Assembly: GCA_017466325.1 (NCBI GenBank)
Contig: JAFTUK010000042.1
Span: forward strand, 1 to 38,728
Reading direction: 5' to 3'
From: Bacteroidaceae bacterium
GTDB taxonomy: Bacteria > Bacteroidota > Bacteroidia > Bacteroidales > Bacteroidaceae
Length of the DNA stretch: 38,728 bases
Shown: piece by piece, positions 1 to 38,728 of the stretch
Numbering within the stretch: position 1 is the stretch's first letter
Layout of the letters: every line of letters begins with the position of its first letter
The notes under the pieces: model-generated
Database searches by the model: none
What the model saw: the letters and a program-made list of their open reading frames with translations, nothing else
What the model was told of the DNA's origin: nothing
Program-made: the position numbers and the translations under genes

Positions 1-5
1 ATTAT

Positions 6-114
<109 letters not shown>

Positions 115-125
115 TTTTAGAGAAG

Positions 126-159
126 AGGAGTCCTTTGGAGAGTGTTCCGAAGGACTCCT
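126..159 (+). terminator. rRNA operon terminator hairpin
   Basis: Bases 126-138 pair with 147-159 (AGGAGTCCTT against AAGGACTCCT, plus inner pairs), giving a 13-bp stem with an 8-base loop directly after the 5S gene. The following T-run is short. Position and stem strength support termination of the rRNA operon. Confidence 0.8.
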
Positions 160-253
160 TTGCTGTATGTATTTGGATGTGAGGGAGTGGGGCGTTCCCC
201 CGTACTTAAATTATTTTATGATTTAATAGGGAGCAGTTATTCAATTATTTTAT

Positions 254-261
254 TATCTTTG
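254..261 (+). promoter_or_regulatory. -7 box TATCTTTG of the FAH-family gene
   Basis: TATCTTTG fits the Bacteroidetes -7 consensus TAnnTTTG. Only 8 bases separate it from the ATG at 270, so the transcript may begin at or next to the start codon. No convincing -33 TTTG is seen at the expected distance. Confidence 0.55.
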
Positions 262-269
262 CAAATTGT

Positions 270-968
270 ATGAAGATATTCGGTATAGGAATGAACTACC
301 GCAACCATGTGGTAGAGATGCAGGATAAAGCCCCCGGACACATGTCCGTTCAGGACAGCGCCTACAATGAGCCTGTGGTGTTTACTAAATGCGACAGTGC
401 CCTTGTAACACGTGGCAGACCATTCTTCATCCCCGATTACACTCAGGAGTGCGAATACGAAGCCGAACTGGTTGTGCGTATCTGTCGAATGGGGCGCAGC
501 ATCAGCGAACGCTTTGCGCATCGTTACTACGATGCCGTCACAGTGGGAGTGGATTTCACAGCACGCGACTTGCAGAGACGATTGAGAGCCGAGGGGCTGC
601 CATGGGACCTTGCGAAGGGATTTGACGGCAGTGCCGTAATCGGAGAATTCCAAGATTTCAACGGGGCGCAGACTCTGGTATTGGACGGTTCTGCCAGCAG
701 GTATGAGGACCATAAAGTGGCACAGATGCTGAAACAGGGTATAGGCTTCCGTCTTGATATCAACGGCAAGACTGTACAAACAGGCCTCAGCACGGACATG
801 ATCCATTCCGTGGACCATATTGTCAGTTACATCAGCCGTTTCTTCACTCTGAAGACCGGTGACCTTATCTTCACCGGCACACCGGCAGGGGTTGGCCCCG
901 TACATATAGATGACCACATAGAGGGTTGGCTAAACGAAGAAAAGGTTATGGAATTCAATGTAAAGTAG
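270..968 (+). CDS. Fumarylacetoacetate hydrolase (FAH) family protein
   Basis: This 232-residue protein has the compact single-domain FAH fold typical of FAHD1/YcgM-type enzymes. Visible metal ligands are Glu64 and Glu66 in YEAEL and Asp95 in VGVDFTARD. The later LIFTGTPAGVGP motif is the family's C-terminal signature. Family members are Mg-dependent C-C bond hydrolases or decarboxylases acting on acylpyruvates, oxaloacetate or related keto acids; the substrate here cannot be told from sequence. No aromatic-degradation genes are nearby, so a housekeeping acylpyruvase or oxaloacetate decarboxylase role is more likely than tyrosine catabolism. The -7 box lies 8 bases before the ATG, suggesting an almost leaderless mRNA. 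porU starts 39 bases downstream and may be cotranscribed. Confidence 0.9.
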   Translation: MKIFGIGMNYRNHVVEMQDKAPGHMSVQDSAYNEPVVFTKCDSALVTRGRPFFIPDYTQECEYEAELVVRICRMGRSISERFAHRYYDAVTVGVDFTARDLQRRLRAEGLPWDLAKGFDGSAVIGEFQDFNGAQTLVLDGSASRYEDHKVAQMLKQGIGFRLDINGKTVQTGLSTDMIHSVDHIVSYISRFFTLKTGDLIFTGTPAGVGPVHIDDHIEGWLNEEKVMEFNVK

Positions 969-1007
969 ATTTCCTGCACCGACAAACCGACTAATACACG
1001 GACACCG

Positions 1008-4000
1008 ATGAACAAAGGGATAAGACATTTCCTGCTGACTGCAGCAGTCTTGTTGGCAAGTCTTTCCAGTCTTGCCCAGGAGCGTATGACCTTCCTTGAC
1101 TGGCACATCCTTGCCAAGGATACGCTGTGCCCGGTGTATTCTGAGGTCGTGTCGTTGGAAACGGACTATCGTCACAATTCCTACACAATATCACTCGAAT
1201 ATCCAACCTGGGAACCGCTTAACGCCTGGGAACTTGCCCTGGCCAGACGGCATGCCGGCAAGATTGGTGATTCCATCCGCATAGAGCACTATGTTAGCGT
1301 CAGCCGTGGTGAGGGCATGCTCAACTACAGCTTCATTCCCATCGTGTACCGCAACGGGCATTATGCCAAACTTTCCTCAGCAAAAATAACCATCATCCCC
1401 ACTTCACTACCTTCTTCGGCAAGAACCACAGGAAGAACAGACCAAAGATATGCTGAGCATTCTGTGCTGGCCAGCGGCACATGGAAGAAGATACACATCA
1501 CAAAGGACGGAATCTACAGGCTCACCCCTGCCTTCCTTTCCAAGATGGGGTTCAGCAATCCCGACAATGTTCGCCTCTATGGCTACGGAGGACACCAACA
1601 GGCTGAAGCTTTGGATGCGGACAACGATTTTGACGATCTGGAGGAAGTTCCTCTCTACAGAACCACAGACGGCAACCTGCTCTTCTGGGGTAACGGTCTC
1701 ATCCGTTGGGAAGGCACGCAACGTGTGTTTAATGCCTATGCCACAAAGGCAACATATTTCCTGACTGAAAGCAACGGACCGCGCCCTGAGATAGTTGCGG
1801 AAGCGGAGTTCTCAGGCCCAGTTAAACAAAAGATTGCCACCACCTTGGGGCATGCCTTGCATGAGGTGGACGACTATGCATGGTTCCGCGGAGGGCGTAA
1901 CCTCGTTGAAAGCACGCTCTTTGCCGGCGCATACTCCAGAAACTACACGCTGTCAGGCATCAACAGTCTTGGCAACGAGAGACTTACCGTTGTCTTTACC
2001 GGCAATGATGTTTCCACCCCCCTCACCATCTGGGCCAACGGAGGTCAGGTTGCCGTCAAGACCATCTCAGCCCCAGGATCCTATATGTACTACTCCGAGG
2101 GGAAATTCCCCAACATGAATGTTTCCGAATATAGTACCGGAACAGACACATGGAAGATAACTCTGGCCACCCAAGGCCCTTTTGCCACAAACGAACGCGT
2201 ACAAGGACGCCTGGACTACATCGCCTTGAATTACACCGCGCCACTGGAACTGCAGAATGGTTTCGTGCGCTTCGGCGAAGGTGTTTCCGGTACAAGGTCC
2301 GGGAATAACACTTCTGCGGCAATTACAACATACAGCGGTGCCACAGAATTCCACGAGATAGGCAAGGGAAGTGTTGCTGACGTCAGAATCATGCGCCTTG
2401 GAAGCAGAAATCGCCCCGCATGCATCATATCACACAGACAGACAGAGGACGGACTGGCCTTCTCTGCATCGGACGGTACAGACACTTTTGTCGCTTTCGA
2501 CCCGTCCCATTCCTTCCCCGAACCTACCATCGGTGAAAGCGTGCAGAATCAGGACTTGCATGCGATGGACAGTGTGGACATGGTAATTATAGTTCCTGCC
2601 GGTGGCAAACTCACTGCACAGGCCGAGCGTCTTGCCGAGGCTCACAGACAGTACAGCGGTATAAACTGTGTAGTAGTCAGGGCCGACCATATATATAATG
2701 AGTTCTCCTCCGGCACGCCGGATGCCACGGCATACCGACGTTTTATGAAAATGCTTTACGATAGGGGAATCTCCGACGGAACAGCCCCCAGATACCTCCT
2801 GCTCTTCGGTGACTGTGCCTGGGACAACAGAATGAAGTCTTCGGCATGGCGCACATATTCCCCCAACGACTATCTTCTCTGCTATCAGAGTGAGAACAGT
2901 TACAGCGATACGCACTCCTATTGCTGGGAAGACTACTTCGGTCTGATGGATGACGGGGAGGGAACGGCTCCCACACGGGATGTTTCCGACCTCGGAATAG
3001 GCAGGTTCCCCGTGACTACAGAGAGTCAGGCACGCATCATGGTGGACAAGACCATTGCGCATCTTCGTCGGGACAACGCAGGGGAATGGCGCAACAGGTT
3101 CGTGATAATGGGAGACGACGGTGACAACAATGTCCATATGAAGGATGCCAATAGGGTGGCGGACAAGATAATGGAGGCAAGCCCCGACCATGAACTGCAC
3201 AAACTGATGTGGGACAGTTACACGCGCACCAACCAGGGACTTTACTATTCCTATCCGGAAGTACGCTCACAGATAGAGCAGTACATGGAGGAGGGAGCCA
3301 TGCTGTTCAACTACACCGGTCATGGTGCGACATACCTGATGAGTCATGAACGTGTAATAACTCTGGACGACATAAAGTCATGGAAATCCGACTACCTGCC
3401 CCTATGGTTCGTGGCGGCTTGCGACATAACGCCTTTCGACAGTCAGGAGGCCAACCTGGGAGAAGCTGCCGTACTGAACGAGGATGGTGTGGCAGTGGCC
3501 TTCATTGGCACGACACGTACCGTATACAGCACACAAAACTATTACCTCAACAACTTCTTCTCGCAGTATCTCTTTGGCCACGACAAAGATGGCATGCGCT
3601 TATCCGTAGGCGACGCCCTTAGAAAAGCCAAGGGCAGTATGGTGGATTCCGACGTGGACGGGAGCCAGCCACAGAACAAGTTGCAATATGCCTTGTTGGG
3701 AGACCCGGCTCTTATTTTCGGTAATCCTGAGGCCAAAGTCGTGTTGGACAGTATCAACGGGAAGCCTGTCAGCGGAGAACAGCAGTTTCAGGGAGGTGCC
3801 AGCGTCAGGCTGAGCGGACATATAGAAAGACAGCGTGGAATCATCGACGAACAGTTCGACGGACTGGTATTCTTCCGCCTTTATGATGTCAAGAGCACAC
3901 TGACCACACGTGGCAACACAGGTAATGAACCGTTTGTATACGAGGTTTGGAACAAAGAACTAAACAACGGTTCGGACAGCATTGTTAACGGTAGGTTCTC

Positions 4001-4817
4001 CACTACGATAATCATACCCAAGGATATCAGCTACAGCAACGATAGTGGCCGCCTCGTTTTCTATGCCGTTTCCAGCGACAACACCATTGAAGCCAACGGT
4101 AGCAGCGAGGACTTCCTGGTCGGCGGTTATAGTCAGGAGGCAGCAAAAGACACCATTGGGCCTGAGATATTCATGTACCTTAACGACAAGGACTTCATGG
4201 ATGGGGATGCAGTAAACAGCACACCTGTTTTTGCAGCAGAACTGCATGACAATTCAGGAATCCAATACAATGGCAACGGCATTGGTCACGACCTGCAGTT
4301 GTGTATTGATGGTGACCCAAGAAAGACCTTCAACCTCAACTCCTGTTACACACAACTCAGTGGTGACTACACTCGTGGTAATGTTTACTTTGCCGAAATT
4401 CCGGAACTGGAGGAAGGCGCACACTGGCTCAGTTTCAGGGCTTGGGACATGATGAACAACACCACCCAAAAGACTTTGAAGTTCGTTGTTGGCAAGGACC
4501 TGGAACCAGAACTGCTCTCGCTCATGCTTGAATCCGACGTGGTTTCCGGTCACACCAACTTCCACATCGGTTACAATTTCCCCGGACTGGAATGTGACTT
4601 CACATTGGAGATCTACGCTGTCAATGGTGCTGTACAGTGGAGGCAGACTGTTGCCGCATCGGGCAGCAACGGCATTGTAACAATACCATGGGCCAGTTGC
4701 AATGGCGACGGTGCGCCACTGAGAGACGGCATATACATCTGTCGTGTAACAGCATCACATCAGGACGGCAAAAAGAGCTACAAGGAGAAGAAATTCATCC
4801 TCAGAGGCAATAAATAA
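1008..4817 (+). CDS. porU: PorU, type IX secretion system sortase (C25 gingipain-like peptidase)
   Basis: This 1269-residue protein starts with a signal peptide (residues about 1-24, ending SSLAQ). The gingipain-type C25 catalytic domain spans about residues 520-910, with His772 in the TGHGAT motif and Cys805 in the VAACD motif as the predicted catalytic pair. A beta-rich region and a C-terminal sorting-like domain follow, ending in KKFILRGNK. PorU is the cell-surface transpeptidase of the type IX secretion system: it removes the C-terminal signal of exported cargo and attaches the cargo to anionic lipopolysaccharide. The neighbour porV, 26 bases downstream, encodes the outer-membrane shuttle that partners with it; this order is the usual one in Bacteroidetes. 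The length matches PorU orthologues. The ATG is followed at once by a good signal peptide, supporting the start. Confidence 0.95.
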   Translation: MNKGIRHFLLTAAVLLASLSSLAQERMTFLDWHILAKDTLCPVYSEVVSLETDYRHNSYTISLEYPTWEPLNAWELALARRHAGKIGDSIRIEHYVSVSRGEGMLNYSFIPIVYRNGHYAKLSSAKITIIPTSLPSSARTTGRTDQRYAEHSVLASGTWKKIHITKDGIYRLTPAFLSKMGFSNPDNVRLYGYGGHQQAEALDADNDFDDLEEVPLYRTTDGNLLFWGNGLIRWEGTQRVFNAYATKATYFLTESNGPRPEIVAEAEFSGPVKQKIATTLGHALHEVDDYAWFRGGRNLVESTLFAGAYSRNYTLSGINSLGNERLTVVFTGNDVSTPLTIWANGGQVAVKTISAPGSYMYYSEGKFPNMNVSEYSTGTDTWKITLATQGPFATNERVQGRLDYIALNYTAPLELQNGFVRFGEGVSGTRSGNNTSAAITTYSGATEFHEIGKGSVADVRIMRLGSRNRPACIISHRQTEDGLAFSASDGTDTFVAFDPSHSFPEPTIGESVQNQDLHAMDSVDMVIIVPAGGKLTAQAERLAEAHRQYSGINCVVVRADHIYNEFSSGTPDATAYRRFMKMLYDRGISDGTAPRYLLLFGDCAWDNRMKSSAWRTYSPNDYLLCYQSENSYSDTHSYCWEDYFGLMDDGEGTAPTRDVSDLGIGRFPVTTESQARIMVDKTIAHLRRDNAGEWRNRFVIMGDDGDNNVHMKDANRVADKIMEASPDHELHKLMWDSYTRTNQGLYYSYPEVRSQIEQYMEEGAMLFNYTGHGATYLMSHERVITLDDIKSWKSDYLPLWFVAACDITPFDSQEANLGEAAVLNEDGVAVAFIGTTRTVYSTQNYYLNNFFSQYLFGHDKDGMRLSVGDALRKAKGSMVDSDVDGSQPQNKLQYALLGDPALIFGNPEAKVVLDSINGKPVSGEQQFQGGASVRLSGHIERQRGIIDEQFDGLVFFRLYDVKSTLTTRGNTGNEPFVYEVWNKELNNGSDSIVNGRFSTTIIIPKDISYSNDSGRLVFYAVSSDNTIEANGSSEDFLVGGYSQEAAKDTIGPEIFMYLNDKDFMDGDAVNSTPVFAAELHDNSGIQYNGNGIGHDLQLCIDGDPRKTFNLNSCYTQLSGDYTRGNVYFAEIPELEEGAHWLSFRAWDMMNNTTQKTLKFVVGKDLEPELLSLMLESDVVSGHTNFHIGYNFPGLECDFTLEIYAVNGAVQWRQTVAASGSNGIVTIPWASCNGDGAPLRDGIYICRVTASHQDGKKSYKEKKFILRGNK

Positions 4818-4843
4818 CCACCTCTTTCAGTTATAGTATACGT

Positions 4844-6007
4844 ATGAAAAGAATATTTCTATATCTGCTGACTGCCCTAATGGCCACAGGCGCCATGGCG
4901 CAAAACTCTGAACTTAGCGAAAGGTTCAACCCAGAGATATATGGCGTTACATCACTGGCCATAGCCCCCGATGCACGTGCCGGTGCCATGGGCGACATGG
5001 GCGTTGCCACCGATGCCGATGCCAACAGCCAGTACTGGAACTGTGCCAAGTATCCATGGAACATAGCACGTGCCGGTGTCAGCGCCTCATACACCCCATG
5101 GCTTCGCAAGATTGTCACTGGAATCAATCTGGCCAACGTGTCCGGGTTCTATCGTATCGGTGATTACTCGGCACTCAGTGCATCGCTCCGCTACTTCGGT
5201 ATGGGCGAGGTAAGCACCACTGCCGGTGATTATAGTTTCAGCCCCTATGAAATGGCCATAGATGTGGCATACAGCCGTATGCTCACACAGACTTTTTCCA
5301 TGGGTGTGGGTATGCGTTTCATCCTGTCCAATATGAATTACGATCCTGCGCAGGAGGCTGCATCTGGCAAGGCTTTTGCCGCCGACATTACCATGTATCG
5401 TCAGGGATACTTCATGATGGGCAACCGCGAATGTAGCATGTCATGGGGTCTTGCCCTTACGAATATCGGTTCCAAGATAAACATGGGCAATAGCACCCAT
5501 GCCGAGTTCCTGCCTGCCATGATGCGTCTGGGTATAAACATGACCGTGCCGTTCAACGAATACAACAAACTCTCCTTCGGTGCCGAGGTCTACAAACTCT
5601 GCATCCCTACCAAGCCAGTACAGGGCGAGGACGAATCTCCTGAGGACTATGAAAGACGTCTCGAGGAGGACTACTACTCCGTCAGTTCCATTGCCGGTGT
5701 ATTCAAGAGTTTCGGTGACGCTCCCGGCGGTTTCAAGGAAGAGTTTCAGGAACTGCGCTGGAGTTTCGGTGCAGAGTACACCTACAACGACCGTTTCATG
5801 CTTCGTGCCGGCTATCACTATGAGAATCCTCACAAGGGTAACCGTCAGTACTTCACTGTCGGTGCAGGCTTGCACATGAGTGTCTTCACGGTAGATGCCG
5901 CTTATTGTATAGCAACTGCCCAGGGTAACCCCTTGGATCAGACCATGCGCTTCACTCTCGGTTTCGACCTTGACGGCATGAAAGACCTCTTCGGCCGCAG
6001 GAGATAA
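4844..6007 (+). CDS. porV: PorV, type IX secretion system outer-membrane shuttle
   Basis: This 387-residue protein has a signal peptide (residues about 1-20, ending TGAMAQ), followed by the PorV/LptO pattern: an N-terminal segment with ITSLAIAPDARAGAMG-like residues (here VTSLAIAPDARAGAMGD) and then alternating amphipathic strands of an FadL-type beta-barrel to the C terminus. PorV collects cargo with a type A sorting domain from the translocon and presents it to PorU. It lies 26 bases after porU on the same strand, so the two are almost certainly cotranscribed. The end GFDLDGMKDLFGRRR is a little more basic than a standard barrel terminus. Identification is firm from motif and context. Confidence 0.94.
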   Translation: MKRIFLYLLTALMATGAMAQNSELSERFNPEIYGVTSLAIAPDARAGAMGDMGVATDADANSQYWNCAKYPWNIARAGVSASYTPWLRKIVTGINLANVSGFYRIGDYSALSASLRYFGMGEVSTTAGDYSFSPYEMAIDVAYSRMLTQTFSMGVGMRFILSNMNYDPAQEAASGKAFAADITMYRQGYFMMGNRECSMSWGLALTNIGSKINMGNSTHAEFLPAMMRLGINMTVPFNEYNKLSFGAEVYKLCIPTKPVQGEDESPEDYERRLEEDYYSVSSIAGVFKSFGDAPGGFKEEFQELRWSFGAEYTYNDRFMLRAGYHYENPHKGNRQYFTVGAGLHMSVFTVDAAYCIATAQGNPLDQTMRFTLGFDLDGMKDLFGRRR

Positions 6008-6115
6008 TATTGCACTTACCCCCATCGTGTATAGAGAATTAGACAGAATTTTGTAGACGTTCTTAGGTTTCCCCTATAACCTCCTATGCCCTCATAGAAC
6101 TAAACTCCCCTCCCC

Positions 6116-6454
6116 ATGAAACCCATTCTTCCCCTACTTGCCCTTCTTTGCGCAGCCTGCACATCTTCCCCCACTCCCGAGGCCAGTGCCTCCAGGATGC
6201 TGGAGAAGTCCAGGCAACACCTTCTGGACGGCAGGTATGATGCTGCACGCGACAGCATACTAAGCATGCGCACTCAATATCCCACAGCCTTGCAGAGCCG
6301 TGCACAGGGCATACTCTTGCTGGACAGCATTGAAATGCTTGCGGCGCAGGACAGTATGGGCAGTGCTACAGGCGAGGAATGGAAACGCCTCTCCATAAAG
6401 GCACAGTTCTATGAGCGCAAACTGCAGGAGGACAAGGCGAAACTGGCAAAATAA
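6116..6454 (+). CDS. Small putative lipoprotein, function unknown
   Basis: This 112-residue protein begins with a lipoprotein signal whose lipobox LCAAC ends at Cys15, so it is probably lipid-anchored. The rest is Gln-, Glu- and Lys-rich and predicted helical; a TPR-like segment (LEKSRQHLLDGRYDAARDSI) precedes a coiled-coil-like tail rich in KLQEDKAK. It resembles the short helical Bacteroidales lipoproteins often annotated as hypothetical. Only 8 bases separate it from the CCA-adding enzyme gene, so they are probably translated from one mRNA. It lies 108 bases after porV, so a link to the type IX system is possible but not shown. Confidence 0.75.
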   Translation: MKPILPLLALLCAACTSSPTPEASASRMLEKSRQHLLDGRYDAARDSILSMRTQYPTALQSRAQGILLLDSIEMLAAQDSMGSATGEEWKRLSIKAQFYERKLQEDKAKLAK

Positions 6455-6462
6455 ATATCTGC

Positions 6463-7959
6463 ATGCGCAACCTCACAGATAATGACCTGAGCAGACTTCT
6501 GGACAAGCCTATGTTCCACCGTATCTCTGAGACGGCAGACGAACTTGGGCTGGAATGTTATGTGGTGGGCGGATATGTGCGCGACCTGTTCCTTGAACGC
6601 CCGTCCAAGGACATAGACTGTGTGGTAGTGGATCCTGCCATAGCAGACGGACAGGCTGCCGGGGGCAAGGACCTTGCTCCAGGCATACGTTTAGCCAAGG
6701 TACTCGGACGCAAACTTGGGCGAGGAGCCAACGTGTCGGTATTCAAGAACTTCGGCACGGCGCAGGTCAAGTGGCATGGCGAGGAAGTAGAGTTCGTAGG
6801 TGCACGGCGCGAGAGCTATTCCCGCGACAGCAGGAAACCAATTGTGGAGGATGGCACTCTGGAGGATGACCTGGACAGGCGCGACTTTACCATCAATGCC
6901 CTGGCCATACAACTGAACAGTGCTTTTTTCGGACAACTCATCGACCGTTTCGATGGCCTTTGGGACATGGAGGACAGGCTTATTGTCACGCCTCTGGACC
7001 CGGATATTACCTTCAGTGACGACCCTCTGCGCATGATGCGTTGCATACGTTTCGCTACACAACTCAATTTCCGCATCGAGGACGAGACTCAGGAGGCTCT
7101 CTGCCGCAATGCCGGGCGCATAAAGATAATATCCCAGGAACGCATCATAGACGAACTGAACAAGATCATGCTCTCTCCGCTTCCCAGCATCGGTTTCATA
7201 GAACTGGAGCGTTGCGGACTTCTGGAACTCATCCTGCCAGAATTGGCAGCACTCCGTGGTACTGAAAGCAGGAACGGCAGGGCGCATAAGGATAACTTCT
7301 ATCACACGTTGGAGGTGCTGGACAATATTGCACGCTCTACCGCCGATTGGGACAGGGATACCCTGTTCCTGCGCTGGGCGGCCTTGCTGCATGACATAGG
7401 CAAGCCTCGCAGCAAGCGATGGGAGGAGGCGCAGGGATGGACCTTCCACAATCACAACTACATAGGGCAGAAAATGATTCTGCCTCTGTTCCGCAGAATG
7501 AAACTGCCCTTGGACGAGCGCATGCACTACGTGGAGAAACTTGTCACCATGCACATGCGTCCGCAAGTCATTGCCGATGAGGAAGTGACGGACTCTGCCG
7601 TGCGCAGGATGCTTTTCGAGGCAGGCGAGGACATTGACGACCTGATGACTCTGTGCGAGGCAGACATCACTTCCAAGAACCAGGCGCGCAAGCAGCGCTT
7701 TCTGGACAACTTCCGCCTGGTGCGCGAGAAGATAGTGGACCTTCAGGCCCGCGACAACTACCGCACCTGGACCAATCCCATCACGGGTGAGGAGATAATG
7801 GAGGTTCTCGGATTGCCGCCTTGCCGCGAGGTGGGAGTGCTGAAACAGGCCGTAAAGGATGCTATATGGGAATCCCGCATACCATCGGATCACGACTCCG
7901 CTTTCGCTTTCATGATGCAGGAGGCAGAGCGCATGGGACTGCGTAAAACGGCGGAATAG
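6463..7959 (+). CDS. cca: CCA tRNA nucleotidyltransferase with HD domain
   Basis: This 498-residue protein starts with a class II polymerase-beta-type nucleotidyltransferase head: the GGYVRD motif near residue 37 is followed by the metal-binding DID. A neck domain follows, with RRDFTINALA and DDPLRMMRCIRFA. A C-terminal HD phosphohydrolase domain contains LLHDIGKP (near residue 308). The enzyme adds or repairs the 3' CCA end of tRNAs in the cytoplasm. Fusion to an HD domain is common in bacterial members and may give 2',3'-cyclic phosphatase or phosphodiesterase activity. No separate A-adding or CC-adding gene is seen in the window. The start MRNLTD is supported by tight spacing to the upstream lipoprotein gene. 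Confidence 0.94.
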   Translation: MRNLTDNDLSRLLDKPMFHRISETADELGLECYVVGGYVRDLFLERPSKDIDCVVVDPAIADGQAAGGKDLAPGIRLAKVLGRKLGRGANVSVFKNFGTAQVKWHGEEVEFVGARRESYSRDSRKPIVEDGTLEDDLDRRDFTINALAIQLNSAFFGQLIDRFDGLWDMEDRLIVTPLDPDITFSDDPLRMMRCIRFATQLNFRIEDETQEALCRNAGRIKIISQERIIDELNKIMLSPLPSIGFIELERCGLLELILPELAALRGTESRNGRAHKDNFYHTLEVLDNIARSTADWDRDTLFLRWAALLHDIGKPRSKRWEEAQGWTFHNHNYIGQKMILPLFRRMKLPLDERMHYVEKLVTMHMRPQVIADEEVTDSAVRRMLFEAGEDIDDLMTLCEADITSKNQARKQRFLDNFRLVREKIVDLQARDNYRTWTNPITGEEIMEVLGLPPCREVGVLKQAVKDAIWESRIPSDHDSAFAFMMQEAERMGLRKTAE

Positions 7960-8001
7960 TAGCAAAAAATCACTTTTTGTTCCACTCGACATCCGATTTT
8001 C

Positions 8002-8032
8002 TTGGTAGTTTGCTTCCTTTGCTGTAACTTTG
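8002..8032 (+). promoter_or_regulatory. Promoter of the PurF-like gene
   Basis: TTGG at 8002-8005, a 19-base spacer, and TAACTTTG at 8025-8032 match the Bacteroidetes consensus. The predicted start is near 8038, giving a leader of about 40 bases. Confidence 0.65.
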
Positions 8033-8078
8033 AATGCGCAAACAGAATGACGTTTCGTTCATAAATACATTTTAAGGT

Positions 8079-9554
8079 ATGGGTGGCTTTTTTGGTACAG
8101 TGTCGCAGCAACCATGTGTTGCAGATTTGTTTTATGGTACCGACTATCAATCTCATCTTGGCACACGTCGTGGAGGTATGGCCTCCTTTTCCAAGGAGAA
8201 TGGATTCTATCGAAGCATTCACAATCTGGAAAACACTTACTTCCGCACACGCTTTGAGTCTGAACTTGACCGCTTTGTGGGCAACAGCGGTATCGGTGTC
8301 ATCTCGGACACCGATGCACAGCCTATGCTGATAAACTGCCATCTGGGACGCTTTGCCATCGTCACCGTGGCACGTATAAACAATATCGAGGAACTGGCTC
8401 AGCAGATGCTGAACGAAGGCATGCACCTGAGCGAATTCTCCAGTGGCAGGATAAACCCCACAGAACTTATCGGACTGCTGATAGTCCGGGGAAAGACCTT
8501 CGTGGACGGAATAGAGAACGTGTTCCGCATGGTCAAGGGTTCATGCTCACTTCTGCTGCTCACCGAGGACGGTGTCATTGCGGCACGTGATGCATGGGGG
8601 CGTACACCTATAGTGGTGGGAAAGAAAGACGGTGCTATGGCCGTTACCTCCGAGAGCACAGCCTTCCCCAATCTTGGATTTGACACACTGCACTATCTTG
8701 GGCCGGGTGAGATAATACGTATTCAGGCCGACGGTTTGCAACAATTGCGCAAGCCCAACAAAGGCATGCAGATCTGCTCTTTCCTGTGGGTATATTATGG
8801 TTTCCCCACCAGTTGCTACGAAGGGCGCAACGCAGAGGCAGTCCGGATGGAGTGCGGACGTGAAATGGGTAAGGAGGATCCTGTGGAAGTGGACTGCGTA
8901 TGCGGTATTCCCGATTCCGGTCTTGGCATGGCAGTGGGCTATTCCGAGGGCCATAAGGTTCCCTATGCGCGCGCCATCTCCAAATATACGCCAACGTGGC
9001 CCAGAAGTTTTACGCCGGTCAACCAAAGCATGCGTGCATTGGTGGCAAAGATGAAACTTATTGCCAACCGTGATATTCTTACTGGCAAAAGGGTACTCTT
9101 TTGCGATGATTCCATTGTCCGTGGCACACAGCTGCGCGACCACACGGAAGCACTGCACGATCTGGGCGCAAAGGCGGCTCATATGCGCATAGCATGCCCT
9201 CCGCTCATTTTCGGCTGTCCTTTTGTTAATTTCAGTGCAAGCAAGAACGAACTGGAACTCATCACGCGCCGTATCATTGCAGACTTTGAGGGAGATATGA
9301 ATAAAAACGTGGAGGCATATACCAAGACGGATTCACCGGAATACAATAGGATGGTGGCGGAAATAGCAAACCGTCTGCACCTGGACTCCCTGAAGTTTGC
9401 CAAACTGGAAACTCTTGTCCAGGCTATAGGCCTTCCCAAGGAACGTATCTGTACACACTGCTTTGATGGCAGCAGTTTCTACACTCTGGAGCAGGAGAAC
9501 CCCTCCATCGAGGAGCAGAGGTTGAATCTGACTTACGGTAAGGAACGTTCATAG
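8079..9554 (+). CDS. PurF-family amidophosphoribosyltransferase-like protein lacking the Ntn cysteine
   Basis: This 491-residue protein has the two-domain layout of glutamine PRPP amidotransferase. The N-terminal part aligns with the Ntn glutaminase domain, but where active enzymes start Met-Cys-Gly-(I/V)-(F/V)-Gly it starts MGGFFG, so the N-terminal Cys nucleophile is replaced by Gly. The C-terminal phosphoribosyltransferase domain keeps the PRPP-binding loop VLFCDDSIVRGTQ. A late ICTHCFDG resembles the C-terminal Cys motif of Fe-S type PurF. Known biology predicts that without this Cys the protein cannot hydrolyse glutamine; it may use free ammonia, act on another amine or be regulatory. 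I recall similar proteins in other Bacteroidales alongside a normal PurF, but cannot check this here. No in-frame upstream start would supply the missing Cys: it has its own promoter and leader. Confidence 0.85.
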   Translation: MGGFFGTVSQQPCVADLFYGTDYQSHLGTRRGGMASFSKENGFYRSIHNLENTYFRTRFESELDRFVGNSGIGVISDTDAQPMLINCHLGRFAIVTVARINNIEELAQQMLNEGMHLSEFSSGRINPTELIGLLIVRGKTFVDGIENVFRMVKGSCSLLLLTEDGVIAARDAWGRTPIVVGKKDGAMAVTSESTAFPNLGFDTLHYLGPGEIIRIQADGLQQLRKPNKGMQICSFLWVYYGFPTSCYEGRNAEAVRMECGREMGKEDPVEVDCVCGIPDSGLGMAVGYSEGHKVPYARAISKYTPTWPRSFTPVNQSMRALVAKMKLIANRDILTGKRVLFCDDSIVRGTQLRDHTEALHDLGAKAAHMRIACPPLIFGCPFVNFSASKNELELITRRIIADFEGDMNKNVEAYTKTDSPEYNRMVAEIANRLHLDSLKFAKLETLVQAIGLPKERICTHCFDGSSFYTLEQENPSIEEQRLNLTYGKERS

Positions 9555-9610
9555 TGGAGGGTGGGGCTAAACTCCGTTAAAATATGCCTAACGGCTATAG
9601 GGAGTTGGAA

Positions 9611-9695
9611 TGGTCCTCGGTGGCGGTAAAATTAACGGCCAATGGCGATTCATCTCACCGCCACTGGCCGTTAATTTTATCGCCACCGAGGACTA
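9611..9695. repeat. Long near-perfect hairpin between convergent genes
   Basis: Bases 9611-9647 pair with 9659-9695: 37 bp with only three G:U pairs (9612-9694 and two inside the arms), around an 11-base loop. It fills the space between the PurF-like gene and the convergent methyltransferase gene, whose stop codon (9693-9695) lies in the right arm. It lacks a T-run on either side, so it is either a bidirectional terminator of unusual length or a palindromic repeat element. A smaller 6-bp hairpin (CCGTTA/TAACGG) lies just upstream at about 9573-9593. Confidence 0.8.
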
Positions 9696-10520
9696 AACGA
9701 GGGCCCCAGTATGCCTTTGCCTTACAGCCTCGAACATCAGTATGGCGGCAGACACGGAAACATTGAGCGAATCCAGTATGCCCAGCATGGGTATGCGTAT
9801 GTGGGCGTCGGCGGCCAGGCGCCACTGGTCGGTAAGTCCTGTAGCCTCCGTTCCCATCACTATGGCCGTGGGCAGGGTCATGTCCGTATCGTAGTAGAGT
9901 GACGAATCCTGCAGTTGTGCCGTGAGTATGCGTATGCCGTGTGCTTTGAAATGCTCAATACACTCTTGACTGGTACAGGCAATAGTAGGCACGGAGAATA
10001 TGCCACCCAGGGATGAACGTATGAGGTTGGGATTATAAAGGTCGGTGAGAGGGTCGCACACTATCACGGCATCCACCCCGGCCGCATCGGCACTGCGCAG
10101 TATGGCACCGAGGTTGCCCGGTTTTTCCACGCTTTCCAGCACCACGTAGAGCGGTGCATGGCCTTGGGAGGGGGCTGGCAGGGTGTCCAAGCCATGCTGC
10201 TTCATCCTGATGGTGGCCACTATGCCTTCAGTTCCGCCACGGTAGGCAATGCGCTCGTAGACATTGGCCGACACATATATGGTTTTGCACGAAGGCAGCG
10301 CCCTGAGCAGTTTGTCATACTCCTCTTCTGCCGTCATTATCTCATTGCATACGAACATGGTGTCCGCCTGATAGCCTTTGGACAGGCAGTGCATCAGTTC
10401 GCGACGGCCCTCCACCACGAAAAGTCCCTGTTCTCTGCGGCAGGCCGATTTCTGCTGAAGTTGCAACAGAGCCTTTATCTTCGGGTTCTGTGCGCTGGTT
10501 ATGGTATCCTGTGTCTGCAT
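9693..10520 (-). CDS. SpoU/TrmH family RNA 2'-O-methyltransferase
   Basis: This 275-residue protein carries an N-terminal substrate-binding segment (ITSAQNPKIKALLQLQ and LFVVEGRREL), then the SPOUT knot domain with VLESVEKPGNLGAILRSADAAG as motif 1 region, IVMGTEATGL as motif 2 and LNVSVSAAILMFE as motif 3. This fits the 23S rRNA or tRNA 2'-O-ribose methylases of the RlmB/TsnR group; the exact target nucleotide is not determined. I chose the second Met at 10520 instead of the upstream one at 10559: conserved homology begins there and the upstream 13 codons overlap the promoter. With TACTTTTG at 10529-10536, the mRNA would start only a few bases before this ATG. It converges on the PurF-like gene across a long hairpin. 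Confidence 0.88.
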   Translation of the reverse strand: MQTQDTITSAQNPKIKALLQLQQKSACRREQGLFVVEGRRELMHCLSKGYQADTMFVCNEIMTAEEEYDKLLRALPSCKTIYVSANVYERIAYRGGTEGIVATIRMKQHGLDTLPAPSQGHAPLYVVLESVEKPGNLGAILRSADAAGVDAVIVCDPLTDLYNPNLIRSSLGGIFSVPTIACTSQECIEHFKAHGIRILTAQLQDSSLYYDTDMTLPTAIVMGTEATGLTDQWRLAADAHIRIPMLGILDSLNVSVSAAILMFEAVRQRHTGALV

Positions 10521-10528
10521 TATGAAGA

Positions 10529-10560
10529 CAAAAGTAATCAATTCCTTAAAGCCGTACAAG
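10529..10560 (-). promoter_or_regulatory. Leftward half of a divergent promoter pair
   Basis: On the minus strand, TTG at 10557-10559, a 20-base spacer and TACTTTTG (10536-10529) match the consensus. The -7 box ends 8 bases before the methyltransferase ATG, implying a leader of at most a few bases. Confidence 0.65.
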
Positions 10561-10565
10561 AAATC

Positions 10566-10597
10566 TTTGCGTTTTTATGGATAAATGGTTACTTTTG
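10566..10597 (+). promoter_or_regulatory. Rightward half of a divergent promoter pair
   Basis: TTTG at 10566-10569, a 20-base spacer and TACTTTTG at 10590-10597 match the consensus. The two -33 boxes lie only about 6 bases apart and both -7 boxes are identical, so the two promoters are packed back to back. The leader to the CPBP start at 10672 is about 70 bases. Confidence 0.7.
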
Positions 10598-10671
10598 TAC
10601 TCGTTACCCGAAGGCAGGTGTGCACATGTCTCCCTGCGGGTGCTTTGATAGTATTTAACAGTAAACAAAAC

Positions 10672-11514
10672 ATGAGCAGATTTCTTGTTGTTCTCAAGCG
10701 CCCGCTTCTGGCCTTGCTCCTTTTCCTGGTCTTCCAGACTATGGCAGGAATGATATTGTTGGTTGCGCGGATGGTTGCCGGTGGCGGCGACACGGCAGAC
10801 GCAGTGTCGGAGGCGTTCTTTGATGCCAATCTGATGGGGATTGCCACCTTTGCGTGCAATGTGCTTATGGCCCTCTCTTGCCTGTACCTGTTTCGCAGAA
10901 GCCTTTACACCAACAGCGATTATGTGCCATCATCCACACATAGGAAGAGAAGTCAGGTTGCCATCCTAGCCTGCATCCTCGGTACCATGGCCCTGAATTT
11001 GCTCAGCGAAATGGTTGCCCTGCCCAATATCATGGAGGAGCAGATGATGGCCATGTGCCGCGAACCATGGGGCATGCTGGCTATTGCCATAGGTGCCCCT
11101 CTGGGCGAGGAGGTGATGTTCCGTTGGGGCATCATGGGACACATGCTCAGGCGCAATGTCAGCGCCCCGCTTGCCATAGTGGTAAGTTCCGTTCTTTTCG
11201 GCCTTCTGCACATGAACCCTGCCCAGGTGTTCTTTGCTACGGTCATGGGCATCATGCTCGGCATACTGTATTGGCGTAGCGGTAATCTGTTCTGGCCTTT
11301 CCTGCTGCATTTTCTCAACAACTCCGTGGCATGCCTGCAGGTGTGGTTTATGGGAGACAAGGTAAGGGACTACAGCATGGTAGAGGCCGTAGGCGGCACC
11401 TCCGTAGCATGGGTAATGATAATAGTACTGCTTCTGATATGTACTGTCATATTGTGGTGGTATGTTGGTGGAACGGAAAACGGAGAGCTGAAGACGGAAA
11501 ACGATAATATGTAA
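10672..11514 (+). CDS. CPBP family intramembrane metalloprotease
   Basis: This 280-residue membrane protein has several hydrophobic segments and the CPBP/Abi (CAAX protease and bacteriocin-processing) motifs: GAPLGEEVMFRWG supplies the paired Glu and Arg, FGLLHMNP supplies the first His, and FLLHFLNNS supplies the second. Such proteins are glutamic intramembrane proteases; bacterial roles include peptide maturation and self-immunity, but no bacteriocin genes are nearby. An in-frame ATG at 10585 lies inside the promoter, so the ATG at 10672, followed by a basic-then-hydrophobic start, is chosen. The last 15 residues (GGTENGELKTENDNM) look added on, encoded by a degenerate GGAAAAC/GGAGAGC repeat. 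A GNAT gene follows 21 bases later. Confidence 0.9.
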   Translation: MSRFLVVLKRPLLALLLFLVFQTMAGMILLVARMVAGGGDTADAVSEAFFDANLMGIATFACNVLMALSCLYLFRRSLYTNSDYVPSSTHRKRSQVAILACILGTMALNLLSEMVALPNIMEEQMMAMCREPWGMLAIAIGAPLGEEVMFRWGIMGHMLRRNVSAPLAIVVSSVLFGLLHMNPAQVFFATVMGIMLGILYWRSGNLFWPFLLHFLNNSVACLQVWFMGDKVRDYSMVEAVGGTSVAWVMIIVLLLICTVILWWYVGGTENGELKTENDNM

Positions 11515-11535
11515 TATCAGGAACAGAGTAGTTAC

Positions 11536-11982
11536 ATGGAAATATCAAGAATGACATCGTGCTCGGATGCTGAGTTCCGGGAGATAGAGGCACTGGTTGA
11601 GGTACTGTCATCATCGTGCCGTGCCAACAGGGAAATCATAGACGAGGTGCTTGCCAAGGAGGATTCGCACCTGTTCGTTGCCAGAAACCAGGAGGGACGC
11701 ATTGTAGGCATGACCACAGTTTGCTGCTTCACCATTCCTACGGGGCGCCATGCCACCATAGAGGATGTGGTGGTGTTGCCCGAATGTCAGGGCACAGGCC
11801 TTGGAAGGAAACTGGTGCAGGCGGCTTTGGACTATCTGGCCGGTACGGGACAGTCCTACAAGGTGGGGCTGACATCCAAGCCTGCCCGTGTGGCTGCCAA
11901 TGCCCTGTACCGCAAGATGGGGTTCATGCAGAAGGAAACAAACGTTTACGTTAAGTCAGTAGAGCAGACCAAACTTGTTTGA
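11536..11982 (+). CDS. GNAT family N-acetyltransferase
   Basis: This 148-residue protein is a single GNAT domain. Motif A is clear: ATIEDVVVLPECQGTGLGRKL, with the Q-G-T-G-L-G pyrophosphate loop near residue 90 binding acetyl-CoA. The later NALYRKMGF is the usual C-terminal signature (motif B). The substrate cannot be assigned. It lies 21 bases after the CPBP gene and 79 bases before a DEAD-box helicase on the same strand, and is probably in the same transcript. Confidence 0.88.
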   Translation: MEISRMTSCSDAEFREIEALVEVLSSSCRANREIIDEVLAKEDSHLFVARNQEGRIVGMTTVCCFTIPTGRHATIEDVVVLPECQGTGLGRKLVQAALDYLAGTGQSYKVGLTSKPARVAANALYRKMGFMQKETNVYVKSVEQTKLV

Positions 11983-12061
11983 AGTCTGCCTTGACGAGTA
12001 AAGGTAGGATGAAATCCAGCGTATATACACACTGGACGTATAGGAAGAAGACATTACAGGA

Positions 12062-14020
12062 ATGAAATCATTTGAGGAGTTAGGACTGAACGAGAGGATA
12101 CTGCAAGCCATTGGCGAGCAAGGTTATGAATACCCCATGCCCATTCAGGAGGCGGTGATACCGATACTCTTGGGCAACGGGGACGAAAGCGGATGGCAGG
12201 GCGACATGGTGGCACTGGCACAGACAGGTACCGGCAAGACGGCGGCATACGGTCTGCCCATAGTGCAACTTACCGAGGGAATGCCCCAGCATCCCGTTTC
12301 CCTGATTCTGGCACCCACCAGAGAGTTGTGCCTGCAGATAGCCGACGATCTGGAGGGCTTTTCCAAACATTCCGAGGGTGTGCGCATTCTGCCCGTGTAC
12401 GGAGGTACCAGCATAGAGGCACAAATCCGTGCCCTCAAGCGTGGCATAAACGTGCTCGTGGCCACACCGGGACGACTCATAGACCTGATGAAGCGCGGAG
12501 CAGCCGACCTCTCCACGGTGAGAAACGTGGTACTGGATGAGGCCGATGAAATGCTCACAATGGGTTTCCAGGAAGACCTGAACGAAATCCTCGGCGGCAT
12601 ACCCGAGGAGCACCGCACACTGCTCTTCTCTGCCACCATGAGCAAGGAGATTGAGTCCATAGCACGAAAGTACCTCAAGGACACGAAGGAGATACAGGTG
12701 GGTTCGCGCAACGAGGGGGCGGAGCATGTCAACCACATATACTACATGGTGAAGGCTCAGGACAAGTATCTGGCATTGAAGCGTGTGGTGGACTACTATC
12801 CCCGAATCTACGGCATAGTCTTCTGCCGTACCAGAATGGAGACACAGGAGATTGCAGACAAACTGATACAGGACGGCTACAATGCCGATGCCCTGCATGG
12901 CGACCTCTCCCAGCAACAGCGCGACCTGACCATGCAGAAGTTCCGCCAGTACCGCACACAGTTGCTTGTGGCCACGGATGTGGCGGCACGCGGCTTGGAC
13001 GTGAACGACCTGACCCATGTCATCAACTACGGTCTGCCCGACGATACAGAGAACTATACCCACCGAAGCGGACGTACAGGCCGTGCCGGCAAGAAGGGTA
13101 CGAGCATAAGCATAGTCCACATCCGCGAAAAGGGCAAGATACGTATCATAGAAAAGGCCATACAGAAGCAGTTCGAGCGTGGCACCCTGCCCTCTGGCAA
13201 GGAAATATGCCAGAAACAACTGTACCGCGTAATAGACGACATAGAGCGTGTGGACGTGATGGAAGAGGAGATTGCCGAGGTATTGCCCGAGGTGCTGCGC
13301 CGCTGGGAATGGCTCGACAAGGAGGAACTCATCAAGCGCATTGTCAGCCGCGAGTTCGGACGCTTCTTGGCATACTATGCCGATGCCCCTGAAATAGAAG
13401 AGGTGCAGGAGAGCAAGGGGGGCAGTGGCAAGGAGCGCACCAAGCGCAATGGCAAGGGCGGTCCGCGTCAGGCCGAGGAAGGCTACACACGTCTGTTCCT
13501 CAACGTGGGCAAGATAGACGGATTCTATGCCAAGGAGGTCATAGGCCTGATAAACCGTGCCACGAAGGGCATGCAGGTGGAAGTGGGCAAGATAGATCTG
13601 ATGAAGAGTTTTACCTTTGTGGAAGTGGCGGCAGAGCAGGCTCAGGATGTCATCAAGTCCATGAAGCACGGAGTGACCGTGAAAGGTCGTAGTGTGGTGT
13701 GCGATGTTGCCGACAAGAACGAGGAAGAGAAGGAGGCGAGGGGGAAAAGAGAGAAGGGAAAACAACCAGTAAGTGAGCGCAGAAACAAGGTAGGGACACG
13801 TGTGTCCGATAAAAAGAACAAAAACGGACTCGCAAGTCCCAACTCCTCTCACCGCTCATCCTCTCACCATTCTCCGTCAAAGAACTCTCCACAGCAGCGA
13901 CACTATACCAAGGAGGACTGGATGAAGTTCCTGCACCCCGACACCTCTCCTCTAAAAGGCGAAATGCCTGACTTCAACGAAGAAGGTTGGGCACGTCGCA
14001 AACCGAAGAAGAAGAAGTAA
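12062..14020 (+). CDS. DEAD-box ATP-dependent RNA helicase with DbpA-type RNA-binding domain
   Basis: This 652-residue protein has the full DEAD-box set: Q motif (YPMPIQ), Walker A AQTGTGKTA, PTREL, TPGRLIDL, VLDEADEMLTMGF, FSATM, ATDVAARGLDV and HRSGRTGRAG. A linker leads to a DbpA-like RNA-binding domain at about residues 478-560 (YTRLFLNVGKIDGFY start). The C-terminal 90 residues are low-complexity, basic and Ser-rich, ending RRKPKKKK. Such CsdA/DeaD-like helicases unwind rRNA during ribosome assembly and mRNA in the cold. The tail DNA (about 13735-13890) looks like degenerate simple repeat and would give an unstructured RNA-binding tail. A 590-aa antisense open frame here is a composition artefact. 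Confidence 0.94.
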   Translation: MKSFEELGLNERILQAIGEQGYEYPMPIQEAVIPILLGNGDESGWQGDMVALAQTGTGKTAAYGLPIVQLTEGMPQHPVSLILAPTRELCLQIADDLEGFSKHSEGVRILPVYGGTSIEAQIRALKRGINVLVATPGRLIDLMKRGAADLSTVRNVVLDEADEMLTMGFQEDLNEILGGIPEEHRTLLFSATMSKEIESIARKYLKDTKEIQVGSRNEGAEHVNHIYYMVKAQDKYLALKRVVDYYPRIYGIVFCRTRMETQEIADKLIQDGYNADALHGDLSQQQRDLTMQKFRQYRTQLLVATDVAARGLDVNDLTHVINYGLPDDTENYTHRSGRTGRAGKKGTSISIVHIREKGKIRIIEKAIQKQFERGTLPSGKEICQKQLYRVIDDIERVDVMEEEIAEVLPEVLRRWEWLDKEELIKRIVSREFGRFLAYYADAPEIEEVQESKGGSGKERTKRNGKGGPRQAEEGYTRLFLNVGKIDGFYAKEVIGLINRATKGMQVEVGKIDLMKSFTFVEVAAEQAQDVIKSMKHGVTVKGRSVVCDVADKNEEEKEARGKREKGKQPVSERRNKVGTRVSDKKNKNGLASPNSSHRSSSHHSPSKNSPQQRHYTKEDWMKFLHPDTSPLKGEMPDFNEEGWARRKPKKKK

Positions 14021-14070
14021 AGCGGACGCGGCGCGCTGCATCCCTACTTTTGCCAAAGAAAAATAAAAGA

Positions 14071-14114
14071 GGCACGCCTTGCAACTGTGAGCAAGTACAG
14101 ATGCAAGGCGTGTT
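14071..14114. terminator. Bidirectional terminator between helicase and GH89 operon
   Basis: CACGCCTTGCA at 14073-14083 pairs perfectly with TGCAAGGCGTG at 14102-14112, with two more G:U pairs outside. Read leftward it is followed by the T-rich CTCTTTTATTTTTC, so it best fits termination of the leftward GH89/small-protein transcript. It may also stop the helicase transcript. Confidence 0.75.
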
Positions 14115-14135
14115 GTAATTATGCGTGTTGTCTTT

Positions 14136-14324
14136 TTACCAATGGGAGTTCCATACGTCTTTCTCCTTGTCGTTTTCGCGGGAGAGGGAGTTTCCTGGAT
14201 CGTATCCGCCCTTTTCATCATCGCCACCGCTATTGCTGTCGTTGATGTTGAGAGAAATGGCAATAATGTTGTGTGACTGTATGTTGATAGGCTGATTGTT
14301 TGGCGTAATATATTTTTGTTTCAT
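14136..14324 (-). CDS. Small Bacteroidales protein of the MKQKYITP type, unknown function
   Basis: This 62-residue protein starts MKQKYITPNNQPINIQ and ends in an acidic, Gly/Asn-rich stretch finishing VWNSHW. Bacteroidales genomes hold many short proteins that begin M-K-(K/Q)-x-Y-(I/M)-x-P and end in a loose Asp/Gly/Trp-rich tail; this one fits that pattern, though I know no assigned function. The frame has two upstream codons (MIR) to 14333; the Met at 14324 fits the family start better. It lies 27 bases downstream of the large GH89 gene and just before a terminator, consistent with the last gene of that transcript. It could also be a chance frame. Confidence 0.55.
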   Translation of the reverse strand: MKQKYITPNNQPINIQSHNIIAISLNINDSNSGGDDEKGGYDPGNSLSRENDKEKDVWNSHW

Positions 14325-14351
14325 ACGTATCATACTTGAGTGTTGTTTTTA

Positions 14352-17300
14352 TTAATATACTATTACCCTCTTGCCTCCGATGATGTTTAGTCCCTTTTGC
14401 GGGGCATTCAGGCGCTGTCCTGCCATATTATATATAAGGTGTGATGCGTTGTCTTGTGACTGGCCACTGGAAATCACATCGTTTATGCCTGTTTCTTCAT
14501 TGAAGGAGAACACGAAGGAACGTGCCTCTGCCTGACCGGACGGTGTTGTCCACTCCATCCAGCACTTGTTGGCACCGATGGTACCTCCTTTGTCCTGCAT
14601 GCGATAGAATCCTACACCGTTATCGCCATTGGTAAGGATAAACTTCTTCACATCGGTACCTTGTACCAACTCTTGCTTCGTGAAGTTGCCACGGAGCAAT
14701 GAGCCGGGCAGAGATGATATTGGCCATCTGTCGGACATGGTGATTCTAAGGGTGTAGTCACCGGGCTCTGCCTTTACTATTACAGGAGTGCCCGCCTTCA
14801 AGGTATTGCCGGAAGCGGCAATGGACTGCATGATGCAGATGTATGCACCTTCTCCTTCCTCCATTACGTTGGTGCTGGCGAAGTCATAAGCAGTCATGCC
14901 CTCGGGTAGCATTACATTGAAAGGAAGACAGAGAGTAGCCATGCCGGCAGAGGATACGGTGAGAGGATAGGACTCTACTTGGCTAAGTGTAAATGTTGCC
15001 AGATTCTCCTTGTCGGATTTGTCATTGCCGAAGACAAGTTTGTCATAGTCATTGACGTAGTTGATACCACTACCGGTGCCACGCATCTTGAAAATGCCGG
15101 TATCCGTTCCTGTCTCCTCGATAAGGTATACACCGGCCTCACCTGCATTGTCGGAGAACATTATGTGGTTCCAAGCGCCAAGCGTGGGTGACTTCAAGAA
15201 TTTGCCCTGTGCGGAGATTGAATAACCTGTGCCCTTAGGTACAATGGTAAACATCTTGTCGGCAAGGGCGTCGGCAGAGTAAGTGCCTTCTGCTATCAAC
15301 TTATAACCGACATTCTTGCTGTTGTCCTCGTCTTTATTGTATCCTACAAAGACTGGAGCGTCCTTGTCGCCGTCCTTGTAGTTGATATTGTAGACTCCGT
15401 TGTATGCAGGATTGATAACCACGGCAAACTCTAACATCGTACCGTCATTCAAGTCGATGGTAGCTGTATAGACACCATCGGCAATATCGCTTTTGACAGG
15501 AATCTGACTCAGGTCGGTGCCTCTGTTGCCCTTGAGGTCAATGAAGTCACCATATACGTGTATTTGGTGGAGCGAAATGAAATACGGTGACACGTCGATT
15601 GTTTCGCCTGGCTCGGCAACGACGGTTATCATCGGGCTCAGGTCGTTGGTCAGGTGGCGGTATGCATAGTATGTACTATCGCCTATCTGCAGGGGAACAA
15701 TGTACTTGTCAAGTATCTCCTTAGCCTTCTCCACGGTATTGCCCTCGGGTTCACGGGTATAGGCATATCCGGCCTCTCCCTCGGTAAGGCGGGTGTCGCT
15801 CACTGTTGTCTGCCCTACCTCATGTGTCATGCCATGTGCCCAGTTCCATTCGAAGAACTGATATTCACCTGCTTTACATTCATGGTCGAAGAAGTACTTC
15901 CATCGGGGATAATACAAGTCTTTTATGAGTCCTTGCCAAGAACGATAGGAGTAATCGTTCAGGTTGGTGTTGGGAGAAGACCAAGTAGAAACAATGGTAC
16001 GTGCATTGTTGAACTCGTACCAGTCGGCGGTTGCCGTGGTCGCTCCCACCACCTCTGCCGCAGCATCGCGTGCCTCCTGTGTCCACTTGCCGAGGCGGAA
16101 GTTGAGGTTCGTACCCTTGAAGGCATCCACATCCAGAAGAAGATTTAAGAAACCTTCTCGGCGAGTCAGATAGAATTGCCACGCTGGGTTAACCATACCT
16201 TCCTTTTGTTTCTCCTTGATTCCAAGAAGCAGGTCATAGGCATAGTCTGCCATCACTGCACCGATGAATTCAACGAGGTCGTAGTTGTAGTTGCTCTCGT
16301 AGACAGAGCCCTCTGCCAAACCGAGAGCCTCATGCTGGCTGAGCAGTTTGTATGTCGCGTCAATGAGCATCTGACGGCGTGCCTTGGTGTAGATGCCACC
16401 GGCATGGTTGAGTGTCTTGCCCCATGCACTGGCAGGGTTAGCATCAAGGTTAGGCCGTGCCGCCCAAACATCCTCTACAGGTCCCTGGATTCCATCGGCA
16501 CCATAGTTGAGCGGGCCTTGGCGGAGCAGGCTCCATGCCTCCTTCACCACGGCATTGTCCTGGCCATAGCGTGCAACGGCATAGTTGTCCACCCACGCCG
16601 CCACATCGGGTTTCACGCCATTCATCCAGGGGAGTTGGAAGATAAGGTCGTAAGTGACAGGAGTCTGCTCGATGGCCTCGGGAGCAGCGCCTATACCCTT
16701 GATGCTTGCATACTTTTCTTTGAACTTAAAGTAGTTGTCTGTCACGTTCTGCAAGCGTCCCATCAGTCCTGAACGGCCGCCAAAGTTGGGGATGGCGCAG
16801 AATACGGCATCCTGAGGTGCATAGCCGTTGTAATTGTCAAATGCGGGCGAACCGTCCGAGAATAGGTCGAGAACAACAAGGCGCCCTGCAGGCACAGCAG
16901 TCAAAGAGTACTTCTGCGTAGCGCTCCACTGCCACTGCTGGATAACCCACTGCGAACCGGGCTTTGCCGCTTCCATGGCAGCATAAAGGGCTTCATAGTC
17001 CTCCATAGTGCCGGCACCGCCACCCTCGTGGAAGGGATCCATCGAGTAGTACTGGCTCTCGCCCATTACCTCCTTCAAGCACGCATAATAGTCGGAGGCA
17101 ATCTCTGCATAGTTGTCATTGCTTACACTAAGCAGGAGCGGACGCACGAAGTCGCCTGCCCAGTTGCCGCCATTTTGACGGATAGCATAGCCCGATTTTG
17201 AAGCAAAGTTTGTAGGTACCATACCTGACCAACCGGGCAATACGGGTTGCATGCCCAGTTCGCGCTGACGGTCGGTAATCTGCTTTGCCAGGTTCTTCTG

Positions 17301-19499
17301 ACGAACATACCAAGCATCGTCCTGCACACCGCCAGCACCTGCCCATGTGCCACCGCTCTTCGTTCCGGAGCCTGTACCACCCCAACCCTCAAGGTTGTTC
17401 ATCGCCCACCAGGCAATAAAGGCAGGACCAGCAACGAAGGCCTTGGCTGACTCGTCATCATAACCATACTTGCGCTTGCCACCTTCTTCCATGGTCAGGA
17501 ACTTGCGCCACACTTCTTCAAGACCGACCAGTTGGAGAGGCATATTGATACCATGCAGGGCCATCCAGTCAATCTCCTGCTGCCAGCGAGTCCAGGTCCA
17601 TGAGGTCATGGAGTAACCGAAAGTACAGGTGTTCAAGTAGTAGCGATACTTGGCATCGCTGACGTGGGTCTCCTCTACTGTAGGCAGAGGCAACTCGCTG
17701 AGGTCGGCATATGCCGCACCCTCATTCTTCACAGCCACGGTCTTCTCGTTGAGCGAGTTCCATGCTATGTTGATGTGTGCGATATGGTTCAGGTACCAAC
17801 CCAAACCTGTAGTGATAGCGCTGATGGTAGTACCCTTGACGAGAATCTTGCCATCTTCGCTTCCAAGCACAAACACTTCCTGCTTGGAGTTCAAGGACGG
17901 GTCAAGCACGAACTTGAACCTATCGGCAACGTCTGCACCACCGATACGACCGACGAGAGCCACTACGGCGGCAGGGTTGTCCACAATAGGTGCCTCGGTG
18001 TAGACAATGGTAATGGTTGCGTTCTCCTCATCTACAACAATGCTCCATGTGTAGCCGCTAATCTCTGAGGCAGAGAAAAGGTCTATATCAAATTCTCCCT
18101 TAGTGAATGTGGTTTCGGCAGAAACGTTTTCACCGTTGTAGGTTATTGTGGGATTATGGCCTTCTGGTGCGTTAACGGCAAATGTATATTTCACCTCTTC
18201 TCTCTGCTCGTACCAGAAATCAATGCGGAATGCCTTGGCATTCATGGTAGTGTTCTCTGTAACAAAGGAGAACGAGAATGCACCTCCAAGGTCGACGTCG
18301 TTGGGGAGAGCAACCTCAAAGTAATCGTCTCCTTCTGCGGCTGAGTTCCAAGCTCCACAGCAACATCCTGCTCCTTCTGCTCCAGCATTAACGCCATCAA
18401 GCAAACCGGCATAGGACTTGTTATAGTTGCCTGTAAAATAGGTTTCCTTAAGTTCTACCTTATTACCCTGTGCATCGAAAAGTTCAAATGAGTCGAAACT
18501 CATGCGCTTGGCGCCATTCTTATAGTATGCTCCAGACTCTGTGAGCGTAAAACGCAAGGTGTTGCAGGAGTTCTCATAACGAATATCGCCAGACTTAAAA
18601 TGGTATTGTCCATTAGATAGAGTAGCTGTAGTTGTATAGTCTATCAAGCCTTCCAATAACCACTTGTTGCAACCGCTACCCACATTGGTAAAGATGCCTG
18701 TACCCACATTCGTGTTTTGGTCGCTACCAAGGTTCTTGGTTGCGTCTGAATGCCGGGTGATTGTCACATAACCGTTCTCGTCAGCCTCGGAAATAGTCCA
18801 AAGTGAAGCTGTCTCCTTGGTGACATTCCATCCGTTTACAGCAGAACTGATATAGGAACCGGCATTGTCCTTGTCTTCAAACATAAAAAGGTCTGCAGAC
18901 GGAATCATATATAGATATGAAGGGGTTTCCTGAAAGGAAGCCTCGGTGCCAGTGGTATGTTTAGTGAAACTGAAATAAGTCCCTGTTTCGCTCTTCAAGG
19001 CATAGTATCCTTGCGTCAGGCTGCTTGAATATTCTATCAAGGCAAACTTCAATCCCGTTCCCTTATCGCAGAAGAGCGGTGAACCTGAGGTGGCATTATC
19101 CATGCTGATAAACTTGCCGTCGGCACGGGCAATGGTGAAGAGGCCAGTTTCTGGCTCACTAATGGTCCATTCGTATGCAGTAGTGCCAATCACGGCATTC
19201 CAGTTGCGGCTTGACGCTTGCATTGCATAGGTGCCGTTTGCATTCTTCAGAACCCATTTGGCGTTATCTGTTGTACCCTTCTCAAAATAGATGATGCAGG
19301 GTTGGGCATTCAAACTGATGTTGTTGGTCGTACCATTGGCATTAGCCTCGTTAATACCCAATGTCTGTATGTCCAGGTACAGCCCCGTGGTTTTTTCCTT
19401 CAAGGCATACATTTTGCCTGCCTCGGGATTGAACTCTGCCCATACCGAGGCTGTTCCCAGCAGGGCAAGCAGAAATGAAAGTAGAAATGTCTTTTTCAT
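14352..19499 (-). CDS. Large multidomain GH89 alpha-N-acetylglucosaminidase, candidate type IX cargo
   Basis: This 1715-residue secreted protein has a signal peptide (residues 1-21, ending ASVWA). Residues about 22-290 look like beta-trefoil-type repeats, followed by a carbohydrate-binding-like region to about 510. The GH89 (NAGLU) catalytic region spans about 515-1270; Glu825 in DPFHEGGG and Glu941 in GAAPEAIEQ fit the acid/base and nucleophile, spaced as in known GH89 enzymes. Another trefoil-like segment and the Prevotella-type C-terminal module (AGMATLCLPF ... GFYRMQDKGG) follow. The end YNMAGQRLNAP...GGKRVIVY resembles a type A sorting domain. GH89 enzymes release terminal alpha-GlcNAc from mucin-type glycans or heparan fragments. 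The catalytic part closely matches the 876-aa protein at 25393-28023. Confidence 0.93.
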   Translation of the reverse strand: MKKTFLLSFLLALLGTASVWAEFNPEAGKMYALKEKTTGLYLDIQTLGINEANANGTTNNISLNAQPCIIYFEKGTTDNAKWVLKNANGTYAMQASSRNWNAVIGTTAYEWTISEPETGLFTIARADGKFISMDNATSGSPLFCDKGTGLKFALIEYSSSLTQGYYALKSETGTYFSFTKHTTGTEASFQETPSYLYMIPSADLFMFEDKDNAGSYISSAVNGWNVTKETASLWTISEADENGYVTITRHSDATKNLGSDQNTNVGTGIFTNVGSGCNKWLLEGLIDYTTTATLSNGQYHFKSGDIRYENSCNTLRFTLTESGAYYKNGAKRMSFDSFELFDAQGNKVELKETYFTGNYNKSYAGLLDGVNAGAEGAGCCCGAWNSAAEGDDYFEVALPNDVDLGGAFSFSFVTENTTMNAKAFRIDFWYEQREEVKYTFAVNAPEGHNPTITYNGENVSAETTFTKGEFDIDLFSASEISGYTWSIVVDEENATITIVYTEAPIVDNPAAVVALVGRIGGADVADRFKFVLDPSLNSKQEVFVLGSEDGKILVKGTTISAITTGLGWYLNHIAHINIAWNSLNEKTVAVKNEGAAYADLSELPLPTVEETHVSDAKYRYYLNTCTFGYSMTSWTWTRWQQEIDWMALHGINMPLQLVGLEEVWRKFLTMEEGGKRKYGYDDESAKAFVAGPAFIAWWAMNNLEGWGGTGSGTKSGGTWAGAGGVQDDAWYVRQKNLAKQITDRQRELGMQPVLPGWSGMVPTNFASKSGYAIRQNGGNWAGDFVRPLLLSVSNDNYAEIASDYYACLKEVMGESQYYSMDPFHEGGGAGTMEDYEALYAAMEAAKPGSQWVIQQWQWSATQKYSLTAVPAGRLVVLDLFSDGSPAFDNYNGYAPQDAVFCAIPNFGGRSGLMGRLQNVTDNYFKFKEKYASIKGIGAAPEAIEQTPVTYDLIFQLPWMNGVKPDVAAWVDNYAVARYGQDNAVVKEAWSLLRQGPLNYGADGIQGPVEDVWAARPNLDANPASAWGKTLNHAGGIYTKARRQMLIDATYKLLSQHEALGLAEGSVYESNYNYDLVEFIGAVMADYAYDLLLGIKEKQKEGMVNPAWQFYLTRREGFLNLLLDVDAFKGTNLNFRLGKWTQEARDAAAEVVGATTATADWYEFNNARTIVSTWSSPNTNLNDYSYRSWQGLIKDLYYPRWKYFFDHECKAGEYQFFEWNWAHGMTHEVGQTTVSDTRLTEGEAGYAYTREPEGNTVEKAKEILDKYIVPLQIGDSTYYAYRHLTNDLSPMITVVAEPGETIDVSPYFISLHQIHVYGDFIDLKGNRGTDLSQIPVKSDIADGVYTATIDLNDGTMLEFAVVINPAYNGVYNINYKDGDKDAPVFVGYNKDEDNSKNVGYKLIAEGTYSADALADKMFTIVPKGTGYSISAQGKFLKSPTLGAWNHIMFSDNAGEAGVYLIEETGTDTGIFKMRGTGSGINYVNDYDKLVFGNDKSDKENLATFTLSQVESYPLTVSSAGMATLCLPFNVMLPEGMTAYDFASTNVMEEGEGAYICIMQSIAASGNTLKAGTPVIVKAEPGDYTLRITMSDRWPISSLPGSLLRGNFTKQELVQGTDVKKFILTNGDNGVGFYRMQDKGGTIGANKCWMEWTTPSGQAEARSFVFSFNEETGINDVISSGQSQDNASHLIYNMAGQRLNAPQKGLNIIGGKRVIVY

Positions 19500-19553
19500 G
19501 CTATTATTATGTATTTATTTGTTATCCACTTATATTATATAAGTTTAGAGTGC

Positions 19554-19585
19554 CAAAGGTAGCGTTTAATCAGATAAGTTCCAAA
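19554..19585 (-). promoter_or_regulatory. Promoter of the large GH89 gene
   Basis: On the minus strand, TTTG (19585-19582), a 20-base spacer and TACCTTTG (19561-19554) match the consensus. The leader to the ATG at 19499 is about 50 bases and AT-rich. Confidence 0.7.
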
Positions 19586-19613
19586 AGATTATTGTTAAAT
19601 AGCGTAAAGTCAA

Positions 19614-19638
19614 AAAAACAGGCACGTGGCCTGTTTTT
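19614..19638 (-). terminator. Terminator of the HAD phosphatase transcript
   Basis: AAAAACAGGC at 19614-19623 pairs with GCCTGTTTTT at 19629-19638 around a 5-base loop. Read leftward it is followed by a seven-T run, a classic intrinsic terminator for the leftward HAD gene ending at 19654. Confidence 0.85.
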
Positions 19639-19653
19639 GCATTTGACGATTCG

Positions 19654-20367
19654 TCATAGTATCTGGAGTATCTCTCGAAGTGAGTTAATCTCGTAGTTCA
19701 CTGGTTCCGTTGCCTTGTTCTCCTTGGGATTGGGATTGAACCACATGACGTCCAGGCCGGAGGCTTTTGCCCCGAGAATGTCGGTTTGGAAGTTGTCGCC
19801 TATCATCAGGGTGGTTTCGGGCCTGGCACCTGTCATGCGGAAGGCATAGTCGAAATATACGGGGGAAGGTTTGTTGGCTCCGGCATCCTCGGACAGCACT
19901 ATGGTGTCGAAATAGTCCTTCATGCCACAGGCTTCCAACTTGCGGTACTGCACCTCGTGGAAACCGTTGCTGCACATGTGCAAGCCGTAACCTCGGGACT
20001 TGAGATAGTCCATCACCTCGTGTGCGCCGTCAATCACTCCGGGCTTCACGGCACAGAGTTCCAGAAAACGGTCGCTCACCTCAAGGCAGAACTCAACGCT
20101 TACATTCTCCAGTCCGCGACCTTTGCTCAAGGGACGGCGGAAGCGCTCCACGATAAGGACATCGCGGGTTATCTCGCCGGCAGCATACTGTTTCCACAGG
20201 TCAAGGTTGGTTTCCCAGTAAGGGATGTGGAAGTCCTCGAACTTGTCAAAATGGCGGTGCAGGGCGAAGTCTTCATAGAGTTCGCCCAATGCTATGTCGG
20301 CATTGCCGTGCGTGTCGTACAGGGTGTCGTCGAAATCCAGGAATATGTCTTTGTAGTGCTTTTCCAT
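19654..20367 (-). CDS. HAD family hydrolase, YjjG-like nucleotidase
   Basis: This 237-residue protein shows the haloacid dehalogenase motifs: DFDDTLYDT (nucleophile Asp, motif I) near residue 11, CSNGF (motif II), a Lys in DAGANKPSP (motif III) and [12 protein letters not shown] (motif IV). A helical cap lies between motifs I and II. Length and motif wording fit the YjjG family of noncanonical pyrimidine nucleotidases, which dephosphorylate UMP, dUMP, dTMP or damaged analogues; the substrate remains an inference. The gene lies 47 bases downstream of the 2-hydroxyacid dehydrogenase gene on the same strand and is followed by an intrinsic terminator, so the two probably form an operon. Confidence 0.88.
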
Positions 20368-20383
20368 TGGGGTTGGTTTAAGG

Positions 20384-20419
20384 GACTTTAGTGTCTTTAG
20401 AGTCTATAAGGTCTTTAGG
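20384..20419. repeat. 9-bp minisatellite (4 units)
   Basis: Four degenerate 9-base units read GACTTTAGT, GTCTTTAGA, GTCTATAAG and GTCTTTAGG. The array spans the stop codon of the dehydrogenase gene (20415-20417). Confidence 0.7.
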
Positions 20420-21377
20420 GGAGGATTGTGTTTTGGGGCCTGCCATTGGCAAAGGCCTTCACGTTTTCTATGGCCGTAGCCAACAGGCGCTGCCTTGCTT
20501 CGGCCGTGGCCCATGCTATGTGCGGGGTGATGTGGCAGTTGGGGGCACCTATCAGAGGGCTGTCGTTCCGTGGAGGTTCTTCGGTGAGGACATCCACTCC
20601 TGCGGCACGTATTCTGCCGGCACGGAGTGCATCTGCCAGAGCCTGCTCGTCAACAAGCGGTCCTCTGCCCGTATTTATCAGTATGGCCGTAGGCTTCATC
20701 AGTGCCAGACGCCCGGCATTTGCCAGATGCAGGGTGTCCTCGGCCAACGGACAATGCAGGGAAAGTACATCGGCCTGGGCGAAGAGTTCCTCGTATGACG
20801 CGGCCTTGCATATTCCCAGGGCCTGGAGCGTTTCTGCCGTTTTCCCGCTCATGGCCATCACTTTCATGCCGAAGGCCTGTGCTATCCTTGCCACCGCCAT
20901 GCCGGTGTTTCCAAGACCCACGATGCCCATCGTACGGCCGTCCAGTTCTGTCAGCGGTACGTTGTAGAAACAGAAATCCTCGCATCGGCTCCACTTGCCG
21001 GCTTTCACCTCAGAGGTGTACCCTGCCACCGAACTGGTAATATTCAGCAGGTGGGCGAAGACCATCTGTGCCACCGACATGGTACTGTAGGCCGGCACAT
21101 TGGTGACGGTGATGCCATGCTCGTGTGCGGCCGGGATGTCCACCACATTGTATCCCGTGGCCAGTACCCCCACGTAGCGCAGTTGGGGCAGAGCCTCCAT
21201 CACCTCGCGCGTTATCTTCACCTTGTTCACCAGCACTGCATCGGCTCCCGTGGCACGTGCCACCACATCCTCGGGGGCGGTACGGTCGTAGACCTCCACC
21301 TGTCCCAAGGCATACAGGGGGTCCCACGACAGGTCTCCGGGATTGGCCGTATATGCATCCAAAACAACTATCTTCAT
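20415..21377 (-). CDS. D-2-hydroxyacid dehydrogenase (NAD-dependent)
   Basis: This 320-residue protein has the D-isomer-specific 2-hydroxyacid dehydrogenase layout. The catalytic domain is split around a Rossmann NAD-binding domain whose GLGNTG loop lies in MGIVGLGNTGMAVA. Catalytic Arg is in INTGRGPLVDE, Glu in LTEEPP and the proton-relay His in ITPHIAWAT. The wording is close to glycerate dehydrogenase/hydroxypyruvate reductase proteins, but the exact hydroxyacid is not fixed by sequence. It is preceded by a TATCTTTG box at 21403-21410 and followed after 47 bases by the HAD phosphatase. Confidence 0.9.
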   Translation of the reverse strand: MKIVVLDAYTANPGDLSWDPLYALGQVEVYDRTAPEDVVARATGADAVLVNKVKITREVMEALPQLRYVGVLATGYNVVDIPAAHEHGITVTNVPAYSTMSVAQMVFAHLLNITSSVAGYTSEVKAGKWSRCEDFCFYNVPLTELDGRTMGIVGLGNTGMAVARIAQAFGMKVMAMSGKTAETLQALGICKAASYEELFAQADVLSLHCPLAEDTLHLANAGRLALMKPTAILINTGRGPLVDEQALADALRAGRIRAAGVDVLTEEPPRNDSPLIGAPNCHITPHIAWATAEARQRLLATAIENVKAFANGRPQNTILP

Positions 21378-21402
21378 GTGCCTTTATGTTTGTTCCTTAG
21401 GG

Positions 21403-21410
21403 CAAAGATA
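21403..21410 (-). promoter_or_regulatory. -7 box of the hydroxyacid dehydrogenase operon
   Basis: TATCTTTG on the minus strand matches TAnnTTTG and lies 25 bases before the start codon. The -33 element is not obvious. Confidence 0.55.
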
Positions 21411-21453
21411 CTTGTTTTTTACGAGAAAGCCCGCCTCGCGTCCCGTTTTTTCG

Positions 21454-21545
21454 CCAGTCCTCCTACTAAGAGTACTCCAGTCCTCCTACTAAGAGTACTC
21501 CAGTCCTCCTATTAAGAGTACTGCTGTCCTCCTATTAAGAGGACT
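21454..21545. repeat. Tandem array of four 23-bp units with inner dyad
   Basis: Four contiguous 23-base units (consensus CCAGTCCTCCTACTAAGAGTACT) run without spacers. Units 1-2 are identical, unit 3 has one change and unit 4 has several. Each unit holds an inverted repeat AGTcCTC/GAGtACT; in unit 4 it is perfect (GTCCTC/GAGGAC). The array lies between the dehydrogenase promoter and the S46 peptidase terminator. Confidence 0.9.
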
Positions 21546-21563
21546 GGCTATGCCACATATAGG

Positions 21564-21597
21564 AAAAGCGCCTGGCCAACGAAGACCAGGCGCTTTT
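21564..21597 (-). terminator. Terminator of the S46 peptidase gene
   Basis: AAAAGCGCCTGG at 21564-21575 pairs perfectly with CCAGGCGCTTTT at 21586-21597 (12 bp, 10-base loop). It lies 23 bases beyond the peptidase stop, read leftward, and ends in a T-run. Confidence 0.85.
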
Positions 21598-21620
21598 ATC
21601 GTGAAGGGAGCAGTTTGGGT

Positions 21621-23771
21621 TTATAGTCCCAGTTCCTTGATGATGTTCTTGCCTCCGCCCCAGCGGTCGATTATCCACAGGACGAAACGGATGTCCACAC
21701 CAATGCAGCGCTGCAGTGTGGGGTCGAAACTGATGTCACCTGCCATGGCCTCCCAGTTGCCGTCGAAAGCAAGGCCGATGACATGGCCGTTGCCGTCGAA
21801 CATGGGCGAACCGCTGTTGCCGCCGGTGATGTCGTTGTTGCTCAGGAAGCAGAGGTGCATCTGCTTGGTCTTCTTGTCGGCATACTTGCCGAACTTGCCC
21901 TTCTTGAGCAGTTTCACTATGTCGGCCTCCAGTTCATAGTCCTCTATCTCCTCCTGCTTGGCAGCCTTGTCCAGAAGGCTCTGGCTGTTGGTAAAGTAGT
22001 TGTAGTGCGTGCCGTTGGCGGTGTAGTCCTGTATGAAGCCGTAGGACAGGCGCATGGTCATGTTGGCGTCGGAATAGTGGGCCTCGTCCAGCTCCATGTC
22101 CAAGAGGGCCTGTGTGAGCAGGCGCTCGTTGTGGTCGATGACAGGCAGGGTGCTTCTGATGGAAACCAGCAGGTCATAATAGGTGTTGATGATAGCATCG
22201 GCATACTGCATGGCGATGTCCGTCTCGCGCAGGGTGCTGTCGGCCATCACCTTTGCCACGCAGGTGGTGTCCAGCAGGCAGGTCTTGGCAAAGACATCCT
22301 TGGCATAGGCCTTGGTGTCGCCGCCATAGAGGCTGTCTATCAGTTGGTAGAAGTCGGGCAGGAACTCACCCTTGGACCATGTGCGGTAGTCCTGAAGGAG
22401 CACACCCATGGTTTCCTCGTCCACGCGGGGTTCGTAGTCCTTGTAGAAAGCCTTCAGGTTGTCCACGCACAGGGCGGCATCCTCGGCGGTGGCATCAAAG
22501 GGCAGACGTGACAGACGGCTGGCAACGTTGCGCAGTTCTATGCCGCGGAAGAACACTTCGCTATAGTAGGTCAGCAGCGCCATCTTCTCCTTGCGCTGGG
22601 TATAGGCCTTCTCCAGTTCGGACAGGACGGAACCGTAGCGTGCCTTGCGTGCCTCGTCCTTGGCATACCAGTTGCGAATGTTCTGCTCTATCTTCTTCTT
22701 CTGTCCCACGATGTCCAGGTCCTTCACGGCCTTGTTCATGCCTATGGAGTTCTTCCAGTAGTTGCTGCTGCTTGCCCACTTGCTGGAGTACTTGATGGCA
22801 ATGGCACGGTCCTCGTCCATCCAGTGCCTCCATACGTTCTGCTTGGCGGTACGCACATCGATGACGGCCTGGTTGGTGGCCTCGGTGCGCTCCACGATGC
22901 CCCATGAAGAGAGGTAGCGGTCGGTGCTGCCGGGATAACCGATGGTCATGCAATAGTCGCCGGGGGCATAGCCCTTGATGGAAACGGGAGCATAGCCGGG
23001 AGTCTTCAGGGGCACATTGTCCTCGCTGTACTCGGCAGGTGTGCCGTCGGGCTTGGCATAGATGCGGAACATGGAGAAGTCGCATGTCTGGCGGGGCCAC
23101 ATCCAGTTGTCGGTGTCGCCACCGAACTTGCCCAGGGTCTCCGTGGCGGTGAACACCAGGCGAATGTCGTGGTACACCTTGTAATAGTTGGCATAGAAAG
23201 CATTGCCACCATAATAAGATGCCACACGGCAATCTAATCCCTTGTTTCTCTTCTCAAACATAAACTCTCGCTCCAACTCAATACATATGCTATCAATGTA
23301 AGCACTTTCTACCTGTGCCGAATCCATCACACCGGCCTTTTCCTTGTAAAGGCGTGAGAGTTCCTCATTGACACGCTCGGTGCAATCCTCCACTCTGTCC
23401 AGAAAGCGCACATAGAGTCCATGGGCAGGACGCTCCTGTTCGCGCTTCTTGGCAACGAAACCGTTCTTCAGTATGTCGTCCTCGGGAGTGGACAGGGCCT
23501 GGATGGCACCATAACCGCAATGGTGGTTGGTGAAGAACAGACCTTCGGGAGACACCACAACGCCGGAGCAGAAGTCGCCCAGATTGATAACAGCATCCTT
23601 CAGGCTGCGGCCGTTGGGATTGTACAGTTCCTCGGGAGTGAGGGTAAGGCCGAGAGACTTCATCGTCTCTGCCGTCTTGGGGTTGATGTGAGAGAGCATC
23701 CACATGCCCTCGTCGGCACTCGCCATGAGCGAGCACATCACTGCCGTAAGTGTAACTAATAGTTTACGCAT
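21621..23771 (-). CDS. S46 family dipeptidyl-peptidase, DPP7-like
   Basis: This 716-residue protein has a signal peptide (residues about 1-19) and the S46 serine peptidase landmarks: FTNHHCGYG (catalytic His, residue 83 or 84), DTDNWMWPRQTCDF (catalytic Asp) and GGNSGSP with Ser653. S46 enzymes cleave dipeptides from the N terminus of peptides in the periplasm. Specificity in this family follows the residue 18 after the Ser: Arg673 in P. gingivalis DPP11 selects Asp/Glu, while Gly in DPP7 allows hydrophobic residues. Here that residue is Gly671 (AFDGNWE), so DPP7-like specificity is predicted. Length matches the family (about 700-720). Transcription is predicted from a promoter inside a palindromic element at 23809-23840; a terminator follows. 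Confidence 0.94.
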   Translation of the reverse strand: MRKLLVTLTAVMCSLMASADEGMWMLSHINPKTAETMKSLGLTLTPEELYNPNGRSLKDAVINLGDFCSGVVVSPEGLFFTNHHCGYGAIQALSTPEDDILKNGFVAKKREQERPAHGLYVRFLDRVEDCTERVNEELSRLYKEKAGVMDSAQVESAYIDSICIELEREFMFEKRNKGLDCRVASYYGGNAFYANYYKVYHDIRLVFTATETLGKFGGDTDNWMWPRQTCDFSMFRIYAKPDGTPAEYSEDNVPLKTPGYAPVSIKGYAPGDYCMTIGYPGSTDRYLSSWGIVERTEATNQAVIDVRTAKQNVWRHWMDEDRAIAIKYSSKWASSSNYWKNSIGMNKAVKDLDIVGQKKKIEQNIRNWYAKDEARKARYGSVLSELEKAYTQRKEKMALLTYYSEVFFRGIELRNVASRLSRLPFDATAEDAALCVDNLKAFYKDYEPRVDEETMGVLLQDYRTWSKGEFLPDFYQLIDSLYGGDTKAYAKDVFAKTCLLDTTCVAKVMADSTLRETDIAMQYADAIINTYYDLLVSIRSTLPVIDHNERLLTQALLDMELDEAHYSDANMTMRLSYGFIQDYTANGTHYNYFTNSQSLLDKAAKQEEIEDYELEADIVKLLKKGKFGKYADKKTKQMHLCFLSNNDITGGNSGSPMFDGNGHVIGLAFDGNWEAMAGDISFDPTLQRCIGVDIRFVLWIIDRWGGGKNIIKELGL

Positions 23772-23808
23772 ACCTTATTATTTATTGTCCTTTTTTCTTT
23801 AGCGGATG

Positions 23809-23840
23809 CAAAGGTACGATTAAGTGAGCGAAATGTCAAA
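23809..23840 (-). promoter_or_regulatory. Promoter of the S46 peptidase within a palindromic element
   Basis: On the minus strand, TTTG (23840-23837), a 20-base spacer and TACCTTTG (23816-23809) match the consensus. The spacer (ACATTTCGCTCACTTAATCG) is almost the same as in the dapB promoters, which is unusual because spacers are normally free to vary. Confidence 0.7.
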
Positions 23841-23872
23841 TTTATTTGAACATTTCCGAGCGATAGTACCTT
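23811..23872. repeat. Palindromic promoter element, copy A
   Basis: Outer arms AAGGTAC (23811-23817) and GTACCTT (23866-23872) pair over 7 bp. An inner 11-bp stem with one bulge joins 23830-23840 to 23845-23856 around loop TTTA. Between the stems the leftward strand carries CGCTCGG on one side and CGCTCACTTAATC on the other. Confidence 0.75.
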
Positions 23873-23888
23873 AGAGGCGCCAGCCTCA

Positions 23889-23951
23889 AAGTACGATTAA
23901 GTGAGCGAAAAAGCAAATCATCGATTTGGTTTTTCCAAACGTGAGTACCTT
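23889..23951. repeat. Palindromic promoter element, copy B
   Basis: It has the same layout and orientation as copy A, 17 bases away. The inner stem pairs 23907-23919 with 23923-23935 (12 bp, one mismatch) although its sequence differs from copy A. The outer arm has lost one G, turning the -7 box into TACTTTG, so promoter activity is doubtful. Confidence 0.7.
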
Positions 23952-23954
23952 AGA

Positions 23955-23991
23955 GCTCTTTAAGGCCTCTAAGGTCCTTAGGGACTTTATG
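23955..23991. repeat. 9-bp minisatellite (4 units)
   Basis: Units read GCTCTTTAAG, GCCTCTAAG, GTCCTTAGG and GACTTTATG. They resemble the array at 20384-20419. Confidence 0.6.
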
Positions 23992-24036
23992 GCCGATAAT
24001 TCCGGGCGTGTAGCACGGGATTTCATATTTTATTGC

Positions 24037-24044
24037 TATCTTTG
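24037..24044 (+). promoter_or_regulatory. -7 box TATCTTTG of the 24076-29030 block
   Basis: TATCTTTG lies 31 bases before the ATG at 24076. No clear -33 TTTG is seen. Confidence 0.5.
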
Positions 24045-24075
24045 CCTACGCATAATATACATTATCAATCATTCA

Positions 24076-24462
24076 ATGGGCAGAAACAAATTCTCACAAC
24101 GCGAGATAGAAATAATAGGCAAGTTGCTGCGCCGAAAGATGGCAGGCACGCGCTTCCAGCAGAAGATGGTACGCCATACACTGCGCACTACATTCGAGTT
24201 CAACATCGCCGACTTCAACATACAGGGCAAGGCCTTCGGACCCGAAGACCTTGACGAATGTGTACGCCGTGGCCGAATACAAATTCTGGACGATGCCACC
24301 ATCGAGGCCATGAAGCAACGCCATGCCGAAAAGCGCCAGCGCGACGAAGCCCTTCGTCAGGCCGAGGCCGTGGCAAGCGGTGATGCCGTAGACTGGCAGG
24401 AAGTGCAAAGGCAATGGGACGAGTACTACAAGAACAACCCCGAGGAACAGCCTGGCCTCTGA
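24076..24462 (+). CDS. Conserved hypothetical protein, Bacteroidales type
   Basis: This 128-residue soluble protein starts MGRNKFSQREIEIIGKLLRR and is mostly helical and charged, with no signal peptide or membrane segment. An Arg/Lys-rich first half (QKMVRHTLRTTFEF) could bind nucleic acid, but I recognise no named domain. The second half, DLDECVRRGRIQILDDATIEAM, leads to a Gln/Glu-rich tail. I recall similar proteins in other Bacteroidales as uncharacterised. The frame extends upstream to 23926 through the 9-bp repeat and promoter; the ATG at 24076, 31 bases after TATCTTTG, is the likely start. A ferredoxin-nitroreductase gene follows 53 bases later, after a small 9-bp repeat. Confidence 0.8.
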   Translation: MGRNKFSQREIEIIGKLLRRKMAGTRFQQKMVRHTLRTTFEFNIADFNIQGKAFGPEDLDECVRRGRIQILDDATIEAMKQRHAEKRQRDEALRQAEAVASGDAVDWQEVQRQWDEYYKNNPEEQPGL

Positions 24463-24475
24463 GAACCAATAACCA

Positions 24476-24502
24476 TTCTATAGATGCTATAGATTCTATA
24501 AA
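24476..24502. repeat. 9-bp minisatellite (3 units)
   Basis: Units TTCTATAGA, TGCTATAGA and TTCTATAAA lie in the gap between two genes. The unit length equals that of the arrays at 20384 and 23955. Confidence 0.6.
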
Positions 24503-24515
24503 ACAGTCCACTCAC

Positions 24516-25349
24516 ATGATAAGCATAAACAACGATACCTGCATCCGATGCGGCAAATGCCAAAGGGTTTGCCCTGCGTTCATCCCTGTCATAGAAAAGG
24601 ATGAACAGCCCTTGCTCCGCCACCCCGAAGTGTGCATAGGGTGCGGACATTGTGTGGACGTTTGTCCCACCGGGGCATATACCCACACCGACTTTCCTGC
24701 AGAATCAATACACGAAATCAAGAGGGACATCCTGCCCAGTGCAGAGAGTCTGATGGAACTGATACGCTCACGCCGCAGTAACCGCACCATCACGGCCACT
24801 CCCATTCCGCAAAGGTCTCTGGACATGATTCTGGAGGCAGCGCGTTATGCCCCCACGGCACAGAACAGCCGACAGGTGCATCTGCACCTAATCACCCGCG
24901 ACATTGAACTGCAGGAAGTGGAAGCGGCAACCATAAATTACTTCATGCGCCTGGCACGTTTCATGCTCTTCCCTCCCGTGAAACTGGTAATGCGACCGTT
25001 CCTGCGCAAACTCTACGACGAGGTTCCCGCCCTGATGGCCATGAACGAGCAGTTCAAGCAGGGGCAACGCCCATGCATCTGCAACTGTACCGCCCTGCTC
25101 ATACTTTCCGCTCCCAAAGGCTACTCCTTCGGTTCGCAGGACTGTAATCTTGCATACCAGAATGCCTCGCTGATGGCAGAGTCCCTCGGTGTGAGCCAGA
25201 TCTACATGGGCTTCGTGCAGACGGCCATGTTCATGATGGGATGCAAACGGGCGGCAAAGGTACTGGGCATCCCTAAAGGCCACAAGGCGTTCGCCATAAT
25301 GGGCTTGGGTATGCCGGCATTAAAGTATGCCAAGTACACCACGCGATAA
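24516..25349 (+). CDS. 4Fe-4S ferredoxin-nitroreductase fusion protein
   Basis: This 277-residue protein begins with a two-cluster ferredoxin domain, CIRCGKCQRVCP (from residue 8) and CIGCGHCVDVCP (about residue 46), each with four Cys ligands for a 4Fe-4S centre. A nitroreductase FMN-binding domain follows from about residue 80, with the SRRSNRTITATPIPQ entry motif and RYAPTAQNSRQ. Such fusions pass electrons from the clusters to FMN to reduce an unknown acceptor; they are common in anaerobic Bacteroidetes and clostridia. The frame extends upstream to 24414 into the previous gene; the Met at 24516 directly precedes the first cluster motif. GH89 follows 43 bases later, but no functional link is evident. 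Confidence 0.9.
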   Translation: MISINNDTCIRCGKCQRVCPAFIPVIEKDEQPLLRHPEVCIGCGHCVDVCPTGAYTHTDFPAESIHEIKRDILPSAESLMELIRSRRSNRTITATPIPQRSLDMILEAARYAPTAQNSRQVHLHLITRDIELQEVEAATINYFMRLARFMLFPPVKLVMRPFLRKLYDEVPALMAMNEQFKQGQRPCICNCTALLILSAPKGYSFGSQDCNLAYQNASLMAESLGVSQIYMGFVQTAMFMMGCKRAAKVLGIPKGHKAFAIMGLGMPALKYAKYTTR

Positions 25350-25392
25350 CAAACTGCCACAATATAAAGAACCAAACAATACAAAATAGGAT

Positions 25393-28023
25393 ATGTTACG
25401 TTATATCTTTTCCGCACTGTTATTGATGTTTACGGCCCTTCTGCCCTTGAAGGCAGAGCGCAACCCTGCATCCGTAGTGGCTCTGGCAGAACGTATCGGC
25501 GGTCCCGGTACGGCAGAGAAGTTCGTCTTTGACTTGGAACCCATGAGAGGCGTAAGTGAGGAAACCTTCTCAATAGGCAAGGAGGGAGGCAAGATCGTGA
25601 TTAAAGGCAACAGCCTCAGTGCACTGACCACGGGCCTGGGCTGGTTCCTGAACCACTATCTCAACGTGAACATTTCCTGGAATTCGCTCAACGAGGGAAA
25701 ACCTGGCCAGCCCTATGCCGACTTGCCGGCCATTGACCGCATAAAGGTAGACGGCGAGTCACGCAGTTGCGATGCCAAATACCGCTACTATCTGAACTAT
25801 TGCACCTTCGGCTATTCCATGACCTCGTGGACATGGGACCGTTGGCAAAGGGAAATAGATTGGATGGCCCTGCATGGAATAAACATGCCCTTGCAGATTG
25901 TGGGGCTTGAGGAGGTGTGGCGCATGTTCCTTACCCTTGAGGAGAACGGCAAGCGCAAGTACAATTATACCGACGAAGAGGCCAAGGCCTTCGTTCCCGG
26001 TCCCGCCTTTACCGCATGGTGGGGCATGAACAACCTGGAAGGGTGGGGCGGAACTGCACCCGGTGCTCTGAACGGAGGTACATGGGAGGGTGCCGGTGGC
26101 GTTCAGGACGATGCATGGTATGTGCGCCAGCAGAAACTGGCCAAGAGCATACTTGACCGCCAGAGGGAATTGGGCATACACCCCGTGCTGCCCGGATTCT
26201 CAGGCATGGTGCCAGTGAACTTTACCCGGAAGACTGGGGTACCCACAGATGCCAACGGTGGCAGATGGGCAGGTGGTTTCCAGCGTCCGCGCATCATCGA
26301 CCCCACTTATGAGGGTTTTGCGGAGATAGCGGCCGACTATTATGCATGCCTGAAGGAGGTTATGGGCGAGAGCCAATACTATTCCATGGACCCGTTCCAT
26401 GAGGGCGGGGCAATTTCCAGCGGAAAGTACACCGAAGCATACAGGGCCATTTACGATGCCATGGAGGCAACCAAACCTGGTTCGCAATGGGTAATCCAGC
26501 AATGGCAATGGGACGGAAACCAGAGGAAGTCCATCAGTGCCGTGCCGGCCGGCCGGTTGATAGTGCTGGACCTGTTCTCGGATGGCCGTCCTGCCTTTGA
26601 CCACTACAACGGATATGCGCCACAGGATGCCGTATTCTGTGCCATTCCCAATTTCGGTGGGCGTTCTGGTCTGATGGGGCGGTTGAACAATCTTGCAGAC
26701 AATTACTTCTCTTATAAGGCCAAGTATGGCCGCATTAAGGGAATTGGCGCGGCTCCTGAGGCAATCGAGCAGACACCGGTGACCTACGACCTGTTGTTCC
26801 AGTTGCCATGGATGGGAACGAAACCCGACGTAAGGCAGTGGGTGAGGGATTATGCCATGGCACGCTATGGCACGCAGAACGATGAGGTGGAGGAGGCATG
26901 GGAACTGCTCCGCATGGGTGTGCTGAACTATGGTGCCGATGCCATACAGGGTCCTGTGGAAGACGTATGGGGCGCACGCCCGAATCTGGATGCACGCCCT
27001 GCAAGCGCCTGGGGCAAGACCCTGAATCACGCTGGCGGCACCTATACCAAGGCACGTCGCCAGATGCTGATAGATGCCGTATATAAACTGCTTGCCCAAA
27101 GTAAGGCATTGAAACTGAAGAAAGGTTCCGTATGCGAAAGCAACTACCGTTATGACCTTGTTGAATTCGGCAGTGCCGTTATGGCCGACTATGCCTACGA
27201 CCTGCTTCTCGGAATAAGGGCGGCCAAGGATGCTGCCGGCGAGGACTTTGCCACAGATGCCGCCTACATGGCACGCCGCGATGCCTTCCTGGCCCTCATT
27301 GCGGATGTGGATGCCTTCAAGGGCACTAACCTCAACTTCCGTCTGGGCAAATGGACACAGGAGGCACGCGATGCCGCGGCAGAGGTGGAGGGAGCGACAA
27401 CGGCAACCGCCGACTGGTACGAGTTCAACAATGCCCGTACCCTTATCACCACATGGTCAAGTCCCAATACCAATCTCAATGACTATTCCTACCGTTCGTG
27501 GCAGGGTTTGCTTAAGGATTTCTACCTGCCCCGATGGCAATACTTCTTTGATAACGGCTGCAAACCTGCCGATTACGGTTTCTTCGAATGGAACTGGGCA
27601 CACGGTATGGAGCATAGTGTGGGGCAGACGGAAAAGAGCAGTGTCCGCCTGACCGGGGGACAATGCGGTTACTCCTATAGCCCCAAGCCAAAGGGCAATA
27701 CGGTGAAGCAGGCAGCGAAACTGCTGGAGAAGTATATCCTTCCCGTAAGAATGGGTGATGCCACGTTCTATGCTTACCGCCATTTGGAGAACAATGTGCC
27801 TGAAACCGTGATCTCTGCCGAGGCGGGGGAAGATATAGACATGAGCAAGACTTTAGGACGGTTTGGGAAGGTAAAGGTGACGGGTGACTGCATAGAGTGC
27901 AAGGCTGGAAAGCCCGATGATATGTGTATAAAGCCTGGCACGCCTGCGGGAGTGCACACCCTTACCGTTGCACTTGACGACGGAACTGCTTTCTGCGTAA
28001 AGGTGGAGGTAAGGGGCAAGTGA
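25393..28023 (+). CDS. GH89 alpha-N-acetylglucosaminidase, compact form
   Basis: This 876-residue secreted protein has a signal peptide (about residues 1-20, ending LPLKA), a small N-terminal alpha/beta domain starting NPASVVALAERIGG, and the GH89 catalytic region. Glu337 (DPFHEGGA) and Glu456 (GAAPEAIEQ) fit acid/base and nucleophile. Unlike the paralogue at 14352-19499 it lacks both the long N-terminal beta domains and the C-terminal sorting module, ending after a short beta-sandwich, so it is probably periplasmic instead of surface-anchored. By eye most catalytic-domain residues are shared between the two, including long DNA-level matches such as near 27340-27440. GH89 enzymes remove terminal alpha-linked GlcNAc. 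It lies in a rightward block between a ferredoxin-nitroreductase and a LOG-like gene. Confidence 0.94.
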   Translation: MLRYIFSALLLMFTALLPLKAERNPASVVALAERIGGPGTAEKFVFDLEPMRGVSEETFSIGKEGGKIVIKGNSLSALTTGLGWFLNHYLNVNISWNSLNEGKPGQPYADLPAIDRIKVDGESRSCDAKYRYYLNYCTFGYSMTSWTWDRWQREIDWMALHGINMPLQIVGLEEVWRMFLTLEENGKRKYNYTDEEAKAFVPGPAFTAWWGMNNLEGWGGTAPGALNGGTWEGAGGVQDDAWYVRQQKLAKSILDRQRELGIHPVLPGFSGMVPVNFTRKTGVPTDANGGRWAGGFQRPRIIDPTYEGFAEIAADYYACLKEVMGESQYYSMDPFHEGGAISSGKYTEAYRAIYDAMEATKPGSQWVIQQWQWDGNQRKSISAVPAGRLIVLDLFSDGRPAFDHYNGYAPQDAVFCAIPNFGGRSGLMGRLNNLADNYFSYKAKYGRIKGIGAAPEAIEQTPVTYDLLFQLPWMGTKPDVRQWVRDYAMARYGTQNDEVEEAWELLRMGVLNYGADAIQGPVEDVWGARPNLDARPASAWGKTLNHAGGTYTKARRQMLIDAVYKLLAQSKALKLKKGSVCESNYRYDLVEFGSAVMADYAYDLLLGIRAAKDAAGEDFATDAAYMARRDAFLALIADVDAFKGTNLNFRLGKWTQEARDAAAEVEGATTATADWYEFNNARTLITTWSSPNTNLNDYSYRSWQGLLKDFYLPRWQYFFDNGCKPADYGFFEWNWAHGMEHSVGQTEKSSVRLTGGQCGYSYSPKPKGNTVKQAAKLLEKYILPVRMGDATFYAYRHLENNVPETVISAEAGEDIDMSKTLGRFGKVKVTGDCIECKAGKPDDMCIKPGTPAGVHTLTVALDDGTAFCVKVEVRGK

Positions 28024-28070
28024 CCATTGTACCTTAATTGATATTTATATATACGCCGGTAGAAAACACT

Positions 28071-29030
28071 ATGATAGTAAGTAATTCGCATCATGGAGAA
28101 AGGATAGCGGAATATCTTCATTCTGTTCCTTTTGTCGTAGATCCGCTGGAATTATATACGGCGGAAACGTTGTACGCGGGACTTGACATTTCTCGCCCAG
28201 AAACCTTTTCCCAGTGCTACGACCAGCAGGTCTATAATCACTTTCTGGCACAGGGCAAGGTGACGGACAACCCAATGGAGTCCCTTGCACGCAACCTGCA
28301 TGACTTCTGTATCATGCAGAGCACCAAACGCTTGCTTGCACGCTATGACAAATGCCAGGTGGTGGCGGTAATGGGCGGTAATGCCATGAGACGTGATGAT
28401 GCTGCCTATGAGAAGGTGGCGCGCATCAGCAAGGCGCTGACGGAGAAGGGTTCGCTGATGGTGTCGGGAGGCGGAAGCGGTGCCATGGAGGCAACCGGTT
28501 TCGGAGCATGGATGGCAGGACGCAGCGAAGGGGAGTTCCGTGAGGTGCTCTCCAGACTTGCCGCTGTACCTGTTCAGGAGGATCAGGACTATCTTGCCGT
28601 GTCATTAGGCGTCATACGCGACTATCCGCAGACCCGGTATATCAATCTAAGTATTCCCACCTGGCTCTACGGGCATGAATGGACATCACCCTTTGCCACA
28701 CATATTGCCAAACTCTTTGAGAACAGCATACGTGAAGACACCCTCCTTACCATAGCATACGGAGGCATAATCTATGCGCCGGGGCGTGCCGGAACCATAC
28801 AGGAAGTCTTCCAGGAGGCTGTGCAGAACCACTATCTCACCTTCGGATTTGCCAGTCCGATGGTGTTCCTTGATACCGAGTTCTGGACAAAGACCACACC
28901 ATTCTATCCCTTGCTCGTAGACTTGATGGAAAAAGGGATATACAAGAACCTTATACTATCGATTTCTGACGAAGTGGATGAGATCGTCGGTACGATAACG
29001 GACTTTCAGCAAAAGGTAAAGATGCAATAG
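28071..29030 (+). CDS. LOG-like Rossmann-fold protein (nucleotide-monophosphate glycosidase family)
   Basis: This 319-residue protein has a central Rossmann-like core with VVAVMGGNAMRRDD, SGGGSGAMEATGFGAW (compare the LOG motif GGGxxGxMGA) and IYAPGRAGTIQEVFQEA (compare PGGxGTxxE). LOG/PpnN-type enzymes cleave the N-glycosidic bond of nucleoside monophosphates to base and ribose 5-phosphate. The motif spacing is conserved, but residues differ from standard LOG proteins, so it may be a divergent group. The open frame begins at a TTG at 28038; the ATG at 28071 is a more likely start. It follows GH89 by 47 bases. Confidence 0.8.
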   Translation: MIVSNSHHGERIAEYLHSVPFVVDPLELYTAETLYAGLDISRPETFSQCYDQQVYNHFLAQGKVTDNPMESLARNLHDFCIMQSTKRLLARYDKCQVVAVMGGNAMRRDDAAYEKVARISKALTEKGSLMVSGGGSGAMEATGFGAWMAGRSEGEFREVLSRLAAVPVQEDQDYLAVSLGVIRDYPQTRYINLSIPTWLYGHEWTSPFATHIAKLFENSIREDTLLTIAYGGIIYAPGRAGTIQEVFQEAVQNHYLTFGFASPMVFLDTEFWTKTTPFYPLLVDLMEKGIYKNLILSISDEVDEIVGTITDFQQKVKMQ

Positions 29031-29036
29031 GTATTA

Positions 29037-29203
29037 AACCCAAATTGGTCATTAGACTCTTATGCGCTAATGAAACCTTCTTTTTGCCATCTGTTTCGTC
29101 GCTTATCGGTTACAATGGAACCCCATTGCGCCCTCAAAGTGGCAAAACATCTGTTCAAAAACAAACGCAATTATCACCATAGCGCTAATGACCGATTTGG
29201 GTT
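29037..29203. repeat. MITE-like element with 19-bp inverted ends
   Basis: AACCCAAATTGGTCATTAG at 29037-29055 is the inverse of CTAATGACCGATTTGGGTT at 29185-29203 with one mismatch. The 129-base interior has no credible gene but includes GCGCTAATGA twice (29064 and 29182) and a CAATGG/CCATTG dyad. It lies between the LOG-like gene and the terminator before trpB. I see no target-site duplication. Confidence 0.7.
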
Positions 29204-29244
29204 AAAGCAACGAGGCCGCCATATACAGACGACCTCGTTGCTTT
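29204..29244. terminator. Bidirectional terminator between LOG-like gene and trpB
   Basis: AAAGCAACGAGG (29204-29215) pairs perfectly with CCTCGTTGCTTT (29233-29244), 12 bp with a 17-base loop. It ends in a T-run rightward, and converging genes flank it. Confidence 0.8.
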
Positions 29245-29265
29245 TGATAGGGATAATTACTATGG

Positions 29266-30630
29266 TCAGATGATCTGCTCCAGTTCCTTGACGTTGCGTG
29301 TCACTTCCTCGTCCGACACCTCGTGGTCGAACAGGTTGCCGGCAAGGTACTGGGTGTAGGCTGCCATGTCGATGAGGCCATGGCCGGAGAGGTTGAACAG
29401 GATAACCTTCTCTTCGCCGGTCTCCTTGCACTTTTCTGCCTCGGCAATGGCGGCGGCAATGGCGTGGCACGATTCTGGAGCAGGGATGATACCCTCTTCC
29501 TTGGCAAAGAGCAGGCCGGCTTTGAAGGTCTCGGACTGCTTCAGGTCCACGGCCTCCATGTAGCCGTCCTTCAGCAGTTGGGATATTATCACGCCTGCAC
29601 CATGGTAGCGCAGACCGCCGGCATGTATGTTGGCCGGCATGAAGTTATGGCCCAGTGTGTACATGGGCATCAGGGGGGTCAGTCCGCTCAGGTCGCCGAA
29701 GTCGTACTGGAACTGTCCTCGTGTCAGTTTTGGACAACTGGCAGGCTCGGCGGCAATGAAGCGGGTCTTGCGCTCGCCGCTGAAGACATGGCGCATGAAG
29801 GGGAACGAGATACCTGCAAAGTTGGAACCGCCACCGAAGCAGCCTATCACTATGTCTGGATATTCTCCGGCCATCTGCATCTGCTTCTCCGCCTCCAGAC
29901 CGATGATGGTCTGATGCAGGGACACATGGTTCATGACTGAGCCCAGCACGTACTTGCAGTTGGGTGTGGTCATGGCCAGTTCCACTGCCTCGGATATTGC
30001 TGTGCCCAAGGAACCGTTGTTGTTGGGGTCTACGGTAAGCACATCCTTGCCGGCACGTGTGGACATGGAGGGAGAAGGGGTGACCTGTGCACCGTAACTC
30101 TGCATTATGGCACGGCGGTAAGGCTTCTGTTCGTAACTGATTTTCACCTGATACACCGCAGCCTCCAGACCGAACACCTTGGCGGCATAACTAAGGGCGC
30201 ATCCCCACTGGCCGGCACCCGTTTCGGTGGTGATGTTGGTGACTCCTTCCTGCTTGCAGTAGTAGGCCTGTGCCAAGGCGCTGTTCAACTTGTGACTGCC
30301 TATGGGGCTTACACTCTCGTTCTTGAAGTAGATGTGTGCAGGTGTGCCAAGGGCCTTTTCCAGACCATAGGCACGTACCAGGGGGGTGCTGCGGTAATAC
30401 TTGTACTGCTCGCGCACAGCCTCGGGTATGTCTATCCAAGCATGCTCCTGGTCCATCTCCTGACGGCTTGCCTCCATGGAGAATAGAGGGAACATATCTT
30501 CGGGTGTCATAGGTTTCTTGGTCTTGGGGTCCAGCATGGGCATGGGTTTGTTGGGCATGTCCGCCTGGATGTTGTACCACTGTGTGGGTATCTCCTCTTC
30601 GCTCAGGAAGAAGCGCTTTTGTTTGCTCAT
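29266..30630 (-). CDS. trpB: TrpB2-type tryptophan synthase beta subunit-like PLP enzyme
   Basis: This 454-residue protein is of the long TrpB2 type. The PLP Lys114 lies in SPIGSHKLNSALAQAYY, the glycine-rich phosphate loop in CFGGGSNFAG, and the N-terminal extension and EQEHAW-like region are typical of TrpB2. It makes tryptophan from indole and serine, or salvages indole, with pyridoxal phosphate. TrpB2 proteins often occur away from the trp operon, and here there is no trpA or other trp gene nearby, supporting indole salvage over channelled synthesis. Its start lies 29 bases downstream of the dprA stop on the same strand, so it may be read from the DUF2851-dprA promoter. Confidence 0.92.
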   Translation of the reverse strand: MSKQKRFFLSEEEIPTQWYNIQADMPNKPMPMLDPKTKKPMTPEDMFPLFSMEASRQEMDQEHAWIDIPEAVREQYKYYRSTPLVRAYGLEKALGTPAHIYFKNESVSPIGSHKLNSALAQAYYCKQEGVTNITTETGAGQWGCALSYAAKVFGLEAAVYQVKISYEQKPYRRAIMQSYGAQVTPSPSMSTRAGKDVLTVDPNNNGSLGTAISEAVELAMTTPNCKYVLGSVMNHVSLHQTIIGLEAEKQMQMAGEYPDIVIGCFGGGSNFAGISFPFMRHVFSGERKTRFIAAEPASCPKLTRGQFQYDFGDLSGLTPLMPMYTLGHNFMPANIHAGGLRYHGAGVIISQLLKDGYMEAVDLKQSETFKAGLLFAKEEGIIPAPESCHAIAAAIAEAEKCKETGEEKVILFNLSGHGLIDMAAYTQYLAGNLFDHEVSDEEVTRNVKELEQII

Positions 30631-30659
30631 ATTGTATTGTATGTTTGTGTCGTTAGTAT

Positions 30660-31781
30660 TCAGTTAAGACGGTACATACCGCCAGGAATCATTCTTACTA
30701 TCCCCTTCATCTCCATGGTGAAGAGCAGACCGCTCAGTTTGCCTGCCGGTATTCCCGTGCTGACGGAGAGGATGTTCAGTTGCAGGCGGTCCTTGTTGCG
30801 CAGGGCATTGACAACGAGTTGCTCTTCGTCGGAGAGTTCGGGAAACAGGTCCTGCTGTATGCCGTCGGCCAGTTGTTTCTTCCTGGCCTTGTCGTCCTGC
30901 CATCCCATGGCTCTGACGAAGTCTTCGGCACCGGTAAGCAGTCCGGCCGTGTTGTTGGCTATTATCCTGTTGCAACCGTCCGACTGGGTGTCTGTCATGC
31001 GGCCGGGGAAGGCAAAGACCTCCTTGCCGTAACTCTGTGCTATCTCTGCCGTGATGAGGCTGCCACCGCGTGATGCGCTCTCCACCACTATCGTGGCATC
31101 CGAGCATCCGGCCACTATGCGGTTGCGCTGCACGAAGTATCGCTTCTCTATGGTGGTCCGCGACATGAACTCCGTCAGCAGTCCTCCGTGCTCCAGCATT
31201 TCCTTGGCAGTATTGCGGTGCAGGGTGGGGTATATCTGGTCCAGACCGTGTGCCAGCACGCCGATGGTCTCCATCTCGTTCTGCAGGGCCTGCCGGTGGC
31301 ACTGTATGTCCACTCCGTAGGCCAGGCCGCTCATTATGAGTATGTCCGGACAGAGGTCGGCCAGTTCCCTGATGAACACCTCGCACATCTGCCGTCCGTA
31401 GTCGGTAATCTTGCGCGTGCCCACCATGCTGATGATGCGCTTCTTGTTCAGGTCTGCCGTACCGCGGTAGTACAGCATCATGGGAGCATCGTCGCACTCC
31501 TTCATGCGCACGGGGTAGCGCCTGTCCTGAAAGCCGATGCACTCCACCTTCACCTTTTCTGCCCATTCCATCTCCTCCTCACAACGTGGCAGGCAGGAGT
31601 CCATGTAGGCAAGATTCTCCTTCAGTGCCGGGGTGGCATCGGGAACGGCATCCATGATGTCGCGCCTGTTCTCGTACACAGCCATGGCGCTGCCCAGTGT
31701 CTCCACCAGCATCCTTTGCTGCGAGTAGTTCAACTTAGGAACTCTCGTCAGGGCCATCATGTACAGTGTCTCCTTATCCAT
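30660..31781 (-). CDS. dprA: DNA-processing protein DprA
   Basis: This 373-residue protein has an N-terminal SAM/HhH-like region, the Rossmann-type DprA/Smf core (MVGTRKITDYGRQM, SGLAYGVDIQCHRQAL, FPGRMTDTQSDGCN) and a C-terminal winged-helix domain (ELSDEEQLVVNALRNKD onward). DprA loads RecA on incoming single-stranded DNA during natural transformation and is found widely even in species not known to be competent. Its start overlaps the end of the DUF2851 gene by 8 bases, implying translational coupling. Confidence 0.94.
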   Translation of the reverse strand: MDKETLYMMALTRVPKLNYSQQRMLVETLGSAMAVYENRRDIMDAVPDATPALKENLAYMDSCLPRCEEEMEWAEKVKVECIGFQDRRYPVRMKECDDAPMMLYYRGTADLNKKRIISMVGTRKITDYGRQMCEVFIRELADLCPDILIMSGLAYGVDIQCHRQALQNEMETIGVLAHGLDQIYPTLHRNTAKEMLEHGGLLTEFMSRTTIEKRYFVQRNRIVAGCSDATIVVESASRGGSLITAEIAQSYGKEVFAFPGRMTDTQSDGCNRIIANNTAGLLTGAEDFVRAMGWQDDKARKKQLADGIQQDLFPELSDEEQLVVNALRNKDRLQLNILSVSTGIPAGKLSGLLFTMEMKGIVRMIPGGMYRLN

Positions 31782-32997
31782 TCTGCTTCATCAGGTGTGA
31801 AATGTACTCGAAGCCGAAGCGGCATTCCAGACATTTGGCGTGGTCGCAGTATTCCTTTTTCAGTTGTATCAGAGCCTGGCTGTCGTAGGCCGTGCCCACA
31901 TCCATTCCGCAGGCCTGCCATTGCCTCATTATGTAGTTCTTCTCGCCGGGCAGTTGCTCCAGCATCTCCACGGCACGTGTGCGGTAGCCGTAGGTCCCGT
32001 GGTGCAGGTCGTAGGCATAGAGCAGGTTTGCCACCGTGTTTATGATTATGAGCGTGCGGCTTCCCTTGCTGATGCCTGCCACGGCCAGTCTCTCGTCCAT
32101 CTCTTTTATCGAGGTGGCATCCAGTATGCTTCCCAGTGTGCAGTGCCCCTCGTGGAAGAGCCTTGCCATCTGCCTGATGCGCACGTCGGGGAAGTTCTGT
32201 GGTCTGGTGCGCAGATAGTGCCAGTGGGAAGGCGCCATAGGTTCGGGCAGTGTGAACTTGTGGTTCAGGAATCTGTATTCCGCATGCATCCTGTTCTTCA
32301 GGTCCTCGTCCGTCACCTTGTCTATCAGTCCGGCAAGCCCCAGAAACATGCACTCCACCTGAAACAGGTTGTCGCGATGCTTCCCTGCCGCCGCAAGCGG
32401 AACACGCTTTGCCCACATCTCGAAGATGTCGCCGTTCAGCCCGAAGCCGAAGTTGCGAGCCAGGGTTATGAAGGTGGTCTGCTCCCAGTCTCCACGACAT
32501 TCCTTCAGGATGTCCAGTATCCTCTTGGCACGTGCCTCCATCCTTTCTGCCAGCAGGGCATCGAACCAGGCGTGTGCCTTTAATGGCTCTATTCCGCGCA
32601 CAAACTTGTGGCAACGCGGATAGTCGGTGGTGCGGAGCAGTTCTTCATAGTTGTCCTTCACCTCCTGCGGTATGGCTATTGTAACCTGCGGCACCGTCTG
32701 TCCGCTTTGTGTCCGTATTTCAGCATCTGCATGTTCCACAACGTGCAGGATGGTCGTGTTGTAGACGGGGTCTGTATGATGCTTGTGCCTGTTCCAGTCG
32801 CTGGAGCAGGTGTGTATCTCCACATTGCCTGCCCACACTATTCCGTCTGCCTTGATGCGGGCATTGAGAAAGTCCGGACCTTGGTTGCCGTTGTGCTGTC
32901 CAGGGTCCATAACCTCCACTTCGGTGCCGTCGGTTTTCATCAGCGTTCTTGACGGCAGAAGTTTGTGCATCCATACATAGTGGAGAAGTTTCTCCAT
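31774..32997 (-). CDS. DUF2851 family protein
   Basis: This 407-residue protein matches the DUF2851 group of Bacteroidetes: it starts MEKLLHYVWMHKLL, then has GQHNGNQGPDFLNARI, GNVEIHTCSSDWNRHKH and a C-terminal Cys cluster CDHAKCLECRFGFEY. The first half, with conserved D-F-x-N-A-R and E-I-H-x-x-S-D-W, resembles a PD-(D/E)xK nuclease-like fold, so a DNA-processing role alongside dprA is plausible but unproven. The last 8 bases overlap the dprA start. A TATCTTTG box at 33020-33027 lies 22 bases upstream of the start. Confidence 0.9.
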   Translation of the reverse strand: MEKLLHYVWMHKLLPSRTLMKTDGTEVEVMDPGQHNGNQGPDFLNARIKADGIVWAGNVEIHTCSSDWNRHKHHTDPVYNTTILHVVEHADAEIRTQSGQTVPQVTIAIPQEVKDNYEELLRTTDYPRCHKFVRGIEPLKAHAWFDALLAERMEARAKRILDILKECRGDWEQTTFITLARNFGFGLNGDIFEMWAKRVPLAAAGKHRDNLFQVECMFLGLAGLIDKVTDEDLKNRMHAEYRFLNHKFTLPEPMAPSHWHYLRTRPQNFPDVRIRQMARLFHEGHCTLGSILDATSIKEMDERLAVAGISKGSRTLIIINTVANLLYAYDLHHGTYGYRTRAVEMLEQLPGEKNYIMRQWQACGMDVGTAYDSQALIQLKKEYCDHAKCLECRFGFEYISHLMKQNG

Positions 32998-33019
32998 GCG
33001 TGCAGTGTCATTTTGTCGG

Positions 33020-33027
33020 CAAAGATA
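33020..33027 (-). promoter_or_regulatory. -7 box of the DUF2851-dprA-trpB block
   Basis: TATCTTTG on the minus strand lies just upstream of the DUF2851 start. The -33 region is unclear. Confidence 0.5.
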
Positions 33028-33119
33028 CTAATAAATTTGACAAATCGTTCACAGAATGCCAACTTTGATGTTGAATGCGGTCCTCATGACGCTGTAATTC
33101 ACAATAAAGGTTAAATCCT

Positions 33120-33150
33120 TTTGTATTTCCCTCACTTATTCGTACCTTTG
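33120..33150 (+). promoter_or_regulatory. Upstream promoter of the dapB operon
   Basis: TTTG at 33120-33123, a 19-base spacer and TACCTTTG at 33143-33150. The spacer TATTTCCCTCACTTATTCG differs at 2 of 19 bases from that of the second promoter 85 bases downstream. No matching left palindrome arm is seen here. Confidence 0.65.
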
Positions 33151-33163
33151 AAACATCGTTTCT

Positions 33164-33233
33164 AAATTACTTCCGCTCGGAAATAAAAATAAAATCAGTT
33201 TTATTTTGTATTTCCCTCGCTTAATCGTAATTT
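33164..33233. repeat. Palindromic promoter element, copy C
   Basis: Outer arms AAATTAC (33164-33170) and GTAATTT (33227-33233) pair; the inner stem pairs 33179-33194 with 33199-33215, interrupted by one mismatch and one bulge. Its constant parts CGCTCGGAAAT and ATTTCCCTCGCTTAATC match copies A and B, while both stems differ in sequence yet still pair. Confidence 0.75.
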
Positions 33234-33235
33234 TG
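33205..33235 (+). promoter_or_regulatory. Downstream promoter of the dapB operon
   Basis: TTTG at 33205-33208, a 19-base spacer and TAATTTTG at 33228-33235 lie inside palindromic copy C. The start would be near 33241, giving a leader of about 18 bases to dapB. Confidence 0.7.
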
Positions 33236-33258
33236 CACAATAAAGAAGACTAACAGAC

Positions 33259-34014
33259 ATGAAAATAGCATTGATAGGATACGGCAAGATGGGCCGTATG
33301 ATAGAGGAGATAGCCTTGGGTCGTGGACACGAGATAGTGTGCATTATCGACATTGACAACCAGCAGGATTTCGATAGCGAGGCGTTCAAAAGTGCCGATG
33401 TTGCCATAGAGTTTACCGCACCGCATACGGCCTACGACAACTACATGAAGGCCTTCAGGCATGGCGTGAAGGTGGTGAGCGGCAGTACGGGATGGATTCC
33501 CCAGCATGGCGAGGAGGTGAAGAAGATGTGCACCGAGCAGGGCAAGACTCTGTTCTGGAGTTCCAATTTCAGTCTTGGCGTGACCATCTTCCGTGCCGTG
33601 AACCGCTATCTTGCCCGCATCATGAACGGTTTTTACTCATACACTCCCGTGCTTGAGGAGGTGCATCACATACATAAACTTGACCACCCGTCGGGCACAG
33701 GCATCACTCTTGGCGAGGAACTTGTGGCCGAGGTGGAACGCCTCAACGGCTGGGAGTTCGGCATGCTGACTAATCCCGACGGCACCAAGGAAGGAACAGA
33801 GGACGTTCCTCAGGACAAGTTGCGCATAGACAGCATCCGTCGTGACGAGGTTCCCGGCATACACAGCATAACATGGGAGAGCGAGGCGGACTGTATCACC
33901 ATCACCCACGATGCACATTCCAGAAAGGGCTTTGCCCTTGGTGCCGTGCTGGCGGCAGAGTACACGGCTGCCCACGAGGGCCTGCTGACCATGTCTGACC
34001 TGTTCAAGTTCTAA
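33259..34014 (+). CDS. dapB: 4-hydroxy-tetrahydrodipicolinate reductase
   Basis: This 251-residue protein has the N-terminal nucleotide-binding IGYGKMG loop and the substrate motif EEVHHIHKLDHPSGTG, which carries the catalytic His and Lys. DapB reduces the dihydrodipicolinate precursor in lysine and meso-diaminopimelate synthesis with NAD(P)H. The length is normal for the Bacteroidetes form. Two near-identical promoters lie upstream and lepB starts 13 bases after its stop, a pairing common in Bacteroidales. Confidence 0.95.
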   Translation: MKIALIGYGKMGRMIEEIALGRGHEIVCIIDIDNQQDFDSEAFKSADVAIEFTAPHTAYDNYMKAFRHGVKVVSGSTGWIPQHGEEVKKMCTEQGKTLFWSSNFSLGVTIFRAVNRYLARIMNGFYSYTPVLEEVHHIHKLDHPSGTGITLGEELVAEVERLNGWEFGMLTNPDGTKEGTEDVPQDKLRIDSIRRDEVPGIHSITWESEADCITITHDAHSRKGFALGAVLAAEYTAAHEGLLTMSDLFKF

Positions 34015-34027
34015 CACACATATAAGA

Positions 34028-35449
34028 ATGAAGAAATACAAACCTACAAAGACAGATTGGGCAAAGGGCCTTGTGGCATGTGGCCTGTACGTTGCTTTCC
34101 TTGTGTGGATACAGTCCTGGTGGGGCGTCATCGTTCTGCCTTTCATCTTTGATGCCTACGTTACCAAGAAGATAAACTGGGGATGGTGGAAGGATCTGGA
34201 GGACCCCATCCTGCGCACCGTCATGTCGTGGGTGGATGCCATCGTGTTTGCCCTGGTGGCTGTCTACTTTGTCAACATCTACTTCTTCCAGAACTATACC
34301 ATACCCTCCAGTTCGCTGGAGAAGAGTCTGCTGGTGGGCGACTATCTGTTTGTCAGCAAGATGTCCTATGGCCCCCGTGTGCCCCAGACTCCGCTTCACG
34401 CCCCCCTGTGCCAGCACACCCTGCCCATGGGGCTGGGCAAGAGTTACATAGAGAGCGTGCAGTGGGACTACAAGCGCGTCACACCCAAGAGGGTGACGCT
34501 GAACGACATCGTTGTCTTCAACTATCCTGCCGGTGACACCATAGCATATAACTGTCAGAACCGTGACTATTATATCATGTGCAAGGAATTGTACATGTAT
34601 AGCATGGGAATGCCTGCCAATCTGGATAGTATGTCGTTTTTGGAACAATATCGTTTTTACAATAATGCTATTCAAGTTGGTAGTAATATAATTAAAAGTA
34701 ATCCATCATATTATGGCAAAGTCTTATGGCGACCTGTTGACCGTCGTGAAAATTATGTAAAGCGCTGTGTTGGTTTGCCCGGTCAGACTTTGGAGATTCG
34801 CGACCATATCATATATCTGGATGGTGTGGCAAACAAGGAACCCGATGAAGTCCAGTACAATTACGAAGTGGTATTTAAGTATACTCCCAATGAGTCCTTG
34901 GTTAAGGAATTGGGGATATCCTACGAAGACCTTATGTCGCTTAGAAGTAGGGGGTACATGCCTCTCACCGCCAAAGCCAAGGCAGCACTGGAGGCACGCC
35001 CCGACCTTGTGGAGAGCATTAAGTACCACCATCAGGACGAGACTGGGTTCCTATATCCCTTGAACGGACACACGGGATGGACATGCGACAACTACGGACC
35101 CATCTGGATTCCTGCCAAGGGCGAAACCATACAACTTACCATGGAGAACCTGCCCGTCTACGAGCGTCCCATCCGCATTTACGAGGGCAACGATCTGCAG
35201 GTTACCGACGACGGCCGCATACTGATAAACGGCAAGGAGGCAAAGGAATATACCTTCAAGATGGATTACTACTGGATGCAGGGCGACAACCGCCACAACA
35301 GTGCCGACTCGCGCTACTGGGGCTTCGTTCCCGAGGACCATATCGTGGGCAAGCCCATCGTCATCTGGCTGTCTGTGGACCCCGACCGTGGAGGTCTGGG
35401 AGGTATCCGCTGGAACCGCCTGTTCCGTCTGGTGGACAATATCAAGTAG
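34028..35449 (+). CDS. lepB: Signal peptidase I
   Basis: This 473-residue S26 peptidase has hydrophobic segments at about residues 14-45 and 68-88, then the catalytic motifs: IPSSSLEKSLL with Ser96, ENYVKRCVGLPGQ with Lys245, and MQGDNRHNSADSRYWG near the C terminus. It cleaves signal peptides of exported proteins at the membrane. It is much longer than E. coli LepB (324 aa), with a large insertion between the Lys and GDNR motifs, usual for Bacteroidetes. Bases about 34560-34960 (residues 178-311) are markedly more AT-rich, with codons unlike the rest of the gene, suggesting a recombined segment. dapB is 13 bases upstream and a patatin gene 30 bases downstream. Confidence 0.94.
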   Translation: MKKYKPTKTDWAKGLVACGLYVAFLVWIQSWWGVIVLPFIFDAYVTKKINWGWWKDLEDPILRTVMSWVDAIVFALVAVYFVNIYFFQNYTIPSSSLEKSLLVGDYLFVSKMSYGPRVPQTPLHAPLCQHTLPMGLGKSYIESVQWDYKRVTPKRVTLNDIVVFNYPAGDTIAYNCQNRDYYIMCKELYMYSMGMPANLDSMSFLEQYRFYNNAIQVGSNIIKSNPSYYGKVLWRPVDRRENYVKRCVGLPGQTLEIRDHIIYLDGVANKEPDEVQYNYEVVFKYTPNESLVKELGISYEDLMSLRSRGYMPLTAKAKAALEARPDLVESIKYHHQDETGFLYPLNGHTGWTCDNYGPIWIPAKGETIQLTMENLPVYERPIRIYEGNDLQVTDDGRILINGKEAKEYTFKMDYYWMQGDNRHNSADSRYWGFVPEDHIVGKPIVIWLSVDPDRGGLGGIRWNRLFRLVDNIK

Positions 35450-35479
35450 TCCCATATTGTTATATATTATATAAGGTAT

Positions 35480-36340
35480 ATGGCAGCATCCCCAAAGCAG
35501 AAGGTTGCATTGGTTCTGGCCAGCGGCGGTGCCAAGGGCTTCGCGCACATAGGCGCCATAGAGGCCCTGGAAGAATCCGGCTATGAGATAACCTCCATAG
35601 CAGGCGCCTCCATGGGTGCGCTGATAGGAGGCATATATGCGGCCGGAGGTCTGGACAAGGTGAAGGAGTGGATGTACGACCTCACCGACCGCGAGGTGTT
35701 CCGTCTGGTGGACTTCACTTTCAGTCCCAATGCCCTGGTAAAGGGAAACCGCCTGATGGATGCGCTGAAGGCCATAGTCCCCGATTGCAACATAGAGGAC
35801 CTTAAGATTCCTTATTGTGCGGTGGCAACGGACCTGAAGGAGGGTCAGGAAGTTGTCTTCCGTAGCGGAAGCCTTTACGATGCCATACGTGCCAGCATAT
35901 CCATCCCCATGCTGTTCCGCCCCGTGGAGCATGGCGATATGCTGCTCATAGACGGAGGCATCACAAACGGCCTGCCACTGGACAGGGTAGTGCGCACGGA
36001 GGGAGACAAACTGGTGGCCGTGAACCTGGAAGACTATGAATGGGAAGACGATGAGGAGGAGCGTCAGCAGATGGAGGGCAAGGCATCGCCGTTCAGCATC
36101 CTCTCCCGCAAGTTCCAGAAGGGCTTGAACGCACTGAGCAACAACTACATCTCCCTGACCTACGACACCATTTCCATCCTGATGAAGCGCAATACGGAAA
36201 TGGCCCTGCGCCTCACTCCTCCCGACATTTATCTGAACGTATCCCTGGGCGAATACGGCAGCCACGACTATGATGAGGCCGAGGCCATAGCACGTCTTGG
36301 CCACGAACAGATGCTGGCAGTGCTGCGCGATGCAGAATGA
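35480..36340 (+). CDS. Patatin-like phospholipase family protein
   Basis: This 286-residue protein has the patatin Ser-Asp dyad layout: the oxyanion-hole ASGGAKGFAHIGAIEALEE at the start, nucleophile Ser in AGASMGALIGG, and catalytic Asp in LIDGGITNGLP. No signal peptide is visible (MAASPKQKVALVLASGG), so it may be cytoplasmic or membrane-associated, like RssA-type bacterial patatins. Family members are lipid acyl hydrolases or esterases; the substrate is not determined. It begins 30 bases after lepB and likely closes the dapB-lepB operon. Confidence 0.92.
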   Translation: MAASPKQKVALVLASGGAKGFAHIGAIEALEESGYEITSIAGASMGALIGGIYAAGGLDKVKEWMYDLTDREVFRLVDFTFSPNALVKGNRLMDALKAIVPDCNIEDLKIPYCAVATDLKEGQEVVFRSGSLYDAIRASISIPMLFRPVEHGDMLLIDGGITNGLPLDRVVRTEGDKLVAVNLEDYEWEDDEEERQQMEGKASPFSILSRKFQKGLNALSNNYISLTYDTISILMKRNTEMALRLTPPDIYLNVSLGEYGSHDYDEAEAIARLGHEQMLAVLRDAE

Positions 36341-36405
36341 CATGGAGTGTATTTTCCTATCCTAACTGACTATCTCCCAATCAGGGGAGGGTTTAATTAT
36401 ATCCT

Positions 36406-36537
36406 TTATCTCCCACCCATTGACTTCAGCATGTTCTCAACACTTGACAGGTCGATGGCCTCAACCTTGGTCTTGTCGTCCTTGTATGCCTGCTGTTGTG
36501 CCTTGGCTTCCTCGATAGCAGCGAGGGTGGTGCTCCT
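36406..36537 (-). pseudogene. In-frame 3' remnant of an unknown gene after the ATPase stop
   Basis: Immediately after the TAA of the ATPase gene (36538-36540), the same frame stays open for 43 sense codons and then stops at 36406. The encoded peptide contains AIEEAKAQQQAYKDDKTKVE and ends SVENMLKSMGGR: helical, charged and protein-like, with codon use typical of the conserved genes here. It has no start codon or leader of its own. It looks like the C-terminal end of another gene, cut off when the ATPase gene arrived or when sequences were joined. Alternatively the ATPase once had a longer C terminus ended by a new stop. I cannot identify the parent protein. Confidence 0.55.
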
Positions 36538-37815
36538 TTACCCTTGAATTCCGTCTTGGGGGTACTTTCCCATAAGCCACTTCCACACTGGTATCACGGG
36601 TATTCCCTCTTCTGCGCCCTCCTCATCATAGGTAATCAACAAGCAGGTCCAGTCTTCGTGCGTCTTGGAATATTTTACCAGTGGCGCTACCTCTCTGTTG
36701 TGTGTTGCCTCCTCCTTGATGCTGTACGATACTTGTATGGCTAACTTCACGTCAGGCACAATGAAGTCTATCTCTTTCTCTGCGCTCAGGAAAAACACAT
36801 TCTTTTTGCCAAACTGTCTGCATAGTTCCACCGCCACCATGTTCTCCAGTAGCGATGTCTCAGAGTTCATCAGAAACAGGTTCAGCAGACCGTTGTCAAC
36901 GAAGTAATATTTCTTCTGCATCTCCTTCTCCGTAAGTTTACCAATCTCATTCTCCATTGGCAGTATCAGCCAACTGTCAGTTGCATAATCCACATAGTCT
37001 ATTGTTGTTGGCACACTGATGGGCGATCCCGTTGACACGATAACATTCTTCAGTCTGTTATACGACAACGGTTGCTTTACGCTCTCAGCCATCTTCTTAA
37101 TCAGGATGTTCAAAATCCTGTCGTTCTTAATGTTGTTTCGTGCACAGATGTCACCAAGATAGATTTTCTGATACAAACTTGACAGCATGGCCCGCTTGTT
37201 CTTAAACGATGGAATCTCCGGCAGTCCTCCATAATAGAAGTATTCGTTCAGGTGCCGTTTCACCTCGCTGCGCTGTATCGTGTCATACTCCCAATGTTCC
37301 TTCAATTTCACCTGCTTTGCTGCCAGATACTCTTTGAACGAGTATGGGTATGCGTCATAAATAAAGAAGCGTCCGCCAAGTGTCGTTGCCACTTCCTTGC
37401 TCAGCATCTTTGCATTGCTGCCCGTCACATAGACCCTGTATTTTGCATCAGCCAATCTGCGTACGAACTTGTCCCAGTGCGGAATATTCTGCACCTCGTC
37501 CAGAAAAACTATGGGCTTCTTTCCATACAGTTCCAGATGAGCCTCCAACAGACTATTGAAGTCTTCTGTCTGAAATTCCGCCAGACGCTCGTCCTCAAAG
37601 TCAGCAAAGAGAATCTCATCCCATCCCTTTCCTGCTGCTTGAAGTTGACGGACATGCTGGTACAGCAGGTACGATTTGCCAGCATGTCTCACACCAACAA
37701 TCACATAGTTGCCGTTCTCTTCAAATTCTACAGGACGGTTCACAATCACCGCCTCATCCACTTCGCGCTGCTTGCTGATCAGGCACAGCTTTATGATGTC
37801 TTTGCTAATGCTCAT
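36538..37815 (-). CDS. AAA-family ATPase with DUF4143 domain
   Basis: This 425-residue protein has an N-terminal P-loop domain with Walker A GVRHAGKS (near residue 45) and Walker B PIVFLDEVQNI, followed by VTGSNAKMLS as sensor. The C-terminal DUF4143 part contains ENMVAVELCRQF, EIDFIV and LAIQVSY, a pattern like the E-D-QxK core of a PD-(D/E)xK nuclease-like fold. Such ATPases are abundant in Bacteroidetes and archaea, are often laterally spread, and have no well-defined function. The gene is more AT-rich than the conserved genes of the window, a sign of transfer. It stands alone; the frame continues past its stop into a remnant. Confidence 0.92.
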   Translation of the reverse strand: MSISKDIIKLCLISKQREVDEAVIVNRPVEFEENGNYVIVGVRHAGKSYLLYQHVRQLQAAGKGWDEILFADFEDERLAEFQTEDFNSLLEAHLELYGKKPIVFLDEVQNIPHWDKFVRRLADAKYRVYVTGSNAKMLSKEVATTLGGRFFIYDAYPYSFKEYLAAKQVKLKEHWEYDTIQRSEVKRHLNEYFYYGGLPEIPSFKNKRAMLSSLYQKIYLGDICARNNIKNDRILNILIKKMAESVKQPLSYNRLKNVIVSTGSPISVPTTIDYVDYATDSWLILPMENEIGKLTEKEMQKKYYFVDNGLLNLFLMNSETSLLENMVAVELCRQFGKKNVFFLSAEKEIDFIVPDVKLAIQVSYSIKEEATHNREVAPLVKYSKTHEDWTCLLITYDEEGAEEGIPVIPVWKWLMGKYPQDGIQG

Positions 37816-38104
37816 ATAAACTAAGATTTATAAAATATAATGGCTTTTGTTAAGTTTGGTTTGTAAATATAGGCATTTTCTATAAAACAAGATTAACATC
37901 CCCCCTTTTTTATATAGTAATTTCACATTCTTTATCACATACATTGATTTTTCCTCCTGTTTGTGAGGGAGTATGCGACAGGATTGGTAGTTCTTGAACC
38001 CAAAATACTGGGGTCGGACAATTGCCTAAGGCTCGCAGATGTGCGGAGTGTCATTATATGGGAGTTTGAATGATTGGCGTTTATGCAACAAAGACCCGTT
38101 TTGT

Positions 38105-38135
38105 TTTGCTGTCTCGGGAAATAATATTACCTTTG
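38105..38135 (+). promoter_or_regulatory. Rightward promoter upstream of BspA-like gene
   Basis: TTTG at 38105-38108, a 19-base spacer and TACCTTTG at 38128-38135 match the consensus exactly. The predicted start near 38142 is 300 bases before the next start codon, leaving an unusually long leader or a separate RNA. Confidence 0.6.
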
Positions 38136-38141
38136 CCTCGA

Positions 38142-38400
38142 ATTCCGTTGCCACAGCGGTGGTGTGAGGAAGGATCTTACCGTAAAAGGTGTTATTGAAA
38201 TTATCTTCTAAAATCAAATTCTCGCAAAGTTTGAACGCTGTGAAGATGATAGCAATGGCACCACATCGTTGGTATGTACAGCCTTTATTGGCTCCTTACA
38301 TAACCTATGGTGTGGGCTATTGTTTTATCCACAGCAAAGGCAATGCGAGAAGCCTGATTTTAGGATAAAGCAGATATAGTTCCCACACCTTTATTTTATA
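38142..38400 (+). ncRNA. Candidate small RNA or structured 5' leader
   Basis: A transcript from the 38105-38135 promoter would contain a hairpin at 38309-38389: 8 bp (GGTGTGGG/CCCACACC), 4 bp (CTAT/ATAG) and 10 bp (38321-38330 with 38363-38372), with small bulges between, then an inner AGGC/GCCT. TTTATTTTATA follows. The hairpin plus T-rich tail could end the transcript, giving an RNA of about 250 bases, or act as a leader switch for the BspA-like gene 46 bases later. The ends are inferred. Confidence 0.4.
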
Positions 38401-38445
38401 CTCACTGCTTTCTTCTGGGAATTGGGAGGCGAAAAAAATATAAAG

Positions 38446-38728
38446 ATGAATAAACATCTACACAATTCCTTGAGGGCACTGTTCCTGTCCCTGGCGGTGC
38501 TCCTGTCCCTGCCCATGCTGGCAGTAGAGGTTGAGATTGATGGGATAAACTATGAACTTAATGCAGATGCAAAGCAGGCTACTGTTATAGCGAAGAGCAG
38601 TGGCGAGTATTCTGGTTCGATTGTTATCCCGGAGTCTGTGGAGCACGAGAGCGCTGCATATAGTGTGGCGAGCATAGGGCAAAGTGCTTTCAAATATTGC
38701 TATGGTTTGACCTCGGTTACTATCGGCA
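38446..38728 (+). CDS. BspA-like leucine-rich repeat protein, N-terminal part
   Basis: The gene runs off the right edge; 94 residues are visible. It starts MNKHLHNSLRALFLSLAVLL with a clear signal peptide (cleavage probably near residue 26, PMLA), then EVEIDGINYELN and the start of the BspA/TpLRR repeat pattern IVIPESV ... VASIGQSAFKYCYGLTSVTIG. Such proteins are surface adhesins or host-interaction factors, abundant in Prevotella, Tannerella and Treponema, and in Bacteroidetes often carry a C-terminal sorting domain. This end is outside the window. The ATG follows the sequence ATATAAAG; no Shine-Dalgarno site is seen. Confidence 0.85.
   Translation, partial: MNKHLHNSLRALFLSLAVLLSLPMLAVEVEIDGINYELNADAKQATVIAKSSGEYSGSIVIPESVEHESAAYSVASIGQSAFKYCYGLTSVTIG

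Follow-up and report, generated by a model that had tools for sequence, protein, structure and literature searches.

A probable family of structured, promoter-like DNA repeats dispersed among Bacteroidales

What are the palindromic elements that stand upstream of two open reading frames in a contig of a Bacteroidaceae draft genome, and what keeps their arms paired while the sequence of the stems changes? Small palindromic repeats are usually regarded as clutter or as passengers of RAYT transposases. The answer that we favour, and that we consider probable with some reserve, is that these elements belong to a dispersed Bacteroidales family of structured DNA repeats that are used as promoters, fold as DNA, and are copied by a route other than a Y1 transposase.

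Repeat units of the window and their fold

The window, i.e., the whole stretch of 38,728 nt that was analysed, carries a 5S rRNA gene at its start (6-116, Rfam RF00001) and two groups of repeat units. Each unit comprises a segment L (ACTCACGCTCGG), an inner stem region (H1), and a core (R), and a small hairpin (H2) lies between units. On the minus strand, unit A is the gene-proximal copy (23807..23875), with outer arms at 23872-23866 and 23817-23811, L at 23867-23856, H1 at 23855-23832, and the R core at 23831-23815. Its promoter-like boxes (23809..23840, minus strand; TTTG at 23840-23837, N20, and TACCTTTG at 23816-23809) are aimed at a 716-aa ORF (21621..23771, minus strand). An H2 hairpin on the same strand (23866..23894, GTACTTT-GAGGC-TGGC-GCCTC-TAAGGTAC) lies between it and unit B, the upstream copy (23886..23955, minus strand), in which L occupies 23946-23935, H1 has 26 nt (23934-23909), and the R core spans 23908-23892; the -7 box of B is broken (TACTTTG, one base short). 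On the plus strand, unit C (33161..33235; L 33169-33180, a 32-nt H1 at 33181-33212, R core 33213-33229) has TTTG at 33205-33208, N19, and TAATTTTG at 33228-33235, aimed at a 251-aa ORF, a putative dapB (33259..34014, plus strand). It is preceded by a promoter-only copy, R0 (33119..33150, plus strand; TTTG at 33120-33123, N19, TACCTTTG at 33143-33150; R core 33128-33144), and by the H2 hairpin between the two (33142..33170, plus strand; inner stem GAAAC-ATC-GTTTC at 33150-33162).

Re-reading the sequence bears out what the preliminary description had said of copies A, B, and C: their positions and strands, the outer arms (AAGGTAC/GTACCTT in A, AAATTAC/GTAATTT in C), the inner stems that differ in sequence and still pair, the promoter boxes of A and C with a decayed one in B, and a constant 3' block, namely the R block, in which the copies show 0, 0, and 2 differences, respectively. 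A 20-nt pattern of this block, allowing up to three mismatches, matched four places in the window against a mean of 0 in 100 shuffles, and the fourth (33126-33145) is R0, which had been missed. Array A/B lacks an R0, and a CTCTAAGGTCCTTAGGGAC-like string may stand in its former place. This string lies at 23950-23995 of the window, at the upstream end of unit B, and a similar one flanks an element in L371. The z-scores for folding as single-stranded DNA are -3.17 for A and -3.63 for C; that of B is weaker (-1.55), and the outer arms of B are absent from the predicted minimum fold.

The unit folds over approximately 70-85 nt into an outer stem, an asymmetric internal loop (CTnnCGCTCGG opposite CTCnCTTAnTCG, with CGCTC in both strands), and an inner stem. 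We gathered 199 distinct units with search patterns for L and R, so the conservation of these two parts is partly imposed. At the positions that the patterns leave free, Watson-Crick pairing was found in 175 units at n1 (36% expected), 184 at H3 (47%), and 165 at H4 (36%). H1 measures 24 nt in 97 units and 28-40 nt in 90. The 97 units with a 24-nt H1 were aligned on a structure of 15 pairs, in which 91.2% of the cells are paired, against 77.4% after shuffling. Two-sided changes number 176 versus 48, the covariation score is 0.349 versus 0.106, and none of 500 shuffles matched the real alignment on any of five measures. Shuffles overstate the significance because the units are related; controls in which one arm was slid by one to three columns preserve this relatedness, and there the pairing falls to 34%-47%. 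RNAalifold, unaided, found the inner stem alone (6 pairs). Paired changes thus extend well beyond the three copies in which they were first noticed, and this covariation supports the suggestion that the fold is either selected or copied through. The hairpin between units is also structured, with an H2 inner stem of at least 4 bp in 49 of the 85 spans, compared with 13% for shuffled halves.

Arrays ahead of genes

The R core, TCnCTC[A/G]CTTA[A/G/T]TCGTA, occurs 85 times in the 2.59-Mb draft genome (60 exact matches and 25 with one mismatch), and copies are therefore far from few; the reversed pattern gave 0 matches at up to one mismatch. Matches with two mismatches (15 of 100, with 22 in the control at the same limit) were kept out of the copy count. 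The 85 cores form 47 sites, of which 22 are single, 13 hold two, 8 hold three, and 4 hold four. The order in an array is R-(H2-L-H1-R)n, followed by the gene. A recognisable L accompanies 58 of the cores; the other 27 head an array (13), stand alone (12), or occur once in the middle and once at the end of an array.

Sites were oriented using codon-usage gene calling, which replaced a cruder ORF calling. A downstream gene was called at 45 of the 47 sites, and all 45 sites point toward it on the same strand, 39 of them within 103 nt, as expected for elements placed at gene starts. None of the 47 lies inside a called gene. Their upstream neighbours are on the other strand in 25 cases, on the same strand in 16, and uncalled in 6. 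The cruder pass gave 46 downstream ORFs, 35 on the same strand and 11 on the other, and put 14 of the 47 sites inside an ORF. Read from the gene starts, many of the downstream genes look like housekeeping genes.

PMC7366714 gives the Bacteroidales-type promoter consensus as TTTG at -33 and TAnnTTTG at -7. This sigma-ABfr arrangement is present in the sequence of the promoter-type units, with the -33 TTTG in the 3' strand of the inner stem and the -7 box forming the 3' outer arm; the -33 box and the spacing were read in A, C, and R0. Since both boxes lie in its 3' strand, the last unit of an array is positioned as the promoter of the next gene. Of the 181 terminal cores (those with no recognised unit behind them), 170 have an intact -7 box, versus 41 of 101 internal ones; in the own genome, the figures are 40/43 and 11/38. 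We infer that the terminal units are active as promoters, and dozens of genes appear to take their promoter from the repeat. The earlier proposal of a promoter arm directed outward from the element is likewise supported. Units are joined head to tail through H2, and the last one in the array would serve the next gene. They occupy the expected promoter positions of many ordinary genes while keeping a fold that promoters do not need. In only 6 of the 199 units does L have an A facing the third T of TTTG; we read this as avoidance of an antisense promoter, because full pairing there would create a -7 box on the other strand.

Among the 47 pairs of adjacent units, 19 are alike (≥0.8), 7 of these with an identical H1, and 20 are unlike (≤0.3), random pairs of units from the same genome averaging 0.26. 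These two kinds of neighbours suggest that units multiply in tandem and also that unlike units come together. The alike pairs could also result from template switching at quasi-palindromes combined with replication slippage, a process involving neither mobility nor a selected fold, in which the paired changes would be products of correction. The scarcity of one-sided changes beside the many two-sided ones fits such a process, as does the fact that, in 71 of 82 cases, the n1 base of L pairs as well with the -7 box before it. We nevertheless judge it unlikely, because it leaves aside the 20 pairs of unlike neighbours, the internal loop that is asymmetric across genera, and the position of L outside any promoter.

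Two sites (C28:26078/26117 and C53:23754/23794) are putative divergent promoters, each made of two R arms. A separate palindrome, CGGACACGGCATGCCGTGTCCCTACC, also found in a CGGACGCTGCACGCAGCGTCCC version, lies just upstream of several arrays (e.g., L031, L036, L050, and L017) and may represent another repeat family.

Relatives and sibling elements at gene 3' ends

At least one R core was found in 20 of 24 congeners, with numbers ranging from 0 (G010, G011, G022, and G024) to 43 in G001 and 59 in G006, against 85 in the own genome. In G015, 9 of the 14 listed cores either read GCTCTCGCTTATTCGTA or come close to it, the single mismatch being at the first base, which suggests a subfamily of its own. 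The full-unit pattern matched at least 113 stretches in records of named genomes. Among the matches listed, the record titles are Bacteroidales groups (Candidatus Equimonas and Minthosoma are Bacteroidales) plus one plain 'uncultured bacterium', and they include the isolates Prevotella aff. ruminicola Tc2-24, Prevotella sp. P5-50, and Prevotella sp. AGR2160. A search with a covariance model built from the unit gave matches in at least 14 of the 149 genomes scanned in the order, including the own one, and in at least 2 of 148 across the phylum, the second besides the own genome being a 31-bit match; these counts are lower bounds because both scans used stricter filters. Two contigs of a viral collection carry full units (L192:7338-7406 and L193:6064-6132) and could be prophage or host DNA. 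The numbers of units differ between close relatives. Together with their placement and their fold, this opens promoter turnover through a structured repeat to direct testing in bacteria of the gut and rumen.

We compared the regions upstream of matched genes in two sister genomes, 25 in G004 (23 of 28 queried genes plus two genes of the window) and 16 in G001 (where one of 15 matches, L269, was left out by a position rule), orthology being taken from the best DNA or protein match only. The G004 upstreams include 2 with a full unit, 5 with an R-like core (≤3 mismatches), and 22 with a -7 box within 170 nt, a clear box being missing in the other 3; the respective numbers in G001 are 2, 5, and 13. 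The R core is thus not the ordinary promoter consensus of the genus, since an R-like core is found in only 5/25 and 5/16 of these upstreams. In 20 of 22 pairs, the terminal -7 box of the own genome and its G004 counterpart stand equally far from the start codon, to within 7 nt (shuffled mean 6.3, maximum 15); in this set, the nearest box was used for three genes with multiple boxes, three own sites are promoter-only cores, and a unit is present at two of the G004 sites. Just upstream of the first unit at C11:17600 and C7:3938, a native-looking -7 region can still be read, and the G004 units of two matched genes have different stems in which pairing is kept. Units would have been added at an existing -7 box, so that the old box ends up upstream of them and the start codon stays as far away as before. 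Insertion at -7 boxes is what the comparison of species suggests, with loss in G004 as the alternative; neither polymorphism between strains nor excision was observed.

The same loop occurs in elements of another kind. The own genome contains 51 matches to the pattern TCGGCA-N{8,36}-TGCTCTC, some of them plainly coding chance matches, and the control contains 1. We analysed a sample of 29 stretches holding 31 such sibling elements. They have the internal loop of the promoter-type unit and outer stems that are not promoters, e.g., AATCTGC/GCAGATT or TTTTGC/GCAAAA, although 8 of the 31 have no outer pairing in the tested register. The model of the promoter-type unit found 24 hits in these stretches at E 1.3e-8 or better, plus one promoter array. 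After merging, 30 places remained, 2 of them inside a called gene. A right-hand gene was called at 27, and in 26 cases this gene ends toward the element, at a distance of no more than 52 nt in 21. The sibling elements are oriented against their gene. Outer stems that are not promoters also occur in other genera (L299, L309, L310, L313, and L314). The sharing of the loop in elements lacking a promoter indicates that the loop and the fold are the constant part, and that the promoter is one of its uses. An identical 30-nt core is found in 13 of the 31 elements, and these 13 are 76%-100% identical over 86 nt at separate places; this is a further argument against template switching and slippage, and accords with our preferred reading of a dispersed, copied DNA repeat.

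The hairpins might instead work in RNA, each unit being a 5' UTR leader transcribed from an upstream promoter and attenuating or stabilising the mRNA. Read-through leaders are possible, because upstream -7 boxes are kept at some loci and 41 of the 101 internal ones are intact, and PMC8040213 describes candidate RNAs of palindromic sequence from Bacteroidetes. In pairs free of the promoter, G-U (G-T in DNA) mismatches show no clear excess over A-C ones (21 versus 17). When all 14 pairs are counted, A-C mismatches outnumber G-T ones (88 versus 48), an excess arising mostly in promoter-fixed columns, which makes the mismatch test of DNA versus RNA a weak one. The Rfam covariance models gave nothing near a gathering score on the elements (five chance-level matches of 12.6-20 bits, against cut-offs of 44-90), and we discarded a known RNA family on this basis. 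H2 straddles the expected transcription start, and the sibling elements are antisense to the gene at 3' ends. A leader is for these reasons quite unlikely. The position of H2, the antisense siblings, and the balanced mismatches (21/17) favour, without proving it, a role of the fold in DNA rather than in the element's own transcript, as initially argued, and the fold probably acts as single-stranded or extruded DNA during copying or insertion, not as RNA.

The conserved loop raises the question of which enzyme or process reads it. Its strands could be the binding sites of a regulator, in which case the arrays would be operators and the repeats would mark a regulon. The presence of CGCTC in both strands would suit this, as would the conservation of the -33 to -7 stretch beyond what a promoter needs, though that stretch is also the search pattern. 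Operators would leave the covariation of the stems unexplained, and the loop recurs, without a promoter, in the sibling elements at the 3' ends of genes, making this a decidedly improbable account. Within the reading of a repeat that folds as DNA, a bolder and much more tentative version can be formulated: a class of elements folding as single strands, recognised by their loop and carried to transcription boundaries by a dedicated enzyme, with one branch installed at the melted -7 box and another at gene 3' ends. If so, this would be a promoter-rewriting mobile element that has spread through Bacteroidales and takes over the promoters of ordinary genes.

Known repeat systems and candidate enzymes

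Several known repeats share part of this organisation. The BOX elements of Streptococcus are modular, with a variable number of inner repeats, form hairpins, and lie near genes. By description they resemble the units in all these aspects, and differ in sequence, in taxon, and in the promoter boxes that each unit has in its stem. The Correia elements of Neisseria are small palindromes able to bring a promoter to nearby genes, as the units would; by description, the head-to-tail arrays and the internal loop motif are particular to the units. Integron attC sites have an outer stem, an unpaired spacer, and an inner stem, often with one bulged base, occur in tandem arrays, and keep their fold although the stem sequence varies. 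The units share the stem-spacer-stem layout, the arrays, and the retained fold. They differ in the outer arm, which is GTAnn, and no GTTRRRY core was found in it. The profile of the integron integrase (TIGR02249) had no match over the cut-off in 7 genomes, and its weak matches also occur in 14/14 controls, a set that includes no positive control. We excluded an integron-like attC on the absence of the core and of an IntI over the cut-off. MITEs are defined by terminal inverted repeats, a target duplication, and a cognate transposase. In the units, the outer arms are inverted, and at some loci a -7 box can be read on both sides; no cognate enzyme was identified.

The closest comparison is with REP, BIME, and REPIN, which PMC3733652 describes as palindromic repeats tagged by GTAG or CGTC, CGTC repeats being found in Bacteroidetes too, without a dedicated transposase. 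Like these, the units are short, palindromic, intergenic, numerous, and often clustered. The promoter-type units differ in being untagged at the foot, longer, endowed with an internal loop and a promoter, and turned toward the gene start, and no RAYT was found with them. Neither tetranucleotide is at the stem foot in the consensus of 97 promoter-type units, TCGAAGGTAC. The H2 part of the sibling elements does contain CGTC strings. Because each assignment fails on a defining feature that was tested, the units are, as far as their sequence tells, a probably new variety of small structured intergenic repeat outside RAYT-REP, attC, and Rfam. A literature search that included six literal core sequences returned no account of the element, in a coverage that leaves out most subscription journals.

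The copying of the units would fall to a replication process or to an enzyme that is not a Y1 transposase; profile searches for Y1 and IntI tied no transposase or recombinase to the family. REP elements mobilised by RAYT, itself a Y1 transposase, would explain small palindromic intergenic repeats in clusters, and Y1 genes over the cut-off do exist in four of nine more distant unit-carrying genomes (G202, G085, G171, and G089; ten further genomes were scanned). The draft genomes are 61%-89% complete, and the gene can thus be missed. Yet Y1 has no match above the cut-off in the own genome, G001, G005, G006, G008, G014, G015, G020, and G021, nor in any congener with at least 11 cores, G007 and G017 having sub-cut-off matches only. 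Of the 19 congeners searched, G010 and G022 alone exceed the cut-off, and neither carries an R core. The part of the early proposal that saw a dispersed, REP-like repeat stands, whereas its RAYT/TnpA-REP transposase has no match over the cut-off in the own genome or in the core-rich congeners, and mobilisation by RAYT is highly improbable.

We also inspected five Y1 loci, one each in G202, G085, G171, G089, and G022, further matches in G089, G022, and G010 lying outside this set, and the 20.9 kb covered contains no unit. Visual inspection shows other palindromes close to each of the five genes (L377-L381, frames of 149-229 aa, from four other genera and one congener), e.g., CCCAGCCTGAAGGCTGGGG in L380, and these genes and palindromes are possibly RAYT-REP systems of the order.
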